Below, in pieces: positions 1 through 64,000 of a DNA stretch of 64,000 nt. The stretch lies in the NCBI RefSeq assembly GCF_001484195.1, contig NZ_LLYW01000050.1, forward strand, positions 1-64,000. Reading direction: 5' to 3'. How positions within the stretch are numbered: position 1 is the stretch's first letter; each line of letters begins with the position of its first letter. This DNA is from Thermococcus celericrescens. Lineage in GTDB: Archaea; Methanobacteriota_B; Thermococci; Thermococcales; Thermococcaceae. The translations under genes were made by a program, and so were the position numbers. The notes under the pieces were generated by a model, which did not search any database, was not told the origin of the DNA, and saw only the letters and a list, made by a program, of their open reading frames with translations.

Positions 1-59
1 CTCGAACCGGGGACCGCCGGATTAACAGTCCGGCGCTCTACCGACTAAGCTACGGCGGC
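1..59 (-). tRNA. tRNA-Asn (GTT), 3' end cut by window edge
   Basis: Read on the minus strand, the 5' acceptor strand GCCGCCG, a D-arm and an anticodon stem-loop CCGGACTGTTAATCCGG are visible, followed by a variable loop and the start of the T-arm (GGTTCGAG). The anticodon is GTT, which reads asparagine codons. The acceptor 3' strand lies outside the window, so whether CCA is encoded cannot be seen. A TATA-like TTTATAAA lies about 30 nt upstream. Confidence 0.93.
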
Positions 60-87
60 ACGACCCAATGTAGGGAATATGGGGGGG

Positions 88-97
88 ATTTATAAAT
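88..97 (-). promoter_or_regulatory. TATA box of tRNA-Asn
   Basis: The palindromic TTTATAAA sits about 30 nt upstream of the tRNA-Asn 5' end, the normal distance for an archaeal TATA box. It is in a gene-free stretch between two divergent tRNA genes. Confidence 0.6.
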
Positions 98-161
98 CTT
101 ACGGTGCTCCCCAATGAAGGATGTCAGTCATTTTTGTGGAACATGGCGCGAGAACCGGCTG

Positions 162-176
162 CGAAAACTTTATATT
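162..176 (+). promoter_or_regulatory. BRE/TATA promoter of tRNA-Thr(TGT)
   Basis: CGAAAAC followed by TTTATATT lies 25-30 nt before the tRNA-Thr 5' end, matching the purine-rich BRE plus TATA layout of archaeal promoters. Confidence 0.6.
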
Positions 177-200
177 TTCCCCGGGGAGTCTTTAAACCGT

Positions 201-277
201 GCCCCGGTAGCCTAGCCTGGTGGGGCGGCGGACTTGTAATCCGCCGGTCGCGGGTTCAAATCCCGCCCGGGGCTCCA
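201..277 (+). tRNA. tRNA-Thr (TGT)
   Basis: The acceptor strands GCCCCGG and CCGGGGC pair. The anticodon stem-loop is GCGGACTTGTAATCCGC with anticodon TGT, and the T-arm is CGGGTTCAAATCCCG. The discriminator base is T and the CCA end is encoded (to 277). A palindromic repeat cassette starts six nucleotides after the CCA. Confidence 0.96.
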
Positions 278-283
278 TTCTAA

Positions 284-592
284 CAAACTTCGCGAAGGCG
301 AAGTTTGATCAAGGTTCGTAGCCCCTTCTGGAAGTGTCAATTTTCAAGTGGTTTCTCATTATCGGAGCGTTTAACACGGAGAACAACTCTAAAATACTCC
401 CGTACAAGGGGTTTGCTTTTTTGACGCCCTTCGGGCGTCTTTTGGAGTTAAACCCCTTCAACAGGAACACCAAAATGGTTCTCACCTGAAACGTTGGCCT
501 TGAGTTGAGAAACCACCTTTCCAAAGTGCAACCTGGAGAAGAGCTACGAACTTTTGGTGAAGCTTTTGGAAACGCTTTTTGACCAAAATTCG
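284..592 (+). repeat. tRNA-linked palindromic cassette, copy 1
   Basis: This gene-free stretch 3' of tRNA-Thr(TGT) is one of four related cassettes in the window. It opens with a palindrome of 10-bp arms (CAAACTTCGC, 284-293; GCGAAGTTTG, 298-307; loop GAAG), followed by ATCAAGGTTCGTAG. About 130 nt from the tRNA is a double stem: outer arms AAGGGGTTT (406-414) and AAACCCCTT (450-458) enclose a 7-bp hairpin GACGCCC/GGGCGTC (423-439). The distal end (about 544-592) is a long imperfect inverted repeat that carries the opening flank in inverted orientation (CTACGAACTTTTGGTGAAGC). A 112-codon reading frame on the minus strand (309-647) falls on these structures and has no recognisable domain, so I take it as non-coding. 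Confidence 0.75.
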
Positions 593-652
593 TCGGATAA
601 GTTGCCCGCTTAAAACCGCTGTGGATTGTGTTGGAGGTGAGAGGCATGAACC

Positions 653-946
653 TCAGCTCGTCGTGAAGATGGTCCGGCTCTGGTAGTCAGCTTCTATGAG
701 AACCTCTATTACGTCCTCTTCACCGTAGCGTATCTCCCTCACCGTTATCTCCTTCTTGACACGGCCTTGTACAACGGCTTGGTGAACCTCTTTGGGGAGC
801 TCCTCGGTTACTGGGATTATTCTGCCCTTCACGTATATTCCCGCTAGCTTGCCCCTCTGGAGGAGGAACCCCCTCACTGGGACAACGTACTCATCAAATC
901 CAACCTCATATCCGGTGTTCTCAACACGTCCAACCCCAACTGCCAT
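653..946 (-). CDS. small conserved-looking hypothetical protein, 97 aa
   Basis: I do not recognise this protein. It is a soluble, acidic product with no signal peptide, membrane segment or cysteine pair; it alternates short hydrophobic strands with charged turns, suggesting a small beta-rich fold. The start is the ATG at 946, because GGGTGATTC lies just upstream; a GTG at 955 would sit inside that ribosome binding site. A TTTAAAAATC element near 996-1005 is a possible TATA box. It lies downstream of gcvPB on the same strand, separated by the promoter-like element, so it is probably its own unit. Function is unknown. Confidence 0.7.
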   Translation of the reverse strand: MAVGVGRVENTGYEVGFDEYVVPVRGFLLQRGKLAGIYVKGRIIPVTEELPKEVHQAVVQGRVKKEITVREIRYGEEDVIEVLIEADYQSRTIFTTS

Positions 947-1044
947 ATGAATCACCCATGTGTAAGTTTTCTATTACATATTTGTGCCCTTCCTTTAAAA
1001 ATCTTTCTGGACAACATCGGGGATAAGGAAATAGAAAAGGCACC

Positions 1045-2550
1045 TCAGTAATCAATCTCGCCTTTCTCCCTCAGCCGGAGGTACATTCTCCAGCTTAAGA
1101 TGGGCTTTTTGGCCGCCAGAACGTCGTCCACCCTTCCAACGGCGGCGTTGTGGGGCGCCTCCTTGACTACTTTGGGGTTGGTGTAGGCCTCTTCGCTGAT
1201 CCTCTTGAGGGCCTCAACGTAGGCGTCTATCTCCTCCCTGCTGACGGTCTCGGTCGGCTCTATCATGAGGGCCTCGTGCACAATCAGCGGGAAGTATATC
1301 GTCGGTGCGTGCATGCCGAAGTCGAGGAGCCTCTTCGCCACGTCGAGGGCCTTAACCCCGGTCTCTCTCTTCATGGGCTCTGCCGAGAAGACGACCTCGT
1401 GCTTTCTCAGCTCCTTGTGCGGCAGCTCGTAGCCGCGCGTTCCCTTCAGCTTCTGGGTGAGGTAGTTGGCGTTGAGAACCGCTATCTCGCTGACCTCCCT
1501 GAGGCCTTCCCTGCCCATTATCTTGAGGTAGGTCAGGGCCCTGACTATCACCGCGAAGTTGCCGTAGAGCTCCTTCACCTTGCCTATGCTCTTTGGCACG
1601 TCGTAGTCGAGGTAATAACCACGCTCCTCATCGTAGCCCACGAGCGGAACCGGCAGGTAGTCCTTGAGGAAGTCCTTGACGCCAACGGGCCCGCTTCCCG
1701 GTCCACCGCCGCCGTGAGGTGTTGAGAACGTCTTGTGGAGGTTGAGGTGGACAACATCGAATCCCATGTCGCCCGGCCTTATCTTGCCGAGGACTGCGTT
1801 CAGGTTGGCGCCGTCGTAGTAAAGGAGACCTCCGGCCTTGTGGACTATCTTCGCTATCTCGAGTATCTCGTCCTCGAAGATGCCGAGCGTGTTGGGGTTG
1901 GTGAGCATCAAACCGGCCGTCCTCTCACTTACGGCGTTCTCAAGGGCCTCCAGATCAACGGTGCCGTTCTCGTTGGAGGGTATCTCTACGACCTTGAAGC
2001 CGGCCATAGCTGCACTTGCAGGGTTGGTCCCGTGCGCTGAATCCGGAACGAGCATCTCCGTCCTCTGGGTGTCGCCGCGGTCAAGGTGGTAGGCCCTTAT
2101 TATCGAAACGCCCGTGAACTCGCCGTTCGCCCCAGCCGCCGGCTGGAGCGTGAAGCGGTCCATTCCGGTTATTTCCTTCAGCCACTGCTCCAACTCCCAC
2201 ATTATCCTGAGCGCTCCCTGGACGGTCCGTTCGTCCTGGTACGGATGGACGTAGGCAACGCCCGGATGGGAGGCGATCTCCTCGTTTATCTTTGGGTTGT
2301 ACTTCATGGTGCACGAGCCGAGGGGATAGATGCCGTTGTCAACGCCGTAGTTCATCTCGCTCAGCCTGGTGTAGTGCTTCACAACCTCAGGCTCGCTGAG
2401 CTCGGGGAGGTTGAGCTGGCTCTTCCTCCTCAGCTTCTCCGGGATTTCAACGTCTATCTCCTCGATCGGCTTGGGAAGAGTGTAACCAATCCTTCCGGGG
2501 CGCGAGAGTTCGAAAATGGTCGGCTCATCCCATTTGGCCTGTCTGAACAT
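1045..2550 (-). CDS. gcvPB: glycine dehydrogenase (decarboxylating) subunit 2 (P-protein beta)
   Basis: This is the C-terminal half of the split P-protein of the glycine cleavage system, a cytosolic PLP enzyme that decarboxylates glycine and passes the aminomethyl group to lipoylated H-protein. The fold-type I PLP site is visible: [20 protein letters not shown] carries the Schiff-base lysine, and the preceding segment has the DSAHGTNPA and YYDGAN motifs. At 501 aa it has the usual archaeal length. The start is the ATG at 2550, preceded by GAGGTGGTGAAA; two GTG codons further up overlap that ribosome binding site. It follows gcvPA after about 10 nt, so the two subunits of the heterotetramer are co-transcribed. 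gcvH and gcvT are not in the window. Confidence 0.96.
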
Positions 2551-2560
2551 TTTCACCACC

Positions 2561-3916
2561 TCACAGCTCCGCCTCGCTTATTATCTCCCTCAGGGCCTCC
2601 ACGAGGGCATCAATCCACTCCTTCCTAGTCGTCTCGGTCGCCGCGAACAGCGCCGTCTCCCCCAGCTCCGGGAAGTGGCCGCCTATGTAGTAGCCGCCGT
2701 GTATGCCCCTCTCGAGGAGCCTCTCGTGGACGACGTCGTAGGGAACCTCGAACTTAACCGGCACGTCCTTGAAGTTTACACCGTCGAAGGCCACCTCTCC
2801 AACCTCACCGAGGCGCCTCTTGAGGTAGGCGGTGTTTTTCAGAATGATCTCGCCAAGCTCCCTCAGTCCCCTCGGCCCGAGGGTGGCAAGGTGTATCGCG
2901 GCCGCTACCGCGACCAGCGCCTCGTTCGAGCAGATGTTGGAAGTCGCCTTGGCGCGCCTTATGTGCTGCTCCCTGGTCTGGAGCGTCATCACGAAGTCCC
3001 TCTTCCCGTCGGCCGTCTTGGTCATGCCGATTATCCTTCCGGGCATCTGGCGGATGAGCTTTTTGTCATTCCTGACCGCGAATATTCCGGCCCTCGGACC
3101 TCCGAAGTTCATGGGGTTTCCAAAGTAAGCGGCCTCGCCGACCACCACGTCGGCCCCAAGCTCTCCCGGCGCCTCGACTATCCCGAGTATGGTTGGGTCA
3201 ACGCCGACCACGAAGAGCGCCCCTGCCTCGTGGGCTATCTCACCGACCTCCCTTACGTTCTCCTCGAGGAGTCCGAAGAAGTTGGGCATCTCGATGTAGA
3301 CCCCGGCGGCGCCTTCAACCGCCTCCTTGAGCTTCTCAATGTCAAGCTGTCCCCTCTCGTCCCACGGAACCTCGACTATCTCGAGGCCGGGGCCACCGGT
3401 GTAGGTTCCGAGAACCCTCTTCTTCTCGGGGCTGAGTGCCTTGGGAACGATGAACTTATTTCTCCTCGTCACGCGGGCGCTCATCAGGGCGGCCTCGGCC
3501 ATAGCCGTTCCCCAGTCGTACATCGAGGAGTTGACTATCGGGAGGCCGACCAGTTCGGCGATGATGCTCTGGTACTCGAAGAGGGCCTGTAGCATGCCCT
3601 GGCTTACCTCCGGCTGGTAGGGGGTGTAGGCCGTCAAAAATTCGCTCCTCTCTATGAGGTACTTGACGTGGGCTGGAACGTAGTGGAAGTAGGTTCCAGC
3701 GCCGAGGAAGCTCGGCATCTCGAGGACGGTTTTATTCTTGCTTAGAATTTCGCTGAGTTCTGTGAATACCTCGTATTCGCTCTTCCCTTCGGGCAGGTTG
3801 AACTTCTGAACCATTCCCTTCGGGACGTCAGAGAAGAGATCTTCAATCGATGTGAATCCGATTTCCTTCAGCATTTCATCCTTATGGGCCGAGTTTGGAA
3901 GGTAGTGCCTACCCAT
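2561..3916 (-). CDS. gcvPA: glycine dehydrogenase (decarboxylating) subunit 1 (P-protein alpha)
   Basis: This is the N-terminal half of the split P-protein, pairing with GcvPB to form the active glycine decarboxylase. The protein has the family opening (RHYLPN), the [15 protein letters not shown] and [13 protein letters not shown] segments near residues 75-110 and a conserved [12 protein letters not shown] stretch. It lacks the PLP lysine, as expected for this subunit. The start is the ATG at 3916, which has GGTGATAGGT in front; a GTG at 3925 is inside that site. At 451 aa it matches archaeal homologues. A TATA-like ATATATTAC about 50 nt upstream, near 3971, may be the operon promoter. Confidence 0.96.
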
Positions 3917-4027
3917 ACCTATCACCTTCTGAGCTTTAAGACGCTCGTTGAAAGTTGAAGTACCAGTAATATATGCTTTGTGCCGCGGGTGAAAATGTCG
4001 GAGGAAAAAATAGGGGGATAAAAGGCC

Positions 4028-4265
4028 TCAGCCAGTAACGCCGACGTCCTCGAAGAACTTCTCCATGAGTCCGGCCATGGCCCTTATGTCGTACTGCATG
4101 GTCTCGTAGACCGCCCACTGAACCTTGCTGTAGGCCCTGCCGTCGAGGGTCTTGAAGCCGCTCGGCGCATTCACGTCGAAGTTGGCGTGGAGTTCGATGT
4201 TCCTTATGGCCCAGCCGTCCACGTCGTCGTCGAGCCAGTCGTCCTTGCTCACGTAGGTGTAGATC
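4028..4265 (-). pseudogene. C-terminal remnant of an unidentified gene, truncated by a transposon end
   Basis: An open frame of about 79 codons ends at a normal stop (4028) and runs upstream without a start, through GQIYTYVSKDDW, until it meets a lone IS605-type right end at 4266. The remaining tail is acidic, with KVQWAVYETMQYDIRAM and a terminal FFEDVGVTG. An internal ATG at 4252 would give 74 aa but has no convincing ribosome binding site. The interpretation is that an insertion, later lost or reduced, removed the 5' part of the gene. I do not recognise the parent family. Confidence 0.55.
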
Positions 4266-4299
4266 TGACCTCCTCCCCGCCCTGAAGGGCGAGGCTTTC
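4266..4299 (-). mobile_element. solo right end of an IS200/IS605-type (TnpB) element
   Basis: On the minus strand this reads AAGCCTCGCCCTTCAGGG followed by CGGGGAGGAGGTCA: a GC-rich hairpin (CCTCGCCCT/AGGGCGGGG) followed by GGAGGAGGTCA. The same layout and the same terminal GGAGGAGGTCA close the intact TnpB element at 11974. No tnpA or tnpB and no recognisable left end accompany it here, so it is a relic. It abuts the truncated frame ending at 4265. Confidence 0.65.
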
Positions 4300-4450
4300 A
4301 AAAAGAAAAAGTAACGCAGGATTAAAGCTTTTTCGAGTTACTGAGGTTATAGCCTTTGGAGTCCTCTGGGTCATGCTGTATCATCCGACATGGAAAAGTC
4401 ACCGGGACAACGCTTAAATGTCCATCTTCCTCCCCAGTAAGGGGGTCGTC

Positions 4451-5122
4451 ATGATAATCGCTTTCGACTTCGACGGAACTCTAGCGGATACGTACTCGTG
4501 CATTGGGGAGGCGTTTCAGCGTGCGCTCGAGAGGCGCTACCGATGGCTTCCCGGAAAGGCCGTCTGGGCGAAGCTCCTGACTAAAATCGAGCTCCAGTTT
4601 GAGAGGCCTACCTTTGGAAAGCACAAGAAGAAAAGCAGGCCGCCGTTCTTCCTACGCACAAAGTTCTTTGAGACATGGTTCGAGGAGAGGGCCGAGCTCA
4701 CGAAGCCCATTGACGACTCCATCGAACTGCTGAAGAAGCTCAGGGAGGATGGCCACGTGGTCCTCTCCTTCTCGGCGGAGGATTTCATCGATGGCATGAA
4801 GGTGCGGCGCCTGAAGCGGATGGGCATCTACGACCTCTTCGACGACGTCATCGTCTTTGGCCACGATATGACCATAGATGAGGCGTTCCGGCTTGTTCGC
4901 GAGAAGTACGGGGATGACGTTTTCATCTGGGTGGACGACAAGCCCTGGCGCTTCGTGGGCCACGGCGACGAGAACACCGAGTACGTCTGGTACTACTTCC
5001 CGTTCACAGCGAGGTTCGTGGAGAAGAACCCCGAAAAACTGGCCCTGATACCTCACCTCCACGTCATAAGGGACCTGTGGAGTATATTCGACGTCATTGA
5101 GAACGTTAAAACAAAACGCTGA
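4451..5122 (+). CDS. HAD-superfamily hydrolase
   Basis: A cytosolic phosphatase-like protein of the haloacid dehalogenase superfamily, 223 aa. Motif I is at the N-terminus (FDFDGTLAD; the first aspartate is the nucleophile). A serine motif (VVLSFSAED) and a downstream K-R-rich helix follow, and motif IV is VDDK near residue 165. The region between motif I and the serine motif is a helical cap of about 80 residues. The start chosen is the ATG at 4451, which has AGGGGG eight nucleotides upstream; the longer frame from 4418 begins without one. The substrate cannot be told from sequence. The upstream 4300-4417 stretch holds no other gene. Confidence 0.85.
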   Translation: MIIAFDFDGTLADTYSCIGEAFQRALERRYRWLPGKAVWAKLLTKIELQFERPTFGKHKKKSRPPFFLRTKFFETWFEERAELTKPIDDSIELLKKLREDGHVVLSFSAEDFIDGMKVRRLKRMGIYDLFDDVIVFGHDMTIDEAFRLVREKYGDDVFIWVDDKPWRFVGHGDENTEYVWYYFPFTARFVEKNPEKLALIPHLHVIRDLWSIFDVIENVKTKR

Positions 5123-5176
5123 TATGCCCAGAAACTTTTTTAGTTTGAATGTGGAATATTAAGGGTGATGAGGGTT

Positions 5177-5746
5177 ATGCGGAATAAGGTGGTAATCGGA
5201 CTGCTGGTGATTTTTGCGGTCATGGTCATCCTAGGTGTTGGGCCGTGGTGGGATAACATCATCGGGGACGTCAGCCCACCTCCCCCGAATGTTAGCGCGA
5301 TTTATCTGGGGGTCAAAAATCCCGATGCCCAGAAGGGCTGGCAGTTCGTCGTGGAAGACTCTATTCTGACGGACTGCATGGTGGCGTACATATATTCCTT
5401 TGACCACCCTGGAAAGCTCACGGTATATGAGCTGGACGGGGGGACGTTGAATTCACTTGGGCTGAATTTTGAAGTCCAGAACTGCACCAACGTCCGGAGG
5501 TACGGAGTTCTTGCCGTTAATTTCACGGAACGCCCAGACGTTCTCTCGATCGAAATATGGGTCAGCAAAAGTTCTACTGGGGGAAACGACGTTTACTTCC
5601 AGCAACTCGGTAACTGGCGCTTTGTCAACGGCTCTTACATAGGATTCACCGCACCCCCAATGAACGATGATTATGCCCTGCTGGACATAGAAAAAGTGCG
5701 GGAGCTAATGAATGCCACTGGGATTCACTACATCAATCGCCGCTGA
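5177..5746 (+). CDS. membrane-anchored hypothetical protein, 189 aa
   Basis: I do not recognise this protein. A single N-terminal hydrophobic segment (residues about 5-22, VVIGLLVIFAVMVILG) is followed by a Trp-rich turn (GPWWDN) and a proline run, then an external domain of about 150 residues with three NxT/NxS sequons and two cysteines. This suggests an exported, membrane-tethered protein. The start is the ATG at 5177, spaced about 6 nt from GGTGATGAGGG. The 3' end overlaps the convergent gene at 5733-6011 by 14 nt. Confidence 0.65.
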   Translation: MRNKVVIGLLVIFAVMVILGVGPWWDNIIGDVSPPPPNVSAIYLGVKNPDAQKGWQFVVEDSILTDCMVAYIYSFDHPGKLTVYELDGGTLNSLGLNFEVQNCTNVRRYGVLAVNFTERPDVLSIEIWVSKSSTGGNDVYFQQLGNWRFVNGSYIGFTAPPMNDDYALLDIEKVRELMNATGIHYINRR

Positions 5747-6011
5747 GGTATTCGAGGGTATCCTCCACAAAACCATCCCAATCGTCGTCGTTAACCTCTT
5801 CGAGTCTAATGGTGAAAGCATCCCCGATGTTCCACCTGATGGCTATCGCCCCCCTTTCGGTTTCCACTATAACAAGCCCGAATGGGGCATCCCCCATCCA
5901 GTGATGTTTTGAGAACCCTATTCTAAAACCGCGCTTTCTTAGTTCATCCATGATCAGTTCGTAGGTTTTGGCCGGTCCGTACGGACTCCTTGCAAACCCA
6001 ATATGGGGCAT
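5733..6011 (-). CDS. hypothetical protein, 92 aa
   Basis: A small soluble protein without a family I recognise. It has aromatic clusters (SKHHWMGDAPFG) and an acidic C-terminus (NDDDWDGFVEDTLEYL). The start ATG at 6011 is preceded by GGTGAGTAGAA, a good ribosome binding site, and a TTTTAAAT-like TATA lies about 35 nt upstream on this strand. It converges on and slightly overlaps the membrane-anchored protein gene at 5177-5746. Confidence 0.65.
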   Translation of the reverse strand: MPHIGFARSPYGPAKTYELIMDELRKRGFRIGFSKHHWMGDAPFGLVIVETERGAIAIRWNIGDAFTIRLEEVNDDDWDGFVEDTLEYLSGD

Positions 6012-6171
6012 TTCTACTCACCGATGTTCCATTGGTGGACGGATTTAAAACCTTTTCGGTTCCCTTAACAAAATTTGAGCTGCGAAGAAGAAACCTCACT
6101 GGCACCGGAACACCCCTGGGGGCGATGCTAACCTTTTAATACCCCGTGGGGGAGTTATCTCGGGTGATGGA

Positions 6172-6939
6172 ATGAGGAAGCTTTACATTGGCCTGTTCAT
6201 TGTTCTGGTGGTCTTTGCCGCGGGCTGCATCTCCGGGGGCGGGACGACCCCTGCTCCAACCACGACCACGACGACCGCCGCGAACCTTCCTTTTACCCCC
6301 GATGATATGGAAAACGCCATAAAATCCCTTAAGAGCTACGAGTACACCATGCACGTGGACAGCTACAACGGAACAAAACTCGTGGCCCAGCTCTCGAACG
6401 AGGGTGCGATTGACTTTGAGAGGAAGCTCAAATCCGTCTCCACCTTCTCGAACAGCTCCGTAGGCGGCGGCTCGTATTATAGGAGCTATTACTACACCAC
6501 CTCCAGCGGCTACGCAAGCTATTTCGACCGGAACGGCACCGTGACCTGGGAGGCCTCGTGCTACGGACCGGGTGAAGGGCAGGATTTCAACTCCACGATC
6601 CTCAGCGGGCTCTGGGAGATCCTTAACATCGATAACGTCAGGGTCATCGAGGATGGGGATTACTATGTTATCTACGCCAATGAGACCGGCGGCACCGCGA
6701 TTGGGCCCAACGTGACGAACGCATACCGGACCAGAATCGAAGTCAGGCTCACTAGGGACCTGATTCCGGTTGAGATAAAGAAAACCGTCTATTACGAGAA
6801 GGATGGCGCCAAGTGGGTTGACGTGATCACGATAGACGTCAGGAACCCCAACGCCGCCGTGGTTGAGCCGCCCGAGGAGCTCGTCGAGTACCTCAGTGCA
6901 CAGGGTATCGACCTGGCAGACTTCCTGAGTGGATGCTAA
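6172..6939 (+). CDS. exported lipoprotein, LolA/LppX-like size and layout
   Basis: A 255-aa secreted protein. The N-terminus is a lipoprotein signal (MRKLYIGLFIVLVVF-AAGC, cysteine near residue 19) followed by a Gly/Thr/Pro linker, as in many Thermococcales surface lipoproteins. The mature part has a helix (DDMENAIKSLKSYEYTM) and then beta-rich sequence, a pattern like the LolA/LppX-type fold; that assignment is an inference. The start is the ATG at 6172 behind GGTGATGGA. A TATA-like CTTTTAATA at 6133-6141 sits about 30 nt upstream. Two cysteines, one at the C-terminus (SGC), are unusual. The ligand is unknown. Confidence 0.75.
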   Translation: MRKLYIGLFIVLVVFAAGCISGGGTTPAPTTTTTTAANLPFTPDDMENAIKSLKSYEYTMHVDSYNGTKLVAQLSNEGAIDFERKLKSVSTFSNSSVGGGSYYRSYYYTTSSGYASYFDRNGTVTWEASCYGPGEGQDFNSTILSGLWEILNIDNVRVIEDGDYYVIYANETGGTAIGPNVTNAYRTRIEVRLTRDLIPVEIKKTVYYEKDGAKWVDVITIDVRNPNAAVVEPPEELVEYLSAQGIDLADFLSGC

Positions 6940-6983
6940 ACCTTTAAATCCCACTTCCCCCATTTTCTTTTGGTGGATCTGCG

Positions 6984-7691
6984 GTGGATGCGTTCAGCGG
7001 TCTGGTGTTCTTTGCGTACGGGCCAGCACTGGCGATACTCTGGTACTTCTATCACGCCGACAGGTACGAGCCCGAGCCGAGGAGGTACGTCCTGGGCACA
7101 TTCATCTTGGGAGGGACGCTCTCGGTTGGGATAGCGTTCATTCTGGAGAGCTTTCTGACCCTCGGTGGAGCCATTCAGCCCCTCCTGCCCGCGTCTGCAT
7201 TCTACGTCGCCCTCGTGGCCGGAATAGTGGAAGAACCCGCCAAGGCGCTGGCTATACGCTGGCCATTCAAGGCGGGACAGATGGATGGGATAATGGACGG
7301 CCTCGTCTACGGCGTGGCTGCGGGCCTCGGTTTCGCCGCGACGGAGAACTTCCTCTACGGCCTCGGCTGGGGTCTCGGAGTAACCGTGATGCGCGCGTTC
7401 CTCACCCCCCTCGCCCATGCCACATGGAGTGCCGTGATAGGAGTGGCCTACGGCATGAAGGCGGAGGGCAAAATGACCTCCACGGCCTCGTACTTCCTGC
7501 TGGCGATGTTTCTGCACTTCATCTGGGACTACTACGCGTTCATGAGTGCTGGCGTCCCCGCGTACAACATCCTGCTGATATTCTTCATAATCCTGAACCT
7601 TGCCCTGCTCCGCTACTTCCTCCTCCTGGGACAGGCGGAGGACAGGAGCAGGCTGTGGTACTACTGGTTCAAGAGGAGGGACGGACTGTGA
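6984..7691 (+). CDS. PrsW-family intramembrane metalloprotease
   Basis: A multi-pass membrane protein of 235 aa with about seven hydrophobic segments. The family motifs are in order: a Glu-Glu pair in the third helix (GIVEEPAKALAI), FAATENFLYG, HATWSA and FLHFIWDYYA; these glutamates and histidines are the proposed metal ligands in this CAAX-protease-related clan. Bacterial PrsW cleaves an anti-sigma factor; archaea have no such target, so the substrate here is unknown. The start is a GTG at 6984 after GGTGGATCTGCG. The stop overlaps the start of the next small gene by four bases, so the two are translationally coupled. Confidence 0.85.
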   Translation: MDAFSGLVFFAYGPALAILWYFYHADRYEPEPRRYVLGTFILGGTLSVGIAFILESFLTLGGAIQPLLPASAFYVALVAGIVEEPAKALAIRWPFKAGQMDGIMDGLVYGVAAGLGFAATENFLYGLGWGLGVTVMRAFLTPLAHATWSAVIGVAYGMKAEGKMTSTASYFLLAMFLHFIWDYYAFMSAGVPAYNILLIFFIILNLALLRYFLLLGQAEDRSRLWYYWFKRRDGL

Positions 7692-7891
7692 ATGAGCTAG
7701 AGGAGGCTCTATTTGAAGCCAGACCTTACGTGGAGTATTATGATCGGCTGGAGAATCTGGTAAAGCGCCTCTGGGAGGAGGCCACCGATAGAGAGAACTT
7801 CCTCCAGTTTCTGAACGAGGAGATTGAGCGGGCCGAGGAACCCTTCAGAACGGACCTCAGGATATTCCTGCAGAAGTTTGAGGCGCTGTGA
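7688..7891 (+). CDS. small acidic helical protein coupled to PrsW homologue
   Basis: A 67-aa product starting at GTG 7688, in the GTGA overlap with the PrsW stop. It is almost entirely charged and amphipathic (ELEEALFEARPYVEYYDRL, then EEIERAEEPFRTDL), predicting two or three helices and a soluble location. I know no family for it. The four-base overlap and matching codon usage are the evidence that it is real; a role with the membrane protease is an inference from coupling only. Confidence 0.6.
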   Translation: MNELEEALFEARPYVEYYDRLENLVKRLWEEATDRENFLQFLNEEIERAEEPFRTDLRIFLQKFEAL

Positions 7892-7954
7892 GATTCCATC
7901 CCTGGATGGTAACCTTTATAGCCTTCCATTTTCAAACTTTTTTCGGTGGGTGTG

Positions 7955-8587
7955 ATGAGAAAAACGGCGGTTGCGGCCGCGGTGGCTGTTCTCGTAGTGC
8001 TGGCAGTTTGGGCCGTGGTGGATGGGACGCTGGGAAGGCCATCTGTGGAGGACGTTCTCGATGCCATTGGGGGCCAGAACTCCTTCTGCTGGAGGGCGGA
8101 GCTTGCCGACAATCTCACTGAGAAGGAAATCCTTGCCTGCGTGAACTATGACAACGGGAGCGCCTTCTGGAGGGTGACTTCGGGTAACAGAACCTCGCTT
8201 ATCAGGGCGTTTCCTGGCGAGGAGTTCTACGACCTCAACTGGGACGTTGTACTCAACAGCAAAGGCGTGGAGTGGAATGCACTCAACTTCGCGAGCTGGG
8301 TTTTAAAGGAGGGCACGGTTGAGGGAATCGAGAAGGTCGGGCGAGATGAATATGAAATCCGCGTCGTTCTCAGGGGGACCGATAGCTACGCCGTTGGGAC
8401 CATCGAGAACGGGAGCAGGGTCGAGGAGAGGTACGAAATAGTCGCCTTTCTCCGGGTGGACGGTGACGGCGGACTTAAGGGTGGACGCTTCACATGGAGG
8501 CGCGAGATGCACTACACTGATTGGAACATGGACGAGGTCACGGAAATCCGCGGGAGCTTCGAGATGCTCGGGCCGTGGAAGCGCTGA
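7955..8587 (+). CDS. exported or membrane-anchored hypothetical protein, 210 aa
   Basis: An N-terminal hydrophobic segment (TAVAAAVAVLVVLAVWAVV) works as a signal or anchor and no lipobox is present. The external part starts with DVLDAIGGQNSFCWRAEL and is followed by alternating strands with N-glycosylation sequons, resembling in layout the lipoprotein at 6172-6939. That similarity is an impression, not an alignment. The start is the ATG at 7955 with GGTGGGTGTG in front; a GTG at 7946 lies in that site. A TATA-like CTTTATAGCC precedes it by about 40 nt. Confidence 0.65.
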   Translation: MRKTAVAAAVAVLVVLAVWAVVDGTLGRPSVEDVLDAIGGQNSFCWRAELADNLTEKEILACVNYDNGSAFWRVTSGNRTSLIRAFPGEEFYDLNWDVVLNSKGVEWNALNFASWVLKEGTVEGIEKVGRDEYEIRVVLRGTDSYAVGTIENGSRVEERYEIVAFLRVDGDGGLKGGRFTWRREMHYTDWNMDEVTEIRGSFEMLGPWKR

Positions 8588-8697
8588 TATCCTAATCCTG
8601 AACGTGAGTGTTCTTAGAGAGGGCTTTCCACTTTTTGCAAACTTTTTTTGGGAATTGAGCGCGCGGGGGACTTCGAGGAAATATTCTGGTGAGGGGG

Positions 8698-9048
8698 CTA
8701 AGCCCCCCTCGTAGCCACTATTTTTATTCCGTTCCACTCGGCAACGACTTCCCCGATCTCCACAGGTGCCTCGAGCTTCAACTCCGCCAGGAATTTCATC
8801 AGCTCCGGAATCAGCTCCTTCGGTACCGGCTCCGCGGTTTTAACGCTCACCGTTGGTAGTGCGCCGTCCTTAACCCTAACCACGCTCATGATGACCCTCT
8901 TGGGGTTGGTGGCCTCTTCCACTGCCCATTCCTGCCCCCTGGGGCAGGTGTGCCCGGTGACGCCTATGACCTTCCCGTCCTCAACCCTTACCTCAATAGA
9001 GCACCCAAGGGGGCAGACGATGCACGTGAAGCGGTACGTTTTCGTCAT
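8698..9048 (-). CDS. DUF1667 cysteine-rich protein
   Basis: A 116-aa soluble protein with the DUF1667 layout: an N-terminal cysteine motif CIVCPLGC (residues about 9-16) and a third conserved element HTCPRGQEWA near residue 33. The four cysteines could bind a metal or an iron-sulfur cluster. This family is regularly encoded with GlpA/GlpB-like flavoproteins, and here it is the last gene of such an operon. Its ATG overlaps the stop of the preceding oxidoreductase gene (ATGA), indicating coupling. Its precise role in glycerol-3-phosphate oxidation is not established. Confidence 0.85.
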   Translation of the reverse strand: MTKTYRFTCIVCPLGCSIEVRVEDGKVIGVTGHTCPRGQEWAVEEATNPKRVIMSVVRVKDGALPTVSVKTAEPVPKELIPELMKFLAELKLEAPVEIGEVVAEWNGIKIVATRGA

Positions 9049-10301
9049 TCCCTCACCACCTCGACGGTAAGCTTCTCTGCATCCCTGATCTCCTCCGCCT
9101 TCAGCTTCACCCTGAGCATCTCGGCCGGCGTTGCCAGGGAGAGCTTTACGCGCTTCCCGGCCTCGGGGATCCTGAGTTCGACGTCTTCCATTGGCCTGGC
9201 GACGCGCAGGTAGAGGTAAACGTCGCGCTCCCCGCTGAGGCGGTGTGGGGCGAGGAGGCGGACGTTTTCTCCTTTCTCAACCCCGATCCATTTCCTGCTC
9301 CCTATTCCGCCGTTCTCGATGAACTCCTTCGCCCCTTCGGCCGCCAGCTCTCCCTGCTCTGCAACGTAATCGACGAGGTCGTTGATGAGGAGCGCGTTTC
9401 CAGCCACGAAAACCCCGGGAACGCTCGTCTCGAGCCTGTCGTTCACAACCGGCCCACCGGTGGATGGGTCGATCTCAACGCCTATGGCCGTCAGCTTCTT
9501 GACGCTCGGAACCAGTCCGGCGGAGATAATCAGTGTATCCGCCTCGATCCAGAACTCACTTCCGGGGATTTCGTTGAGGTTCTCGTCCACTTTTACTACC
9601 TTCACCCTCTCGACCCTTCCCCTGCCCCGCACCTCGACAACCTTGTGGCTCAGGTAAAGGGGAATCTCGAAGTCCCTCAGAATCATAACGTTTCTGGCCA
9701 ATCCACCTGGGTAGGGCATTAACTCGATGACGGCCTTCACCTTCGCTCCTTCAAGGGCGAAGCGGCGCGCCATTATCAGGCCGACGTCGCCGGAACCGAC
9801 TATCACAACCTCCCTGCCCGGCATTACCCCGTAGATGTCCATAAGCGTCTGTGCCTCCCCTGCGGTGTAGATTCCGGCAACCCTATCGCCGACTATTCCT
9901 ATCTCGAAGGCGTGCCTCTCGCGAGCGCCGGCGGCGTATATGACTGCCTTGGCCCACGCCTGATAAGCCCCGCTTGGAGATGTGAAGATTACGACCTTCT
10001 CCAGGTCGGAGTAGTTTCTGATTTCCATAACCCTCGCGGCGGTTCTGTATTCCACCCCAAGTTCAACCAGCCTCTTCGCGAGCCTCGCCGCGAACTCCGG
10101 GCCGGTTAGCTCCTCCCTGAAGTAGTGCAGTCCGAAGCCGGGGTGTATGCACTGGGGGAGTATCCCTCCCAGGTAGTCGTTCTCATCCAGGAGGAGAACG
10201 TTCAGCCCCAGCTCCTTAGCCCTTACCGCGGCCGCCATGCCGGCGGGTCCGCCGCCGATGACCACAACATCGTAGTTCAGCATCGGAATCCCCGGGAACA
10301 T
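9045..10301 (-). CDS. FAD/NAD(P)-dependent oxidoreductase, probable glycerol-3-phosphate dehydrogenase subunit
   Basis: A 418-aa flavoprotein. The FAD-binding GxGxxG is at the N-terminus (VVIGGGPAGMAAA). A second nucleotide-binding Rossmann motif (EVVIVGSGDVGLIMARRF) is near residue 170, and the FAD ribityl motif TSVPGVFVAGNA is near residue 290. The last 110 residues are an extra domain. It is encoded directly after the GlpA-like protein and before DUF1667, an arrangement known for archaeal glycerol-3-phosphate dehydrogenase operons. The start ATG at 10301 has GGGGTGAT upstream and overlaps a stop codon (TGATG) that would end an undamaged GlpA frame; ATG 10283 is an alternative. Confidence 0.85.
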   Translation of the reverse strand: MFPGIPMLNYDVVVIGGGPAGMAAAVRAKELGLNVLLLDENDYLGGILPQCIHPGFGLHYFREELTGPEFAARLAKRLVELGVEYRTAARVMEIRNYSDLEKVVIFTSPSGAYQAWAKAVIYAAGARERHAFEIGIVGDRVAGIYTAGEAQTLMDIYGVMPGREVVIVGSGDVGLIMARRFALEGAKVKAVIELMPYPGGLARNVMILRDFEIPLYLSHKVVEVRGRGRVERVKVVKVDENLNEIPGSEFWIEADTLIISAGLVPSVKKLTAIGVEIDPSTGGPVVNDRLETSVPGVFVAGNALLINDLVDYVAEQGELAAEGAKEFIENGGIGSRKWIGVEKGENVRLLAPHRLSGERDVYLYLRVARPMEDVELRIPEAGKRVKLSLATPAEMLRVKLKAEEIRDAEKLTVEVVRE

Positions 10302-10381
10302 CAGGCATCACCCCTGAGAAGGGCCTTGACGTCGCCCACTCCAATCTCGCTTCCCTTACCTTTCAGGGTAACCTTCCACGC
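10301..10381 (-). other. out-of-frame C-terminal tail of the GlpA-like gene
   Basis: After the in-frame stop of the upstream gene at 10363, the next frame continues without interruption. It encodes WKVTLKGKGSEIGVGD and then VKALLRGDA, and stops at 10301-10303. That TGA overlaps the ATG of the following gene, the coupling expected of the original operon. One missing base around 10378-10382 would restore a protein about 20 residues longer. Either the gene is frameshifted or the assembly has a one-base error. Confidence 0.55.
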
Positions 10382-11787
10382 TCAACGCCGTACTCCCTCG
10401 CGAGGAGCATGACTATCTTCGGCCTGCAGAAGCTCCCCTGGCATGTCCCGGTGGTTGCCTTCGTCCTGAACTTCACGGAATCCACGCTTGGCGTTTTAAC
10501 GCCTATGAACTTCATCCTCTCGATGGCTTCAAGCACGTCCCCCTCGCTCACGTTGTTGCACCTGCAGACCACCTTTCCGTAGGAGGGGTTCCTCTTTACG
10601 GCCTCGTTCACTCCCTCGGGACTCATCATGAAGAGGTGGCTTATCTCCTTCCTGTAGGGGCTCCATTTGGACTTCTCGACCAGTTTTATCCCGAGGTCGC
10701 GCCCGATTATCTCGGCAACCTCGTAGGCTATCGCTGGAGCGCTCGTCAGTCCTGGCGAACGGATTCCGGCGACGTTGATGAAGCCCCAGACCTCTTCCTC
10801 CGCTTTGATTATGAAGTCTCCCCCGCTGGGCTCTGGCCTTAATCCGGCAAAGGTTCTGATGACCTTGCTCTTCGGCGGGAGCTGGGGCCAGAGCTTCTTT
10901 GCCCCTTCCCAGACCTGCTCAAGCCCCTCCCGGGTGGTGGCGAGATCCTCTTTCTCCTCGGGCGGCAGATCCTGGGCGTTCGGCCCTATCATCAGATGGC
11001 CGGATATCTCGGTTGTTACTACGATTCCCTTGCTTATCGGGGTTGGGGTCGGGAAGAGGACCCTCCTCGGTCCGGGGATTCCCTCGTCGAAGAGCCAGTA
11101 TTCTCCCTTCCTCGGGTGTATCTCGAAGTAATCTATGCCCGCCATTCTCGCTACCCTGTCGGCGTAGAGGCCCGCGGCGTTGATGACGATATCGGCCTCA
11201 ATGAAGCCGTTGTTAGTTTCAACTCCCTTAACCTCGCCGTTCTCGGCCTTTATGCCGGTGACCTCTGTCTCGAGGTGGGTTTTTACGCCATTAGCTACCG
11301 CGTTCTCGGTTATCGCTATAACGGCTGGAATCGGCCCAATCTGTCCCACTATCGGAACCCACAGGGCGCCTATCGCTTCAGGGGTCAGGTTCGGCTCGAG
11401 GTGGAAGAGCTCTTCCCTGTCCACAATTCTCATCTCTGGGACGCCGTTCTGCCTTCCACGCTCCAGAAGCCTCTCAAGCTCGTCGAAGTCCTCCTCCCTG
11501 GTTGCGACTATCAGGGCCCCGTTCCAGATGTGGGGAATCTCAAGCTCTTTCACCCACTGGTGCCAGAGCCTGTTTCCCTTTATACACAGCTTCGCCCTCG
11601 TCGGATACTTCTCCGGGTCATCGTCGTAACCCCCGTGGATCAAAGCCGTGTTCGCCTTGCTGACGCCCCAGCCAACGTCCGGGGCCTTCTCTATTAGGTG
11701 AACCTCGAGGTTCTCGTACCGGCTCAGGACGCGCGCTATACTGGCCCCACTAATCCCCGCGCCTATTATGGCAACTTTCGTTTTCAT
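10363..11787 (-). CDS. GlpA-like glycerol-3-phosphate dehydrogenase, apparent 3' frameshift
   Basis: A 474-aa flavoprotein that should oxidise glycerol 3-phosphate to dihydroxyacetone phosphate at the membrane or in a soluble complex. An N-terminal FAD site (VAIIGAGISGASIARVL) opens the DAO-type domain, with the GlpA-like LIHGGYDDDP and GIRSPGLTSAPAIAYEV segments. A C-terminal BFD-like [2Fe-2S] domain has the cysteine pattern CRCNN...GTCQGSFCRP, four cysteines in all. The start is the ATG at 11787 behind GGGGTGAAGAGC; the GTG at 11796 lies in that site. The reading frame ends GVERGRLP at 10363, but the natural tail seems to lie in the next frame (see 10301-10381). The catalytic and cluster domains remain intact, so the product may still work. 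Confidence 0.85.
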   Translation of the reverse strand: MKTKVAIIGAGISGASIARVLSRYENLEVHLIEKAPDVGWGVSKANTALIHGGYDDDPEKYPTRAKLCIKGNRLWHQWVKELEIPHIWNGALIVATREEDFDELERLLERGRQNGVPEMRIVDREELFHLEPNLTPEAIGALWVPIVGQIGPIPAVIAITENAVANGVKTHLETEVTGIKAENGEVKGVETNNGFIEADIVINAAGLYADRVARMAGIDYFEIHPRKGEYWLFDEGIPGPRRVLFPTPTPISKGIVVTTEISGHLMIGPNAQDLPPEEKEDLATTREGLEQVWEGAKKLWPQLPPKSKVIRTFAGLRPEPSGGDFIIKAEEEVWGFINVAGIRSPGLTSAPAIAYEVAEIIGRDLGIKLVEKSKWSPYRKEISHLFMMSPEGVNEAVKRNPSYGKVVCRCNNVSEGDVLEAIERMKFIGVKTPSVDSVKFRTKATTGTCQGSFCRPKIVMLLAREYGVERGRLP

Positions 11788-11957
11788 GCTCTTCACCCCG
11801 ATTTAACTTGAGAAAGGATTTTCATCGTTTTAAAGCTTTCCTTAACCTTAAGTTTGGCTGAAAAGGGGGGAGAGAACAGCTCTGGGCATGAGGGGGAAGG
11901 ACATGGGTGGACACTCATCAAATGAACAGATATGGCGTCTGCCCTGCCAGTAACTTC

Positions 11958-12140
11958 AGGTTTTGCATGTACATGACCTCCTCCCCGTCCTGAAGGATGG
12001 GGTTTCTGTCGGGGGAACCCCCTAACTCAAGGGCGGGGAAGTTTGAGGGGTTCTCATCACCCCTTTTGAAGGAGGTTCAAAGAACCCCTCCGGCCCGGTC
12101 TTAGGCCAGTTACCCCTACCGCCAGCCAAGGCCGAGAGGC
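11958..12140 (-). ncRNA. predicted omega RNA (reRNA) of the TnpB element
   Basis: TnpB nucleases of IS200/IS605 elements use a guide RNA transcribed from the 3' part of tnpB through the element's right end, with the guide being the flanking sequence just outside. Here the minus strand shows the end of tnpB, two GC-rich hairpins (one CCCCATCCTTCAGGACGGGG), the terminal GGAGGAGGTCA at 11974 and then flank TGTACATGCAAAACCT as the implied 16-nt guide. The 5' boundary is a guess from other systems; no promoter or processing site can be assigned. Confidence 0.45.
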
Positions 12141-13400
12141 TCGGGGTTATGGTTTCCACAACCTTCTTCAAGATATTAAACGCTCCAACAAGGTCAGCGT
12201 TCATAACAACGCCCTCTCCACGGCACTTAAACAAACCCCTGAAAATCCTCCCATCAGGATGGCGTTGGCCGCAGAGAGGGCAAGATTGAGAAGTGAAAGC
12301 CTCGTTCACAACCACAACAGAGATACCATACTCCTCAGCCACTTCCTTGAGCCGTTGAATCACGGTATTGAACCGCCAGACGTGAGAGAGGATAAAATTC
12401 TGCTTCCTGCTCCTATAAGAGTTTCTGGCTATCCCCTTCGGGTAACCCACGACAATTTTGCTAACCCCAAGGCGGTAGAGCTTCTCCACAGTCTGCCTTA
12501 CGGCAGTGTTGATGTAGTGTTTTGCTTGTAGTTTAGCCTTCTCGTGCATTCTTTTGAGCTTCCTACTCTTTTTACAGCCAGAATTATTGAGTTTGGACTG
12601 ATACTCGGCTATTCTCTTCCGCCAGTAAAATGCAATGCTCTTTAAGGGTCTGCCATTGACCAAGAAGCTCTCTCCACTCTCAACGTAAACTGCCATTAAA
12701 TTGTTCACTCCCAGGTCAATCCCTGCTGAAACGTTGCCCAACGGTTGCCTTGGAACTTCAACCCATTCTCCGTTGAGTAGTTTTTCCTCAACGGTAAGGC
12801 TGATGTGAGCGTACCATTTCCGCTTTACCTCGTCGTAAGTTATCTCCAACCGCCCCTGCTTGCCTTTAAGATGAATTTTTCCTTTAAACTGGATTCTCAG
12901 CCTTCCAAACTTCCCGAGGCGCCTCAACCCAATAACGTTCCCGTCAATCTTATACTGGTCGTTCCTAAGCGGGATAATGAACAGTTTCTTTCCGTTTTCT
13001 TCCCCAATGAACCCCGGAGGTTTCGGCCTGAACCATTCTGGCAGTTCCCCACTCTTTTTCTTCTTGTTGAGTTGGAAGAAGCTTCTCCAGCTTTCGGCGT
13101 TCTTTCTGGCCAATTGTTGAACTGTCGAACCTCCAACCCAGTTTTTGAACTCGTGATAAGCTTCTTTTTCAGTCCCGTTAAAATCAATCCTGCCGAATTC
13201 TTTGAATTGTCTCAAGCGTTGGTAGTTGAGCTTGTTCCAGATTACTGCTGAAGCGTGAGCTAATTCAAAAAGGATTTTCTCCTGCTCTTTTGAGGGCTGG
13301 AGTTTGACCGTTACTGTCCTCTTCATATCAAAGCATGGTATGAATTTTAGGCTTTAAAAGAGTATCGCTTTCCCGCTTAAGGGCTAGCTGGGTGGTTGTT
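11974..13400 (-). mobile_element. IS605-family element carrying only tnpB
   Basis: The right end is sharp: GGAGGAGGTCA at 11974-11984 after a perfect-stem hairpin. The left end is not certain; it should be in the 13330-13430 stretch, which contains palindromic GC-rich sequence. There is no tnpA, so this is a non-autonomous (IS1341-type) unit that would depend on a TnpA elsewhere. It lies between glpK and the glycerol-3-phosphate dehydrogenase operon. Confidence 0.75.
12022..13326 (-). CDS. tnpB: TnpB RNA-guided nuclease of an IS605-type element
   Basis: A 434-aa TnpB. The N-terminal OrfB helix-turn-helix region (KRTVTVKLQPSKEQEKIL) and wedge domain are present. The RuvC residues are the aspartate in GIDLGVNN (about residue 207), the glutamate in VVNEAFTSQ (about 345) and the aspartate in NADLVGAFNIL (about 383). 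The zinc finger is incomplete: CPLCG gives the first pair but the second is CRGEG, with only one cysteine, a variation also seen in other archaeal TnpBs. The full-length frame with all catalytic residues suggests an active nuclease or a recent insertion. The start ATG at 13326 has no clear ribosome binding site, and a CTTTTAAAGCC element lies about 30 nt upstream. Confidence 0.93.
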   Translation of the reverse strand: MKRTVTVKLQPSKEQEKILFELAHASAVIWNKLNYQRLRQFKEFGRIDFNGTEKEAYHEFKNWVGGSTVQQLARKNAESWRSFFQLNKKKKSGELPEWFRPKPPGFIGEENGKKLFIIPLRNDQYKIDGNVIGLRRLGKFGRLRIQFKGKIHLKGKQGRLEITYDEVKRKWYAHISLTVEEKLLNGEWVEVPRQPLGNVSAGIDLGVNNLMAVYVESGESFLVNGRPLKSIAFYWRKRIAEYQSKLNNSGCKKSRKLKRMHEKAKLQAKHYINTAVRQTVEKLYRLGVSKIVVGYPKGIARNSYRSRKQNFILSHVWRFNTVIQRLKEVAEEYGISVVVVNEAFTSQSCPLCGQRHPDGRIFRGLFKCRGEGVVMNADLVGAFNILKKVVETITPSLSALAGGRGNWPKTGPEGFFEPPSKGVMRTPQTSPPLS

Positions 13401-13403
13401 CGT

Positions 13404-13427
13404 AACCCACCCCAAAGGGCGAGGCTT
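13404..13427 (-). mobile_element. degenerate right-end-like hairpin
   Basis: On the minus strand AAGCCTCGCCCTTTGGGG followed by TGGGTT resembles the solo right end at 4266-4299 (AAGCCTCGCCCTTCAGGG) but the hairpin arms no longer match well and the terminal GGAGGTCA is absent. It lies just upstream of the TnpB element and may be part of its left end or a relic of an older insertion. Confidence 0.35.
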
Positions 13428-13475
13428 GGAGAAGAAAAATGTCAAAAAAAGAAGGAGACCGGAGCCGTGCGTTCG

Positions 13476-14957
13476 TCAGACTCCAACAACCTTCGCCCAG
13501 CCCATCGCCCTCTTCACAGCCTCCTTCCAGCCGTGGTAGAGCCGCTCCCTCGTTTCTTCGTCCATCGTCGGCTCGAAGACCCTCTCCGCCTTCCACAGGC
13601 TCCTTATCTCCTCGAGGCTCCCCCAGTAATCGACGGCGAGGCCGGCCAGATATGCCGCTCCCAAAGCTGTGGTCTCCTTCACGACGGGCCTGACGACGCG
13701 CCTGTTGAGTATGTCCGCCTGGAACTCCATCAGGAAGTCGTTCGCAGTCGCCCCTCCATCGACGCGGAGCTCCTTTATTCCGACGAGCCTCTCCATCTCC
13801 TCGACCACATCGCGCGTCAGGTAGGCTATGGCCTCTAAAGTTGCCCTCGCGAGGTGCTCCCTGCCGGTTCCGCGCGTTATGCCGATTATCAGCCCCCTCG
13901 CGAACTGATCCCAGTAAGGGGCACCGAGTCCAACAAAGGCCGGGACGAAGTAAACACCTTCGTTGCTCTCAAGTTTTCTCGCGAGTTCTTCGGTCTCGGG
14001 CGCGCTCTTTATTATCCTGATTCCGTCGCGGAGCCACTGCACAGCGGCACCGGTTATAAAGACGCTCCCTTCGAGGGCATAGGTGACCTTCCCATTGAGT
14101 CCCCACGCTATTGTCGTGAGCAGGTTGTCGGAGTAGCGGACGGTCTTCCCCGTGTTGGCCAGGATAAAGCTCCCCGTTCCGTAGGTGGCCTTGACCATTC
14201 CTGCCTCGAATCCCGCCTGGCCGAACAGTGCCGCCTGCTGGTCGCCCGCGTCGCCGCTGACGGGTATCTCCGCACCGATGAGTTCACTCTTAGTGTAGCC
14301 GTAGACCTCGCTCGATTCCCTGACCTCGGGCAGAACCTCCTCGGGGATATTGAAGATTTCGAGAAGCTCATCGTCCCATTTGAGCCTCCTGATGTTGAAA
14401 AGCATCGTCCTTGAGGCGTTGGAGTAGTCTGTGACGTGCTCGCCGGTGAGGCGGTAGATTAGGAAGGTATCGACAGTTCCAAAGAGAACCTCTCCCCTCT
14501 CGGCCTTTTCCCTCAGACCGGGAACGTTATCGAGGAGCCACTTCAGCTTGCTGGCCGAGAAGTAGGCATCAGGCACGAGGCCCGTTTTCTCCTTGATTAC
14601 ATCACCGTATTCCCTCTTTATCTCCTCCACCATCTCAGCCGTTCTCCGGCACTGCCAGACTATCGCGTTGTGGAGTTGCTTACCGCTCCTGTCCCAGACT
14701 ATCGTCGTTTCGCGCTGGTTGGTAACGCCTATCGCCGCTATTTGGCTTGGCTCAACCTTGGCCCTCTCTAAGGCGGTCTTGATGGCCCTGAACTGGGCGT
14801 CCCAAATTTCTTCCGGGTTGTGCTCGACCCAGCCGGGTTTGGGGTAGTGCTGGGGGAACTCGTACTGGCCGACGCTTAGAACGTTGCTCTCCCTGTCGAA
14901 GATTATTGCTCTAGCCGAGGTAGTTCCCTCGTCGAGGGAGAGGATGAATTGCTCCAT
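13476..14957 (-). CDS. glpK: glycerol kinase
   Basis: A cytosolic FGGY-family kinase of 493 aa that phosphorylates glycerol to glycerol 3-phosphate with ATP. The phosphate 1 motif is at the N-terminus ([16 protein letters not shown]), the glycerol-binding region has [12 protein letters not shown] and AIVWQCRRT, and the C-terminal ATP domain has the [14 protein letters not shown] and [14 protein letters not shown] motifs. Length and domains are complete. The ATG at 14957 is the family start; GGTACC lies just upstream. It feeds the GlpA-like dehydrogenase operon downstream, from which it is now separated by the TnpB element; the two phosphodiesterase genes further upstream could supply glycerol phosphate. 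Confidence 0.97.
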
Positions 14958-14993
14958 GGTACCACCGGAATTAGAGAAGGGGCATTGGGGGTA

Positions 14994-15686
14994 TTAACGG
15001 TTTCGTTCCTCCTTCCTGGAGATGATGGCTAGGATTGACCCGAACCCAACGAGGATGCCCAAGGTAGCGAGCAGGACAGAGAGTTGGTGGAAATCATCGG
15101 GGGTTGCTTCTCCCCCGGAGTGGACAAAGATGGTGAGGTCCGCCCACTTTTCCATGCTTTCCCTCGTCTTTTTCATATCCCGCCTGTTTCTCCTGACCAC
15201 CCTAAGGAGAACATCTCGGCTTTCAGGTGACAGCTGGTCAAGGTGGGCAAGGATTATCCTGTTTTCAATTTCGTCATTGGAAATCCATTCAGCACAGGTC
15301 TCAGTTTCGTTGTAGTAGACCGCAATCCACCCGTCCCTCTCGCTTTCCTTCATGAAGTCGTCCAGCTGCTCAATCCTCAGCCTTCCGACCATGCTAAGGA
15401 ACCACTTATCCTCCCTTGAGACTCTGACGTTGATATGAAATCTCTGCAGGAGCTCCTCAAGCTCCTCTGCGTCTTCGCCGCCGTTCATGTAAACGTAGAG
15501 AACCACCATGTTGCAGGGCCCAGCTCGCGGGGCGTTGGGGACGTTGAGCTTCTCGAGTTCGTCCAAGCCCGCCTCAATGCTCTTTTCCCGTAGGGTTTTG
15601 TGTAGGTAAACCCCGGGGAAGATTAGTGCGAGGAGAACAAAAACTATAAACGGAACAAAAGCCCGCATCAGTCTCTTTCTCTCCAT
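14994..15686 (-). CDS. membrane protein of unknown function, 230 aa
   Basis: Not a family I recognise. The product has an N-terminal hydrophobic segment (AFVPFIVFVLLALIFPGVYL), a central external or cytosolic region of about 160 residues rich in charged helices, and a C-terminal membrane helix (LSVLLATLGILVGFGSIL) with a basic tail. The start is taken as the ATG at 15686, within the 3' end of the upstream gene, which it overlaps by 19 nt. The two genes form a coupled pair of similar architecture between glpK and the phosphodiesterase genes. Confidence 0.6.
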   Translation of the reverse strand: MERKRLMRAFVPFIVFVLLALIFPGVYLHKTLREKSIEAGLDELEKLNVPNAPRAGPCNMVVLYVYMNGGEDAEELEELLQRFHINVRVSREDKWFLSMVGRLRIEQLDDFMKESERDGWIAVYYNETETCAEWISNDEIENRIILAHLDQLSPESRDVLLRVVRRNRRDMKKTRESMEKWADLTIFVHSGGEATPDDFHQLSVLLATLGILVGFGSILAIISRKEERNR

Positions 15687-16330
15687 ACCACCACCAGCCC
15701 TATCGCGCCGATTAGAGCCACCCCAGCCCACAGGGCGAGCATGAACGGGACGTTGCTCTCCTTTCTAAATGGGTAAACGAGGATTACGTGGGCCACCGTG
15801 ACGTTGCAGACGGGGACCTCGCTTTTGAGGCCGAGCCCGTACCCAAGGTCAATGGTTTTGTTGTGGATTATCTCCCTCTCCTCGGGGTCGGTGAGGATGC
15901 TCTCGAGCTCGCGAAAGGCGTTGAGCTCCTCAAGTCCTTCTTGGCTGGGTGGTTCGTCTTCCGCTTTTGTTCCCCGTATCACGCAGAAGGCTGGCAGTTC
16001 CTTCCAAAAGGCGCTCTCGTTGAGAATCGTGACTTCGAACTCACCGCGCCCTTCTTTGAGGTTTATGCTCCCATGAGGGAACTTGCTGAAGGCGGAAACC
16101 GTTCTTTTCATTCCCCAATCGTCCCTGATGTTGCAGGTCACGAGGAGCTCCCTCGCGGGGTTGCACTTCCACATGTCCGTTAGGTTGCGCTCTTTGAGCT
16201 CCTCCGTGAAGTTCTCCATGTTGGGCGGTACGAAAATCTCAGGTTGCTCTGAGTGTCTCTCTGGAGGAAGAAGCGCCGCCGATATCATGAGAACGATTGC
16301 CGTGATGAGCAGGACGACCCGTGCCTTCAT
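15668..16330 (-). CDS. exported membrane-anchored protein of unknown function, 220 aa
   Basis: An N-terminal signal-like helix (VVLLITAIVLMISAALL) and a C-terminal membrane helix (FMLALWAGVALIGAIGLVVV) flank a presumed external domain with four cysteines (WKCNP, VTCNIRDDW, AFCVIRG, VPVCNVT). No family is recognised. A CTTTTTAAGG element about 25-30 nt upstream puts the transcript start almost on the ATG at 16330, so the mRNA may be leaderless; a TTG at 16336 is an alternative. It overlaps the following gene by 19 nt. Confidence 0.6.
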   Translation of the reverse strand: MKARVVLLITAIVLMISAALLPPERHSEQPEIFVPPNMENFTEELKERNLTDMWKCNPARELLVTCNIRDDWGMKRTVSAFSKFPHGSINLKEGRGEFEVTILNESAFWKELPAFCVIRGTKAEDEPPSQEGLEELNAFRELESILTDPEEREIIHNKTIDLGYGLGLKSEVPVCNVTVAHVILVYPFRKESNVPFMLALWAGVALIGAIGLVVVWRERD

Positions 16331-16370
16331 CTCCAATCGTAATTAGTAAAGAGAAGAACCTTAAAAAGTT

Positions 16371-17114
16371 TTACCTCAACCCAATGTTCCCAAGGTACTC
16401 AATCATCCTTTCCACGTCGTTGACTATGACCCCATTGAAGAGTCCGCCGAGGCGGACGAGGTTATCGTTGGCGTAGTAGGTCTCATCTTTGAGGGACCAC
16501 AGAACGACCTTAAGACCCGCCCTCCTGGCCATCTGGAGGGCGCCCACGGTTTTTTCCACACCGATGAGTTCAAGCGCCTCCGCCGGGGGATTTATTGACC
16601 ACAAAGATAGCTCCCCGATGAGGGTAGGGAGCCGTGCGAGCGTCTCTTCCCTGTCCACGAGGAGCCCCATCCTTGTCTCCCTGTCGTGTTTCCTGTACTC
16701 CATGAGGGCATCGATTAGGAACGAAGACACCATAACCCTCGACGGGTTGTTTGCTCCGATTATTGCGGCCGTCTTTTTCACCGCTTTTGCATCCTTTATC
16801 TCCACGTTGATTAAGACATCCTCCGGGAGGGCTTCAAAGGTCTCTTCGAGCGTTGGAATCCTCTCCCCGTTCCCGAAGTCCAGGGACTTCAGCTCGTCCA
16901 GCGTCATATCCTTGACTTTACCGCTCCCGTTGCTCGTCCTGTCAACCGTATCGTCGTGGATCACCACGACCTCCCCGTCCTTTGTCAGCCACACGTCCAG
17001 CTCAATTCCATCGGCACCTGCTTCAATTGCCTTTTTGAAAGCAAGAAGCGTGTTCTCGGGGTACTTGGCGGAGTAGCCCCTGTGGCCGAGCAAGAAGACC
17101 TTTCTTTCCGCCAC
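16371..17114 (-). CDS. glycerophosphodiester phosphodiesterase
   Basis: A 247-aa GDPD/PI-PLC-like TIM-barrel enzyme that hydrolyses glycerophosphodiesters to glycerol 3-phosphate and an alcohol. The catalytic signature is complete: [14 protein letters not shown] at the N-terminus, [29 protein letters not shown] with the second catalytic histidine, and NVEIKD near residue 110. The start is a GTG at 17114 with GGGAGGTGA at 17122-17130; an apparent extension further upstream is noise. There is no signal peptide, so it acts in the cytosol. It sits next to a broken paralogue and upstream of glpK, fitting a route from glycerophosphodiesters to dihydroxyacetone phosphate. Confidence 0.93.
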
Positions 17115-17139
17115 GAAAATCACCTCCCTGATACTCGCC

Positions 17140-17840
17140 TCAGACCGTAAAAACTTTTCTAAGCCTCGCTGGGTCGTCCGAGATGACGGCATCCACGAGG
17201 GGGAGAAGCCTGGGCACCCAGCGGAGTTCGTCCATCCCGTGGTTCCAGAGGTGGATTTTAAGTCCACGCTTTCTGAAGGCTTGGAGAAGGCTCCTGAACG
17301 CCTCGTACCCAACGTACGAAACGGCATCTATTGGCACGTGGAGGGAGTAGATGCCCTTCAACCGCGGAACCCACATGAGGGAGGAGTAGCCCACTATGGA
17401 AAAACCCACCCTGCAGTCGGGGCATGCCTTCAGAACGGTCTCCACTATCTCCGGCCTCTCCGAGGAGAAGACTGTTCTCTCGAGGGTCCCGTACCGTTCC
17501 GCCTCCCTTAGCAGGGGTTCAACCGCATTGCCTTCTTTAACGTCGGCGTTGAATACCGCACCGTGAAGTCGTGTGAAGACGTCCTCCACCCGTGGTATCA
17601 TCCGCCCCATCGGGTGCAGCCTTCTCAGCTCGACGAAGGTTAGCTTTTCGAGGGGATAGAAAGCCCCGTTGGAGTAAAAGCCCCGTCGTGTTGGGTTACG
17701 AGCTTTCCGTCGCGGGTCAGCCTCACATCGAACTCCACACCATCCGCGTATTTAAGCGCCCTCTCGAAGGATGGCAGCGTGTTCTCGAGTCTCCCCCTGA
17801 CTCCTCTGTGTCCAAGGATGAGAGGTCTCTCACTGTCCAT
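17140..17840 (-). pseudogene. second glycerophosphodiester phosphodiesterase, frameshifted
   Basis: The N-terminal part starts at ATG 17840 (after AGAGAGGTGA) and has the full GDPD opening ([33 protein letters not shown]), then runs into a stop at about 17640. The rest of the enzyme, from [13 protein letters not shown] to LRKVFTV at 17140, is in another frame. Adding one T to the TTTT run at 17676-17679 joins them into a protein of about 233 aa. Either the gene is inactivated by slippage in a homopolymer or the run is a sequencing error. A GTG at 17849 is a less likely start. Confidence 0.75.
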
Positions 17841-17935
17841 AGTTGTCACCTCTCTAACCGCTCAAAAATGAGCTCACAAGTCTTAAAAGTTTCATCCGTG
17901 TATTCTTTTTCTGTTAATTAAAACCCTGCCAATAG

Positions 17936-19273
17936 ATGGGGGTGTACGGATTGGAGTTTAAGTACAGCAGGATATTCATACTCGGCTTTGGATTTTTCGG
18001 AATAAGCATTATCTGGGCCCTCTACAACGCATACATCCCGATTTTTCTCCAGGATACGTTCCACCTCAGCAAGACTGCCACGGGCTTCATCATGACCATC
18101 GACAACCTCTTCGCGGTTCTCCTGCTCCCGTTCCTAGGCGCGCTCAGCGACATGACGAGAACGCGGATCGGGCGGCGTAAGCCGTACATACTGCTGGGCG
18201 CACCGTCGGCGGCTCTGATGTTCGCGCTCATCCCGGTAGCGAGGACCCACGAAAGTCTGGCCCTCTTCATGGGAACGATTATCCTGATGAACTTCTTTAT
18301 GGCGCTGTTCCGCTCCCCGGTCGTTGCGTTCATGCCGGATATAACGCCGAGCGAAAAGAGGAGCCAGGCCAACGGAATAATCAACTTCATGGGAGGTCTC
18401 GGCGCCCTGCTGGCGTACTTCGGAGGCAAGGCGCTCTACGACATGAACTACGCGTATCCCTTCTACTTCGGTGCCGCGATAATGCTCCTCGCCAACGTAC
18501 TCGTTGTTCTCGTCGTTCCCGAGCCCGAGGAGTACCGCGTTCCCGGGAAGAAGATAAGCGTGAGGAAGCTGCTCTCCGAGACATCCCACAGGAGCTTCGG
18601 TGAACTGAAGGACAACCTCAAGGACGTGTTCACGAGTCACGAGAGGAGCCTTCTGGCCGTCCTCCTTGCGATATTCCTCTGGTTCATAGCCTTCAACTCG
18701 CTGGAGACCTTCTTCACCAGCTACGCCAAGTACTACCTTGGAATAGAGGAGAGCACGGGAGCCTTCATGCTCGGCGTCTTCAGCCTGAGCTTCATGCTCT
18801 TCGCAATCCCTGCCGGGTTCATCGGCGGCCGCTTCGGAAGGAGGAGGACGATAACCCTGGGTCTCATAATAGTCATCGGAATAATGCTTGCCGCGTACCT
18901 CGTCGGCGAGGGCTCGAAACCGGAGTCCAGCTCCCTGAGCGACCCCGTCGTCATGACATTCATGGGCCTGTTCTTCGTGGGCGGTATGGGATGGGCCATG
19001 ATCAACGTCAATTCCCTGCCGATGGTCGTGGACATGACGACCGAGGAGAAGCTTGGAGGGTACACGGGTCTCTACTACTTCTTCAGCCAGGCGGCAAACC
19101 TCGTTGCCCCGCCCTTCGCGGGGGCGTTCCTCGACGTTATCGGCTACAGGACCCTCCTGCCCTTCGCGACGCTCTTCTTCATACTCGCGGCCCTGGCGAT
19201 GCAGTTCGTCCGGAGGGGCGACATCGTTCGGAGGAAGGGCGACGCCCTCGACTACGTCCCGGATATGGATTGA
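17936..19273 (+). CDS. SLC45-like MFS transporter
   Basis: A 445-aa integral membrane protein with about 12 hydrophobic helices. The major facilitator loop motif is visible as GALSDMTRTRIGRRKPY between helices 2 and 3 and again as GGRFGRRRTI in the second half, giving the SLC45/GPH-like flavour found in sugar transporters. The substrate is not known; the neighbourhood would permit a sugar, polyol or glycerophosphodiester. The start is uncertain: ATG at 17936 has no ribosome binding site, while GGGGGTG at 17938-17944 is ideally spaced for the in-frame TTG at 17951 (440 aa). A second transporter of the same family follows 75 nt later. Confidence 0.85.
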   Translation: MGVYGLEFKYSRIFILGFGFFGISIIWALYNAYIPIFLQDTFHLSKTATGFIMTIDNLFAVLLLPFLGALSDMTRTRIGRRKPYILLGAPSAALMFALIPVARTHESLALFMGTIILMNFFMALFRSPVVAFMPDITPSEKRSQANGIINFMGGLGALLAYFGGKALYDMNYAYPFYFGAAIMLLANVLVVLVVPEPEEYRVPGKKISVRKLLSETSHRSFGELKDNLKDVFTSHERSLLAVLLAIFLWFIAFNSLETFFTSYAKYYLGIEESTGAFMLGVFSLSFMLFAIPAGFIGGRFGRRRTITLGLIIVIGIMLAAYLVGEGSKPESSSLSDPVVMTFMGLFFVGGMGWAMINVNSLPMVVDMTTEEKLGGYTGLYYFFSQAANLVAPPFAGAFLDVIGYRTLLPFATLFFILAALAMQFVRRGDIVRRKGDALDYVPDMD

Positions 19274-19348
19274 GTTCAATTTCCCTATCTATTTTAATTG
19301 TTGAAATCCAAATCGTCATAGATTGCTTGAGAATAAGGGGGTGATACC

Positions 19349-20605
19349 ATGGAACGAAAGGGCTTCAATTGGGGTGTTGTTCTCGGTCTGGCTCTCCTGG
19401 GATTCAGCAGGAGCATGGGATGGGCCCTCAACAAGGGGTTCTCTTTCCCCCTGCTCTCCGACTACACCGGTTCCGCCTTTGTGAAGGGAAGCATTCTGGC
19501 ACTCGAGGGGTTTATAGGCTTAATAATCCCGCCGCTCCTCGGCTATTACAGCGATACCCTCAAGTCAAGGCACGGGAGGAGGAGACCCTTCATATTCATA
19601 GGGGGCATCCTCGCGGCGCTGGCGACGTTCATGATATGGACCGCCTACAAGATGGGCGCTCCCCTCTGGGCCTTCGCCCTCACGCTGGGCTTCCTGTACT
19701 TCTCACTCCACCTCTACACCGCCCAGTTCAGGGCTTTGATGCCGGACACGGTTGAGAGCGGCCAGCGAGGAAAGGCGAGCGGAGTTATAACGCTCCTCGA
19801 GTGGGCCGGCAACCTCTTCCTCTTTGGCCTTGGCGGGTTCCTGGTTGCGAAGTATGGGAAGGACTACATCGGCCCATTCGGGCTCACTGCACTCTTCCTC
19901 TTCATCGCGGCGGCTTTTGTCTACCACAAGGTTAGGGAGCCGGAGACCCCCGAGATAAAGGAAAACGAGAGTCTCTCGGGATACGTGAGGAGCATATTTG
20001 CCACGAAGGACTTCCTGAAGTTCTACACGGCCCAGATCCTGTGGTGGATGAGCTTCGAGTTCATAGCCATATTCCTGTACGGTATCATAGCGTTCATACT
20101 CAAGGGCAATGCGACACCTGAGAACATCGATGCAGTGACCTCGGTGGGCCTCTATCTGATGGCGCTCTTCAACGTTGCCGTGCTCATTGGTTCCCTCCCT
20201 GGCGGCTACGTCTACGATAGGGTGGGAAGGAGGCTCAGTATAATCATAGGGGGCCTCATCTTCGCCCTGCCGCTCCTGTGGGGGTGGTTCATCCACACGG
20301 AGGCCCAGATTTACATGGCACTGTTCATGGCCGGAATCGGGTGGGGGGCGCTCATAGCGGCATCCTACCCCGTGGTCGGAGACCTCCTCACCAAGTTCGA
20401 GAAGGAGGCCTTCACGGGGCGCTACTACGGTGTCTACGAGGCCACCAAGTCAATCCCAGTACTGCTCGCGGGCACCATAGGTGGGGCCATCGTTGACCTG
20501 GCGGGTGGTAACTACCGCATTCTCTTCCCGATAGGGGCCATCCTGGTGTTCCTCGCGATGCCCCTTATATGGAGCATGAAGGAACTCGAGGTGAGGAGGG
20601 AATGA
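19349..20605 (+). CDS. second SLC45-like MFS transporter
   Basis: A 418-aa membrane protein with about 12 helices. It shares the loop motif with its neighbour (GYYSDTLKSRHGRRRPF, and GGYVYDRVGRRLS in the second half), and is a diverged paralogue rather than a copy. The ATG at 19349 has GGGGGTGATACC in front. Its last codons overlap the start of the hydrolase gene, so the two are probably co-translated. The substrate is unknown. Confidence 0.85.
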   Translation: MERKGFNWGVVLGLALLGFSRSMGWALNKGFSFPLLSDYTGSAFVKGSILALEGFIGLIIPPLLGYYSDTLKSRHGRRRPFIFIGGILAALATFMIWTAYKMGAPLWAFALTLGFLYFSLHLYTAQFRALMPDTVESGQRGKASGVITLLEWAGNLFLFGLGGFLVAKYGKDYIGPFGLTALFLFIAAAFVYHKVREPETPEIKENESLSGYVRSIFATKDFLKFYTAQILWWMSFEFIAIFLYGIIAFILKGNATPENIDAVTSVGLYLMALFNVAVLIGSLPGGYVYDRVGRRLSIIIGGLIFALPLLWGWFIHTEAQIYMALFMAGIGWGALIAASYPVVGDLLTKFEKEAFTGRYYGVYEATKSIPVLLAGTIGGAIVDLAGGNYRILFPIGAILVFLAMPLIWSMKELEVRRE

Positions 20606-21468
20606 TGGTCTGGCTTGTTCTCTTCCTCCTCTTGCTCTTTCTGGCCTTTTCGGCCTTCGTGGGTTACAAAATGGTGAAACCGCCGCGCCTCATTGGGGAC
20701 TGGACGCCCAAGGAGCTGGGCTTCGACTACGAGGATGTCACCATCGAAACGGAGGACGGGATCAAGCTGAGCGGCTGGTGGATTCCGAACGGGAGCGACA
20801 AAACGGTCGTTCCGCTACACGGCTACACGGCGAGCAGGTGGAACGACCTCTACATAAAGCCCACGATCGAGTTCCTTCTCAGGGAGGGCTACAACGTCCT
20901 TGCCTTTGACTTCAGAGCCCATGGAAAGAGCGAAGGGAAGTACACGACGGTCGGCGATAGGGAGATAGCCGACGTGAGGGCCGCCGTAAGGTGGCTGAGG
21001 GAGAAGCACCCTGAGAGTAGCAATAGAATTGGATTGATAGGCTTCTCGATGGGTGCCATGCTGACCATACGCTCGCTCGCCGAGATTCCGGAGGTCTGCT
21101 GCGGCGTCGCCGATTCACCGCCGATGGACCTCGATAAGACAGGTGCTAGGGGGCTGAAATATTTCGCCAAACTGCCCGAGTGGTTGCACATCTTCGTCAG
21201 GCCCTTCACGAAGCTCTTCAGCGGTGGGAGAGAGGTTCACCCCATAGAGTACGCCGATGACGTCAGAAAGCCGCTCCTCCTCATAGCCGGTGAAAAAGAC
21301 CCCCTGGTCACGGTTGAGGAAATCAGGGAGTTCTACGAGAGGAACAGGGCTATGAACGCCGGTGTTGAACTCTGGGTTACCGACGCCCCCCACGTGAGGA
21401 CGCTCAAGTTCCATCCCGAGGAATGGAAAGCCCGGGTTGGGGAGTTTCTGAGAAGGTGCATGGGTTAG
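20602..21468 (+). CDS. membrane-anchored alpha/beta hydrolase
   Basis: A 288-aa serine hydrolase with one N-terminal membrane helix (VWLVLFLLLLFLAFSAFVGY). The alpha/beta hydrolase elements are LHGYTASRW (oxyanion region), the nucleophile elbow GFSMGAM (serine near residue 150), the acid in AGEKDPLV and the histidine in DAPHVRT near the C-terminus, so the triad is complete. The family resembles archaeal lysophospholipase- or esterase-like proteins; the substrate is unknown. The start ATG (20602, or the adjacent 20605) overlaps the TGA of the transporter gene and follows GAGGTGAGGAGGG. Confidence 0.8.
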   Translation: MMVWLVLFLLLLFLAFSAFVGYKMVKPPRLIGDWTPKELGFDYEDVTIETEDGIKLSGWWIPNGSDKTVVPLHGYTASRWNDLYIKPTIEFLLREGYNVLAFDFRAHGKSEGKYTTVGDREIADVRAAVRWLREKHPESSNRIGLIGFSMGAMLTIRSLAEIPEVCCGVADSPPMDLDKTGARGLKYFAKLPEWLHIFVRPFTKLFSGGREVHPIEYADDVRKPLLLIAGEKDPLVTVEEIREFYERNRAMNAGVELWVTDAPHVRTLKFHPEEWKARVGEFLRRCMG

Positions 21469-21506
21469 GCTTTTAGCCTCGGGTTTCCATTTTTTCCCGT
21501 GGGAGC

Positions 21507-22232
21507 ATGAAAGCGGAAATCTCGACCATGGTCATCATCGTCCTCGTCTTCGCGGCGTCGTCCTCCATATCCGCGCCCGCTTACATCCCCAGGTTCGGGG
21601 ACTTTGCCATTCTCATACACGACGTCAGCCCGGGATACTTCGAGCAGCTGAGGGAGATAACCGCCCTTATAGATACCTACTCCCTCCAGAACGCGACTTA
21701 CCTCTTCGTGATTCCGAACCACGGCGGAGGGATGCCGCTTGAGGATTCCCCCGCTTTCGTGGCTTTCCTCGGGAGGCTGAAGGCGGAGGGCTACCACGTG
21801 GAGCTTCACGGGTACGCCCACACCGGGGACGAGTTCGACTGCGGCGCGAACTTGGCCGCGGAGAAGCTTGAGCTCGGCCTTGAGGCACTCGCCCCGCTCA
21901 ACGCATCGCCCGCGTACTTCATAGCCCCAAGATACTCCCTCTCGAAAGATGCACTGGCGGTTCTTCTGTCCCGTAACATAACCGTCATCGGGGAGGATTT
22001 CGTGTACTTCCCCAACGGAACCGTCGAACCCGTATACAACCGGGAGTACACGTGGTACCTTCCCAGCCCCTTCCTGGACTACCAGCTGGCGAGCGCCAGG
22101 GCCTCGTACGCCCACACCAGGGGAACTTTTCTCCTGTCCATCCACCCCAAGGCGGTGAACAACGATGCTGGGATGGAGTTCCTCAGAGAGTTCCTGGGTT
22201 CTCTGAAGACCTATGAAAAACGGAATCCATGA
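21507..22232 (+). CDS. exported DUF2334 (polysaccharide deacetylase-like) protein
   Basis: A 241-aa protein with an N-terminal hydrophobic signal (TMVIIVLVFAASSSISAPA). The mature region has the NodB-like metal motif signature of the DUF2334 family: ILIHDVSPGY with the HD pair, then ELHGYAHTGDEFDCG, and a later SIHPKA. These suggest a metal-dependent carbohydrate de-N-acetylase or related enzyme outside the cell; activity is not proven for this family. The ATG at 21507 follows GTGGGAGC. It is not obviously linked to the hydrolase upstream, though on the same strand. Confidence 0.8.
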   Translation: MKAEISTMVIIVLVFAASSSISAPAYIPRFGDFAILIHDVSPGYFEQLREITALIDTYSLQNATYLFVIPNHGGGMPLEDSPAFVAFLGRLKAEGYHVELHGYAHTGDEFDCGANLAAEKLELGLEALAPLNASPAYFIAPRYSLSKDALAVLLSRNITVIGEDFVYFPNGTVEPVYNREYTWYLPSPFLDYQLASARASYAHTRGTFLLSIHPKAVNNDAGMEFLREFLGSLKTYEKRNP

Positions 22233-22234
22233 AA

Positions 22235-22294
22235 CGGCCTCGGCTAACCCTCTTCTCCTCACCGCTCAGCGTGGCTAACGCTCGTCATCGGCCG
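22235..22294 (-). ncRNA. C/D box sRNA candidate (divergent pair, minus strand)
   Basis: On the minus strand the order is: stem CGGCC, box C ATGACGA (22282-22288), a 12-nt guide, box D' CTGA (22266-22269), a 4-nt spacer, box C' TGAGGAG, an 11-nt guide, a D-like CCGA (22240-22243), and stem GGCCG. The two ends pair perfectly over 5 bp. Boxes C' and D deviate by one base from consensus. A TATA box lies 25 nt upstream. Such RNAs guide 2'-O-methylation of rRNA or tRNA; the target was not identified. Confidence 0.6.
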
Positions 22295-22310
22295 GGAGAA
22301 TTTTGGGGGA

Positions 22311-22324
22311 ACCTTTTAAAAAGC
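22311..22324. promoter_or_regulatory. palindromic TATA box shared by two C/D sRNA candidates
   Basis: ACCTTTTAAAAAGC, with a palindromic core TTTTAAAA at 22314-22321, is about 25 nt from box-C stems on both sides (22294 on the minus strand, 22342 on the plus strand). The sequence GGGGGAA beside it serves as a purine-rich BRE for the plus direction. Both spacings are those expected of an archaeal promoter, suggesting bidirectional transcription. Confidence 0.55.
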
Positions 22325-22341
22325 AACCGCCGAGAAGGGAA

Positions 22342-22407
22342 GGGGGATGACGAGCGTTTACCGGTCTGATTCGCTACCGAATGATGAGACTGGCACTGGC
22401 AGACCCC
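22342..22407 (+). ncRNA. C/D box sRNA candidate (divergent pair, plus strand)
   Basis: The order is stem GGGG, box C ATGACGA (22347-22353), guide of 12 nt, D' CTGA (22366-22369), 11-nt spacer, C' ATGATGA (22381-22387), guide GACTGGCACTGG, a D-like CAGA (22400-22403), and stem CCCC. Box C', D' and the 12-nt guide lengths fit the archaeal sRNA pattern; the D box has one mismatch to CTGA. The second guide contains CTGGCAC, complementary to the conserved GTGCCAG of the 16S rRNA 515 loop. The RNA ends one base before the tmk stop codon. Confidence 0.6.
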
Positions 22408-22408
22408 A

Positions 22409-23026
22409 TCACTTCTTGAAGAGCTCGTGCTCCACGAGCGCGACTATGTCGTTGTGGATGTCCTCAACGCTCGCTAGAGCGTTGACTATCCTTATCTCGG
22501 GGAAGCGCTCCGCCAGTTTGAGGTAGTTCTCGCGCACCTTCTTCTGGAGCTCGACTATCTTGTCAAACTCGGTCTTTATGCTCCGCCCGTTTATGCGCTT
22601 CATGCTCTCCTTAACGGGCAGATCGAGGAGTATCACGAGGTCGGGCCTCACGGCGAATCTGTTTAGGTCAATGAGCCACTCAAGGTCGAGCCCTCTCGCC
22701 CACTGATAGGCGAGGGACGAGTAGAAGTAGCGGTCGGATATGACGATTTTACCCGCCTCTATTGAGGGTTTTATCAGCTTGCTGACGTGCTCTGCCCTGT
22801 CGGCGGCAAACAGGAGCGCTTCTGCTTCGTGGCTTATCCTTGCCCCGTCTATGATGCCCTCCTTCCCGCCGGTGAGCACGAGCTTCCTGATGAGCTTCCC
22901 GAAAGCCGTGTCGGTCGGCTCCTTTGTGAGAACGACCTCGTGACCCTTCTCTTCAAACCACTCCGCCAGAAGTTTTGTCTGAGTTGATTTTCCCGCACCA
23001 TCGATGCCTTCGATAACAATGAACAT
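22409..23026 (-). CDS. tmk: thymidylate kinase
   Basis: A cytosolic kinase of 205 aa that phosphorylates dTMP to dTDP in DNA precursor synthesis. The P-loop is at the N-terminus ([16 protein letters not shown]), the DRX motif with the substrate-binding arginine is [13 protein letters not shown] near residue 95, and the substrate specificity segment [10 protein letters not shown] is near residue 38. The lid-containing C-terminal half is normal for the family. The start is taken as ATG 23026, where the family begins; an upstream in-frame extension of seven codons is less likely. Confidence 0.95.
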
Positions 23027-23133
23027 TCCCACACAGGCCACCCCCAAAATGGACGGAGAATTATAACGGCGCGGGCCTTTTTAACGCTTTTCCGTGAAAA
23101 TTTTTGAAAAGGATTTAAAAAGAGCCCAAAAAT

Positions 23134-23847
23134 TCAAAGGTTCTTTTTCATGTGGTCGAGCAGCTTCCATATGCTGCCGAACTCCAGCTCCTCCCCGTCC
23201 CTGTAGAACTCGACAACCCCCTCGGGCCTGAAGCGCAGTCCGAAGTCGTAGTCACCCTTCCCGAGCTTGTGGAGGAAGACCTCTTTGGGCTTCGGGGGAA
23301 GGTAGCTGGTCATCATATCGTTGATCAGTTCAATCTCGAAGCCGAAGTGGTCGCTCATGCGCGGGAAGAAGAGCACCGCGGGGGTGTTCATGGCATCGAC
23401 GAGGGCTTTTCCATCGATGTGGAAGTTGTAGTGCTTGAAGACCTCATGAAGGAAGTCGTCGAGGGCGTTGGGATAATAGACCGTCGCCCCGATGTCGTTG
23501 GGATGGGCCTCTATGAAGCTCCTGCTCTCCAGTATGGCCCCTATTTCGTCGCCATCGATGCCGCTGACGTAAACGCGGACGCCGCCGTAGTAGTACACGT
23601 AGGCCAGGGGCAGGCCCTTCCTCATGGCGAAGTCCTTGAGGGCTATGAGGGGAATGAGTCTGACGTCCATGATGGTTGAGCCTGTACTGACGATTCCGAC
23701 CACCATGGCGCGCTTCCCGTACCTTGAGATGGCCCTTCCGTCCCTTCCGACTATTATCGTGCCGTGGGATATCGTTCCTATTGCCCTTCCGAGAAGGGCG
23801 AGCTCCTCAGGGTTGAACCTGGGGGAATAGTACACCTCCACTTTCAT
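23134..23847 (-). CDS. truncated phosphohexomutase-like protein
   Basis: A 237-aa protein resembling the N-terminal alpha/beta domain of phosphomannomutase/phosphoglucomutase (IGTISHGTIIVGRDGR, then AMVVGIVSTGSTIMDVRLIP), but at half the usual length. The catalytic phosphoserine loop (normally TASHNP) is not visible: residues about 85-100 read YYYGGVRVYVSG. A phosphotransfer mutase is therefore doubtful; a binding or regulatory role is possible. It follows the nucleotidyltransferase gene by one base (stop at 23852, ATG at 23847 after GAGGTG), and the two are likely translated together and act on the same sugar phosphate. Confidence 0.75.
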   Translation of the reverse strand: MKVEVYYSPRFNPEELALLGRAIGTISHGTIIVGRDGRAISRYGKRAMVVGIVSTGSTIMDVRLIPLIALKDFAMRKGLPLAYVYYYGGVRVYVSGIDGDEIGAILESRSFIEAHPNDIGATVYYPNALDDFLHEVFKHYNFHIDGKALVDAMNTPAVLFFPRMSDHFGFEIELINDMMTSYLPPKPKEVFLHKLGKGDYDFGLRFRPEGVVEFYRDGEELEFGSIWKLLDHMKKNL

Positions 23848-23851
23848 CACC

Positions 23852-24937
23852 TCAATCAGGCAGTATTATACTCTCCTTTCCAATCCGGGACTCCACCCAG
23901 ATCTTGACGTTGGAGCCGATCTTGCTGAAGTCTTCGATGAGCGTGTTGTCGCCGATTACGCTTCCGGGCTGTATCATAACGCCCTTCCCAATGCGGACGT
24001 TTTCGCCTATTATGGCCTCCCGAATCTCGGCACCATCCTCTATGACGGCACCTGAAAATATCACCGAACGCTCTATTTTAACGTTTCTGCCAACTTCAAC
24101 GTCGTCTCCAAGCACCGCGAACCCCCTTATCCCGGGCCGCCTCAGCACGCACCGCCTTCCCGTGACGAGTGCCCCTCCGTGTTCGAGGTTCCCCTTGAGG
24201 CCCTCCGTCCGCAGCTCGGGCAGCAGGAGCCGCCCATGGAAGACGTCTTCCGTTGCCTGGAGGTAGCTGGAGGGTCTGCCCACGTCGTTCCAGTATTCAT
24301 TGAACGGGAAACCGTACAGGGCGAGATCGTTCTCCAGCATTCGGGGGAAGAGATCCTTTGAGAAGTCGAAGTTCATTTCCATAGGGACGAGATCGAACGC
24401 CTCCGGCTCGAAGACGTAGATGCCGGCGTTGACGAGGTTGCTGAACGTCTCCTCCGGCTTCGGCTTCTCCTTGAAGCGAAGTATCCTGCCATCGTCGTTG
24501 ATTACCGCTATGCCGTACTGGGTGGGATCCCCAACCCTTGATAGGGCTATCGTGGCGAGGGCTTTTTTCCTGCGGTGGTACTCGTAGAGCGCCTTCAGGT
24601 CAAGGTTCGTCAGCACGTCGCTGGAGACGACGAAAAACGTTTCGTCCATGTTCTTTACCACCTTCTTCGTCGCCCCTGCTGTTCCTAGCTTGATGTTGTC
24701 GCCGTTGGAATACCGCATCCTGACGCCCCAACTGCTTCCGTCCCCGAAGTAGTCAATTATGCGCTCTTTGAGGTACCCGACCAGGACGTATATCTCATCC
24801 ACGCCCGCCTTCACCAGGTTTTGAACGGCGTACTCCATAAGCGGCCGGTTGAAGAATGGAATCATCGGCTTTGGCCGGTACACCGTTAGTGGAAGCAACC
24901 TCGTGCCTCTGCCTCCGGCCAGAATCACGGCTTTCAT
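23852..24937 (-). CDS. sugar-phosphate nucleotidyltransferase
   Basis: A 361-aa enzyme of the NTP-transferase family that forms NDP-sugars from sugar 1-phosphates. The N-terminal catalytic domain has the signature VILAGGRGTRLLPLT, RPKPMIPFFNRP with its lysine, and the metal-binding aspartate in VVSSDVLTN. The C-terminal third consists of hexapeptide repeats (EDGAEIREAIIGENVRIGKG) folding as a left-handed beta helix. Such archaeal enzymes are annotated as mannose-1-phosphate guanylyltransferase or glucose-1-phosphate thymidylyltransferase; sequence alone does not settle which. The start is ATG 24937 after GGTGCTTGTA. It is followed directly by the mutase-like gene. Confidence 0.88.
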   Translation of the reverse strand: MKAVILAGGRGTRLLPLTVYRPKPMIPFFNRPLMEYAVQNLVKAGVDEIYVLVGYLKERIIDYFGDGSSWGVRMRYSNGDNIKLGTAGATKKVVKNMDETFFVVSSDVLTNLDLKALYEYHRRKKALATIALSRVGDPTQYGIAVINDDGRILRFKEKPKPEETFSNLVNAGIYVFEPEAFDLVPMEMNFDFSKDLFPRMLENDLALYGFPFNEYWNDVGRPSSYLQATEDVFHGRLLLPELRTEGLKGNLEHGGALVTGRRCVLRRPGIRGFAVLGDDVEVGRNVKIERSVIFSGAVIEDGAEIREAIIGENVRIGKGVMIQPGSVIGDNTLIEDFSKIGSNVKIWVESRIGKESIILPD

Positions 24938-25162
24938 TACAAGCACCGATAGTCTATATCACCGCGAGTTAATATACTTTGCGCCTGATGCAGGGAGATG
25001 AACACCGGTCGATAAATATGGGCATCGGGTACCTGTCGTTGTGACAAGCTGTCCTCCCTTTTCTGGATAATAACCAAAATACGCCCGGGAATTGCCCCAT
25101 GTGCTGGTCATAACGACGAAGAATTTTTAAGCCTGAATCCAACTCCCAACGGAGGCGATATT

Positions 25163-27040
25163 ATGAACGCCATTGAGAAGCTTGAAAAGCTCCTCGATAG
25201 AGAGCAGTTTGAGAAAATCAAGGCCCTGAACAACCCAGAACTCCACGAGTTTTTGGCGGAGTGGATTGAGTGGCTCGAACCTGATAAGGTCTTCGTCTGC
25301 ACGGACAGCCCTGAGGACGAGGCCTACGTCAAATGGAAGGCCCTCTACTACGGCGAGGAAAAGATGCTTGAGACCCCGAATCACACGGTTCACTACGATA
25401 ATTACTACGACCAGGCCCGCGACAAGGCCAACACGAAGCTCCTCGTTCCGGGTGGGAAGGCGATTCCCTTCCTCAACACCAAGGACAGGGACGAGGGTTT
25501 GAGGGAGATACGCGAGCTCATGAAGGGCGTTATGAAGGGCAAGGAGCTCTTCGTCTGCTTCTTCGTCCTTGGGCCCAGGAACTCGGTCTTCACGATTCCT
25601 GCCGTTCAGCTCACCGATTCAGCCTACGTCGCCCACTCGGAGTTCATCCTCTACAGGAAGGGCTACGAGGAGTTCAAGCGCTTGGGTAGAAACGCTCGCT
25701 TCTTCCGCTTTGTTCACAGTGAGGGTGAGCTCGACGATAGGAAGACCAGCAAAAACCTCGACAAGAGGAGGATTTACATCGATCTTCTCGACGAGACCGT
25801 TTATTCAGTCAACACCCAGTACGGAGGAAACACCATCGGCTTGAAGAAGCTCGCCTTCAGGCTCACCATCCAGCGTGCGGTCAGGGAGGGCTGGCTCAGC
25901 GAGCACATGTTCCTGATGCGCGTCAACGGCCCCGACGGAAGGAAGACCTACTTCACCGGTGCCTACCCGAGCATGTGCGGAAAGACCTCCACCGCCATGA
26001 TAAGCTGGGAGAACATCGTGGGGGATGATCTCAGCTTTATAGTGCCCGTCAACGGCGTTGCTAGGGGAGCCAACGTTGAAAAGGGAGTCTTCGGCATCAT
26101 CCAGGGCGTCAATCCCGAGGACGACCCGATAATCTGGGAGATACTGCATTCACCGGTCGAGATAATATTCTCCAACGTGCTCGTCAAGGACGGCAAGCCC
26201 TACTGGAACGAGATGGGGGTTCCGATTCCCGACGAGGGTGAGAACCACAGCGGAAAGTGGTGGCGCGGAAAGAAGGACGCAGAAGGAAACGAGATACCTC
26301 CGAGCCACAAGAACGCCCGCTTCACGGTCTCACTGGAGCACTTCCCGAACGTTGACATGGAGGCCCTGGAGAACCCATGCGGCGTTGAGGTCGGTGGAAT
26401 GATATTCGGCGGCCGCGACAAGGACACCTGGCCGCCGGTCAGGGAGGCCTTCAACTGGAGGCACGGCATCGTTACGATGGGCGCCGCCCTCGAGAGCGAG
26501 ACCACCGCGGCGACCCTCGGCAAGGAAGGCGTCAGGGCCTTCAACCCGATGGCCATACTTGACTTCATGAGCGTCCCGCTCGGGGAATACCTCAGGAACT
26601 ACCTTGACTTTGAGAAGAAGCTCAGAAAGGCCCCCAAGATATTCGCGGTGAACTACTTCCTCCGCGATGAAAACGGGAACTGGCTCAACCACAAGCTCGA
26701 CAAGGGCGTCTGGCTCAAGTGGATGGAGCTGAGGGTTCACGGGGACGTCGGGGCGATAGAGACCCCCATAGGCTACATACCGAAGTACGCGGACCTCGCC
26801 AGGCTCTTTGAGGAGGTCCTGGACAAGGAGTACACTAGGGAGGAGTACGAGAAACAGTTCACCATCCGCGTTCCGGAGTTGCTCGCCAAGATAGAGCGCA
26901 TCGAGACCATCTACCGCGAGAAGGTTGGGGAAGTCCCGGAGGAGCTCTTCCAGGTTCTCGAGGATGAAAGGAAGAGGCTCCTTGAGGCCAGGGAGCGGTA
27001 CGGGGACTACATCAGCCCCTTCGCCCTTGAGGGGGAGTGA
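25163..27040 (+). CDS. pckG: phosphoenolpyruvate carboxykinase (GTP)
   Basis: A cytosolic 625-aa enzyme that interconverts oxaloacetate and phosphoenolpyruvate with GTP, linking the C4 pool with gluconeogenesis. The GTP-type family signature is visible: the P-loop-like kinase motif YPSMCGKTSTAM near residue 273, substrate-binding FLMRVNG and the metal region HFPNVDM. The length and C-terminal helical region are typical. The ATG at 25163 follows GGAGGCGAT; a TTTTTAAGCC element at 25123-25132 is the likely TATA box. It stands alone, with a T-rich stretch after the stop at 27041-27068. Confidence 0.96.
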   Translation: MNAIEKLEKLLDREQFEKIKALNNPELHEFLAEWIEWLEPDKVFVCTDSPEDEAYVKWKALYYGEEKMLETPNHTVHYDNYYDQARDKANTKLLVPGGKAIPFLNTKDRDEGLREIRELMKGVMKGKELFVCFFVLGPRNSVFTIPAVQLTDSAYVAHSEFILYRKGYEEFKRLGRNARFFRFVHSEGELDDRKTSKNLDKRRIYIDLLDETVYSVNTQYGGNTIGLKKLAFRLTIQRAVREGWLSEHMFLMRVNGPDGRKTYFTGAYPSMCGKTSTAMISWENIVGDDLSFIVPVNGVARGANVEKGVFGIIQGVNPEDDPIIWEILHSPVEIIFSNVLVKDGKPYWNEMGVPIPDEGENHSGKWWRGKKDAEGNEIPPSHKNARFTVSLEHFPNVDMEALENPCGVEVGGMIFGGRDKDTWPPVREAFNWRHGIVTMGAALESETTAATLGKEGVRAFNPMAILDFMSVPLGEYLRNYLDFEKKLRKAPKIFAVNYFLRDENGNWLNHKLDKGVWLKWMELRVHGDVGAIETPIGYIPKYADLARLFEEVLDKEYTREEYEKQFTIRVPELLAKIERIETIYREKVGEVPEELFQVLEDERKRLLEARERYGDYISPFALEGE

Positions 27041-27068
27041 GCTTTTCTCCCGATTTTCTTCTTTTTGC
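27041..27068 (+). terminator. T-rich terminator-like stretch after pckG
   Basis: GCTTTTCTCCCGATTTTC followed by TTCTTTTTGC contains several runs of T just after the pckG stop. Archaeal RNA polymerase terminates at such runs without requiring a hairpin. No inverted repeat is needed or clear. Confidence 0.4.
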
Positions 27069-27122
27069 GGGCCTTCGTCAAACGTCGAGCGGTAAGGCTT
27101 TTTAAGGACATCGATAACTAAG

Positions 27123-27139
27123 TATCACCCAGGATGATA
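27123..27139 (+). promoter_or_regulatory. Thermococcales glycolytic motif (Tgr/TrmBL1 site)
   Basis: TATCACCCAGGATGATA matches the consensus TATCAC-N5-GTGATA with a single mismatch. It lies downstream of the probable TATA box (CTTTTTAAGG near 27093-27102) and 15 nt before the maltodextrin phosphorylase start. In this order the site is known to mediate repression by the sugar-responsive TrmB-type regulator when sugar is absent. Confidence 0.7.
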
Positions 27140-27153
27140 TACGGGTGGTTGCC

Positions 27154-29655
27154 ATGGCAGAGCTCGATACGTGCACATGTGATACAATCAGGGAGAAGCT
27201 TCCCCATCCGCTTAAGGGCCTGGCCGACCTGGCCTACAACTACTGGTGGAGCTGGAACAGGCGTGCCACCAAGCTCTGGGAACGGATAGACCCAGAACTC
27301 TGGCGCGAGCACAAGAACCCCGTTAAGCTCCTGCTGGACACACCTGAAGACCGCTTCAAGGAGCTCCTCCGCGACGATGATTTCATGAACCTCTACGAGC
27401 TGGTGATGGACCAGTTTGAGGCTTATATGAATCCCGAGAGTACCTGGTTCTCGACCAACTATCCCAAGTGGGACAAACCTATAGTGTACCTCTGCATGGA
27501 GTACGGTATAAGCAGGAGCCTGCCCATCTATTCCGGTGGTCTGGGAATTCTCGCTGGCGACCACGTGAAGACCGCGAGCGACCTCGGGCTTCCGTTCATA
27601 GCGGTTGGCCTTCTCTACAAGCACGGCTACTTTAGGCAGGAGATAGACAGGGACGGCCGGCAGAGGGAGATATTCCCCGAGTACCGGCCGGATGAGATGC
27701 CGATCACGCCAGTTCTCGGTAGCGATGGAAAACCGCTTCTGGTCGAGGTTCCGATTGGGGGTGACATCGTCCATGCTAGGGCCTTTGAGGTGAGGGTCGG
27801 CAGGGTCAGGATATACCTTCTCGACACGGATGTGCCCGAGAACAGCGCCGACGACAGAAAGATATGTGACTACCTCTACAACGCCGAGATAGACAAGCGC
27901 ATAAAGCAGGAGATACTTCTTGGAATCGGTGGGATGAGGCTCCTGAAAAGGCTCGGAATAGAACCCGGTGTCGTTCACCTCAATGAGGGGCACCCGGCCT
28001 TTGCGAACCTCCAGAGGATGGCCTGGTACATGGAGGAGGGCCTTACCTTCACAGAGGCGCTCAGCATAGTTAGGGGCACGACGGTTTTCACCACGCACAC
28101 CCCGGTTCCGGCCGGCCACGACAGGTTTCCGATAGAGGAAGTCAGGAAGAGGCTGGCAAGGTTTCTTGAGGGCAGGGAAGAGCTTCTGGAGCTTGGCAGG
28201 GAAGGCAACCAGCTTAACATGACCCTCCTGGCCATAAGGACGTCGAGCTACGTCAACGGCGTGAGCCAGCTTCATGCGGAGGTCAGCAAGCGCATGTGGA
28301 AGGACCTCTGGCCGGACGTCCCGATAGACGAGATACCGATAGAGGGCATCACGAACGGAATCCACACCATGACGTGGGTTCACAACGAGATGAGGAAGCT
28401 CTTCGACCGCTACATTGGAAAGGTTTGGCGTGAACACACGAACCTGGAGGGAATCTGGTACGCCGTTGAGAGGATCCCTGACGAGGAGCTCTGGGAGGCG
28501 CACCTCGAAGCCAAGAGACAGTTCCTCGCCCTTCTGAGGAGGAAGATCATGCGGAGGAACCAGCGCCTCGGTACGGACGACCCTCTCCCGAGCATCGACG
28601 AGAACGCTCTCATAATTGGCTTCGCCAGGCGCTTTGCAACCTACAAGCGGGCGACGCTCCTGTTCACGGACCTTGAGCGGCTGAAGAGGATCCTCAACAA
28701 CCCCGAGCGGCCGGTGTACCTGGTCTTCGGTGGAAAGGCCCACCCGATGGATGAGGCCGGGAAGGAATTCCTTAAGCGCGTTTACGAGGTCAGCCAGATG
28801 CCCGAGTTCCGGGGCAAGATATTCGTGATGGAGAACTACGATATGGGTAGCGCCAGGCTCATGGTTGCGGGCGTCGATGTCTGGCTCAACAACCCGCGCA
28901 GACCGCTGGAGGCGAGCGGAACGAGCGGCATGAAAGCTGGATTAAACGGCGTCCTCAACGCGAGCATCTACGACGGCTGGTGGGTCGAGGGCTACAACGG
29001 AAAGAACGGCTGGGTGATCGGCGAGGAGAGCACGGAGCCGGAGACGGATGCCGACGACGTCAAGGATGCCGTGGCCCTCTACGAACTCCTTGAGAGGGAG
29101 ATAATCCCGACCTACTACGACAACCGCGAGCGCTGGATTTACATGATGAAGGAGAGCATTAAGGGCATCGCCCCGCGCTTCAGCACCCACCGCATGGTCA
29201 AGGAGTACATGGACAGGTTCTACTCGAGGGCCATGAGCAACCACATCTGGCTCACCCGCGACGGATACCGCGGTGCGAAGGACATTGCCGCGTGGAAGGA
29301 CCGCGTCACCGCCTCGTGGGACGAAGTGCGGCTCTGTGATCCGAAGGTTCGCGAAGACGGAACCGGTCTGGAGGTGGAGGTTGTCCTGGACGGACTGAAG
29401 CCCGAAGACGTTCGCGTGGAGCTCTACTTTGGGGTTAAGGCGGAGGGCTACAACGTCGAAAGGGCCCACATAATAGAGCTCAGGCATCCGAAGAAGCTCG
29501 AAGGCGGCAGGTGGCTCTACACCTACGAGGGCAACGCTCTCAGACATCTGGGCGACCCCTGCTGGCACTACGCACTCCGCGTTTATCCGCACCACGAGAA
29601 GCTGCCCCACAGGTTCCTCCTCGGTCTGGTGAAGTGGAAGAACCTCGACGCTTGA
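27154..29655 (+). CDS. glgP: maltodextrin/glycogen phosphorylase
   Basis: A cytosolic PLP enzyme of 833 aa that releases glucose 1-phosphate from alpha-1,4-glucans. The archaeal-type phosphorylase features are present: an N-terminal domain opening PLKGLADLAYNYWWSW, the YSGGLGILAGDH phosphate/sugar region, HLNEGHPAF, and the PLP-lysine segment EASGTSGMKAGLNGVL near residue 600. The ATG at 27154 is preferred to a GTG at 27145. The C-terminal extra region of about 120 residues is typical of thermococcal members. The glycolytic motif at 27123-27139 points to sugar-controlled transcription. Confidence 0.94.
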   Translation: MAELDTCTCDTIREKLPHPLKGLADLAYNYWWSWNRRATKLWERIDPELWREHKNPVKLLLDTPEDRFKELLRDDDFMNLYELVMDQFEAYMNPESTWFSTNYPKWDKPIVYLCMEYGISRSLPIYSGGLGILAGDHVKTASDLGLPFIAVGLLYKHGYFRQEIDRDGRQREIFPEYRPDEMPITPVLGSDGKPLLVEVPIGGDIVHARAFEVRVGRVRIYLLDTDVPENSADDRKICDYLYNAEIDKRIKQEILLGIGGMRLLKRLGIEPGVVHLNEGHPAFANLQRMAWYMEEGLTFTEALSIVRGTTVFTTHTPVPAGHDRFPIEEVRKRLARFLEGREELLELGREGNQLNMTLLAIRTSSYVNGVSQLHAEVSKRMWKDLWPDVPIDEIPIEGITNGIHTMTWVHNEMRKLFDRYIGKVWREHTNLEGIWYAVERIPDEELWEAHLEAKRQFLALLRRKIMRRNQRLGTDDPLPSIDENALIIGFARRFATYKRATLLFTDLERLKRILNNPERPVYLVFGGKAHPMDEAGKEFLKRVYEVSQMPEFRGKIFVMENYDMGSARLMVAGVDVWLNNPRRPLEASGTSGMKAGLNGVLNASIYDGWWVEGYNGKNGWVIGEESTEPETDADDVKDAVALYELLEREIIPTYYDNRERWIYMMKESIKGIAPRFSTHRMVKEYMDRFYSRAMSNHIWLTRDGYRGAKDIAAWKDRVTASWDEVRLCDPKVREDGTGLEVEVVLDGLKPEDVRVELYFGVKAEGYNVERAHIIELRHPKKLEGGRWLYTYEGNALRHLGDPCWHYALRVYPHHEKLPHRFLLGLVKWKNLDA

Positions 29656-29796
29656 ACTTTCCTTTTTGTTTCATCCCTGCACTGTACTGTGCCGTAGAAT
29701 GCCAGTTGGAACTTTTAGACTTTCCCTGTGAAGGGACATATTTTTTAACCGGAAGCGTTCATTGTAAAAGCCGGACAACCTATAGGGGGTGAAATC

Positions 29797-31089
29797 ATGG
29801 ATGAGGTGAAGAAGTGGACTCTGTACCTTACGTTCCTGGTTGCGGGATTCGCCACGGGCATCGGTAGCATAGGCCTGTTCCCCCAGTTCTGGCTCCAGTA
29901 CGGCATTACAGGAATGGCTGTGTACATTGTCTTCCTTGCAGTGTTTACGTACATCGCCATACTTGAGGCAGAGACTGTCATGAAGTCTGGCTACTACTTC
30001 GTCGAGCTTTACAACAAGGTTTCCAAGCGGCCGGCGATGGTGCTGTCCATCTTCGTCGTTGTGGCAATTTTCCTCTCGTACTACGCGGCCAACACCATGC
30101 TGACGGTGCTCTCGCCCGTCCTCGGCACGGGAACCGTTGCCAGGCTGATAGCGAAGGTGCTGATGTTCACCATGGTCTTTTTGATACTCACCAGAGCTAA
30201 GGAGAAGACGTTCTCCATCATGGCCTTTGGTTCGATAATCTTCGTCGTCGCGGTGACCGTGACCGCCGTTGCCTTCAAGGTTCAGATACCTGAGAACGCG
30301 GCGTTTCTGGGGCTGGCCAAGCATATGATAGTTGCCAGACACGAATTGAGCCTTGCCCTGATAAAGGCTGCCGCCGAAAGGGCCCTCTACGGTGTCGGCC
30401 TGGGAATGGCTTTCTACCTCATGCTCGGCAGCTTCATAAACGAGCGCTTCAACGCCAAGGTCATCATCGGGACAGGCATATTCATCCAGCTCCTCATAGG
30501 CGTCCTCTCCACGGTAACCGTGGTTTACGCCATTGCCCCCACAACGCCGGAAAGACTCCTTCAGTACGTCTACGGTGGGGAAGAGGGCGCCATTCAGATG
30601 ATGGCCGACCTTCCCACGATACTCGCGGATTATCCCATGCTCCTGGCGTTAATAGGCCTTTCTACGTTCTTCGCCGGTGTGACCAGCCTGCTCCCAACCG
30701 CGGAGGTTGGCCTTCAGATCATCGAATCGATGATGGATACCGGAAGAAACCGGGCCGCGACGTACCTGATAGGGACCTCCCTCCTGATAGGCATCTTTGA
30801 CTCCCAGCCCTCGATAGCCAACATGGTCCTCAAGGCGGTTGTCGTTGCCACGTTCTTCACGGCAATATACGAGCTCTACCCGGTGGTTTCGTCCGGAAAG
30901 AAGCTCTCAATGGCCGCTATGGCAGTGGTTGCAGTAGGCTCTCTCGTGTTCGTGGTTGGGGGTCTCTACGCCTTCTTCGGCGTGTTCAGGGCCGGCGGGC
31001 TCTACGTAGTCTCGGGTGTCCTGGCGGCCATCGTGTTGCTCTTCGGCCTCTTTGGCGACAGGCTGGTCGCCCAGAAAACGGCCGTATGA
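29797..31089 (+). CDS. neurotransmitter:sodium symporter family transporter
   Basis: A 430-aa membrane protein with about 11 hydrophobic helices. The first helix has the NSS-like pattern (GFATGIGSIGLFPQFWLQYG), where the unwound centre normally binds sodium and the amino-acid substrate. The pattern GVGLGMAFYLMLGS later in the sequence and the PTAEVGLQI segment fit helices 6 and 8. The substrate, probably an amino acid, is unknown. The ATG at 29797 follows AGGGGGTGAAATC, and TATTTTTTAACC near 29740 is a likely TATA box. A pyrimidine-rich stretch follows the stop. Confidence 0.85.
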   Translation: MDEVKKWTLYLTFLVAGFATGIGSIGLFPQFWLQYGITGMAVYIVFLAVFTYIAILEAETVMKSGYYFVELYNKVSKRPAMVLSIFVVVAIFLSYYAANTMLTVLSPVLGTGTVARLIAKVLMFTMVFLILTRAKEKTFSIMAFGSIIFVVAVTVTAVAFKVQIPENAAFLGLAKHMIVARHELSLALIKAAAERALYGVGLGMAFYLMLGSFINERFNAKVIIGTGIFIQLLIGVLSTVTVVYAIAPTTPERLLQYVYGGEEGAIQMMADLPTILADYPMLLALIGLSTFFAGVTSLLPTAEVGLQIIESMMDTGRNRAATYLIGTSLLIGIFDSQPSIANMVLKAVVVATFFTAIYELYPVVSSGKKLSMAAMAVVAVGSLVFVVGGLYAFFGVFRAGGLYVVSGVLAAIVLLFGLFGDRLVAQKTAV

Positions 31090-31149
31090 TGCCCCTTTTA
31101 TTTTCTCTTTAATTCCCTGCTGAAAAAGATAAGAAAAGGTGGCAGCGCG

Positions 31150-32868
31150 TTACCTGTGGGCGAATATCGCCACGACCTTCTCGGGCGTTACCTCGTCTAT
31201 TCTGACGAATCCAAAGCGCTCGAACTGAACAACATCGTCCACGCTGACCTCGGCATCACTCTCCAGGAGGCCCTTCCTCACAACGAGTTCGTCCCCCTCG
31301 GGGACAAGAACCTCACAGGGCTTCCCCTCTGTGACCCAGTGCACCATCCTCCAGCGGTTCTCCCTGGCAACTTCGTAGTCAACGCTGTGGAACCTCGCTT
31401 TTATGCCCTCCTCTGAGACCTCAACTATCTCGACGTTGAAGAGGTCCTTAAGGCGGACGAAGTTGCCTGGCTTGAACAGCTCCATGTCATCCTTCGAGAC
31501 GTAGACAGGCTTTCCAGGCACGAACTTGAGCCTCCTGACACCGCGCTCCGGGTGGTCCGGGTGGAGCGGTACCTCCGCCGTGAACTCCTCGGCCCCCTCT
31601 ATCCACATCGGAATGGGATCGGCGACGAAGAAGTACCTGTTGGCCACAGGCTCGATTATCCTCCGGTTTATCGCCGCCAGGTTGTCCCAGCTTATCGTGG
31701 TGTCGCTTCTCTTGAGGCCGACGTCGATGATGAGCTCCCTTATTGCCTCGGGTCTTATGCCGCGCCTCCTGAGGGCCCTTATGGTGCCAAGCCTGGGGTC
31801 GTCCCAGCCGAGGTACTTGCCCTCCTCTATTCCCTTTCTGGTTTTGGACTTGCTGAGGATGACCCCCTCAATGCTGAGCCTTCCGTGGTGAACCGTCTGA
31901 GGGTATTCCCAGCCGAAGTAGTCGTAGAGGTAGCGCTGTCTCGTTTCGTTCTCCGCGTGCTCCTGTCCGCGGAAGATGTGGGTGACGCCGAGCTCGTGGT
32001 CGTCTATGGCCGAGGCGAAGTTGTAGAGCGGCCAGACGCGGTACTTGTCGCCAACGCGCGGGTGGTCCGCGTTGTCGATTATCCTCAGCGCCGGCCAGTC
32101 GCGGACGGCAGGATTGGGATGCTTGAGGTCAGTCTTTATCCTGACGACGGCCTCTCCCTCTCTGTACTCTCCGTTCAGCATCTTCCTCCAGCGCTCCAGC
32201 TGAACCTCAACCGGCTCCTCCCTGTGCGGGCAGGCGATGCCCTTGTCCCTAAGCTCGCGGAACTTCTCCGGTGGGCAGGTGCAGACGTAGGCCTTTCCGC
32301 CCTTTATGAGCTCCTCCGCGTACCTGTAGTATATCTCCAGCCTGTCGCTGGCTATGTGAACCTCATCGACCTTGAAGCCGAGCCACTCGAGGTCCTCCTT
32401 GATCCACTCGTAGAACTTGGGCTCGGGCCTCTTGACCTTCGGGTCGGTGTCGTCGAAGCGGAGTATGAACCTGCCGCCGTAGAGCCTCGCGTACTCGTGG
32501 CTCAGAATAGCGGCCCTCGCGTTTCCGAGGTGGAACGCGCCGTCCGGATTGGGGGCGAAGCGCGTGACGACCTTCCCCTTCTCGGCCTTCGGCAGGGGCG
32601 GGAGGCCTTTTTTCTCCTCCTTTTTCTCCTTCTTTGCTTCAAAGAACTCGGGATAAATCTCCCTGAGCTTGGCCCCCTGCTCCTCGATGCTCATGCCGTT
32701 GACCTTTTCCACGATTTCGTTCACCAGGGGAATCACTTCCTTGGCCTTCGGTCTCAGCTCCGGGTTCTCGCCGAGAACCTTTCCTATAACCGCCTTTGGG
32801 TTTGCCCTCCCCTTGTGGGTGTAAGCGTTGATGAGCGCGTACTTCAGTATGAGCTCCTCCACGTTCAT
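31150..32868 (-). CDS. gltX: glutamyl-tRNA synthetase
   Basis: A cytosolic class I aminoacyl-tRNA synthetase of 572 aa, archaeal/eukaryal type with an N-terminal helical extension. The HIGH-like motif is FAPNPDGAFHLGNARAA near residue 115 and the KMSKS-like motif is VILSKSKTRKG near residue 350. A cysteine cluster (CTCPPEKF, ACPH) lies between. The C-terminal anticodon-binding domain is a beta barrel of the GlnRS type. The start is ATG 32868 behind CGGTGAGGAGA; the 27 codons upstream are not coding. It charges tRNA-Glu and, as archaea lack GlnRS, is not expected to charge tRNA-Gln. Confidence 0.96.
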   Translation of the reverse strand: MNVEELILKYALINAYTHKGRANPKAVIGKVLGENPELRPKAKEVIPLVNEIVEKVNGMSIEEQGAKLREIYPEFFEAKKEKKEEKKGLPPLPKAEKGKVVTRFAPNPDGAFHLGNARAAILSHEYARLYGGRFILRFDDTDPKVKRPEPKFYEWIKEDLEWLGFKVDEVHIASDRLEIYYRYAEELIKGGKAYVCTCPPEKFRELRDKGIACPHREEPVEVQLERWRKMLNGEYREGEAVVRIKTDLKHPNPAVRDWPALRIIDNADHPRVGDKYRVWPLYNFASAIDDHELGVTHIFRGQEHAENETRQRYLYDYFGWEYPQTVHHGRLSIEGVILSKSKTRKGIEEGKYLGWDDPRLGTIRALRRRGIRPEAIRELIIDVGLKRSDTTISWDNLAAINRRIIEPVANRYFFVADPIPMWIEGAEEFTAEVPLHPDHPERGVRRLKFVPGKPVYVSKDDMELFKPGNFVRLKDLFNVEIVEVSEEGIKARFHSVDYEVARENRWRMVHWVTEGKPCEVLVPEGDELVVRKGLLESDAEVSVDDVVQFERFGFVRIDEVTPEKVVAIFAHR

Positions 32869-32945
32869 TCTCCTCACCGGGGGGAGAAAGGCGGGAGTGG
32901 TTATAAAGTTAGTCCTCGGAAATTGGGAGAAAAGGGGTGCGGAGC

Positions 32946-34274
32946 TCACTCCGCGAAGGTGACTATCTTGAGGTTTATCGGGCGCCTGACGACGTTGTAC
33001 TTCCTCGCGCCGACGAGGTACTTGACGCCGCTCTCGCTCACCGTGTCGATGAGCCTCTGGGTTATGACGCCGTTGAAGACGACGGCGTAGACGTCCTTGC
33101 GCTCCTTGAGCCGCCCGGTCATCTCCCTAACGGGTATCTCCGCGAGGACGTTTTTGTCCTTGTCGAGGAGGAGCGCCATCGACTCCTTGGAGGCCTTGAC
33201 CTTCTCTATGAGCTCGCCGAACTCATCGAGCTCGCTTGGCTTCGGCTGCTGGATGGGTTTTATTATCCTCTCCTCCCTCTTGGGCTCGGGCCTCTCGGGC
33301 TTTTCCGGCTTCCTCTCCACCGGGCCCCTCTGCACCTGGCTGGGGGCGTGGGCAGCGGGTTTCCGCTCCTCCTTCCTCTCTTCCCTTGCCTTTGCCTTCT
33401 CCTTTTCCTTGATGACGTCGTAGAAGTTCCTGCCCTTGTAGAATATCTCGGTTATGACCTGCTCCGCCGGGACCTTGCTCCTGAGGGACTTGACTATCTC
33501 CTTCTTGGTGAGCTCTTCAACTTCCTTGCCCTCCGGCGCGCGGGCCACGTAGTCCACATCGGCAACCTGGAGGAGCTCCTTGAGGATGAGCTCGCCGCCG
33601 CGGTCGCCGTCGGTGAAGGCGGTAACAATGCGCTCCTTGCTGAGCTTGGTTATCGTCTCGGGAACCGAAGTGCCCTCCACGGCTATGGCGTTCTTTATAC
33701 CGTGCTTGAGCAGGTTGAGGACGTCGGCCCTTCCCTCAACGACGATAATTGAGTCTGAGAACGGAACGTGCGGTCCAGCTGGGAGCTTCTCGGGGCCGTA
33801 CTCGATGAGCTCCTTGGCGCGGACGGCCTTCTTGACCTCCTCGGTCAGCTCCTGGGTCTCGGGGATCTCCTGTTCCATAAGTCCCTCGAGTATCTCCTTG
33901 GCCCTCTCTATGATGTACTTCCTCTTGGTGGCACGAACGTCCTCGATGCGGAGGACCTTTATGTTGGCCTCCGCCGGGCCAACGCGGTCAATGGTCTCGA
34001 GGGCGGCCGCCAGAATCGCGGTCTCAACCCTGTCGAGGCTCGAAGGTACGGTTATCGTTCCGTAGGTTTTTCCGGCCTTTGTGTGAACTTCAACCCTTAT
34101 CCTTCCAATCCTTCCGGTCTTCTGAAGCTCCCTGAGGTCAAGATCGTCACCGAGAAGACCCTCAGTCTGTCCAAAAATAGCACCAACAACGTCCGGCCTT
34201 TCAACAATTCCGCTTGCTTCAAACTCCGCGTATATTACATACTTGGTCGTTCCGAATTCGTCCTTGGCTGACAT
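32946..34274 (-). CDS. dnaG: DnaG-type primase of archaea
   Basis: A 442-aa protein of the archaeal DnaG family, which associates with the exosome and has primase-like activity. The family N-terminus (YVIYAEFEASGIVERPDVV) precedes a TOPRIM domain with the metal motif IIVVEGRADVLNLL near residue 172 and the DGDRGG triad near residue 215. A low-complexity, Lys/Glu/Pro-rich linker (residues about 280-345) separates a small C-terminal domain. The start is ATG 34274, preceded by GAGGGTGATGGT; the upstream frame to 34352 has no family similarity. Confidence 0.94.
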   Translation of the reverse strand: MSAKDEFGTTKYVIYAEFEASGIVERPDVVGAIFGQTEGLLGDDLDLRELQKTGRIGRIRVEVHTKAGKTYGTITVPSSLDRVETAILAAALETIDRVGPAEANIKVLRIEDVRATKRKYIIERAKEILEGLMEQEIPETQELTEEVKKAVRAKELIEYGPEKLPAGPHVPFSDSIIVVEGRADVLNLLKHGIKNAIAVEGTSVPETITKLSKERIVTAFTDGDRGGELILKELLQVADVDYVARAPEGKEVEELTKKEIVKSLRSKVPAEQVITEIFYKGRNFYDVIKEKEKAKAREERKEERKPAAHAPSQVQRGPVERKPEKPERPEPKREERIIKPIQQPKPSELDEFGELIEKVKASKESMALLLDKDKNVLAEIPVREMTGRLKERKDVYAVVFNGVITQRLIDTVSESGVKYLVGARKYNVVRRPINLKIVTFAE

Positions 34275-34348
34275 ACCATCACCCTCTTTCCGTTTTTCAA
34301 ACTTCTGCTTTTCAGCCAAAATGTGGTGAAGCACTGTCTTCTTCCTCT

Positions 34349-34750
34349 TCATCGAATCCCCTCCGGATGGGGGTCAGAAACGGAGACGACCTTGAGGTAA
34401 AGGCCGTAGAGATCCTCGATACCTTTAATGTCCTTCTTTGCGATTCTCCTGAGCTCTCTGCGCGTCTCTGCATCGACCCTGCAGGGATAGCCCTCCAGGT
34501 ACCGGAGGAGCTTCCTTGCGAGTTCTTCGCCCTTTCTGTCGAAGTCCGTAAGTATCATGACCTCTTTATACGATGAGGCGATGAGCGCAACTTCCGTTAA
34601 AGGCAGGCGGGAGAGCCTTATTATCTCCGCCCTGACCCCCAGATTCCTCAGAGCCACCTCGTCTCGCAGGCCCTCAACTATGAGGGCTCCCTCAAACTCT
34701 CGCAGTTTATCTATAAGCTCCAGGAATCTTTTATAGTTTTCGGCGTACAT
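34349..34750 (-). CDS. TOPRIM-domain protein (UPF0292/RNase M5-like)
   Basis: A 133-aa protein consisting mainly of a TOPRIM fold: GALIVEGLRDEVALRNLG gives the conserved glutamate (about residue 24) and MILTDFDRKGEELARKL gives the DxD pair (about residue 70). It corresponds to small archaeal TOPRIM proteins of the RNase M5/primase-like type. It ends 75 nt before the dnaG start on the same strand, so the two TOPRIM proteins may be one unit. A GCTTATAACC near 34783-34792 is a possible TATA box and the leader would be short. The biochemical activity is not known. Confidence 0.85.
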   Translation of the reverse strand: MYAENYKRFLELIDKLREFEGALIVEGLRDEVALRNLGVRAEIIRLSRLPLTEVALIASSYKEVMILTDFDRKGEELARKLLRYLEGYPCRVDAETRRELRRIAKKDIKGIEDLYGLYLKVVSVSDPHPEGIR

Positions 34751-34829
34751 TTCGCCGTCGGTTGGATAACGAAAGAATGGGGTTATAAGCTTATTGGGTG
34801 GCTCTTTGACACGTCCATGCGAATGGTAA

Positions 34830-36104
34830 TCAGCAGACGTTCCTGACGGGCACCGTGTGGCTCATCGGCTCCTCGTAGAACTCTTCCAGGAGCCTCTGAA
34901 GCTTCCTCGACAGTTCAATCTGGTTGCCCCACGAACCCTCTATCTTTCCCTTAGCTGCCATCCTCCCCAAAAAGCGCTTCATCTCCTCGCTCAGCGGGCT
35001 CGGCTTGCAGCGCGCCCAGGGCGTTCCGGGGAGCGGCATGAAGTAGTGGGCCCTTACCTTCCCGCCCCTTGCCATCACCCACTCCATCAGCTCGATGCTT
35101 TTACGCTGGCTCTCCTCGCTCTCGTTCGGAAGACCTACGATGAAGTCAACGACCGGTTCAAAGCCGTACTCAAGCATGTACTCAACCGCCCGCTGGACGT
35201 GCTCTATCCTGTGAATCCGGTGCATGGCTTTGAGCATCGCATCGTCACCGCTCTGGGCACCTATGGCCAACCTCCTGTTGTCTGCATAGTCGATGAGGAG
35301 CTCCAGCGTCTCCGGGATGACGAACTCCGGACGAACCTCGCTTGGAAACGTTCCGTAGTAGAGCCTCCTGCCCTCTTTCCGGAGGGGTTGAAGTGCCTTG
35401 AGAAGGGCCTCAAGCTTGTTAAGCTTTAGTATTGCCCCCGGTGAGCCGTAAGCAAAGGCGTTGGGGGTTATGTAACGCATGTCCCTCATCCTGCGGGAGT
35501 ACTTCACAATCTGGTCTATCGGCCTGTGCCTCATCCGGAGCCCCTTGATGTACGGCGTCTGGCAGTAGTAGCAGCCGAAGGGGCAGCCGCGTGTTATCTC
35601 TATCGGCGATATGAGACGGACGCTCTCGGGATACGGCGGGAAGCGCCAGAAGTCCTCAACCTTGGCGAAGCCTGTGAAGACGAACTCGCCGTTGAGGTAG
35701 AACGCCAGCCCCCTGATGTCGAGGAGCTCCTTTGTGATCCGGTACCCGGTCTTTTTCAGCACGGTGAGGAGCCGGTAGAGAACCTCCTCCCCTTCGCCTA
35801 TAACCGCGATGTCAAAACCGAGCTGGCCCAGGGTGTGCTTCGGCATGGCTATCGCGTGGTAGCCTCCGGCAACGAGGAGGGCCCCTTTCTCCTTCAGAAG
35901 GCGTACCTCCTCGGTCAAGGCCCCCCATATCTCCTCGGTGAAGAAGGAGTAGAGAACAACCTTCGGTCTGGCTTTCAGTATCTCTCTGAAATCCTTGGTT
36001 ATTATGATCTCACTGAGATCAAATCCCTGGCTCTCCAGGGCTCCGAGCAGGTGGACGAAGGCGTTGTGATTGCGCTTTGTCATTCTCACCGCTATCTCTG
36101 GCAT
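34830..36104 (-). CDS. B12-binding domain/radical SAM protein (MJ_1487-like family)
   Basis: A 424-aa protein with two domains. The N-terminal 130 residues look like a cobalamin-binding Rossmann domain (VVLYSFFTEEIW; GGYHAIAMPKH), and the radical SAM core has the cluster motif RGCPFGCYYCQTPY near residue 190. The later VVDFIVGLPNESEE and HYFMPLPGTPW are typical of the core's second half. Members of this family are conserved in methanogens and Thermococcales with unassigned methyltransferase- or rearrangement-type chemistry. The ATG at 36104 has no strong ribosome binding site; a GTTTTAAGTC about 25 nt upstream suggests a short or no leader. Confidence 0.85.
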   Translation of the reverse strand: MPEIAVRMTKRNHNAFVHLLGALESQGFDLSEIIITKDFREILKARPKVVLYSFFTEEIWGALTEEVRLLKEKGALLVAGGYHAIAMPKHTLGQLGFDIAVIGEGEEVLYRLLTVLKKTGYRITKELLDIRGLAFYLNGEFVFTGFAKVEDFWRFPPYPESVRLISPIEITRGCPFGCYYCQTPYIKGLRMRHRPIDQIVKYSRRMRDMRYITPNAFAYGSPGAILKLNKLEALLKALQPLRKEGRRLYYGTFPSEVRPEFVIPETLELLIDYADNRRLAIGAQSGDDAMLKAMHRIHRIEHVQRAVEYMLEYGFEPVVDFIVGLPNESEESQRKSIELMEWVMARGGKVRAHYFMPLPGTPWARCKPSPLSEEMKRFLGRMAAKGKIEGSWGNQIELSRKLQRLLEEFYEEPMSHTVPVRNVC

Positions 36105-36144
36105 GTTTGAAGCCTGGAGAATTGACTTAAAACGCTAACGGTTG

Positions 36145-36190
36145 GGAGATGGAAGTAAAAGAAGCCAGAAAGGCCTTCAGGCCTTGATGG
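36145..36190 (-). terminator. terminator-like hairpin/T-run after the histone gene
   Basis: On the minus strand AAGGCCTGAAGGCCTT spans the histone stop codon as a palindrome and is followed by CTTCTTTTACTTCC, a T-rich tract. Archaeal termination relies mainly on the T tract. Confidence 0.35.
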
Positions 36191-36380
36191 CAAGCTTGAT
36201 GTCCTCGGCCTTGACGGTCTTCCTGCCGGCGTGCCTGGCAAAGTCGGCGGACTTCCTGGCAAGCTCGATGGCGTACTCCTCGAGGTACTCGGCGAGAACC
36301 TTGGCAGCGTCCTCGCTGACCCTCTCAGCGCCGGCCTTCCTTATAAGCCTGTCAATCGGGGCAATCGGAAGCTCGGCCAT
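36177..36380 (-). CDS. archaeal histone
   Basis: A 67-aa histone-fold protein that forms dimers and wraps DNA. The fold is complete: helix 1 ([17 protein letters not shown]), the long helix 2 ([18 protein letters not shown]), and the terminal [15 protein letters not shown] with the conserved RKTV loop. There is no tail. The start is ATG 36380, preceded by GGAGGTGTTGCGA. A strong promoter lies upstream (36431-36445). It stands alone between the radical SAM gene and dcd. Confidence 0.97.
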
Positions 36381-36717
36381 TCGCAACACCTCCTTAACGG
36401 GTTCTTCGGTATTCTTTAGGGAATTGGAGATATATAAACCTTTCGGTAAAAGGAGGCATTTCCGCCGGTTTAACGCCAGATGCACCCTTGAATAAATTTA
36501 ACTTGGCCAGTTGGGTGTTCATGGACACCTGCTTTCCTTCCGGTTCTGCCGTCATGACACTACGGCCCATTGGAGGGTCCACCCAGGTGGAGCCTTTTAA
36601 CGGCTGTGGGCACGATTGAAAAAAAGCACTGGTCGATACTGCTAACGGCACCGGAAAATTATTCAAACGTGGGCGGCGGGAGGGAGAAGAAGGGGGAAAA
36701 CCCTCATCCGAGGGAAA
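36381..36717. other. gene-free stretch upstream of the histone gene
   Basis: The first 65 bases hold the histone promoter. The rest (36480-36717) has no reading frame I can support and no C/D boxes. A short inverted repeat TCCACCCAGGTGGA (36579-36592) is present, and a purine-rich tract follows before the dcd stop. I see no further gene. Confidence 0.4.
36431..36445 (-). promoter_or_regulatory. BRE/TATA promoter of the histone gene
   Basis: On the minus strand CGAAAGGTTTATATATC gives a purine-rich BRE followed by TTTATATA. The distance to the histone start at 36380 leaves a leader of roughly 25-30 nt containing the ribosome binding site GGAGGTG. Confidence 0.65.
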
Positions 36718-37185
36718 TCACTTCTTTCTCTTTGAGAGCGCCAGATGCTGGCTTCCCTGATAGTTTCCGCGGTAGGGACTTTTGGCCGGTCCCTCCAGCC
36801 TTATGAAGGCTATCTGTACGAAGCGCTCTCCGTAGGAGAGCTCGACCGGTTCATCGGAGGCGTTGTAGATTCCAAGGGTAAGGTTGCCGTCCCAGCCGGG
36901 ATCGACCCATGCGAAGGAGCCGAGTAAACCCTCCCTGGCGAGGCTGCTCCTGAGCTTCATGTCACCCATGACGTCGTCCGGGAGCCCAATCCTCTCGAGG
37001 GTAAGGATGAGGGCGTATGTCTTTGGGGGAATTACCACTTTCCCGGCCTCTTCAACGTCTATCAGTTCTCCGTTTATGTACGCCTCTCTCCCAACGCGCA
37101 GGTCGTAGCCCGCCGGCTGGAGGGACTTCTCGTTGAAGGGCTCGATTAGAATTTCCTTCCTGATTTTCCAGTCCGGGAGCATCAT
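36718..37185 (-). CDS. dcd: dCTP deaminase (dUTPase family)
   Basis: A 155-aa trimeric dUTPase-fold enzyme that deaminates dCTP to dUTP and may also hydrolyse dUTP. Family motifs are QPAGYDLRVG near residue 23, MKLRSSLAREGL near residue 76 with its catalytic serine and arginine, and FAWVDPGWDGNLTL near residue 92. The length is normal. The start may be 37185 or the next ATG at 37182; no ribosome binding site is evident and a TTTTATACG element about 30 nt upstream suggests a short leader. Confidence 0.93.
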   Translation of the reverse strand: MMLPDWKIRKEILIEPFNEKSLQPAGYDLRVGREAYINGELIDVEEAGKVVIPPKTYALILTLERIGLPDDVMGDMKLRSSLAREGLLGSFAWVDPGWDGNLTLGIYNASDEPVELSYGERFVQIAFIRLEGPAKSPYRGNYQGSQHLALSKRKK

Positions 37186-37317
37186 TAGTGACCACCGGTT
37201 TGAATATTCGGGTCACGTATAAAACCGTTCCGGGGGCCAGAAGAAATTCGCGCAGGTGGGTGAGCATGCCCCTTCTGCCATCCGTCCAGGACGCTTGAAC
37301 GGCAGGGAAAGCAGCGC

Positions 37318-37643
37318 TGAAGCTTTTGGAAAACTTCACCAAGGAAAGTTTGCAGGGCAAAGTTCCATCAAAGTTCGTGGTTCTTGGTTGGGGAGCTATT
37401 TGGGAATGTATTTTCCCGAGTGTTGGCCTTTTCGATTGTGAATTCAATTTTTAGCGAGCTTGTTATTCGTGAGTTTGCATTTTAATCGACGCCCGCAGGG
37501 CGTCAAGGAGAGAAACTCCTTTTTGGTTGGCTTGTCTGAAGAATTCACTGACTTTTGGGTTCGTGTATTGTGAAAATCCTCGGAGAATAGCAATTTTGGG
37601 AAGAACCACTGACCTTGATCAAACTTCGCGCAGGCGAAGTTTG
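37318..37643 (-). repeat. tRNA-linked palindromic cassette, copy 2
   Basis: This gene-free stretch lies 3' of tRNA-Arg, which reads on the minus strand. In that orientation it opens with the palindrome CAAACTTCGC/GCGAAGTTTG (37620-37643, loop CTGC) and ATCAAGGTCAGTGG. A double stem follows about 130 nt from the tRNA, with arms around GAGTTT/AAACTC enclosing the hairpin GACGCCC/GGGCGTC (37488-37504). The distal end is the inverted block ACGAACTTTG and GAAGCTTTTGG near 37318-37385, here interrupted by an inserted hairpin (GGAAAGTTTGC..GCAAAGTTCC). No coding sequence is supported. Confidence 0.7.
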
Positions 37644-37649
37644 ATTTGC

Positions 37650-37725
<76 letters not shown>

Positions 37726-37800
37726 ACCGGGGTAGTTAACCCCGGTCTTTACATAAAGGTTACGGTAGGGAATGCATCTGAGATTGCAGGAGAGGAAAAG

Positions 37801-38898
37801 TTAGACTCTCCTTTTTAGGAGCAGGAGAAGAGAAAAGAGCATCAAAGCGCAGACTAAGCATATTATCCTTCTTTCGTGGGACCCCTGTAGCAGGTGATCT
37901 GAATCCGAAGGTGGCCACGGCTTTGCATTTAAGAGTTCACTTGTCAAGTCCTCAAACATCCCATCATGGTACTTTAGGAGTCGCCACTGACCCTTTTGCA
38001 CACCTGCAATTAGCCAGAAATCATTAACTCGGGTTATGTAAACTATACGTATACCTGGGTCAGTTATCTTTGTGAAGTTTCTTCCGTCATATGTGAAAAG
38101 TCCTCCACTCGTAGCAAGCATCCAGCATCCATCCCACCTGACAAGATAAGCATCCATCGTGGAAATCTTGTTAATAGTTCCATTGTAGGAATAGAGTCCA
38201 TAATTTGTCGCTAGGAGCACCACCGAGCCATTGGAATCCATGGAATAAACCTTAAAACCCTCTGAAAAATCCAAGAGCTTCTCCAAGCTCCCGTCATAAA
38301 GATAAAGAGAATTTTCGTAAAGATCTCCCCCGTTTCTAAGATAAATCAACCATGAGTCCCTCGATGGGATGTAAGCAACATGGATTGAGTCCCCGGTGAT
38401 GTTGATCCACCTAAACTGCCCTCCGTCGAACATGGTGACGGTTTCATACGTGAGCATGGTGACCGTTCTTGAGACAAAGAGGGCATTGTGCGTTCCGGAC
38501 TTAAACTCCGTAACCATGCACGCAGAGCAGCCTGGGTGGAATACGACTCTAAAAGTCCTTCCATCGAAGAAAGCCAGCCGCTCTAGACCATCAAAAATCC
38601 AGGTACCGTTGAAATATCCAACAACCACAGGATTTAGCTCATCATAATAACTCCATTCATTAGGCTCGTAGTCAATTGCGGTTCTGTTGAGGTCCACCGG
38701 TTTTCGTGGGATGGGAAATTCGTAAAAGGAACTCCCATCATAAAGGGCAGTGTGAAAGCCATCATCTTTATAATAACTCACCATCGCGTGAGTTCCATTT
38801 GAGGTGAGTCCCCAAATTTTAATATTCTCCGCTGTAACAGCTGAGGCATGCAAGGCAAGTAGCAACAAACCGACGATAACTAAGGTTCTTGCGTTCAT
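37801..38898 (-). CDS. exported, C-terminally anchored protein, partner of a DUF4855-like gene
   Basis: A 365-aa protein with a signal peptide (RTLVIVGLLLLALHASAVTA), about 310 external residues and a C-terminal membrane helix (IICLVCALMLFSLLLLL) ending in basic residues. The external part repeats short strand-turn units of the type LYDGSSFYEF, FFDGRTFRVV, MFDGGQFRW, LYDGSLEKLL and TYDGRNFTKI, a spacing that suggests a beta-propeller. It has many sequons. It lies just after a broken DUF4855-like gene in an AT-rich island, and a gene of similar type has the same position at 58809-59897. The start is ATG 38898 after AGAGGGATGCCA. Function is unknown. Confidence 0.7.
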   Translation of the reverse strand: MNARTLVIVGLLLLALHASAVTAENIKIWGLTSNGTHAMVSYYKDDGFHTALYDGSSFYEFPIPRKPVDLNRTAIDYEPNEWSYYDELNPVVVGYFNGTWIFDGLERLAFFDGRTFRVVFHPGCSACMVTEFKSGTHNALFVSRTVTMLTYETVTMFDGGQFRWINITGDSIHVAYIPSRDSWLIYLRNGGDLYENSLYLYDGSLEKLLDFSEGFKVYSMDSNGSVVLLATNYGLYSYNGTINKISTMDAYLVRWDGCWMLATSGGLFTYDGRNFTKITDPGIRIVYITRVNDFWLIAGVQKGQWRLLKYHDGMFEDLTSELLNAKPWPPSDSDHLLQGSHERRIICLVCALMLFSLLLLLKRRV

Positions 38899-38934
38899 TG
38901 GCATCCCTCTGATAACAAAGAGATAGCATAATGC

Positions 38935-39777
38935 CTAACAAGTTGAATTTCCTCCGGACGGACATGAAATTTCATTATAACGTTCCTTCACTTTCAGATA
39001 ATTTTGTATGTCATTGCTAAAGTAATGATAGACATATTTAAAGCCACCAACAGCATTGGATGCACAATAATAGTTTACCGCCCGGTCAGTGCACCTTAAA
39101 TCTTCCTCGAACATGCACTGACACCCGCAATTTTCTCTACTCCCACCAACGTAATCCTCTCTAACGGCATTATCACATTCAAATTCTACTCCCCATCCCC
39201 TATTTTTGCATTCTTGCATAAATATTTTTAGTTGGTTAAAGTTCATACCATTTGGTCTATACGGATCCATTCTCAATTGGCACTCTGAGTCATACTTGTA
39301 TCCTGTGTCATCTCTAACTTGATAGTAATGTGGCTGAGGAGCTATATTAGTGAAGTGAATGTAAGCTTGACACTTATCCATGTAGTTAAAGCTGAGATTT
39401 CCCTCTATAGGTATCCACACGGCATATTTATTTTTTGCTTTGATATCATTAACTATCCTTTTCACATTGTCTCTGCAATATGTGTTATCTTGAGCTTTTG
39501 CATTATACATTGTATAAGCTCCTTCGGGTACTAGATAATAACCTCTAATCTTTGAACCTACTTGATCTTCCAGGTATCGAACCATAGTTTCATTTGTTGA
39601 TATGTCCACTTGCCCTGGGGATTAGGAATCTCTGATATTATCTGAAATCCCGGTTTTTGAGTCCAGAATTCATTAATAATCTGAATCAGTGTATTAATGT
39701 CATCATTATCCCGGTCTGTTTCTGGACCAAGCTATCCGACTCCCAGTATAATAAAAAAGACTTACATTCCATGTCAT
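38935..39777 (-). pseudogene. DUF4855-like gene with two frameshifts
   Basis: The gene starts at ATG 39777 behind GGGAGTGATAAAA and encodes MTWNVSLFYYTGS. It then changes frame near 39735 (LGPETDRDNDDINTLIQ onwards) and again near 39585 (YLEDQVGSKIRGYYLVPEG onwards), and finishes at 38935. Together the pieces make about 280 residues, related to the intact 305-aa protein at 59890-60807: both have GYY/GFYW, xWIPx, PQPHYYQ/CQPNYYQ, Cys-rich and YYF(S/N) segments in the same order. The family name is from memory and only moderately certain. The intact part after 39609 has cysteine-rich motifs (CGCQCMFEED). Confidence 0.65.
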
Positions 39778-40021
39778 TTTTATCACTCCCATATTGTTTT
39801 CAAAGAATCATAATGATAAAAATTTAAAAAGTTTTCTATTTGTATTAAAATCTAATCCAGAAACATTATTAAGAGATATGGAATAGCACTAAACTATAGA
39901 CGAAACAAATATTATAGAAAGAATATAAACGTCTTCGAGACAACGACGATCGTGATCCCAAGGAACAAAACAACAAAGCTATTCTTAGAAATCTAAAATC
40001 AAAAACGTAAGAAAGAGGAGT
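39778..40021. other. AT-rich gene-free stretch
   Basis: This region between the broken DUF4855-like gene and rpl12 is much richer in A and T than its surroundings. It shows no reading frame, repeat or RNA signature that I can support. It probably belongs to the inserted island. Confidence 0.5.
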
Positions 40022-40339
40022 TCAGCCGAAGAGGGCACCGAGACCGGCGAGGGCCTCCTCCTCGCTGGCCTCCTCTTCCTCTTCCTCCTCTTCCTCAGCG
40101 GCGGCCTCAGCCGGGGCCTCGGCAGCCGGAGCAGCGGCAACGGCAACCGGGGCGGCAACCGGCATGGCGGCCTTCTCGATGACCTCGTCGATGTTGACGC
40201 CCTCAAGGGCGGCAACGAGGGCCTTTATCCTAGCCTCGTCCGGGCTGACACCAGCGGCCTCAAGGATGGCCTTGAGGTTCTCCTCGGTTATCTCCTTACC
40301 AGCGGCGTGGAGCAGCAGAGCGGCATACACGTACTCCAT
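40022..40339 (-). CDS. rpl12: ribosomal protein P1/L12, archaeal stalk
   Basis: A 105-aa acidic stalk protein that binds P0 and recruits translation factors. The N-terminal dimerisation domain ([20 protein letters not shown]) is followed by an Ala/Pro hinge and an acidic run, and the C-terminus ends GLGALFG, the factor-binding tail shared with P0. The start is ATG 40339, after TGGAGGTGCGAAAA. It is the last gene of the L11-L1-P0-P1 series. Confidence 0.97.
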
Positions 40340-40416
40340 TTTTCGCACCTCCAATCATCTTCATTTTTCATTCATTTCACACGGATTTGTTCAGGGATAC
40401 GAGGGAAATGGAAAGT

Positions 40417-41436
40417 TCAGCCGAAGAGCGCGCCCAGTCCAGCGAGCGCGTCCTCCTCTGAGGCTTCCTCTTCTTCCTCCTCTTCTTCCTCAGCCTCCTC
40501 AACCTTCTCCTCCTGAGGCTGAGCGGCAACGGCTATTTGTGCCTGTTGGTTTAAAAGCTCTTTGGTCTTCTCGTCGAGCAGGTCCTCAGGCAGCTCCTGT
40601 GCTATGAGCAGGACTGCACGCAGAGCCCTGCCAAAGATGTCCTCGACGGTCTCTGGGGTGACGTAGCCAGCCTCCACAGCGACGTTCTTCGCGCCGAGGA
40701 AGGCCTTCTGGATGATTGCCTCGATGGTCTGGCCCGTCGGGTAGGCGGTGTTGACGGACAGGTTGAACGCGTGCATGTAGGCCTGCTGGAGCAGGTTGAT
40801 ATACTCACTCTCGTCGATCGCCAGGACGTCCGGGGTGTAGACGATTCCGTCCTCGTAGGCCGCGAGCAGGTTGAGACCGACCTCGAGCGGCTCGATTCCG
40901 AGCGCGTTGAGGATTCTCGCGAGCTGGTCGGTGATGACCTCACCGGCCTTGAGGACGGTGTAGTCCTTCTGGATGCTGACCTTACCCTTCTCGATCCTCG
41001 CCGGGATTCCGATGCTCTGCATCTCACCGACGAGCGGACCCGGCGAGATCGAAGTCGGACCGGCGGGTATGACGACGTCCCTGGTAACCACCGCTCCCGG
41101 CTTGGCCGGGGCAGGGGTCTTGCTCTCCTCGAGGAGCTTGTAGAGCTTGAACGGGTTCATCTCGGTGGCGAGGATTCCGGCTCCGCCCTGGATGTGGTCG
41201 ATGAGCTTCTCGAGGTCCGGGTTGTTGAGCTCCTGGGCGGCCCTCTTTATGGCGAGCTCTATGAGGGTGTTCCTGCTCACGCGGAGGAGCGCCTTGCCCC
41301 TGAGCTTCTCACGCATCTTGCTGAGCGGGTAAGCCGGGACGTTGGCGACGTCAACGAGCGCTATCACTGGGTGGCTCTTGATGATGTTGGCGAGCTCTTC
41401 AACTTCCTTCTTCTTCCACTCGGCAACGTGGGCCAT
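40417..41436 (-). CDS. rplP0: ribosomal protein P0 (L10), archaeal
   Basis: A 339-aa stalk base protein that binds 23S rRNA and L12 dimers. It has the family N-terminus ([20 protein letters not shown]), the insertion domain ([16 protein letters not shown]), helical spines that bind P1 dimers and an acidic tail nearly identical to that of P1 ([11 protein letters not shown]). Its ATG 41436 is six bases after the end of rpl1, so the two are co-translated. Confidence 0.97.
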
Positions 41437-41441
41437 CTTCC

Positions 41442-42092
41442 TCACCTCTCCACCTTAACTGCCGGTCCCATGGTGGTCTTGACGTACACTGACTTCACTT
41501 GGTTCTCGCCGCGCTCCAGCTTGTTGATGATGGCGTTGAGAACGGCCTCTGCATTCTCTGCCAGCTTCTCGTCGTCCATGTCCTCGGTTCCGACCCTGGC
41601 GTGAACGACCGGGTTGTTCTTGAGCTGCAGCCTGACGGTTCTCTTGAGCCTGGCAACTATCGGTTCAAGGTTGGTCATGGTCGGCGGGACGACCTGCGGC
41701 ATCTTGTTCCTCGGACCGAGGTACCTACCGAGGTACCTACCGATCTTCGGCATCAGCGGGGCCGCCGCTAGGAAGAAGTCGTAGTTCTTCGCCAGCTTTC
41801 TGGCTTCCCTTGGGCTCTTGGCAAGTTCCTCAAGCTGCTCTCCACTAATCACATCAAGCCCGAGCTTTTTAGCCGCCTCGGCAACGGCACCATCAGCGAT
41901 GACCGCGATTTTGGGCTCCTTCCCACGACCGTGGGGCAGCACAACCTCAAGCTTAAACCTGTTCTCCGGCTTGCGGAGGTCTATATCCTTGAGGTTGACT
42001 GCCATTTCGACGGTCTGTGTGAAGTTGCGCGGCTTAGCCCGGGCCTTCGCCTCCTTCACCGCTTCCACGAATTTCTGCCTGTCAAAGGCCAT
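41442..42092 (-). CDS. rpl1: ribosomal protein L1
   Basis: A 216-aa two-domain 23S rRNA-binding protein at the L1 stalk. Domain I holds [20 protein letters not shown], and domain II has [21 protein letters not shown]. In archaea L1 often represses its own operon by binding the mRNA; no L1 site was identified here. The ATG at 42092 follows GGAGGGCTGTAA. Confidence 0.97.
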
Positions 42093-42171
42093 TTACAGCC
42101 CTCCTTTCGGTTTTGATTTAAGCAACGAAAAGTCAAAAATGCGTAAAAAGAGGGATTTTTAAACTTTTCCC

Positions 42172-42663
42172 TCACTCCTCGGCGTTGGCGAAAATCTCGT
42201 CGTAAACGCCTTCGTCAATCTCCCTCTGAACTTCCCTGGGATCCTTGCCTTCGATGGTGACGCCCATGCTGAGGGCGGTACCGATGACCTCCTTCGCCGC
42301 AGCCTTAATGTCGGCCGCGAGCATCTGGTCAACCTTGGCCTTCGCTATTCTGATGACCTGCTCCATGGTCAGGTTCCCGACCGGGCTGTGACCGGGCTCG
42401 CTGGAGCCCTTCGGGGCGCCGATCTCCTTCTTGATGAGCTGGCTGACCGGCGGGACACCGACCTCGATCTCGAAGGTCTTCTTCTTCGGGTCGGTGACGA
42501 TGATCTTAACGGGAACCTGCATTCCCTCAAAGTCCTTGGTGGCCTTGTTGATCTCGTCAACGACCTGCTTGACGTTGAGTCCGAGCGGACCGATAGCGGG
42601 ACCGAGCGGGGGTCCGGGTGAAGCCTTTCCTCCCTCAACGAGCACCTCAACAACCTGTGCCAT
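42172..42663 (-). CDS. rpl11: ribosomal protein L11
   Basis: A 163-aa protein at the base of the stalk with GTPase-associated rRNA. The N-terminus has the conserved [19 protein letters not shown], and the C-terminal RNA-binding domain has [17 protein letters not shown]-like sequence and [18 protein letters not shown]. The start is ATG 42663 after GAGGTGAGAAAA. spt5 lies 27 nt upstream. Confidence 0.97.
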
Positions 42664-42689
42664 TTTTCTCACCTCTGTCTGTTGACCGT

Positions 42690-43148
42690 TCACTCCTTCT
42701 GGCGTTTGCTTATAAGTCTAACGTATTCGCCCCTCACCGTGACCGGAATCGGGACGATCGAGCCTATGAGCTCAACGACTATCTCGTCCTTGGCTTCGTC
42801 GACCCTGACGACCTTGGCCTTCTCGCCCTTGAACGGGCCGGAGATGAGTTCAACGATGTCGCCGGGCTCGAAGCCGCTCACAGCGGGCTTCTCCTCGAGG
42901 AAGTGCTCTATCTCCTCGAACCTGACCTCTCCCGGAAGGGTTCCCTTGGCGTGGCGTATGCCCTTTATGGCCTCATCCACGGCGCTTTTGCTCGGCGCCT
43001 CGATGAAGATGTAGCCCTTAACCTTTGACGGCGCCAGTATGGCGTAAACTGGAAGGTTGTACGTCTTAATCTTGCTGTATATCAGCTTGGCGGTGGTCTC
43101 TTCCTGCCCCACCGTGACACGCACTGTGAATATCTTGCCATCGCTCAT
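42690..43148 (-). CDS. spt5: transcription elongation factor Spt5 (NusG)
   Basis: A 152-aa elongation factor that binds RNA polymerase and, with Spt4, closes the cleft. The NGN domain covers residues 1-90 ([19 protein letters not shown]) and one KOW domain follows ([20 protein letters not shown]). The ATG at 43148 follows GTGAGAAGG. It lies between secE and rpl11 as in other archaea and bacteria. Confidence 0.97.
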
Positions 43149-43171
43149 CCTTCTCACCCACTGCCGCTGGT

Positions 43172-43357
43172 TCAGGCCCCGGTGATGAGGTAGCCTATCA
43201 GACGGAGTATAAGGCCAATGATACCTACCAGGAGCATTCCAATGCCGGTTATCTTCGCTGCCATCTTAAATTCCTTCATTCCCGGCTTTTTTGTGACCAT
43301 CAAAACCCTCCGCGACTCCGCGAAGAAGCTTTTAAGCTTTTCCGTGGTCGTTGCCAC
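43172..43357 (-). CDS. secE: preprotein translocase subunit SecE/Sec61-gamma
   Basis: A 61-aa single-span membrane protein of the Sec translocon. An amphipathic helix with the [15 protein letters not shown] motif precedes the membrane segment ([20 protein letters not shown]). The start is a GTG at 43357, preceded by GAGGTGACGG. The gene is too small to stand out, but its position between ftsZ and spt5 is typical. Confidence 0.92.
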
Positions 43358-43394
43358 TCCCGTCACCTCGCTAAATTTTGAAAATGAAAGGTCG

Positions 43395-44516
43395 TCAAAG
43401 CTCCTCAAGATCGAGCTTAATAACTTTTCTCTCCTGCTCCTCACCGTAGTAGCCCGGCTCTTCCTCAGCCACCGCGTAGGGTGAGCTGACGCCGGTGACC
43501 ACAATGAGGATGCGGATCATCTTCTCCAGCTCCTCGTCGAGCTGGATACCCCAGATGACCTGCGCCTCTGGATCGAGCTTGCTCGTGACGAGCTCGATGA
43601 TCTGCTGGGCCTCCTCGAGCTTGACATCACTTCCGCTGATGCTTATCAAAGCGCCCTTGGCGCCGCTGATGTCGACGTCGAGGAGCGGGCTGTTGAGGGC
43701 CTGCTGGGCGGCTTCAAGAGCCCTCTTCTCGCTGTCGCTCTCTCCGATACCGATCATGGCAACGCCGCCGTCCTTCATGACCGCCCTTACATCGTTGAAG
43801 TCGAGGTTAACGAGACCCGGCTTGGTGATGAGCTCGGTTATGCCCTTGACCGCCTGGACGAGTATCTCGTCGGCGACCTTGAAGGCCATGTGTATCGGCA
43901 GGTTCGGGGCGACCTCCATGAGCTTGTCGTTCGGGATGACTATGACCGTGTCGCTGTTCTTCCTGAGCCTCTCAAGGCCGTACTCGGCGTTCTTTATCCT
44001 CCGGATTCCCTCGACCGTGAACGGGAGGGTGACAACTGAGACGGTGAGGGCTCCCATCTTCTTGGCTATCTCCGCAACCACCGGAGCAGCACCGGTTCCG
44101 GTTCCGCCGCCGAGACCGCAGGTGATGAACACCATATCGGCTCCCTCGAGGGACTCTCTGATGTCCCTCTCGCTCTCTTTGGCGGCCTCTTCTCCCATCT
44201 TGGGATTGTTTCCGGCTCCGAGGCCGCGGGTGAGCTCCTTACCGATGAGTATCTTCCTGTGAGCGCGAACCTTGAGGAGGTCCTGGGCGTCCGTGTTTAT
44301 TGCGACAACCTTCGCGCCCTCAATACCAACCTGCATCATCCTGTTAATGGTGTTACAGCCGGCACCGCCGACACCAACGACATTAATCTTAGCCTGAATC
44401 TGCTCAAGAATCCTCTTGAGTTCCTCATCGATGTCAGTCTGGGGGGTCTGGGCCTCCGGCACCTTGTTGAGGCCGGCGGAGGTTCTTTCAATGGCATCTT
44501 CAATCAGCTTCAGCAT
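43395..44516 (-). CDS. ftsZ: cell division GTPase FtsZ
   Basis: A 373-aa tubulin-like GTPase that forms the division ring. The nucleotide-binding signatures are [16 protein letters not shown] near residue 43, the tubulin motif [16 protein letters not shown] near residue 125 and the T7-loop [11 protein letters not shown]. The first about 35 residues are an archaeal extension. The start is ATG 44516 after GGAGGGTGAAAAG. TTTATATA about 60 nt upstream is a possible promoter. It is the FtsZ1-type neighbour of secE and spt5. Confidence 0.95.
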
Positions 44517-44638
44517 CTTTTCACCCTCCGGGCAATTTAACATCTGTTCCACTTTGTACGCAGGTAGTATATAAATTTAGCTAAGTGACGAGTGTTGATT
44601 TTTAAATCCCGCTCAACATCTTTAAAGATTTCGATTGT

Positions 44639-45457
44639 TCAGTCACGTATGAACTCCAAGCCCAGTTCCTCGGCCAGGCTCCTAGCCAGCTGCCTGGTTT
44701 CTCCCCTGCTGCCCTTCCAGTCAACGTAAATGGCATCGACTCCTCCCTGTGTCCTCTCAATGGCCCTGAGGAGAAGCTCCTCTTTAACGGGGTGTGCGTA
44801 CTTCGGGACTATGTGGCTGAACGCTATGTCGGTCTCAAGTGCCCTCTTGGTCTGCTTTGGAGCGTAGTGCCCGCCACCTATGCCTATTGCGACCGGGAAC
44901 TTGGCGGTCTTATAGTTTTCGAGCACGTGAATTATCGTCTCTGCTATTATCTCTCCCGCCCTGTCGTTGACCCACTCCTCCTCACTCGAGCCTATCTCAA
45001 TAAACAGGCTCGGCACGTCGAGCTCGCTGGGGCCGTGGTGCGTTGCCTCGTAGCAGACGGTCCAGCCGAGGTCGTTGAGCTCGTCCATTTTCATGAGGGC
45101 AAGCTTCATGGCCGCGGGCTGTGCGACGGCGAGGCTCTCGTCTTTCCCTCCATACATCGCGTTCCCCCAGTTGCCGGTGACGTGGGTGGTAAGAGCGGGA
45201 AGCTTCTGCTTGCTGGAGTGGCGCGAGGCGAATATTATGATCTCAGGGGTAATCCCCAGCTGCTCGTTTATGGCCCCATCGGGTCCGTCGTAGTATATCA
45301 TCTCATCGTTCGTCGTGAGGATAAGGGCGTCATCCTTTGAATAGATGGGATTGCCGTCGAACTCCCCCTCTGTCTCTCTGAATCCGAAGTTCTCGATGAG
45401 CTTTCTCATTATGTTCATAGAGGCCAGGTCGATCTTGGTTGTCATTATAACTTTCAT
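44639..45457 (-). CDS. dtdA: D-aminoacyl-tRNA deacylase, archaeal type
   Basis: A 272-aa enzyme that removes D-amino acids from mischarged tRNA. The family features are the conserved [19 protein letters not shown] stretch and [16 protein letters not shown], both with possible metal-binding histidines, and the [17 protein letters not shown] segment. Length is typical. The ATG at 45457 has no strong ribosome binding site but CCCGTGGGGGTTG precedes it. It is encoded upstream of ftsZ on the same strand, with its own short intergenic gap. Confidence 0.93.
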
Positions 45458-45630
45458 TTTACAACCCCCACGGGTGATTCCCCTTCTGATTAAAAGGCTT
45501 TGCCCGGGTTCGAAATTCTACCTTTGTATAGCCCATATCGAGGTTCTTACGTTTCATGTTGGCATCCAATGAAAGATTTACGAAAATGTAACGCAAACTA
45601 TATAACATAAAATGTACTTCAATATCCTAA

Positions 45631-45648
45631 TATGGCCGTTAGGCCATA
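45631..45648 (+). promoter_or_regulatory. palindromic operator candidate upstream of the TAXI-TRAP operon
   Basis: TATGGCC-GTTA-GGCCATA is a perfect palindrome with 7-bp arms. A TATA-like CTATATAAC at 45599-45607 puts the transcript start near 45628, so the palindrome would cover the first bases of the message, where a repressor would block transcription. The regulator is unknown. Confidence 0.5.
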
Positions 45649-45681
45649 AACGCGCATTATAGTTTGGAGGTGTGCAAGACT

Positions 45682-46713
45682 ATGAGAAAGTTTGTCTCAA
45701 TTGGATTGGTTGCGGTTTTACTTTTTGCGGTCGTTATGGCAGGCTGTATAAGCTCCGGAGGGGAAACCAGCTCCGCCACCGGCCCGACCGAGAGTTACTC
45801 GGTGGAAATATACACCGGAGGAACCAGCGGCGTCTATTACCCGCTCGGCTCTGCCTACGCCAACATCCTTAACCAGTACAGCAAAGACGAAACCGGAATA
45901 AAGATTGAGGCCAGGGCCGTCACCAGTGGTGCCAGCGTTTCCAACGCCCAGGCCATCGGTGAGGGAAGGGCCCAGGCTGCTATAATGCAGAACGATGTCG
46001 CCTACTACGCTTTCCACGGCACTACCCTCGAGGCGTTCCAGGGCAAGGCCGTCACCAAGATCCGCGGTGTCGCTGCCCTCTATCCCGAGACCATCCAGTT
46101 CGTTGTTAAGGCCGATAGTGACATAAAGACCCTCGAGGATCTCAAGGGCAAGAAGGTTGCAGTTGGCGCGGCCGGAAGCGGTACCGCCGTTGCGGCCCGG
46201 CAGATACTCGAGGCCGCCGGCGTCTGGAACGACGTTGACAAGGTTTACCTCAAGTTCAGCGAGGCCGCCCAGCAGCTCAAGCTCGGCCAGATCGATGCCG
46301 CGGTTATAGTCTCAGGTGCCCCGACCCCTGCCATCGACCAGATAGCCGTTCAGACTCCGGTTAGGGTCCTTCCGATTGGCGAGGATATCCTCAAGAAGCT
46401 CAAGGACAAGGGATACATATTCTACGTCAGCCAGACCCTTCCGAAGGACACCTACAAGGGCATGACAGAGGACACCTCAACCCTGGCTGTCAAGGCCATT
46501 CTCGTGGTCAGTGCCGACGTTCCGGATGACGTTGTGTACGCCATGACCAGGCTCCTCTTCCTCCACGTTGACGAGCTCAGGCAGGTTCACGCCAAGGCGC
46601 AGTACATTAGCTTCGACACCGCCCTCGACGGTATGAGCATCCCGCTCCACCCTGGAGCCGTCAAGTACTACGAGGAGAAGGGCAAGACTGTCTCCAGCGA
46701 ATTAAAGCCGTGA
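45682..46713 (+). CDS. TAXI-family TRAP transporter solute-binding lipoprotein
   Basis: A 343-aa extracytoplasmic receptor for a TRAP transporter. The N-terminal signal ends in a lipobox (FAVVMAGC, cysteine near residue 21). The mature protein has the TAXI features: YTGGTSGVYYPLGSAYANIL near residue 45, AQAAIMQNDVAYYAFHG, KGKKVAVGAAGSGTAVAARQ and ATYPTGA-like C-terminal motifs represented by LHPGAVKYYEEKG. Members of this family bind glutamate or related acids, but the ligand here is unknown. The ATG at 45682 lies behind GGAGGTGTGCAAGACT. Confidence 0.9.
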   Translation: MRKFVSIGLVAVLLFAVVMAGCISSGGETSSATGPTESYSVEIYTGGTSGVYYPLGSAYANILNQYSKDETGIKIEARAVTSGASVSNAQAIGEGRAQAAIMQNDVAYYAFHGTTLEAFQGKAVTKIRGVAALYPETIQFVVKADSDIKTLEDLKGKKVAVGAAGSGTAVAARQILEAAGVWNDVDKVYLKFSEAAQQLKLGQIDAAVIVSGAPTPAIDQIAVQTPVRVLPIGEDILKKLKDKGYIFYVSQTLPKDTYKGMTEDTSTLAVKAILVVSADVPDDVVYAMTRLLFLHVDELRQVHAKAQYISFDTALDGMSIPLHPGAVKYYEEKGKTVSSELKP

Positions 46714-46724
46714 GGAGGGTCTCT

Positions 46725-47183
46725 TTGAGCCGGAAAACTCTTTCTTTTTTTGCAGTCATCCTTGTATTCCTTCTGCCCTTTCTTCCGGTTAAAGCGGTTG
46801 AGATAACTGTTGATGGTGAATCTTACGTTTATCCCCTTGGTTCTGCGATCGAGATATCCTACATCCACAGCGTTGAGCGGAGTCCTGTGGTGGAGGTGCT
46901 CGTTGCCAACGACAGCGGTTTTTACGCCGTCGAGATGAAGTGGAAGGACTTCGGGGCGGGCCTTCCCGAGGACATCCAGAACCTGACGGACGGTTTTTAC
47001 GTCAAGAAGACCCGCGATTACCTCGGGAAGGAATTCCGCTACTGGTTCATCCCGATAAACCACGCGAACATCACCGTGGACGGCTCCCCCGTCATCGTGA
47101 ACTCCGACGGCGGGAGGCAGATCGTTGTGGATTTCCGCATCAAGCGTGTTCCGCTCATAATGAAACTCATTGGGAGGTGGTAA
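46725..47183 (+). CDS. DUF1850 protein, TRAP transporter accessory
   Basis: A 152-aa exported protein with a signal peptide (TLSFFAVILVFLLPFLPVKA) and a small beta-rich DUF1850 domain (YIHSVERSPVVEVL near residue 45). Such genes sit between the receptor and permease of TAXI-TRAP operons; their function is unproven. The best start is a TTG at 46725, spaced 6 nt from GAGGAGGGT. A GTG at 46710 would overlap the preceding stop but has no ribosome binding site. Confidence 0.8.
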   Translation: MSRKTLSFFAVILVFLLPFLPVKAVEITVDGESYVYPLGSAIEISYIHSVERSPVVEVLVANDSGFYAVEMKWKDFGAGLPEDIQNLTDGFYVKKTRDYLGKEFRYWFIPINHANITVDGSPVIVNSDGGRQIVVDFRIKRVPLIMKLIGRW

Positions 47184-47184
47184 A

Positions 47185-49500
47185 GTGGCAGAAGAACCCA
47201 GTATAGATGTTGTTGAGATGGAGGAGGTCGTGATAGAGAGGACGAGGACCCTGCCCCCGAGGCTGGAACTCGTGGTTAAGGTGGCGGCGGTGCTCATCGG
47301 CCTGTACGAGATTCTGTTCATCTTCAACTTCAACTACACGCTCTACGACCTCTTCCAGCGCCTCGGTGTGGAGCTCGAATTCCTGAGGATAACCTTCCAG
47401 CCCAAGCAGGGCGAGGCCTTCGTCATGGCAATGCTCATGGTGATAACCTTCCTCCTCTACCCGATACGCAAGAGGGAGACGTACTTCCGGAAGGTTTTCT
47501 CCTACGACTACATCATGGGAGCTGCCGGAGTGGTTTCAATGCTCTACCTGTTTGCGGTCTATGAGCGCTACATACTGACGTCGTCCCTGAACCAGACCGA
47601 TGTGATCTTTGGCCTGCTGGCCATAATAATGGTCATCGAGGCAACGAGGCGCGTCCTCGGTTGGGTTCTGCCCATGATAGTCGTCCTTTTCCTGCTCTAC
47701 GGAATCTACGCCATCAACTACGACTGGACCCGCTTCGTCCAGCAGCTCTACTTCGACGAGGGAATCTTCGGAATCCCGTTCTTCGTCATGACGATATACG
47801 TGTTTGCCTTCATATTCTTCGGTGCCTTCCTGCTGAGGATAGGCGTCAGCGACTACATCACCGAGTTCATGATAAGCCTTTTTGGAAAGCGGCCCGGCGG
47901 CCCGGCAAAGTCTGCGGTCATCTCGAGCGCCCTCATGGGAACGGTCAGCGGTTCAAGCGTTGCCAACGTCCTCACCACGGGAACCTTCACGATTCCCCTC
48001 ATGAAGAAGGCCGGCTACCCGCCGGAAATAGCTGGAGCCGTCGAGCCGGTCGCATCAACCGGCGGCCAGCTGATGCCGCCGATAATGGGTGCGGCAGCCT
48101 TCATCATGGCCGAGTTCCTCAATTTACCATATAACAAAATCATCATCGCGGCGGTTCTGCCGGCCCTGGTCTACTACGGCGGAGTCTACCTCTTCATAGA
48201 CCTCGAAACCAAGAGGCTCGGTCTGAAGGGCATGGCCGCCGAGGCATTCAAGACGATGGCCTACTTCCTGCGCAAGCTCTACATCCTCCTGCCGATAGTC
48301 GTCATCACAGTTGCCCTCGTGTGGGGAATAGCGCCCCAGATAGCCGCCATATCGTCGCTCGGAGTTGCCATCTGGGTTGCATGGATATCGAGGGATGAAA
48401 TATACGGGAACGAGAAGCTCTACGTCGCCGTTGCACTGCTGGCAACGCTGCTGATGTTCCTGAGCAAGGACGTTGGAAAGCAGACTTCCATGGTTCTCCT
48501 GGCCATGTTCCTTCTGCTGGCCGCACTTGGGGTAATGAAGAAGGGTGTTGCATTCAACGAGAAGTTCTACATAACCTCCCTCTTCCTGCTGTTCATAGCC
48601 CTGACCAAATACCTTGGAATGGGCAAGGAGCAGATAGTTCTGATGACCGGTGTCTTTGGAATAGTCTTCTCAATCCTCGTCGGCTACCGCTCTGCACTCG
48701 ACAGCGGCAAGATGATGTACCGCGCCACCTACGAGGCCATGATAGACGCGGGCAAAACCAGCGTCAGCGTCATGCTCGCGGCCGCCAGCGCGGGCCTCAT
48801 ACAGGGTGTCCTCACGATGACCGGTGAGCTTACAAACATCGGCTACCGCCTCATCAGCCTTACCCACGGAAACCTCTGGCTGCTACTCCTGCTCACGATG
48901 GTCTTCAGCCTCATCCTCGGAATGGGCGTCCCCACGACCGCCAACTATATCATCACCTCGCTCGTCGCCGCTCCAGCAATCTACATGCTGGTCAGGAACA
49001 TCGCACCCTACAACCAGCCGGTTCCGGGCTACACCGTCCTCATAGCCATGCTCGCGGCCCACTTCTTCGTGTTCTACTTCGGAATCCTTGCGGACGTCAC
49101 CCCGCCGGTGGCTCTCGCGAGCTACGCGGGCTCAGCAATCGCGGGCGGAGACTTCTGGAAGACCGCGATGAACGCTGTGAAGTACGCGCTCGCGGGCTAC
49201 ATAGGGCCGTACATATACTTCACCCACCCGGAGATGTTCCTCATAACGGTCTCCGAGTGGACCCCGGCGATGATCATCCGGGTGCTCTACTACCTGGTGG
49301 CAACGCTCTTCGTCATGTACCTCCTGGCGATAGCGCTGACCGGCTTCTACAGCACGAAGCTCAAGTCCTGGATGCGTGGGGTAATCGGTATCCTCGGCCT
49401 GGCCGGTGTGACCCTGAACCCCATCGTCATAGGGGCAGGAGTCGTGGCGTGGCTTGGCCTGAAGTTCTACGGGGCGAGGTTCGAGAAGAGCGCCGCTTAG
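47185..49500 (+). CDS. TAXI-TRAP transporter permease, DctQM-type fusion
   Basis: A 771-aa membrane protein that combines the small and large TRAP permease subunits. The first four helices replace DctQ, and the following domain is DctM-like with ALMGTVSGSSVANVLTTGTF and PIMGAAAFIMAEF (the sodium/elevator region) and the later GVLTMTGELTNIG and GMGVPTTANYII motifs. With the receptor and DUF1850 protein it forms a sodium-driven uptake system. The start is GTG 47185 with GGGAGGTGG five bases upstream; the stop of the previous gene is two bases before. Confidence 0.9.
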   Translation: MAEEPSIDVVEMEEVVIERTRTLPPRLELVVKVAAVLIGLYEILFIFNFNYTLYDLFQRLGVELEFLRITFQPKQGEAFVMAMLMVITFLLYPIRKRETYFRKVFSYDYIMGAAGVVSMLYLFAVYERYILTSSLNQTDVIFGLLAIIMVIEATRRVLGWVLPMIVVLFLLYGIYAINYDWTRFVQQLYFDEGIFGIPFFVMTIYVFAFIFFGAFLLRIGVSDYITEFMISLFGKRPGGPAKSAVISSALMGTVSGSSVANVLTTGTFTIPLMKKAGYPPEIAGAVEPVASTGGQLMPPIMGAAAFIMAEFLNLPYNKIIIAAVLPALVYYGGVYLFIDLETKRLGLKGMAAEAFKTMAYFLRKLYILLPIVVITVALVWGIAPQIAAISSLGVAIWVAWISRDEIYGNEKLYVAVALLATLLMFLSKDVGKQTSMVLLAMFLLLAALGVMKKGVAFNEKFYITSLFLLFIALTKYLGMGKEQIVLMTGVFGIVFSILVGYRSALDSGKMMYRATYEAMIDAGKTSVSVMLAAASAGLIQGVLTMTGELTNIGYRLISLTHGNLWLLLLLTMVFSLILGMGVPTTANYIITSLVAAPAIYMLVRNIAPYNQPVPGYTVLIAMLAAHFFVFYFGILADVTPPVALASYAGSAIAGGDFWKTAMNAVKYALAGYIGPYIYFTHPEMFLITVSEWTPAMIIRVLYYLVATLFVMYLLAIALTGFYSTKLKSWMRGVIGILGLAGVTLNPIVIGAGVVAWLGLKFYGARFEKSAA

Positions 49501-49562
49501 CCCCCCTTTTCACATTTCCTTTTGATAGTCTGTTCTGGAAAAGTTTGGAAATTGAAAAAAGC

Positions 49563-50771
49563 TCAGTAGAGCATGACCTCGAAGCCCAGTTCACTCAACA
49601 GATCAGCCAGCTCCTCGCTGTCCACGTAGACCAGCAGGTGATGGTTTCCGAGGGTGCCGTCTATGAAGTCCATTGCGTCCTCTATGCGGAGTTTCATCTG
49701 GGTTCTGCATCTAAAGTTGCTGTGCTCCTGGCCGACCACCTCGACGCCGGCAACAACGGCCTTCCTTCCGCGTATCTTCAGGAGGCTGGCCGTTCCTCTG
49801 GGCAGCTGGACGTCGACGCCGACGCCCATGCCGCTCTCAAAGTGCGACCTGATGATGTACTTTCCGATGAGCGGTGCTGTGCAGTGGGCGAGGATTATGT
49901 GGCTTTCCCCGTAGTCGGCGATGTTGCCCATAAACGCCGGCTTGTCGAAGAAGCGCCTCGCTATCATCATGCCCATGAGCGCGTTCAGCTCGCCCTCGCA
50001 GGCGGCAGGGATTCCCTCCGCGTTGAACATCGCCAGGGCCAGGCAGGGCGTCGCCTTGAGCTTGCCTATCAGGTCGAAGCAGCCGATGGTAAATCCATCG
50101 AGCCTGTAGTCCTCCAGTATTCTCTTTATCGCCAGGTATATCCTTCCGGCCTTTACCAGGTCCTCCCTGCCGGGCTCCTTTATCTCGATGGCCTTCCCGA
50201 CGATTTCCTCCACCACCTTCCAGCCTTCCGCCTCGGTGGTGGCCTCGTAGTACTCGTAGAACTTCTTGAGGCTGATGCTGGTGTAGGGAAGCTCGAACTT
50301 CTCGTTGATGAGCCAGGGTGAGACCCTGCCGATTATGCCGATGCGCATCTTGAGGAACTTATCCAGAATGTCCTTCATGTCCTCGTATCCCAGAAGCGCC
50401 GCCTTCAGCTCGTTGAAGTCCTTTACCAGGGTGGACGGTACGAGCCTGTCCCTGAAGTACTCCCTGAGCTCGATTCCGGCTGCTAGTGAGTTGTTGAATG
50501 GGTCACCGTAAATCACGGTGGGCCTCCTGTAAACCGTAAACTCCTTCAGCGGGCCTTCGGTGCCACCGGTCAGCGGGTAGAGGACTATGGCATCAACCTC
50601 GTTGAAGTTGACCTCCTCCTTGGCCTCCTTGAAATCCCTCTTCGTCGAGATGAAGAACCCTCCAACAACCTCAAACTCCTTTGCGAGGCCTGTTATGAAC
50701 TCCGAGGCTTTCTTCTCAAAGGCCTTCGGGTTCGCAAGCTCGCTGACTCCAAAAACGACTCCGACCTTCAT
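49563..50771 (-). CDS. L-fucose/L-arabinose isomerase-like protein
   Basis: A 402-aa cytosolic protein of the fucose isomerase-like superfamily (COG2407 type). The N-terminal Rossmann-like domain (VGVVFGVSELANPKAFEKKA) and the conserved FTIGCFDLIGKLKATPCLAL, AACEGELNALMGM and ILAHCTAPLIGKY stretches are visible; glutamate, aspartate and histidine in these are possible metal ligands. The substrate is unknown. The start is ATG 50771 behind GTTAGGTGAAAGC; an apparent N-terminal extension overlaps the divergent gene and is not coding. Confidence 0.8.
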   Translation of the reverse strand: MKVGVVFGVSELANPKAFEKKASEFITGLAKEFEVVGGFFISTKRDFKEAKEEVNFNEVDAIVLYPLTGGTEGPLKEFTVYRRPTVIYGDPFNNSLAAGIELREYFRDRLVPSTLVKDFNELKAALLGYEDMKDILDKFLKMRIGIIGRVSPWLINEKFELPYTSISLKKFYEYYEATTEAEGWKVVEEIVGKAIEIKEPGREDLVKAGRIYLAIKRILEDYRLDGFTIGCFDLIGKLKATPCLALAMFNAEGIPAACEGELNALMGMMIARRFFDKPAFMGNIADYGESHIILAHCTAPLIGKYIIRSHFESGMGVGVDVQLPRGTASLLKIRGRKAVVAGVEVVGQEHSNFRCRTQMKLRIEDAMDFIDGTLGNHHLLVYVDSEELADLLSELGFEVMLY

Positions 50772-50825
50772 GCTTTCACCTAACCGTTTTAAACTTCCGC
50801 GCTTAAATAAGCTTGTGGTGGTAGC

Positions 50826-51431
50826 GTGGCAATGCGGTTTGTCCTCGACACGAGCATCTTCGTCAACCCCGAGATACGGGGAAAGTTCGGCGACAGTCCA
50901 ACCGAGGCGATGCGGGCTTTTCTGGACTATGCCGAGAAGCTCTTCGGTAAAATAGAGTTCTACATGCCCCCGGGCATCTACAGGGAGGTTATGCATTTCG
51001 TCGATGAGGAGGAGCTCCTTCCCGAGGTCGAGCTGTACATAATCAAAAAGCCCCCGAACGTTCACGACATCAAAATCCCTGCCTTCGTCGTCTACGAGCT
51101 GATAGACGACATCCGGCGCAGGATCGACAAGGGACTCCGCGTCGCCGAGAGGGCGGTACGGGAGGGGGTCATCGAGACCGATAACGTGGACAGGATAATT
51201 CAGAAACTCCGCAGAAACTACCGCAAAGCCCTCCGTGAGGGTATCGTGGACAGCAAGGAGGACTTTGAGCTGATTCTTCTCGCAAAGGAGCTCGACGCCA
51301 CGATAGTCTCTGCCGACGTCGGCATACTCACCTGGGCGCAGAAGATGGGCATTAAATGGATAGATGCGGCCAACTTCAAGGAGGTCCTTGAGGGATTGGT
51401 GGACAAACTGGGGGAAGGGAAAAATTTATAA
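50826..51431 (+). CDS. RNA ligase partner protein (PIN-like, MJ_0950 family)
   Basis: A 201-aa protein of the UPF0278/RNA ligase partner family. The N-terminal RFVLDTSIFVNPEIRGKFGD opens a PIN-like nuclease domain with acidic residues, and the C-terminal half has DFELILLAKELDATIVSADVG with further acidic residues. In other Thermococcales this gene often lies near an ATP-dependent RNA ligase, which is absent from this window. The start is GTG 50826 (ATG 50832 is possible), and a TTAAATAAG element lies upstream. The 3' end overlaps the tRNA-Thr promoter. Confidence 0.85.
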   Translation: MAMRFVLDTSIFVNPEIRGKFGDSPTEAMRAFLDYAEKLFGKIEFYMPPGIYREVMHFVDEEELLPEVELYIIKKPPNVHDIKIPAFVVYELIDDIRRRIDKGLRVAERAVREGVIETDNVDRIIQKLRRNYRKALREGIVDSKEDFELILLAKELDATIVSADVGILTWAQKMGIKWIDAANFKEVLEGLVDKLGEGKNL

Positions 51432-51432
51432 A
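51425..51432 (+). promoter_or_regulatory. TATA box of tRNA-Thr(GGT)
   Basis: TTTATAAA lies 26 nt before the tRNA 5' end and overlaps the stop codon of the RNA ligase partner gene. Confidence 0.65.
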
Positions 51433-51457
51433 GCCTCTGCTGCATCGTATCATCGAC

Positions 51458-51534
51458 GCCCCGGTGGCTCAGCCTGGTGGAGCGGCCGCTTGGTAAGCGG
51501 CAGGCCGCGGGTTCAAACCCCGCCCGGGGCTCCA
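51458..51534 (+). tRNA. tRNA-Thr (GGT)
   Basis: The acceptor strands GCCCCGG and CCGGGGC pair; the anticodon stem-loop is CCGCTTGGTAAGCGG with anticodon GGT; the T-arm is CGGGTTCAAACCCCG. Discriminator T and CCA are encoded. It shares its acceptor with tRNA-Thr(TGT) at 201-277, and a palindromic cassette starts six nucleotides after the CCA. Confidence 0.96.
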
Positions 51535-51539
51535 TTCTA

Positions 51540-51842
51540 CAAACTTCGCCTTCGCGAAGTTTGATCAAGGTCCGTGATTCCTTTTGAAAAAAGCGTGCTT
51601 TGAGTGGATTTCTCTGAGGACTGCTTTTTGGGCAGAATTGATTCATTCCAAGGAGGTGTTTCAGGAGGGTTCAAGCGTTTTTGGCGCTCCTTCGGAGCGC
51701 GGTTCAAGTGAAACCCGCGTGAAAAAGCTTTATTTTCGATGACTCAACCTTCTAAAGGCCAAGTTTGGACTTGAAATCCCTTCTGCAAAGGAGCCTTAAA
51801 GGGAATCACAGACTTTTGGTCAAGCTTTGTTAAAGCTTGCTC
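51540..51842 (+). repeat. tRNA-linked palindromic cassette, copy 3
   Basis: It opens with CAAACTTCGC (51540-51549), loop CTTC, GCGAAGTTTG (51554-51563), then ATCAAGGTCCGTGATTC. The loop is the reverse complement of that in copy 1, so the palindrome appears inverted. The double stem is near 51657-51714 (arms GTTTCA/TGAAAC; inner hairpin GCGCTCC/GGAGCGC). The distal end is the inverted block GAATCACAGACTTTTGGTCA with a hairpin around AAGCTTTGTTAAAGCTT (about 51805-51842). No gene is supported here. Confidence 0.75.
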
Positions 51843-51959
51843 TGTACTCTCAAACCCCGAAATGGCTACACCATATATCCTAGACCTTTTCTTCCAACTT
51901 GGCGGGAATCCGAGCGTGCATTTTAAAATTTGCTCGTGAATAGGGTTTGACTTTAAAAC

Positions 51960-52085
51960 AGGCTGTTGAACAGGTTTCATTCTTATTCTGGCGTCTTTGG
52001 ACGCCTTGTGGGGAGTGAAACACCGTAGAACTCCCAATTAAAGAGCAAACCACTTAGAAAACAAGCTTTTTTAAAATTGCATGCC
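51960..52085. repeat. partial extra copy of the cassette's double stem
   Basis: Arms GGTTTCA and TGAAACACC (51973-52024) enclose a hairpin GGCGTC-TTTG-GACGCC. The following ACTCCCAATTAAAGAGC resembles the matching part of cassette 4 (TTCCCAATCCAAAAGAGCC, 52303 onwards), so this is a partial duplicate in that orientation without end palindromes. The rest of 51843-52100 is otherwise featureless. Confidence 0.55.
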
Positions 52086-52099
52086 ATTTTCCGCCAGCG

Positions 52100-52440
52100 T
52101 TGAAGCTTTTAAGAAAAGCTTCACCAAAAGTTCGTGATTCTTTTTGGAAAGGGTTTCATTACAAGTGTTTGCATTATAGATGGTCCTTTAAAGCTTGGAA
52201 TTCAGCATCTATCTAGTATTTGCTTTTTGAGGTTTACTTTTTCTCGCGCTCCTCCGGAGCGCTTTCTAGAGGTAAACCTAACTTCAAGAGAGTTTAAAGA
52301 TGAATTCCCAATCCAAAAGAGCCGTTAGAACACAAACACTCCTTCAAAATTGAACTTACAGAGAGAATCACAAACCTTGATCAAACTCAACGGGACTGTC
52401 GTCCCGTGCGTTGAAGCTCCGCTTCAACGTCGCGCAGGCG
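52100..52440 (-). repeat. tRNA-linked palindromic cassette, copy 4 (expanded)
   Basis: It lies 3' of tRNA-Pro, reading on the minus strand. The outer stem CAAACT/AGTTTG is kept but two more hairpins lie inside it: GTTGAAGC-GGA-GCTTCAAC and ACGGGAC-GAC-AGTCCCGT, adding about 50 nt. ATCAAGGTTTGTGATTC follows. The double stem (arms AGGTTTA/TAAACCT, inner hairpin GCGCTCC/GGAGCGC) lies at 52230-52279. The distal end is the inverted block with GAAGCTTTT and GCTTCACCAAAAGTTCGTGATTC's first part (52100-52140). Confidence 0.7.
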
Positions 52441-52450
52441 AAGTTTGCAC

Positions 52451-52528
52451 TGGTGGGGCCGCCGGGATTCGAACCCGGGTCACGGGCTCCCAAAGCCCGC
52501 AGGATGGACCAGGCTACCCTACGGCCCC
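52451..52528 (-). tRNA. tRNA-Pro (TGG)
   Basis: The acceptor strands GGGGCCG and CGGCCCC pair; the anticodon stem-loop is GCGGGCTTTGGGAGCCCGT with anticodon TGG; the T-arm is CGGGTTCGAATCCCG. CCA is encoded. A TATA-like CTTAATAAGG is about 30 nt upstream on the minus strand. Cassette copy 4 begins directly after it. Confidence 0.95.
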
Positions 52529-52569
52529 GCCCGCGGTAGGTGCATCGGGGGGTTCCTTATTAAGCTTTT

Positions 52570-52632
52570 CGCTGGAAGCTTTTGGGAAAGCTTCACCCAA
52601 AGTTCGTAGCAAGCTTTTTCCAAAAGCTTGCT
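52570..52632 (+). repeat. solo copy of the cassette's distal block
   Basis: GAAGCTTTTGGGAAAGCTTC followed by ACCCAAAGTTCGTAG matches the distal end of the tRNA-linked cassettes. A second inverted repeat (AAGCTTTTTCCAAAAGCTT) follows. It lies upstream of the topoisomerase gene and 5' of tRNA-Pro, without the rest of the cassette. Confidence 0.6.
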
Positions 52633-52679
52633 CCGCAGGATTTTTATAATCCACCTGCCTATCACCTCAAGGTGTCGTC

Positions 52680-54830
52680 ATGGTCACGCTCATCATAGCC
52701 GAGAAGCCCAACGTTGCTCGTAAAATCGCCTATGCGCTGGCGGAAGGCAAACCCGTGAGAAAAACGATAGGTAAGGTAGGTTATTACGAGTTCACCCGCG
52801 ACGGAAAGAGGATAATCGTCGCTCCAGCAGTCGGCCACCTCTTCTCCCTCGCCCCCAAGGTGAAGACCTACGGTTACCCCATCTTCGACATCGGGTGGGT
52901 ACCTGTCTATGTCGCTGAAAAGGGCAAGAGCTACGCGAAGGACTACATCAAAGCCCTGGCCGCGGTTGCCAAACAGGCGGATGAGTTCGTGGTGGCCTGC
53001 GACTACGACACGGAGGGTGAGGTTATCGGCTACACGGCCCTCAAGTACGCCTGCGGCGTTGACCCCGCCAGGGCGAAGAGAATGAAGTTCTCCGCCCTCA
53101 CCAAAAAGGACCTCCTCAAAGCATGGTACAACCTCGAACCGACGATAAACTTCGGAATGGCCGATGCTGGAATAGCGCGCCACGTCCTCGACTGGTACTG
53201 GGGTGTAAACCTCTCCCGCGCCCTCACATCGGCCATAAAGCGCGCCAGCGGCAAGTGGCAGGTTCTCTCCACCGGCCGCGTCCAGGGTCCGACGCTTAAG
53301 TTTCTGGTTGACAGGGAGAAGGAGATTCAGAACTTCAAGCCCACACCGTACTGGGTAATCAAGATGCTCCTCGAGAAGAACGGGGAGCAATACACCGCCG
53401 TCTATGAGAAGGAGCGCATACTCGATGAAAACGAGGCGAAGCGCATCGTCGAGGAGGCGAAAAAGGGCCCGGCCTTCGTCGAGAGGGTCGAGGTCAAGCA
53501 GCAGAAGAGGAATCCGCCGGTACCCTTCGACCTTGGAACCCTGCAGAGGGAGGCCTACTCCGCCTTCGGCTACTCCCCGAAGAAGACCCTGGAGATTGCG
53601 CAGAAGCTGTACGAGAAGGGTTTACAGTCGTACCCCCGCACCTCCTCGCAGAAGCTCCCCAAGAACCTCAACTTCCGCTCCATTCTCCAGAACCTCGCCA
53701 AGCTGCCTGAGTACAAGCCCTTCGCCCACGAGCTCCTGGGTAAGGAGCGGCTCAAGCCCGTCGAGGGCAAGAAGGACGACCCCGCCCACCCAGCAATCTA
53801 TCCAACTGGGGAGCTTCCGAAGCCGGGTGACCTCACGAAGGATGAGCAGAACATCTACGACCTCGTGGTCAGGCGCTTCTTGGCCCTCTTCATGGAGCCG
53901 GCCGTCAGGGAGATAATGAAAGTGATCCTAAACTCCAACTCCCACCGCTTCATCCTGGGTGGAGCGAGGACCGTGAAGGAGGGCTGGCTGAAGGTCTACG
54001 GCAGATATGTCAAGTTCGACGAGGTGATCCTCCCCGCGTTTAAGGAGGGCGAGCCGGTCAAGGTCATCCAGATTAAGCGCGAGAAGAAGAAGACGAAGCC
54101 CCCCGCGCGCTATTCCCCCGCGGCGGTTATCAAGAGGATGGAGGACCTCGGCATAGGAACCAAGGCCACCCGCGCCCAGATTCTGGAGACCCTCTACAGC
54201 CGCGGTTACATTGAGGGCAAGCGGAAGATAAAGGTCACCCCGCTCGGCATGCGCGTCGTTGAGGCCCTGGAGAAGAACGTGCCTGACATAGTGAGCGTCG
54301 AGCTGACGAAGGCCTTCGAGGAGAAGATGGAGGAGATTATGGCAGGGAAGGCCGATAGGGAGGGCGTCATCGAGGAGAGCAAGAACCAGCTCATCAAAAT
54401 CCTCCAGGTTTTCAAGGAGAGGGAACTCGACATCGGAAAGATGCTCATGGAGACTACTGGAACCGGGGCGACTACCTCAAAAACAGCCGCCAGAAAAGCC
54501 GGCACGGTAAAGGAGCTCAGCGAGGAAGAGGAGAAGGCGGTTAAAAAGGCCGTTGACAAAGGAGAGAGGAGGAAAGAGCCCCTCGTGGTAGGCAAGTGCC
54601 CCAAGTGCGGCGGCGATCTCGTGGTGAGGTACAACCGGAAGACGGGCAAGCGCTTCGTCGGCTGCTCCAACTGGCCAAAGTGCAACGTCACCTACCCACT
54701 CCTCCAGCGCGGTGAGATAATTCCAACCAACAAAACCTGCTGCGGCGGCGCGCCGGTGGTCAAGATACGCGAGAAGGGCCGCGAGTACGAGATATGCGTG
54801 GACATGAACTGCAGGGATTGGAAGCGATAG
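52680..54830 (+). CDS. topA: DNA topoisomerase I (type IA)
   Basis: A 716-aa topoisomerase that relaxes or decatenates DNA through a transient 5'-phosphotyrosyl link. The TOPRIM domain opens with [18 protein letters not shown] and has the acidic triad in [12 protein letters not shown] near residue 105. The catalytic tyrosine is in [15 protein letters not shown] near residue 318. The C-terminus has two zinc-binding modules ([14 protein letters not shown]...CSNWPKC, and TCCGG...CVDMNC). The ATG at 52680 follows AAGGTGTCGTC, and TTTTTATAATCC at 52641-52652 is a likely TATA box. Confidence 0.96.
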
Positions 54831-54860
54831 CCTTATCTTCCCTTTTGCGGAGTTCTTACC

Positions 54861-55661
54861 ATGGACGAGTGGGAAAGGACCGCCAAGGTTCTGCTCGACA
54901 ATGCCCGCGAGTTCCTCGAAAGGTTGAGGGACGAGGTTAGGCTGAATGAAGTAACCCTTGCGAGCCTTCTTGAGGTTCAGTCAACGTTCGTCCTCGGTTT
55001 GGCTGACGCGAGCCTCTACGCTTTCCCCCTTGGACGGGATGATGTCATCGAGGGCTCCTACCGGCTGTTCCTTGAGGGGCTCGACGTCCTCAAAGCCGGC
55101 CATCTCTTGGTCAGCGAACCAGAACTTGACCTCTGGCTTTCTCCTCTCAGGGAGCTGAATCCTGAGAGGGGCTTTTCCCTCGACAGGCGCTTCTCCCTCC
55201 TCAGCGAGCCGAAACCGACGATGGTCTGGGCCAACCGCGTCGTCCAGCTCAGAAACGCCCTCCACGGGAGGCCGGTCAGGGATCCGCTGAGGAGCATCGG
55301 CTACGGGATAGACAAGGGAGGCAGACGCTTTCCCGTTCTCTTGAAGGCCGTCAGGAGGCTCTACACGCTATACCCAGCTTCGATCGATGAAACTGCCCGG
55401 CTTCTCGCCCTTGAGCTCGGCGAGGGACTCGACGGAGAGCCATTGGAGTGCTCTGACGGAACCTGCGAGGAGATAGCCGAGCTCCCAGACGTTTTGGCCT
55501 TCATAAAAACGGTTTCCGGCGACGTGGAGCTTTACTACCTCATCGAGAACTCCAAAGACCTACACTCCCCCTGGGGAAGCCTGAGCGTCGGGAGGGCAAG
55601 AGAGATAGTGGTGTTTTCAAGGAAGAAGGGAAAGGGGTTCAGGCTCAGAGAAGCTCCCTGA
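54861..55661 (+). CDS. hypothetical protein, 266 aa
   Basis: I do not recognise a family. It is a soluble, mostly helical protein: an N-terminal helix ([18 protein letters not shown]), a helical pair with aromatic residues, and a C-terminal region with two cysteines ([13 protein letters not shown]) followed by strands. It has no signal peptide. It starts 30 nt after topA on the same strand and its end overlaps the convergent lipid reductase gene by 17 nt. A link with topoisomerase is not shown by anything other than position. Confidence 0.65.
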
Positions 55662-56835
55662 GGAGCTTTATTCTCCTCGGGCTGAGGATGACCTTCGGGT
55701 GCTTGAGGAGCGCCTTGATGACCTCTCCGTAGTCTCCGCCCGCTATCTTTTCTGCGTCGGCACCGCTGAGTATCTGGATGAAGAGGTCCAGGTCCTCGTC
55801 GCTGAGCTTCTCCGTGACCTTCCTGACCTTGAGAACCTTCTGAAGCCTCTCTCCGTCGGTTTCCCACCATTCGGTCGTGTAGTTCCTGAGCAGCGCGAGG
55901 TCCTCCTCTTCGAGGGCCTTGACTATCCACTTGCTCGCTATCGTTCCGGCCTCCATAGCCTCGGCCATTCCCCCGCCGTGCATCGGGTTTACCTGCCTGG
56001 CAGCATCGCCGACCACGAGAATGTTGTCCTTGACGAGTTCCTTGACAAAGCCGCCGACCGGGACAACGCCGACGTTCACCTCAAGGATTTTCTTGGCAGG
56101 GATATTGTTCTCCTTCAGCCACTTGTCGAGGTAGTACTTGGCCGTCTGCGGGTTGTCTGAGTTGATGCCTATTCCGACGTTGGCCCTGTCCTCGTCCTTC
56201 GGGAAGACCCAGACGTAGCCCCTCGGGGCAACCTCGTTGCCGAACCAGAGGTGTATCAGGTCCGGGTCGTAGCCCTCGATGAGCATTTCGTACTCGTAGC
56301 TGGAATCGAACTCGTGCGGGGGAGCGTAGGTGTTTATGCCCGCCTTCCTCGCGATCGTGCTCTCCACACCGTCCGCTGCGACTATGACATCGGCATGAAT
56401 TTCAACCGTCTCATCCTCGTGCTTGGCCTTGATGCCGGCTATCCTCCCGTCCTTCCTGATGACGTCCAGCGCCTCGGTTCTGGCGAGGACGTCGGCGCCG
56501 GCCTTTGCCGCGTAGTAGGCCAGCATCTTGTCGAAGACCTTCCTCTCGAGGATAACGCCGCTGGCCTCTTTATAGCGGAGCTCAAGCTCGTATCCGCTGG
56601 GTGAGTAGAGCTTGGCGCCGTAGATCTCGCGGTTTATGAAGCGCTTGTCGTAGGGAATGTCGTACTTCTCAAAGACCTTTATGCTTATGCCCTCGGCGCA
56701 CTGTTTGGGCGTGCCGATGGCGGGCTTCTTATCGATGAGCAGAACCGAATAACCTGATTTGGCAACGTTCCTCGCCACTATCGGCCCGGCGATTCCGGCG
56801 CCGACAACGACGACGTCGTATTTCATCTCCTTCAT
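55645..56835 (-). CDS. digeranylgeranylglycerophospholipid reductase
   Basis: A 396-aa flavoprotein that saturates the isoprenoid chains of archaeal membrane lipids. The FAD site is at the N-terminus ([18 protein letters not shown]), the family motif [15 protein letters not shown] with its conserved cysteine is near residue 45, and the second FAD motif is [19 protein letters not shown] near residue 280. The adjoining ferredoxin may supply electrons: its stop overlaps this start (ATGA), and GGAGGTGAGCGA precedes the ATG at 56835. Confidence 0.93.
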
Positions 56836-57035
56836 TCGCTCACCTCCAGGGGTTCGGCGCTGAGCGCTCCAACGGGGCAGGCGCTGATGCATATCCTGCA
56901 GCTTATGCACTTGTCCTGGAGGAACTCCCAGCCGCTGGAGTGGACCTCAATTGCAAGGGTGGGGCAGACACCGGCGCAGCCCCCGCAGAGGTAGCACCGG
57001 TCCTCGTTCACAATGACTTTAATCTTCTCTGGCAT
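56832..57035 (-). CDS. 4Fe-4S ferredoxin
   Basis: A 67-aa ferredoxin with two cluster motifs, [12 protein letters not shown] and [12 protein letters not shown], giving two [4Fe-4S] centres. The start is ATG 57035, behind GGCGGTGAAAGC; the 14 codons upstream are in the frame but overlap the surR end. The coupling with the lipid reductase suggests it is that enzyme's electron donor. Confidence 0.9.
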
Positions 57036-57729
57036 CGCTTTCACCGCCAAGTTTTTGTTTGAGTCTTTCTTCGTCAATTTTAATGGTGCCGTCTTTTATT
57101 ATTAACGGTACGAACCTGTCCAGCTCTTGGGCCTTGACCAAAACCTCCCTCTCCTTGAGGTTAAGTCTGTCGCTGAGCTCGTCAACGGTGGCCTCTCCGA
57201 CGAGGAGGATGTAGTGCAGTATCGCGAGCTGGGTCATATCGCCGATCTCCCTGAGGTAGCGCTCCTTTATCTGCCTCATGAGCACCTCGCGCCTGCTTTC
57301 AACTGCCTGAAGGGCCTTGAGAACCTTTTCAAGCTCCGAAGTCAGCTCATGGAATGAGTGAACCATGCCCAGGAGCGAGTCGTGCTCCATAGGAATACTG
57401 GACAGGTCTATGCTGGCTTTCTCCAGGGATTCTCCCCCCAGGTCGAGCCCGCGGTACCAGAACAGGTTTGGCGTAACGGTAGCAACGTACGTCTTTGATA
57501 TGGCTATGTCGTAGTATTTCCTGGCCGGGCCGATGAATGGGCCCTCCCTCTCGTAGGACTTCAATATCCCCTCGCGCTCCATGATTTTAAGGTGCTTTGC
57601 AACGGCCGTCGAAGAAACGCTAACCTTGCTGCTCAGGAAGCTGAAGTAACATTCGGTGCAGGTGAGGTGGCTGAGCAGATCGCGCCTCACCTTGTTCCCC
57701 AGGATGTAAAAGATGTCCGGTTCAGTCAT
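57019..57729 (-). CDS. surR: sulfur-responsive regulator SurR
   Basis: A 236-aa ArsR-type winged-helix regulator of hydrogen and sulfur metabolism in Thermococcales. The redox switch CTEC lies near residue 23 (HLTCTECYFSFLSSK): oxidation to a disulfide by sulfur abolishes DNA binding. The recognition helix is SVSSTAVAKHLKIMERE, and a second winged-helix-like region lies near residue 185 (ATVDELSDRLNLKEREV). It is divergent from pdo with SurR sites between, as in Pyrococcus. The start is ATG 57729 with GGTGGTGTGGGTC upstream; a TATA box is near 57761. Confidence 0.96.
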   Translation of the reverse strand: MTEPDIFYILGNKVRRDLLSHLTCTECYFSFLSSKVSVSSTAVAKHLKIMEREGILKSYEREGPFIGPARKYYDIAISKTYVATVTPNLFWYRGLDLGGESLEKASIDLSSIPMEHDSLLGMVHSFHELTSELEKVLKALQAVESRREVLMRQIKERYLREIGDMTQLAILHYILLVGEATVDELSDRLNLKEREVLVKAQELDRFVPLIIKDGTIKIDEERLKQKLGGESDARED

Positions 57730-57778
57730 GACCCACACCACCCAAATCTGTGACGCAAAGCTTATATAGTGAACATTC

Positions 57779-57795
57779 AACCTTAGGTTGCAAAC
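57779..57795 (-). promoter_or_regulatory. extended SurR-binding site
   Basis: AACCTTAGGTTGCAAAC reads as AAC-N5-GTT-N3-AAC, the reverse complement of the extended SurR consensus GTT-N3-AAC-N5-GTT, with no mismatch. It lies just upstream of the surR TATA box (CTATATAAGC on the minus strand, about 57760-57769) and between the divergent surR and pdo genes. Confidence 0.75.
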
Positions 57796-57832
57796 CTGGA
57801 GATTAAACTCCACGTGGTATTGTGCTCAAAAC

Positions 57833-57841
57833 GTTATAAAC
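57833..57841 (+). promoter_or_regulatory. second SurR core site near the pdo start
   Basis: GTTATAAAC matches the core GTT-N3-AAC. It lies 24 nt before the pdo start and coincides with a TATA-like element, so a bound regulator would interfere with initiation or early elongation. Confidence 0.6.
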
Positions 57842-57864
57842 CTTTAGCTAGGGAGGTGTTGGAG

Positions 57865-58545
57865 ATGGGACTGATTAGCGACGCTGACAAGAAGGTCATC
57901 AGGGAGGAGTTCTTCTCCAAGATGACGAACCCCGTTAAGATTATTGGATTCATAGGCAAGGAGCACTGCCAGTACTGCGACCAGCTCAAGGGGCTGGTTC
58001 AGGAGCTCAGCGAGCTCAGCGACAAGCTCACCTACGAGTTCCATGACTTCGACAGCGAGGAGGGCAGGAAGCTCGCCGAGCAGTACAGGATCGACCGCGC
58101 CCCGGCCATCACTCTCACCCAGGACGGCAAGGACATGGGCGTCAGGTTCTTCGGCCTTCCGGCCGGCCACGAGTTCGGTGCTTTCCTTGAGAGCATCGTC
58201 GATGTCAGCAACGCGACCACCGACCTGATGCCGGAGAGCAAGCAGGACCTCGCCAACGTTGACAGGGACGTCAGGATACTCGTCTTCGTCACCCCGACCT
58301 GCCCGTACTGCCCACTCGCCGTCAGGATGGCCCACAAGTTCGCCATCGAGAACACCAACGCCGGCAAGGGCAGGATACTCGGCGACATGGTCGAGGCCAT
58401 CGAGTACCCCGAGTGGGCCGACAAGTACAGCGTCATGGCCGTGCCGAAGATCGTCATCATTGTTGATGGCGAGGACAAGGTTCAGTTCGAGGGTGCCTAC
58501 CCCGAGAAGATGTTCATGGAGAAGCTCCTCGCGGCCCTCGAGTGA
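57865..58545 (+). CDS. pdo: protein disulfide oxidoreductase Pdo (glutaredoxin-like)
   Basis: A 226-aa intracellular enzyme with two thioredoxin folds, which makes or reduces protein disulfides in hyperthermophiles. The active sites are CQYC (residues about 35-38, in GKEHCQYCDQL) and CPYC (about residue 150, in TPTCPYCPLA). Both cis-proline loops (RAPAITL and AVPKIVI) are present. The start is ATG 57865 after GGGAGGTGTTGGAG. It is regulated by SurR in related species, in keeping with the two sites upstream. Confidence 0.96.
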   Translation: MGLISDADKKVIREEFFSKMTNPVKIIGFIGKEHCQYCDQLKGLVQELSELSDKLTYEFHDFDSEEGRKLAEQYRIDRAPAITLTQDGKDMGVRFFGLPAGHEFGAFLESIVDVSNATTDLMPESKQDLANVDRDVRILVFVTPTCPYCPLAVRMAHKFAIENTNAGKGRILGDMVEAIEYPEWADKYSVMAVPKIVIIVDGEDKVQFEGAYPEKMFMEKLLAALE

Positions 58546-58589
58546 ATCCCCTTTTTCATACTTTTGTTAAATTTCCAACTTGTTCTTGA

Positions 58590-58770
58590 GGCGGTTAATA
58601 ATGTCCTGTTAAGGAGCGGACCAATCGTTTCTGGAATAATTTTTAGGAGTAAACACTGGAGGAGGGTTCACAGGTTTATCTTCCTGTTCGCCTTCCGGTA
58701 TAATTTTATTAGGGTGCACTCCACACTTGGCGATCCCAAGGCAATATCACCGGATGATTCCAGAAGGTGA
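58590..58770 (+). pseudogene. remnant of a DDE transposase, C-terminal part
   Basis: The encoded ERTNRFWNNF and, after a frame change, RSKHWRRVHRFIFLF and FRYNFIRVHSTLG resemble the C-terminal end of integrase-core transposases (helix with ERxNRxx, then YNFxRxHSxLG). The catalytic aspartates are not present and the pieces need a frameshift, so it is a relic. It marks the left border of the AT-rich island. Confidence 0.5.
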
Positions 58771-58808
58771 TGTCCCAGTTATCCTGCACAGTATCGTTTA
58801 TTAGGAAT

Positions 58809-59897
58809 CTACTTACTTCCCCTGAGAGCTAAAATCATCAAAGATAGCAATACAATAAAAGCCGGCCCGCAAATTCCTTCCTCTCTTTTTGTTTCGGTCA
58901 CGGTTTTAGTATGCTCCTTTGTCTCCGTTACAGTTTTAGTCATTGTTATCGCGACTGTTTTTGTCATGGTGATCGTCACGTTCCTGTAAATGCATTTGGG
59001 CCAATGAGTAAAGAAGTTCTTCTCCACAAAAACCTCTAATTTTCCATTCTCAACAATTCTGAAGATGCGGAAAACTTTCAGGCTCTTTCCATCATAGAAG
59101 AATACGGGGAACGGCTTCAGACTTGATGTGTTCAGGAGTTTGGTTTCGCTTTCCTCTTTTCCGAAGAGAACTACCCTACTGTAATCATGCTGTCCCGGTG
59201 TAATGTTCCAAATGCCTTGATAGACTGCAGGATAGAGGAGAATTCCCTCCTTAAGGAATACACCTTCAAGGTGTTTTACCATGAAGTTGGCGTCAAAATA
59301 GGGTTCCAGTTCTTCAATGGGAATCACATACGTTTGTGAACCGTTGGAGAAGAGCACAGTACCATTTTCTAACACTCCTTCAACGGGTTTAGTTGTTGGG
59401 CTTCTCTGCTCTCTCGTGTAATTCCCTACTCCTAAATAATCAATGCAATTTCTATCAAAGCGCCACACAAGAGAAGGGAATGGCTCTTTCTGTCCAAAAA
59501 AGACCATGGTCCATGCACTATCTTGACGATAGAACAGGGGATGGGATGAAATCTCTGAGGATTTGGAGGAAAAGTCATCCAAGAAAGGATTAACAAAGTA
59601 CAGATTATCCCCATCAAAATAAAAAGGAAAATAGTACCATACGACTGGGCTAAGATAGCAGTGAAACGGTTTTTCTTCGAGAGTGTAGTTCCAGAAGCCC
59701 TCACAAACAGGCCCCAAATGTGCAGGCCACTGGGTTGGAGTATACGTGACAAGTAAGAATGCGTTTTCTCCGTCACTGTAAACTTCAGTATATGCAGAAA
59801 ATCCATCTCCCAATCCGGCCTGATAAACAATGCCAGCTGAAGCAAAGCCCGTCAGAGAAGAGAAGATTAAAAAAACGAGGAAAACACGCTTAAACAT
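58809..59897 (-). CDS. CGP-CTERM surface protein, partner of the DUF4855-like gene
   Basis: A 362-aa exported protein: signal peptide (RVFLVFLIFSSLTGFASA), about 285 external residues rich in aromatic ones, a Thr-rich stalk (TMTKTVAITMTKTVTETK repeats) and a C-terminal CGP-CTERM sorting motif (GICGPAFIVLLSLMILAL-RGSK). The motif, specific to Thermococcaceae, marks proteins for C-terminal processing and anchoring at the surface. Many sequons suggest glycosylation. The start is ATG 59897 after GGGGGAGCGTT; it overlaps the previous gene by 8 nt. An analogous exported gene follows the broken DUF4855-like gene at 38935. Confidence 0.75.
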   Translation of the reverse strand: MFKRVFLVFLIFSSLTGFASAGIVYQAGLGDGFSAYTEVYSDGENAFLLVTYTPTQWPAHLGPVCEGFWNYTLEEKPFHCYLSPVVWYYFPFYFDGDNLYFVNPFLDDFSSKSSEISSHPLFYRQDSAWTMVFFGQKEPFPSLVWRFDRNCIDYLGVGNYTREQRSPTTKPVEGVLENGTVLFSNGSQTYVIPIEELEPYFDANFMVKHLEGVFLKEGILLYPAVYQGIWNITPGQHDYSRVVLFGKEESETKLLNTSSLKPFPVFFYDGKSLKVFRIFRIVENGKLEVFVEKNFFTHWPKCIYRNVTITMTKTVAITMTKTVTETKEHTKTVTETKREEGICGPAFIVLLSLMILALRGSK

Positions 59898-60807
59898 AAC
59901 GCTCCCCCAAGTTGTTCTGGCAGTACTCTTCCATTTCATCAATAACTCTTAAGTCAGTGCTGAAGTAGTAAGCCCTATGATAAAACTTGCCGCCCAAAAC
60001 ATCTTCTTGTGCGTTAATATAATGAGAAGCATACTCTTTACAGCACTCTCCTACCCCACACCTACAGTTTTCTGAGATGCCCAAAATTGCCTTATCCACC
60101 TCTATCTCCATATAAACTTGCCCCTCATAGATCCAGTCCACTCTTCTTTTAAGTTCTTCGTAAGAGTAAGGATTTCCATCACGCATAAGAGAATTCTGAT
60201 AATAGTTTGGTTGGCAGAAAACATAGTTGAAGTACCCACGATATCCCTTGATGTCTGTATAGTTGTCTAGATCATCTATGGTTCTGTCTCTAAACGCTGG
60301 TATCCAAATAAGCCTTAAACTGTGATTCACTCGTACATAGTTAGAAAGATCCTCAATGAACTCTTTGTCCACTGTCTTTCCAGAATCATATCCATGTGTA
60401 AATTGGCCTGCAGCTTCTAAGCTCCAGTAGAATCCCCTTCTGTTTGAGTCTGCAACGCTTAAAACCCCATCAATCCAACCATGCCAGTAAGAATCATTAA
60501 ATTGTCCTTGAGGATCGCCTCTTGGAACACTCGCTGAATTGAGTTTGTAGAAGGGAATTGTGACATAGTACTGAATTCTCTGAAGTTTAAAAGTGAGCCA
60601 CATGGCAAGTTCTTGACCATCCTTATACCCGTTGTCATAACCGGGACCACTGTAGTTTGATGCCCCACCCTCACCATCCAAAGCTATCAAATAATCGAAA
60701 CCTCTGTTTTTAAAGTCCTGCACTGTTGCTTCTCTACTTCCAACCTTCATTCTTGACTCGTAATTCGAGCCATCCCACTTAAACCACCACAAGGCAAAAG
60801 TCGACAT
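59890..60807 (-). CDS. DUF4855-like protein, 305 aa
   Basis: A soluble protein with no signal peptide. It shows a TIM-barrel-like series of strands (FDYLIALDGEGG; YYVTIPFYKL; GFYWSLEAAGQF; LRLIWIPAFRD; FNYVFCQPNYYQ; GQVYMEIEVDKAI) ending in a Cys-rich stretch (ENCRCGVGECC) and RAYYFSTDLRVIDEM. Acidic residues on these strands could form a glycoside hydrolase-type site, but this is inference. The family name rests on memory. The start is ATG 60807 (or 60810), behind GGAGGTGGT. It overlaps the CGP-CTERM gene, and its paralogue at 38935 is broken. Confidence 0.7.
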   Translation of the reverse strand: MSTFALWWFKWDGSNYESRMKVGSREATVQDFKNRGFDYLIALDGEGGASNYSGPGYDNGYKDGQELAMWLTFKLQRIQYYVTIPFYKLNSASVPRGDPQGQFNDSYWHGWIDGVLSVADSNRRGFYWSLEAAGQFTHGYDSGKTVDKEFIEDLSNYVRVNHSLRLIWIPAFRDRTIDDLDNYTDIKGYRGYFNYVFCQPNYYQNSLMRDGNPYSYEELKRRVDWIYEGQVYMEIEVDKAILGISENCRCGVGECCKEYASHYINAQEDVLGGKFYHRAYYFSTDLRVIDEMEEYCQNNLGERYV

Positions 60808-60930
60808 CATACCACCTCCAAGATTTCTTCGCAATACTTTATAGTTAGTGTGTTGAATTATGTCTGAAAATTTTTTAAGGTTTGCCCTAGCTCAGTAGAT
60901 ACTGTCAGGATACCCCTAGTTCCAGACCAC

Positions 60931-61430
60931 TTATGAAGTTGTGTAATCCACCGGTTCACAGTCAGGATTGTCCCCAAAATCCCAATACTCAAAACCCTCC
61001 AAACTAACACTCCTGCTCGGCCTCAAAAGAAACTCAAAAAACTTCGAAAACAAAGTCTCAGTCCTTCTCCGGAAACCAGACAAGTACTCGTAAAACTTCC
61101 CCTCCCCCAAATTATTAACCTGATCCTCCCGCTTCACCAGCGTGTAAGCAACACCAAACGAATGGGTTTCGAGTCCAGTATCCTAACGTATTCCTTAGCG
61201 TGTTTTCTGAATAATTCCCTTGTGCCAGCAGCAGGAATTTTTCGTACCGGTTCAAGCGTTCTGTTAGTTTGTTGTACCTGATTTTGGGAACAGTTTCATT
61301 TCTTCAACTAACACCCTGTAAGCATGCTTGTAAACTCCTCCGAAGTATAAGTGTGCCAGTACTGCGAATGTTATCAGGTCGTAAAGCTGATTACTTCACT
61401 TCTCTGCGGGTGTTTTTCAGGTAGTGCCCT
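60931..61430 (-). pseudogene. decayed IS982-like transposase
   Basis: Fragments in several frames make sense only together: LYDLITFAVLAHLYFGGVYK, HAYRVLVEEMKLFPK, RYNKLTERLNRYEKFLL, a VRILDSKP piece holding a candidate catalytic aspartate, and KREDQVNNLGEGKFYEYLSG at the 3' end. This order is that of IS982-type transposases. Multiple stops and frameshifts show that it is dead. It borders the AT-rich island on the right. The following 61430-61656 has no gene other than the next promoter. Confidence 0.6.
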
Positions 61431-61656
61431 CTGATCATCAGGTAAATCCTCGGATTTTATGATCAAAACCTCCTACTGGAAGTTCATAGGTCAATCAGCC
61501 AAAAACTCAAGTGCCTATAGCCCTAAACGATTTGATGGGAACTAAATTTCCACGGGGGAACACCGCCTACTTCAACGGAGTGGGGCTAATTAACTTCTCC
61601 GAGAGTTTCACGGAAAAGTTATAAATCCCCCCATCCAGCCCATACCGGGGGAGCCA

Positions 61657-62589
61657 ATGGGCATGAGAATCGGCGGTGTGAACGTTCATTTCAGCGGGGA
61701 ACTTGACGATGGCTTTGAGAGGGCTTTCAATGGAGTTTTTGCGCGGCGCTATCTTCCGGATGTCGGGGAGAGTTCAGGAGAGCCTCACGTCGTAGTAGAG
61801 CGCTTTAAGGGCGACGAGTTCAGGGTCTTCAGTGCGGTCTATGATCACATGGGGCGCGACGAGTACAAGATAGAATCACGCGTCCCGTCCGCCTACGGAA
61901 ACGAGGCGCCTATCTTCTTCATACTCCAGGCGTCCGCGAGGGCCGCGGCCAGGGCCGGCAGGATGTTCATAACTGACTCCGTGGGTGTCATGGCCTCCAA
62001 CGGGAAGGCGGTGCTCTTCGTTGGATACCCACACACGGGGAAGAGCACCATCTCGGTTCTTGCGATGGCCAAAGGTCTGCCGGTCCTCAGCACGGAGAAC
62101 ACCGTCGTTGAGGTTCGCGACGGAAAGCTCTACATCGTCGGCGGAACCGAGGTTCTTGTCTATGACCCCCGGGTGGAGGGCATCTACGGCATTGAGGTGC
62201 CCTACGATGAGCAGACGAGAAGCGGCTACAGGATAACGGACCTCAGAAAGGACGCCGGCAGGAAGAGGCTGCTGGAGCGCGGCGTCGAGATCGACATGAT
62301 AGTCCTCCTTCACGCGGCGTTCAACTGCATGGAGGCAAGTTTCTCCACAATAAAGGGCAGAAAGGTCAGAAAAACGCTCTGGTACTTCTCAACGGCCCTC
62401 ATGAAGGGCCTCGACTACTACGAACCCTCACCTCTCCACGTCCCCATGAGCGACGAGATAAGCAGAAACCTGCGGCTGTTTCTCGAAACCGCCTCCGAGA
62501 ACTACTCCGGCAGAATGTTTGAGGCCTTCGGAAACCACAAGGCGGTTTTCGACAGAGTCTTTGAGATGGAGCTTGCGCAGAGGGAGTAG
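61657..62589 (+). CDS. P-loop protein, HPr kinase-like ATPase
   Basis: A 310-aa soluble protein. A P-loop (FVGYPHTGKSTISVLAM) near residue 130, preceded by GVMASNGKAVL and followed by a TENTVVEV segment, gives the layout of HPr kinase/phosphorylase-like ATPases. The N-terminal 100 residues and the C-terminal helices have no recognised domain. No phosphotransferase system is expected in this organism, so the substrate is unknown. The ATG at 61657 follows GGGGGAGCCA, and AAGTTATAAATCC at 61615-61627 is the likely TATA box. It is the last gene before the CRISPR array. Confidence 0.7.
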   Translation: MGMRIGGVNVHFSGELDDGFERAFNGVFARRYLPDVGESSGEPHVVVERFKGDEFRVFSAVYDHMGRDEYKIESRVPSAYGNEAPIFFILQASARAAARAGRMFITDSVGVMASNGKAVLFVGYPHTGKSTISVLAMAKGLPVLSTENTVVEVRDGKLYIVGGTEVLVYDPRVEGIYGIEVPYDEQTRSGYRITDLRKDAGRKRLLERGVEIDMIVLLHAAFNCMEASFSTIKGRKVRKTLWYFSTALMKGLDYYEPSPLHVPMSDEISRNLRLFLETASENYSGRMFEAFGNHKAVFDRVFEMELAQRE

Positions 62590-62603
62590 CTTCTAATCCT
62601 CTA

Positions 62604-64000
62604 TTTTCAATTCTCCTAGAGTCTTATTATCTGGGGGGACGTCCCGTCCCCCACACCCCCTCAAGATCCACCCAACTCTAGGAAGTCTTACTGCGACCCC
62701 GTTTCAATTCTCCTAGAGTCTTATTGCAACTCAGGGTCAGTTGCAGTTCCTTAGCGAGTTCATCTTTCTTTCAATTCTCCTAGAGTCTTATTGCAACACC
62801 TGGGCGAATTTATCTTTTACGTCCCAAAAGTCGGTGCTTTCAATTCTCCTAGAGTCTTATTGCAACGTACTTTGCCCACCAAGGCTCTTCTTGCATGGTC
62901 TCTTCTTTCAATTCTCCTAGAGTCTTATTGCAACTTTTGAGAATAGAGGGGTATATAGGTTCATTTAAAGACTTTCAATTCTCCTAGAGTCTTATTGCAA
63001 CCATAGCCGGGTGGTGTAGTTGGCCAAGCATGCCGGTCTTGTTTCAATTCTCCTAGAGTCTTATTGCAACCTTAATTTCCACCCTCCAACAAGAGCTGGC
63101 TAAAGTCAGGTTTCAATTCTCCTAGAGTCTTATTGCAACCCGTTATGCCGTAGATTACGTGCCGGACGAGATCTACGTTTCAATTCTCCTAGAGTCTTAT
63201 TGCAACTATATGAGATAGTCCCCGACGAAGAAGTGATGCTTAGTTTCAATTCTCCTAGAGTCTTATTGCAACGATCAAAGATGACCGCAATGAAGAGCTT
63301 CACCGGAAGGTTTCAATTCTCCTAGAGTCTTATTGCAACATGATCAGGGAGATAGACAGAAAAGAGGTCGAGGAGTCTTTCAATTCTCCTAGAGTCTTAT
63401 TGCAACCCGCTCGCCGGTCCCCTTCGCGGTGAGCTACGACCGCTTTCAATTCTCCTAGAGTCTTATTGCAACGAGTTCGAGGATGACTATCCGCGTGAAC
63501 TCGGAACAGCTTTCAATTCTCCTAGAGTCTTATTGCAACCCGGCTGATAATCTGAATATCGTTTTTGCCGAATTTCCTTTCAATTCTCCTAGAGTCTTAT
63601 TGCAACCGGCGGTCGTCACCACACCCACCATTACTGCCCCGGCTTTCAATTCTCCTAGAGTCTTATTGCAACGTGATGGGGATGGCGAGGGTTGTTGGCA
63701 CCATAATTGCTTTCAATTCTCCTAGAGTCTTATTGCAACGGACGTCGGCAACGATGAGGACGTTGAGACCATCAGGCTTTCAATTCTCCTAGAGTCTTAT
63801 TGCAACCTGTTTCATGTCCTGATAGGGGTTCGATAGAAGCTCCCTTTCAATTCTCCTAGAGTCTTATTGCAACGGGTTTCAGCCCGCTCCAGTTCCCCGA
63901 CTTCAGCCTCTTTCAATTCTCCTAGAGTCTTATTGCAACATCAAAAGCCCTCATTCCTTCGCCCCCAGGGCCTTGCTTTCAATTCTCCTAGAGTCTTATT
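62604..64000 (-). CRISPR. CRISPR array, 20 regular repeats and two degenerate ones, runs off the right edge
   Basis: Regular 30-nt repeats begin at 62701, 62768, 62837, 62905, 62972, 63041, 63110, 63177, 63243, 63310, 63377, 63443, 63510, 63577, 63643, 63710, 63777, 63844, 63910 and 63976 (the last is cut). The plus strand reads TTTCAATTCTCC and then TAGAGTCTTATTGCAAC, preceded by C or G. Nineteen spacers are 36-39 nt. In Thermococcales the transcript repeat starts GTTGCAATAAGACTC, so transcription is on the minus strand and the leader lies beyond 64000. The left end is the old, trailer end, with a repeat lacking its 5' bases (62604-62628) and a decayed one at about 62668-62697. No cas genes or leader are in the window. 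Confidence 0.97.

Follow-up and report, generated by a model that had tools for sequence, protein, structure and literature searches.

Palindrome-ended cassettes behind tRNA and other small-RNA genes of Thermococcus, a candidate family of mobile units

In a 64,000-nucleotide stretch of the Thermococcus celericrescens genome (assembly GCF_001484195.1, contig NZ_LLYW01000050.1, positions 1 to 64,000; hereafter the window), each of the four complete tRNA genes called by ARAGORN is followed by a palindrome-bounded unit. A first-pass annotation had left open whether these units are a mobile element that targets the 3' flank of tRNAs or a conserved RNA trailer. Here we ask which of the two the anatomy, spread, position, and turnover of the units favor, and how they compare with known systems.

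Anatomy of the units in the window

The same ordered unit had been claimed behind tRNA-Thr(TGT), tRNA-Arg(TCG), tRNA-Thr(GGT), and tRNA-Pro(TGG), and our analysis agrees: in all four the parts could be located in the order palindrome, arm ATCAAGGT.., central hairpin, mirrored arm, and second palindrome. The overall shape is an imperfect foldback of ~300 nt with a central hairpin and a palindrome at each end (Table 1). The left palindrome, CAAACTTCGC-loop-GCGAAGTTTG or a close form, starts 6, 6, 5, and 3 nt after the CCA in units 1 to 4 respectively, inside the 7 nt first given, and in the tRNA-Pro copy it is indeed expanded by further hairpins. Past it, all four units carry the flank ATCAAGGT(T/C)NGT(A/G)(A/G)(C/T)(C/T)C; the exact flank "ATCAAGGTTCGTGATTC" of the first-pass annotation occurs in none of the four, and what stands is this common form. 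The central stem was likewise recovered in each unit, with GACGCCC..GGGCGTC in two of them and GCGCTCC..GGAGCGC in the other two. A mirrored outer flank and a second palindrome, also described before, are present in 4/4 units, with the palindrome of unit 1 being degenerate. The outer arms, each mirroring the other, constitute terminal inverted repeats, and the extents first proposed are correct to about ten nt. When 15 units from the window's genome were folded, 10 gave a hairpin, a long foldback closed by the outer arms, and another hairpin, while the best folds of the remaining five have their ends paired in another way or incompletely.

Table 1. Cassettes, host tRNA genes, and other RNA features of the window (positions of the window; source or details in the last column)
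Feature	Coordinates	Strand	Source or details
tRNA truncated by window start	1..59		Rfam
tRNA-Thr(TGT), host of unit 1	201..277	+	ARAGORN
Left palindrome, unit 1	284..307	+	6 nt past CCA
Unit 1	284..585	+	arms GTAGC../..GCTAC; centre 423-439; degenerate right palindrome to about 585
C/D-box sRNA sR34	22238..22292	-	Rfam
Unit 2	37343..37643	-	6 nt past CCA; arms GTGGTTC/GAACCAC; centre 37488-37504
tRNA-Arg(TCG), host of unit 2	37650..37725	-	ARAGORN
tRNA-Thr(GGT), host of unit 3	51458..51534	+	ARAGORN
Unit 3, type 2	51540..51839	+	5 nt past CCA; centre 51684-51700; right palindrome and flank within 51811-51839
Type 3 unit between units 3 and 4	51840..52101	.	centre 51990-52005; extent set by neighbours
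Unit 4, type 2	52102..52447	-	3 nt past CCA; expanded left palindrome; centre 52246-52262; right palindrome and flank within 52102-52132
tRNA-Pro(TGG), host of unit 4	52451..52528	-	ARAGORN
Two palindromes and 16-nt arm remnant, 5' side of tRNA-Pro	52575..52630	+	sequence reading; probable scar
CRISPR array	62701..63939	-	19 repeats matching Rfam CRISPR-DR6

Two features go beyond the first-pass annotation. A type 3 unit separates units 3 and 4, and by our reading the whole interval between tRNA-Thr(GGT) and the convergent tRNA-Pro (51540-52447) consists of three units and nothing else. On the 5' side of tRNA-Pro are two palindromes with an arm remnant, which, by analogy with scars in two other genomes (G021 and G027, see below), are the probable scar of a deleted unit. 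Type 3 is a third type of cassette, found directly behind tRNAs and within arrays; examples in the window's genome lie behind tRNA-Met (L018, contig C16) and tRNA-Arg(CCG) (L016, C37) and start with CAGC..GCTGGCGGAA. A fourth type of repeat, GC-rich with the form CAACGAAAGACAAGGGGGCTCCGCCCCC..GTACTCTCAAACCCC, follows the CCA at L102, L209, L214, and other loci and also links units.

Spread of the family and its position relative to small-RNA genes

A BLAST search of 284-592 against the window's 2.34 Mb draft genome (73 contigs) returned 21 rows, seven of them inside the window. The other matches include one behind tRNA-Val (75% identity over 282 nt) and one behind tRNA-Gly (83% over 101 nt), so the units share more than the palindrome alone, as the first-pass annotation had supposed. 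Of 42 matches to the Rfam tRNA model in this genome (the flanks of two are cut off at contig ends), reading of the flanks shows a type 1 or 2 unit immediately after the CCA in 15 and a type 3 unit in two more. Counts in three genomes put the share of tRNA flanks with a unit of type 1, 2, or 3 at 38-44%, and 31 of 45 isoacceptors have such a unit in at least one species.

Across the genus, a pattern of the unit end with up to two mismatches matched 57 of 61 genomes among the matches listed. A slightly shorter pattern matched 73 of 94 family genomes, with few copies each in the 16 of 33 matched outside the genus, again among the matches listed. Reversed-pattern controls gave near-zero matches in both searches. 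Among the matches listed, there were none in G022, G033, and G060; G003 also has zero pattern matches yet holds a diverged copy behind tRNA-Thr, so that zero counts are underestimates. Chance similarity or an assembly artefact, which the draft state of the window's genome might suggest, is very improbable, given that many single-contig genomes have these ends too and that the reversed controls stay near zero among the matches listed.

The exact pattern, searched over a genome collection, was found in 73 stretches, all from MAGs and all titled Thermococcus or Thermococcaceae; this list may omit near relatives, and some of the MAGs are also among the G-numbered genomes. No match was found in viral contigs searched with the exact pattern or in plasmids and phages searched with one unit as query, and a viral or plasmid origin was rejected on these grounds. 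The family is thus real, common in Thermococcus, and, as far as seen, confined to Thermococcaceae. Rfam 15 gave no gathering-score match over the window units or ten further loci. We found no description of such a family in the literature searched, a scope that excludes most subscription papers, nor in the available portions of PMC5495485, PMC5316973, PMC5006619, and PMC6614799.

The 73 exact-pattern stretches were picked without regard to tRNAs and contain 78 ends in total, with 69 of them positioned 3' of a tRNA (ARAGORN calls within 1300 nt for 65, reading by eye for four), a fraction in line with the tRNA association first proposed. In 33 of the 78, the matched inner arm is 18-23 nt behind the tRNA 3' end in the left orientation. 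Another 32 are found 3' of a tRNA at no more than 1300 nt from it, most of them around 265, 570, or 830 nt (outliers at 164, 375, 441, and 724 nt). A single end is 5' of a tRNA. For the other 12 ARAGORN called no tRNA, but a tRNA end is visible by eye upstream of four (L109, L124, L131, and L132). Second ends fall mostly at ~265, ~570, or ~830 nt, which indicates that units are stacked in arrays. In three complete or two-contig genomes, ends on the 3' side within about 1.1 kb of a tRNA amount to 15 of 21 (G002), 7 of 10 (G005), and 7 of 16 (G012), or 29/47 in total, for a chance expectation of about 2.5% (44 tRNAs × 1.1 kb in 2 Mb; our own arithmetic); two of the 15 in G002 belong to intron-bearing tRNAs found by reading, and the other two genomes were counted from tRNA calls alone. 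The unit starts 0-11 nt past the CCA, mostly 2-6 nt, and the spacer is 2, 3, 5, or 6 nt in 111 of 129 tRNA-adjacent left ends, a set that informs the spacing and not the fraction because its loci were partly chosen by their tRNAs.

The same placement was seen behind other small-RNA genes. The H/ACA sRNA Pab160 (Rfam, 93 bits) ends 4 nt before a left end at L142, where no right end was seen. An sR47-type C/D sRNA (Rfam, 42.8 bits against a cut-off of 40) lies 4 nt before the left end at L155, whose arms are unlike types 1 and 2, and sR36 (Rfam) lies 2 nt before a left end at L084. A further C/D-like sRNA, under the Rfam cut-offs with best scores of 26-38 bits, precedes a left end by 4-6 nt in all four of L060, L074, L084, and L104. 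If the units are mobile, these cases suggest that the target is small-RNA gene ends in general, which retains the strong association with tRNA 3' flanks claimed at first and widens the target to C/D and H/ACA sRNA genes.

Of 286 left-type ends, 71 fall outside every upstream class used, and some arrays have no visible adjacent RNA gene (on contigs C3 and C18 of the window's genome, and some in G002). Stop codons were considered as a target and rejected for lack of enrichment: an ORF stop lies within 15 nt of 7/286 left-type ends, four of them overlapping the palindrome, as against 5.4% of 20,000 random positions, a comparison that is not strict because the ends had been pre-sorted into tRNA, sRNA, and array classes. 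Beside what is apparently the same gene, the window's genome (L058, C18:48220-48860) and G002 (L097, C1:782150-783100) both have a tRNA-less array with partly different units. At tRNA-Thr(TGT) in G017, G006, and G008 (L202, L204, and L193), a C/D-box-like sequence was seen by eye within about 10 nt in two of the genomes, and in the third a unit and an apparent promoter stand between the tRNA and that sequence.

Turnover between relatives and between tRNA genes

Homologous flanks differ in their units. Among 30 genomes each, the flanks of tRNA-Thr(TGT) and tRNA-Pro(TGG) are empty or carry a type 1/2 or a type 3 unit, and that of tRNA-Pro may also carry another GC-rich repeat. The window's genome (G000) can be compared with a close relative, G027, to which its aligned flanks are 84-99% identical, mostly above 90%. 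Behind tRNA-Leu(TAG), G000 has a type 2 and G027 a type 3 unit, followed by downstream sequence that is 97.9% identical, and the units differ also at Met, Pro(TGG), Arg(CCG), Cys, Thr(GGT), and Gly(GCC), the last with downstream sequence that does not match.

Some of these differences can be polarized by parsimony without a species tree. At tRNA-Met, G000 has a type 3 unit about 2 nt past the CCA, ahead of the unit that is near the CCA in G027, G021, and G042. Shuffling within arrays is another possible source of this type 3 unit, since a similar one (97.3% identity over 187 nt) lies farther along the array of G027 itself. At tRNA-Gln(TTG), the CCA-proximal unit of G000, G002, G016, G023, G027, and m4561 aligns to the second unit of G021, which therefore has an extra type 2 block in first place; three more genomes have some unit here and m4571 is empty, among the matches listed. 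Within 70 of the 85 rows of this comparison, the differences at tRNA-Met (in G000) and tRNA-Gln (in G021) look like gains.

Losses appear as well. At tRNA-Val(GAC), a 26-nt direct repeat surrounds an extra unit and is the sole candidate for a target-site duplication, none of which could be established. A loss is the likelier reading here, in place of a duplication: G021 bears an internal-deletion scar of the same unit, so that G027 has most likely lost the unit. A similar scar is found at G027's tRNA-Cys, and in both scars the deletion is internal, between the outer arms. Insertion-like differences were also found between G017 and G006/G008 at tRNA-Thr, and between G017 and G006, G007, G008, G020, and G055 at tRNA-Pro; these may be gains or losses, because the filled forms seem to carry the promoter of the next gene too.

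Closely similar units also recur behind different tRNAs. The first 346 nt past the ends of tRNA-Arg(GCG) and tRNA-Asp(GTC) in G055 are 100% identical, although the tRNA bodies differ, and divergence begins where the next unit starts. In MAG m356, the units of tRNA-Ile and tRNA-Val(TAC) are 97.4% identical over 270 nt. When 139 flanks were each compared with those of other genomes, the closest match came from a different tRNA in 99 of the 127 cases in which the same tRNA was available elsewhere, a figure that is only indicative because tRNA sampling is uneven; the four closest cross-genome pairs are of the same tRNA. In the sense that they differ between close relatives and recur across loci, the units are evolutionarily mobile.

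Such recurrence would also arise if the units were passive, old palindromic repeats that survive under weak selection and are moved only by homologous recombination or gene conversion between tRNA genes. Gene conversion via tRNA 3' homology would explain the common blocks without transposition: the start of the identical block in G055 coincides with the tRNA 3' end, a region of sequence common to tRNAs, and the frequent best matches at other tRNAs, weakened as they are by the sampling, point the same way. Further, at tRNA-Thr(GGT) and tRNA-Val(TAC) the left palindromes of G000 and G027 differ while the arms are alike. With left ends also behind non-tRNA genes (those of C/D and H/ACA sRNAs) and arrays without a neighbouring tRNA, we regard this explanation as improbable.

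Candidate functions, candidate movers, and relation to known systems

The main rival to mobility is a functional RNA or terminator, in which the units serve tRNA and sRNA genes as 3' modules (trailers of structured RNA, or terminators working in both directions) and are shuffled by recombination with their function kept. Its RNA form bears on base pairing, for which 387 flanks yielded 104 units with both ends, namely 57 of type 1, 42 of type 2 (41 distinct), and five unclear ones that were left out. Over 36 consensus pairs, type 1 (n = 57) has 91.6% standard pairs, compared with 88.6% (maximum 89.3%) in 200 shuffles, and 11 pairs changed on both sides, compared with a shuffle mean of 4.5 and a maximum of 8, which favors a functional module; its 31 further pair types are within the shuffle range (mean 28, maximum 33). 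Type 2 (n = 41) has 90.7% standard pairs, compared with 88.7% (maximum 89.8%) in shuffles, and shows no covariation beyond them (3 two-sided pairs, mean 3.3); when its structure is slid by one column, there are 6 two-sided changes, more than the 3 of the real structure. Pairing is thus kept, with weak covariation support in type 1 only, and kept pairing is no proof of an RNA because palindrome correction during DNA replication could give the same result.

The terminator form was assessed by T and pyrimidine counts only. Runs of at least four T within 60 nt are found behind 62% of tRNAs with a type 1/2 unit (n = 164) and 66% with a type 3 unit (n = 41), compared with 30% of those with no unit (n = 122), a difference that is partly built in because many left palindromes themselves contain TTTT; by the peak number of T in a 10-nt stretch, the three groups are alike (5.56, 5.61, and 5.44 respectively). 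The tight spacing past the CCA, the similar placement behind C/D and H/ACA sRNA genes, and the convergent tRNA-Thr/tRNA-Pro gap made up of units alone would all suit a functional module. Against it, flanks with no unit and no following tRNA number 20/39 in the window's genome, 16/39 in G021, and 23/45 in G027 (counted with our own patterns), and G022, G033, and G060 have no pattern match among the matches listed. Overall, a functional module seems possible, with the balance of evidence tilted against it.

We favor, with moderate confidence, the explanation that these are non-coding, palindrome-ended elements, about 250-350 nt long, which spread as whole units within Thermococcus and settle at the 3' ends of small-RNA genes, chiefly tRNAs. 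A new unit would enter at the 3' end of the gene and shift older units outward, and insertions may persist there because 3' flanks would be harmless sites in a compact genome. One possible mover is a transposase supplied in trans that works on the palindromic ends; another is gene conversion, with tRNA 3' ends and common palindromes as its partners. The mobile-element option of the first-pass annotation is supported in part, by identical units at two tRNAs, whole-unit differences between relatives, and the association with tRNA 3' sides; its transposase, target-site duplication, and autonomous copy were not found. No autonomous copy was noticed in the loci read, and the transposase profile search covered the Y1 family. 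A Y1 transposase (PF01797) has genes in only 15 of 61 genomes, with 46/61 lacking a match, and G002, G009, and G012 have no PF01797 and yet 21, 18, and 16 pattern matches among the matches listed; a Y1 (IS200/RAYT) transposase as general mover was rejected for this reason. Also against the spreading of units into small-RNA 3' ends are G012, with only 7 of 16 ends near a called tRNA, and the remnant 5' of tRNA-Pro. A bolder version, which we consider unlikely, holds that trans-encoded transposition inserts the cassettes at small-RNA 3' ends by reading the end of transcription or an exposed RNA/DNA end and not the sequence, in which case outward stacking would resemble that of CRISPR spacers and each flank would be a dated record of insertions.

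Among known systems, miniature inverted-repeat transposable elements (MITEs) are short and non-coding, have mirrored ends, occur in many copies, and are present or absent between species, all of which applies to the cassettes. The cassettes differ in that no target-site duplication or parent transposase was found for them, their ends are palindromic in themselves, and they are tied to small-RNA 3' ends. REP/BIME elements with RAYT (Y1) transposases and PATE-like derivatives of IS200/IS605 share with the cassettes palindromic ends, an intergenic 3' location, and occurrence in clusters; the cassettes, however, are foldbacks of ~300 nt and are associated with tRNAs, and a Y1 gene is present in 15 of 61 genomes only. 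The earlier terms "MITE-like" and "REPIN-like" hence hold as a likeness and not as membership, because transposase, target-site duplication, and autonomous copy were not found.

Archaeal integrases of the pTN3, pT26-2, and SSV types use the tRNA gene itself as the site of recombination and duplicate part of it in the process. They appear to resemble the cassettes in using tRNA genes as docking sites; no partial tRNA copy was noticed at the cassette junctions read. Thermococcales integrases act at tRNA loci according to PMC5495485, and there the cassettes provide fast-changing markers.

According to PMC6614799, the casposase of A. boonei inserts preferentially at the tRNA-Pro 3' end and reads a TCAAATC leader motif, and its insertion is compared there with insertion beside the leader-proximal palindromic repeat of CRISPR adaptation (Cas1-type); the extra cassettes are likewise gene-proximal and beside a palindrome. 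The 14-15 bp duplication of the tRNA end that marks casposons was not seen by eye at the few distal cassette junctions read.

The dictyostelid retrotransposons TRE3 and Skipper-2, as described in PMC5006619, also insert downstream of tRNA genes, potentially safe sites in gene-dense genomes. They are protein-coding and land roughly 7-136 bp downstream, whereas the archaeal cassettes are non-coding and start mostly 2-6 nt past the CCA. The cassettes look like an undescribed kind of mobile element docking at small-RNA gene ends and, if mobile, would be a prokaryotic counterpart of the eukaryotic targeting of tRNA flanks as safe sites.

Follow-up and report, generated by a model that had tools for sequence, protein, structure and literature searches.

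Computational analysis of a 64,000-nucleotide stretch of the Thermococcus celericrescens genome (assembly GCF_001484195.1, contig NZ_LLYW01000050.1, positions 1 to 64,000 of the forward strand; hereafter the window) and of related loci in other archaea showed a paired, hypervariable gene module occupying fixed chromosomal sites. It consists of a gene for a cytosolic-looking predicted TIM-barrel protein (A), directly followed by a gene for an exported, anchored protein (B). A previous sequence-only reading had reported two such gene pairs at 58809-60807 and 37801-39777, and both exist on the minus strand with the following features:

58809-59897, minus strand: gene B; signal peptide, predicted all-beta ectodomain, Thr/Lys-rich stalk and C-terminal anchor; 362 aa including the initiator
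58821-58874, minus strand: CGP-CTERM anchor region of gene B (profile match)
59890-59897, minus strand: overlap of A stop and B start, ATGTTTAA; an 8-nt overlap is found in 26 of 84 pairs
59890-60807, minus strand: gene A; DUF4855-type predicted TIM barrel, 305 aa, without signal peptide; alternative ATG at 60810
60100-60102, minus strand: codon for E236 of A, strand 7 end; present in 84 of 84 homologues
60415-60417, minus strand: codon for E131 of A, strand 4 end; present in 83 of 84 homologues
60813-60819, minus strand: Shine-Dalgarno sequence GGAGGTG of gene A, read from the sequence
37801-38904, minus strand: second partner B', intact; signal peptide and plain C-terminal helix
38935-39777, minus strand: second A, broken; three frame pieces, N-terminal part absent; member of an old A group other than that of gene A

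The length of gene A is counted from the second ATG (60807), and the 8-nt overlap results from the ATG of B (59897-59895) lying upstream of the A stop codon (59892-59890). The first gene of the second pair is not intact, a point missed by the sequence-only reading: tblastn recovered it in three frame pieces with approximately residues 15-50 absent, and it is a pseudogene or a bearer of draft errors. The AT-rich islands described for both copies were recovered, the GC content of 1-kb windows being 0.35-0.44 at the module regions versus about 0.55-0.58 elsewhere. Degenerate stretches resembling transposase remnants by eye flank the window module (60931-61580 and 58564-58770), an assignment for which profile, plasmid, and own-genome searches gave no confirmation. 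A CRISPR array lies at 63038-64000 and extends out of the window along this contig, up to about position 11680 of locus L017. Its repeat, STTTCAATTCTCCTAGAGTCTTATTGCAAC (S being G in the first copies and C in later ones), recurs with a spacing of about 67 bp, with 15 copies within the window and at least 20 more past it.

Extension of the analysis to the whole host assembly (2.34 Mb, 73 contigs) revealed a multicopy state, which had escaped the sequence-only reading together with the fixed-site hypervariability, the mosaicism, and the occurrence in Methanococcales. A protein search with A gave eleven matches, and neighbourhood reading together with a search using the second copy resolved about eight modules: two on the contig of the window (C50), one each on C13, C29, C4, and C27, and two with their halves at contig ends (C11 and C30; C15 and C41). 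Each host A with its 3' end present directly precedes a gene for a protein with both signal peptide and C-terminal anchor. The closest paralogue of the window A (69%) is located on C13, its partner sharing 34% identity with the window B.

A profile built from five A proteins gave hits in 52 of the 94 Thermococcales genomes, at most ten per genome, and 78 loci were fetched from this order for neighbourhood analysis. A same-strand downstream ORF was present for 84 of the 85 full-length A genes, the sole exception (L066) sitting at a contig end, and 82 of these ORFs combine a hydrophobic N-terminus with a C-terminal helix. Among the other genes of the same loci, 21 of 439 precede an ORF of this kind. 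This rules out chance adjacency (82/85 versus 21/439) and supports the recurrent pairing, from which a joint function had been suggested. The start of B overlaps the end of A in 57 of 84 pairs (most commonly by 8 nt, 26 pairs; 16 nt, 11 pairs; 17 nt, 7 pairs), and by inspection most modules carry a TATA-like element and their own ribosome-binding site. The pattern does not represent one recent copy counted repeatedly, since the full-length A genes fall into 74 clusters at an identity of 90% and into 17 at 50%.

A gene A lacking its B was not found wherever the sequence continues past A, in opposition to a normally solitary first gene. Two further sites (L170-L175), by contrast, carry B-type proteins of about 460-500 aa in the absence of A, and a frameshifted B alone remains at one module site of genome G014 (L169). 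As orphan B was found and orphan A was not, A is tied to B, whereas B can survive the loss of A. Broken A genes mostly precede an intact B, and thus B is not strictly dependent on its own A. Four genomes share one common site hosting an orphan B-type gene for about 485-505 aa (L170, L172, L173, L174); the 562-aa gene upstream of it resembles, by eye, a methylmalonyl-CoA mutase subunit. Three A genes (L180, L181, L183) are internally deleted with their start and the 3' end adjoining B kept, as if leader and coupling parts were preserved.

Beyond Thermococcales, 9 of the 36 Methanococcales genomes carry the module, as does G109, a genome from a different family of the same class. A B-like ORF follows A at every locus read there, with A often being broken and the called B-like ORF of two loci (L164, L166) showing no clear signal peptide. 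Phylogenetically, the Methanococcales A proteins nest in two separate Thermococcales groups (support 0.94-1.0), and the two A copies of the window belong to different groups. In three Methanococcales loci (L160, L161, L162) a conserved gene of ~260 aa lies directly upstream of A; in L164 it is found just downstream of B. One module is located on a Thermococcus peptonophilus plasmid. Its B gene (NZ_CP014751.1 26735-27331; L189:5106-5702) is seemingly annotated from an internal start, losing the signal peptide, and its start according to the module scan lies at the stop codon of A. Mobile-element cargo or a viral origin was rejected on the basis of this single plasmid copy, the location of most loci at fixed sites, and the lack of relatives in phage records, IMG/VR contigs, PHROGs, and PADLOC (the last two at E 0.01).

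In terms of chromosomal position, 60 of 91 loci occupy thirteen recurring sites, defined by an identity of at least 70% in both flanks. At the five largest sites, the flanking genes reach a median identity of 73-86%, in comparison to A medians of 33-58% and different B types. A is mosaic: 67 pairs pass the likelihood-ratio cut for an identity jump, with breakpoints clustering at codons 171-176 and 20-48. The DNA of two split A genes of the host is 100% identical over a tract reaching from 50 bp upstream to about codon 172; the 50 bp preceding this tract are 94% identical, and past about codon 172 the identity drops abruptly to 30-50%. Similarities of A and B covary overall (Spearman 0.395; permutation maximum 0.112). 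A pairs alike only in the C-half showed a median B similarity of 0.32, compared with 0.05 where the likeness is confined to the N-half (p 0.0016, with non-independent pairs), while the partial correlations differ little (0.20 versus 0.14). Judging from these comparisons, the 3' half of A tends to travel with B.

The assignment of the first gene as DUF4855-like was confirmed by a Pfam match above the curated gathering cut-off (PF16147; 31 versus 27 bits), spanning profile positions 163-258 of 313, and the host copies on C15, C29, C41, and C4 also exceed it. An AlphaFold2 model based on 16 sequences (pLDDT 95.2, pTM 0.93) depicts eight strands in TIM-barrel order. E131 is placed just after strand 4 and E236 at the end of strand 7, and D238 is present in 83 of the 84 homologues; Q199, W168, and Y202 are invariant, and Y203, W111, and G125 vary little or not at all across this set. 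Glutamates at the ends of strands 4 and 7 constitute the arrangement of clan GH-A. A Foldseek comparison of the model with the PDB returned mostly GH1, GH5, and GH18 enzymes as top matches (E about 1e-4, TM about 0.4-0.5). The previously proposed check for a glycosidase fold with catalytic carboxylates was consequently positive on the fold level, whereas no glycosidase sequence family was matched: Pfam gave DUF4855 only, NCBIfam and the PDB sequences gave no family, and the PDB sequences held no solved-structure relative on sequence level. A is putatively an active glycosidase. Purifying selection on A is evident from dN/dS values of 0.06-0.26 in 19 of 20 close pairs; the remaining pair (0.52) differs by very few changes. 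The same applies to B, with 0.14-0.43 in 18 measurable pairs.

The window B carries an N-terminal signal stretch and a CGP-CTERM motif (TIGR04288) above cut-off (22 versus 21 bits), and B' gave no such match, in agreement with the described contrast between a CGP-CTERM partner and a plain-helix partner. This motif is found on many other B proteins as well, and about half of all B end in a plain helix. Apart from CGP-CTERM, no family exceeded its cut-off in the window B, and Pfam gave no name for any of the B proteins scanned. The B proteins are highly diverse, forming one large cluster of 63 and several small ones at E 1e-6. The model of the window B (pLDDT 68.5) shows an all-beta fold, a disordered stalk rich in Thr and Lys, and an anchor helix. 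Its Foldseek list consists mostly of beta-propellers, but the TM values do not exceed about 0.2 and no match reaches an E below 1e-3; a blade-type hairpin motif occurs 201 times versus 50 expected in the B proteins and at expectation in A. Owing to the propeller-dominated list and the motif excess, B is probably propeller-like. The two partners in the window had been described as alike in layout only. This is right insofar as no sequence similarity was found between the window B and B', yet blade-like hairpin motifs are present in both.

In respect to the site of action of A, the lack of a signal peptide described for the window holds throughout: no full-length A has a hydrophobic N-terminus, the highest 15-residue N-terminal mean hydropathy being 1.45, and a hidden signal peptide was thereby ruled out. 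A lipoprotein ORF upstream of A in G109, considered as a source of its signal, is a separate protein. N-glycosylation sequons were counted 986 times in B ectodomains versus 256 expected (3.85x) and 195 times in A versus 168 expected (1.16x), with controls at 258 versus 238 (1.09x; cytosolic-like) and 346 versus 123 (2.81x; secreted). The reversed motif, counted 230 times in B, showed no comparable excess. Because sequons are enriched in B ectodomains and not in A, A is probably cytosolic, whereas the earlier reading had tentatively placed the joint function on a surface glycan. Counting against an intracellular A, the protein is Cys-rich (1.9% versus 0.6%), aromatic-rich, and less charged than the cytosolic-like controls, its aromatic and charge composition being intermediate between both control sets. 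Aromatic richness, however, is common among sugar-binding enzymes.

Constant pairing, gene overlap, and covariation indicate that A and B form a functional unit. Our tentative reading, to which we assign somewhat less than an even chance, is that a variable surface glycoprotein and a cytosolic glycan enzyme form a module recombining at fixed sites, the enzyme processing the glycan of its own B. Both genes would be co-translated. B would be a variable, N-glycosylated, surface-anchored, and probably propeller-like protein, recognizing or presenting something at the cell surface. A would be a dedicated enzyme with an active site of the retaining-glycosidase type, and its substrate on the cytosolic side would most likely be a lipid-linked or free oligosaccharide. 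Enzyme specificity, residing in the 3' half of A, and the surface protein may be exchanged jointly as a cassette. We infer enzymatic activity and the cytosolic location of A as well as glycosylation and surface recognition by B; a glycan would best join the two proteins, since a conserved catalytic-type pocket and a variable glycoprotein are probably separated by the membrane. The weakest step, that the substrate of A is the glycan of B, is doubtful in itself. Several observations count against this reading: the model of A resembles glycosidases on the fold level only, broken A genes often leave B intact, the composition of A is intermediate, neither a glycosyltransferase nor a transporter is part of the module, and the link between the C-half and B may, given the similar partial correlations, be mere physical linkage.

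A role in nutrition, with B binding oligosaccharides at the surface, general transporters importing them, and cytosolic A hydrolysing them, is unlikely. It would suit a TIM barrel with glycosidase-type carboxylates and without sequon enrichment, and some CGP-CTERM proteins of T. kodakarensis have been reported to be similar to substrate-binding proteins (PMC4870337). However, the module comes without a transporter, strongly divergent alleles at fixed sites are unusual for catabolic genes, and the number of matches, reaching about ten in a genome with many of them broken, does not fit this role either. Less probable still is an export of A without signal peptide, followed by docking on B as a surface-held enzyme. 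The Cys-rich, aromatic-rich, and less charged composition of A and its constant linkage to a B are compatible with such a route, but A shows neither sequon enrichment nor a hydrophobic N-terminus, and a conserved exporter gene is absent from the module.

The mosaic genes, hypervariable fixed sites, and patchy distribution could also reflect a conflict system of the polymorphic-toxin or self-recognition type, in which B acts on or recognizes neighbours and A protects or matures B; VARTIG operons of the same order vary in the same style (PMC8416519). We consider this very unlikely, as no defence or phage family (PADLOC, PHROGs) was matched, no toxin domain was found, and orphans were found for B rather than for A, for which they are expected if it is an immunity gene. 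Highly improbable, finally, is that B alone matters and A, with an unrelated function, is kept mainly as a coupling leader inside which B translation starts: the frequent overlap and two internally deleted A genes with both ends kept and the B frame intact (L181, L183) would agree with this, but in 16 of the 18 pairs that can be compared purifying selection acts more strongly on A than on B, and A retains a near-invariant catalytic-type pocket.

The A-B pair was not found described in the open papers searched, in which DUF4855 is hardly mentioned. A plasmid homologue is annotated as DUF4855 domain-containing protein; the archaeal A matches the profile only in part, lacks a signal peptide, and invariably comes with a B. 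With clan GH-A (GH1, GH5) and GH18 it shares the TIM barrel and the Glu at the end of strand 4, and with clan GH-A also the Glu at the end of strand 7, but its structural matches stay at the TM level given above, leaving its activity a predicted one. Unlike other CGP-CTERM sorted proteins, B frequently carries a plain helix instead of the motif, and its ectodomain falls into no named family.

VARTIG comprises patchy, hypervariable Thermococcales operons with a 5' gene recombining in its 3' part and downstream membrane proteins, the first gene encoding a large Ig-domain surface protein; it is reportedly confined to Thermococcales, with recombination taking place between genomes rather than inside one (PMC8416519). 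Both systems have a recombining first gene, with the breakpoint cluster at codons 171-176 in the case of A. In contrast, the first gene of our module encodes a cytosolic-looking TIM barrel of 305 aa, no Ig or CARDB domain was found in the A or B proteins scanned, the module also occurs in Methanococcales, and an identical tract is shared between two loci of one genome. The main text on VARTIG does not mention TIM barrels, DUFs, CGP, or propellers (PMC8416519). The A-B module is therefore distinct from VARTIG, as the first genes differ and VARTIG is reported as restricted to Thermococcales and recombining between genomes; it may nevertheless work like VARTIG.

Little is understood about how archaea vary their surfaces and tell self from non-self, and VARTIG was the only dedicated hypervariable Thermococcales module we found in the open literature searched. 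The A-B module adds a second, more compact hypervariable module common to Thermococcales and Methanococcales. It might, although the chances are rather low, represent an undescribed class of archaeal surface variation, in which an intracellular glycan enzyme and the glycoprotein it serves are swapped as one cassette at fixed sites. With a well-modelled enzyme, two candidate catalytic residues, a breakpoint cluster, and fixed sites, both function and recombination are directly testable, and the uncharacterised domain DUF4855 gains a genomic context together with a likely, predicted activity class.
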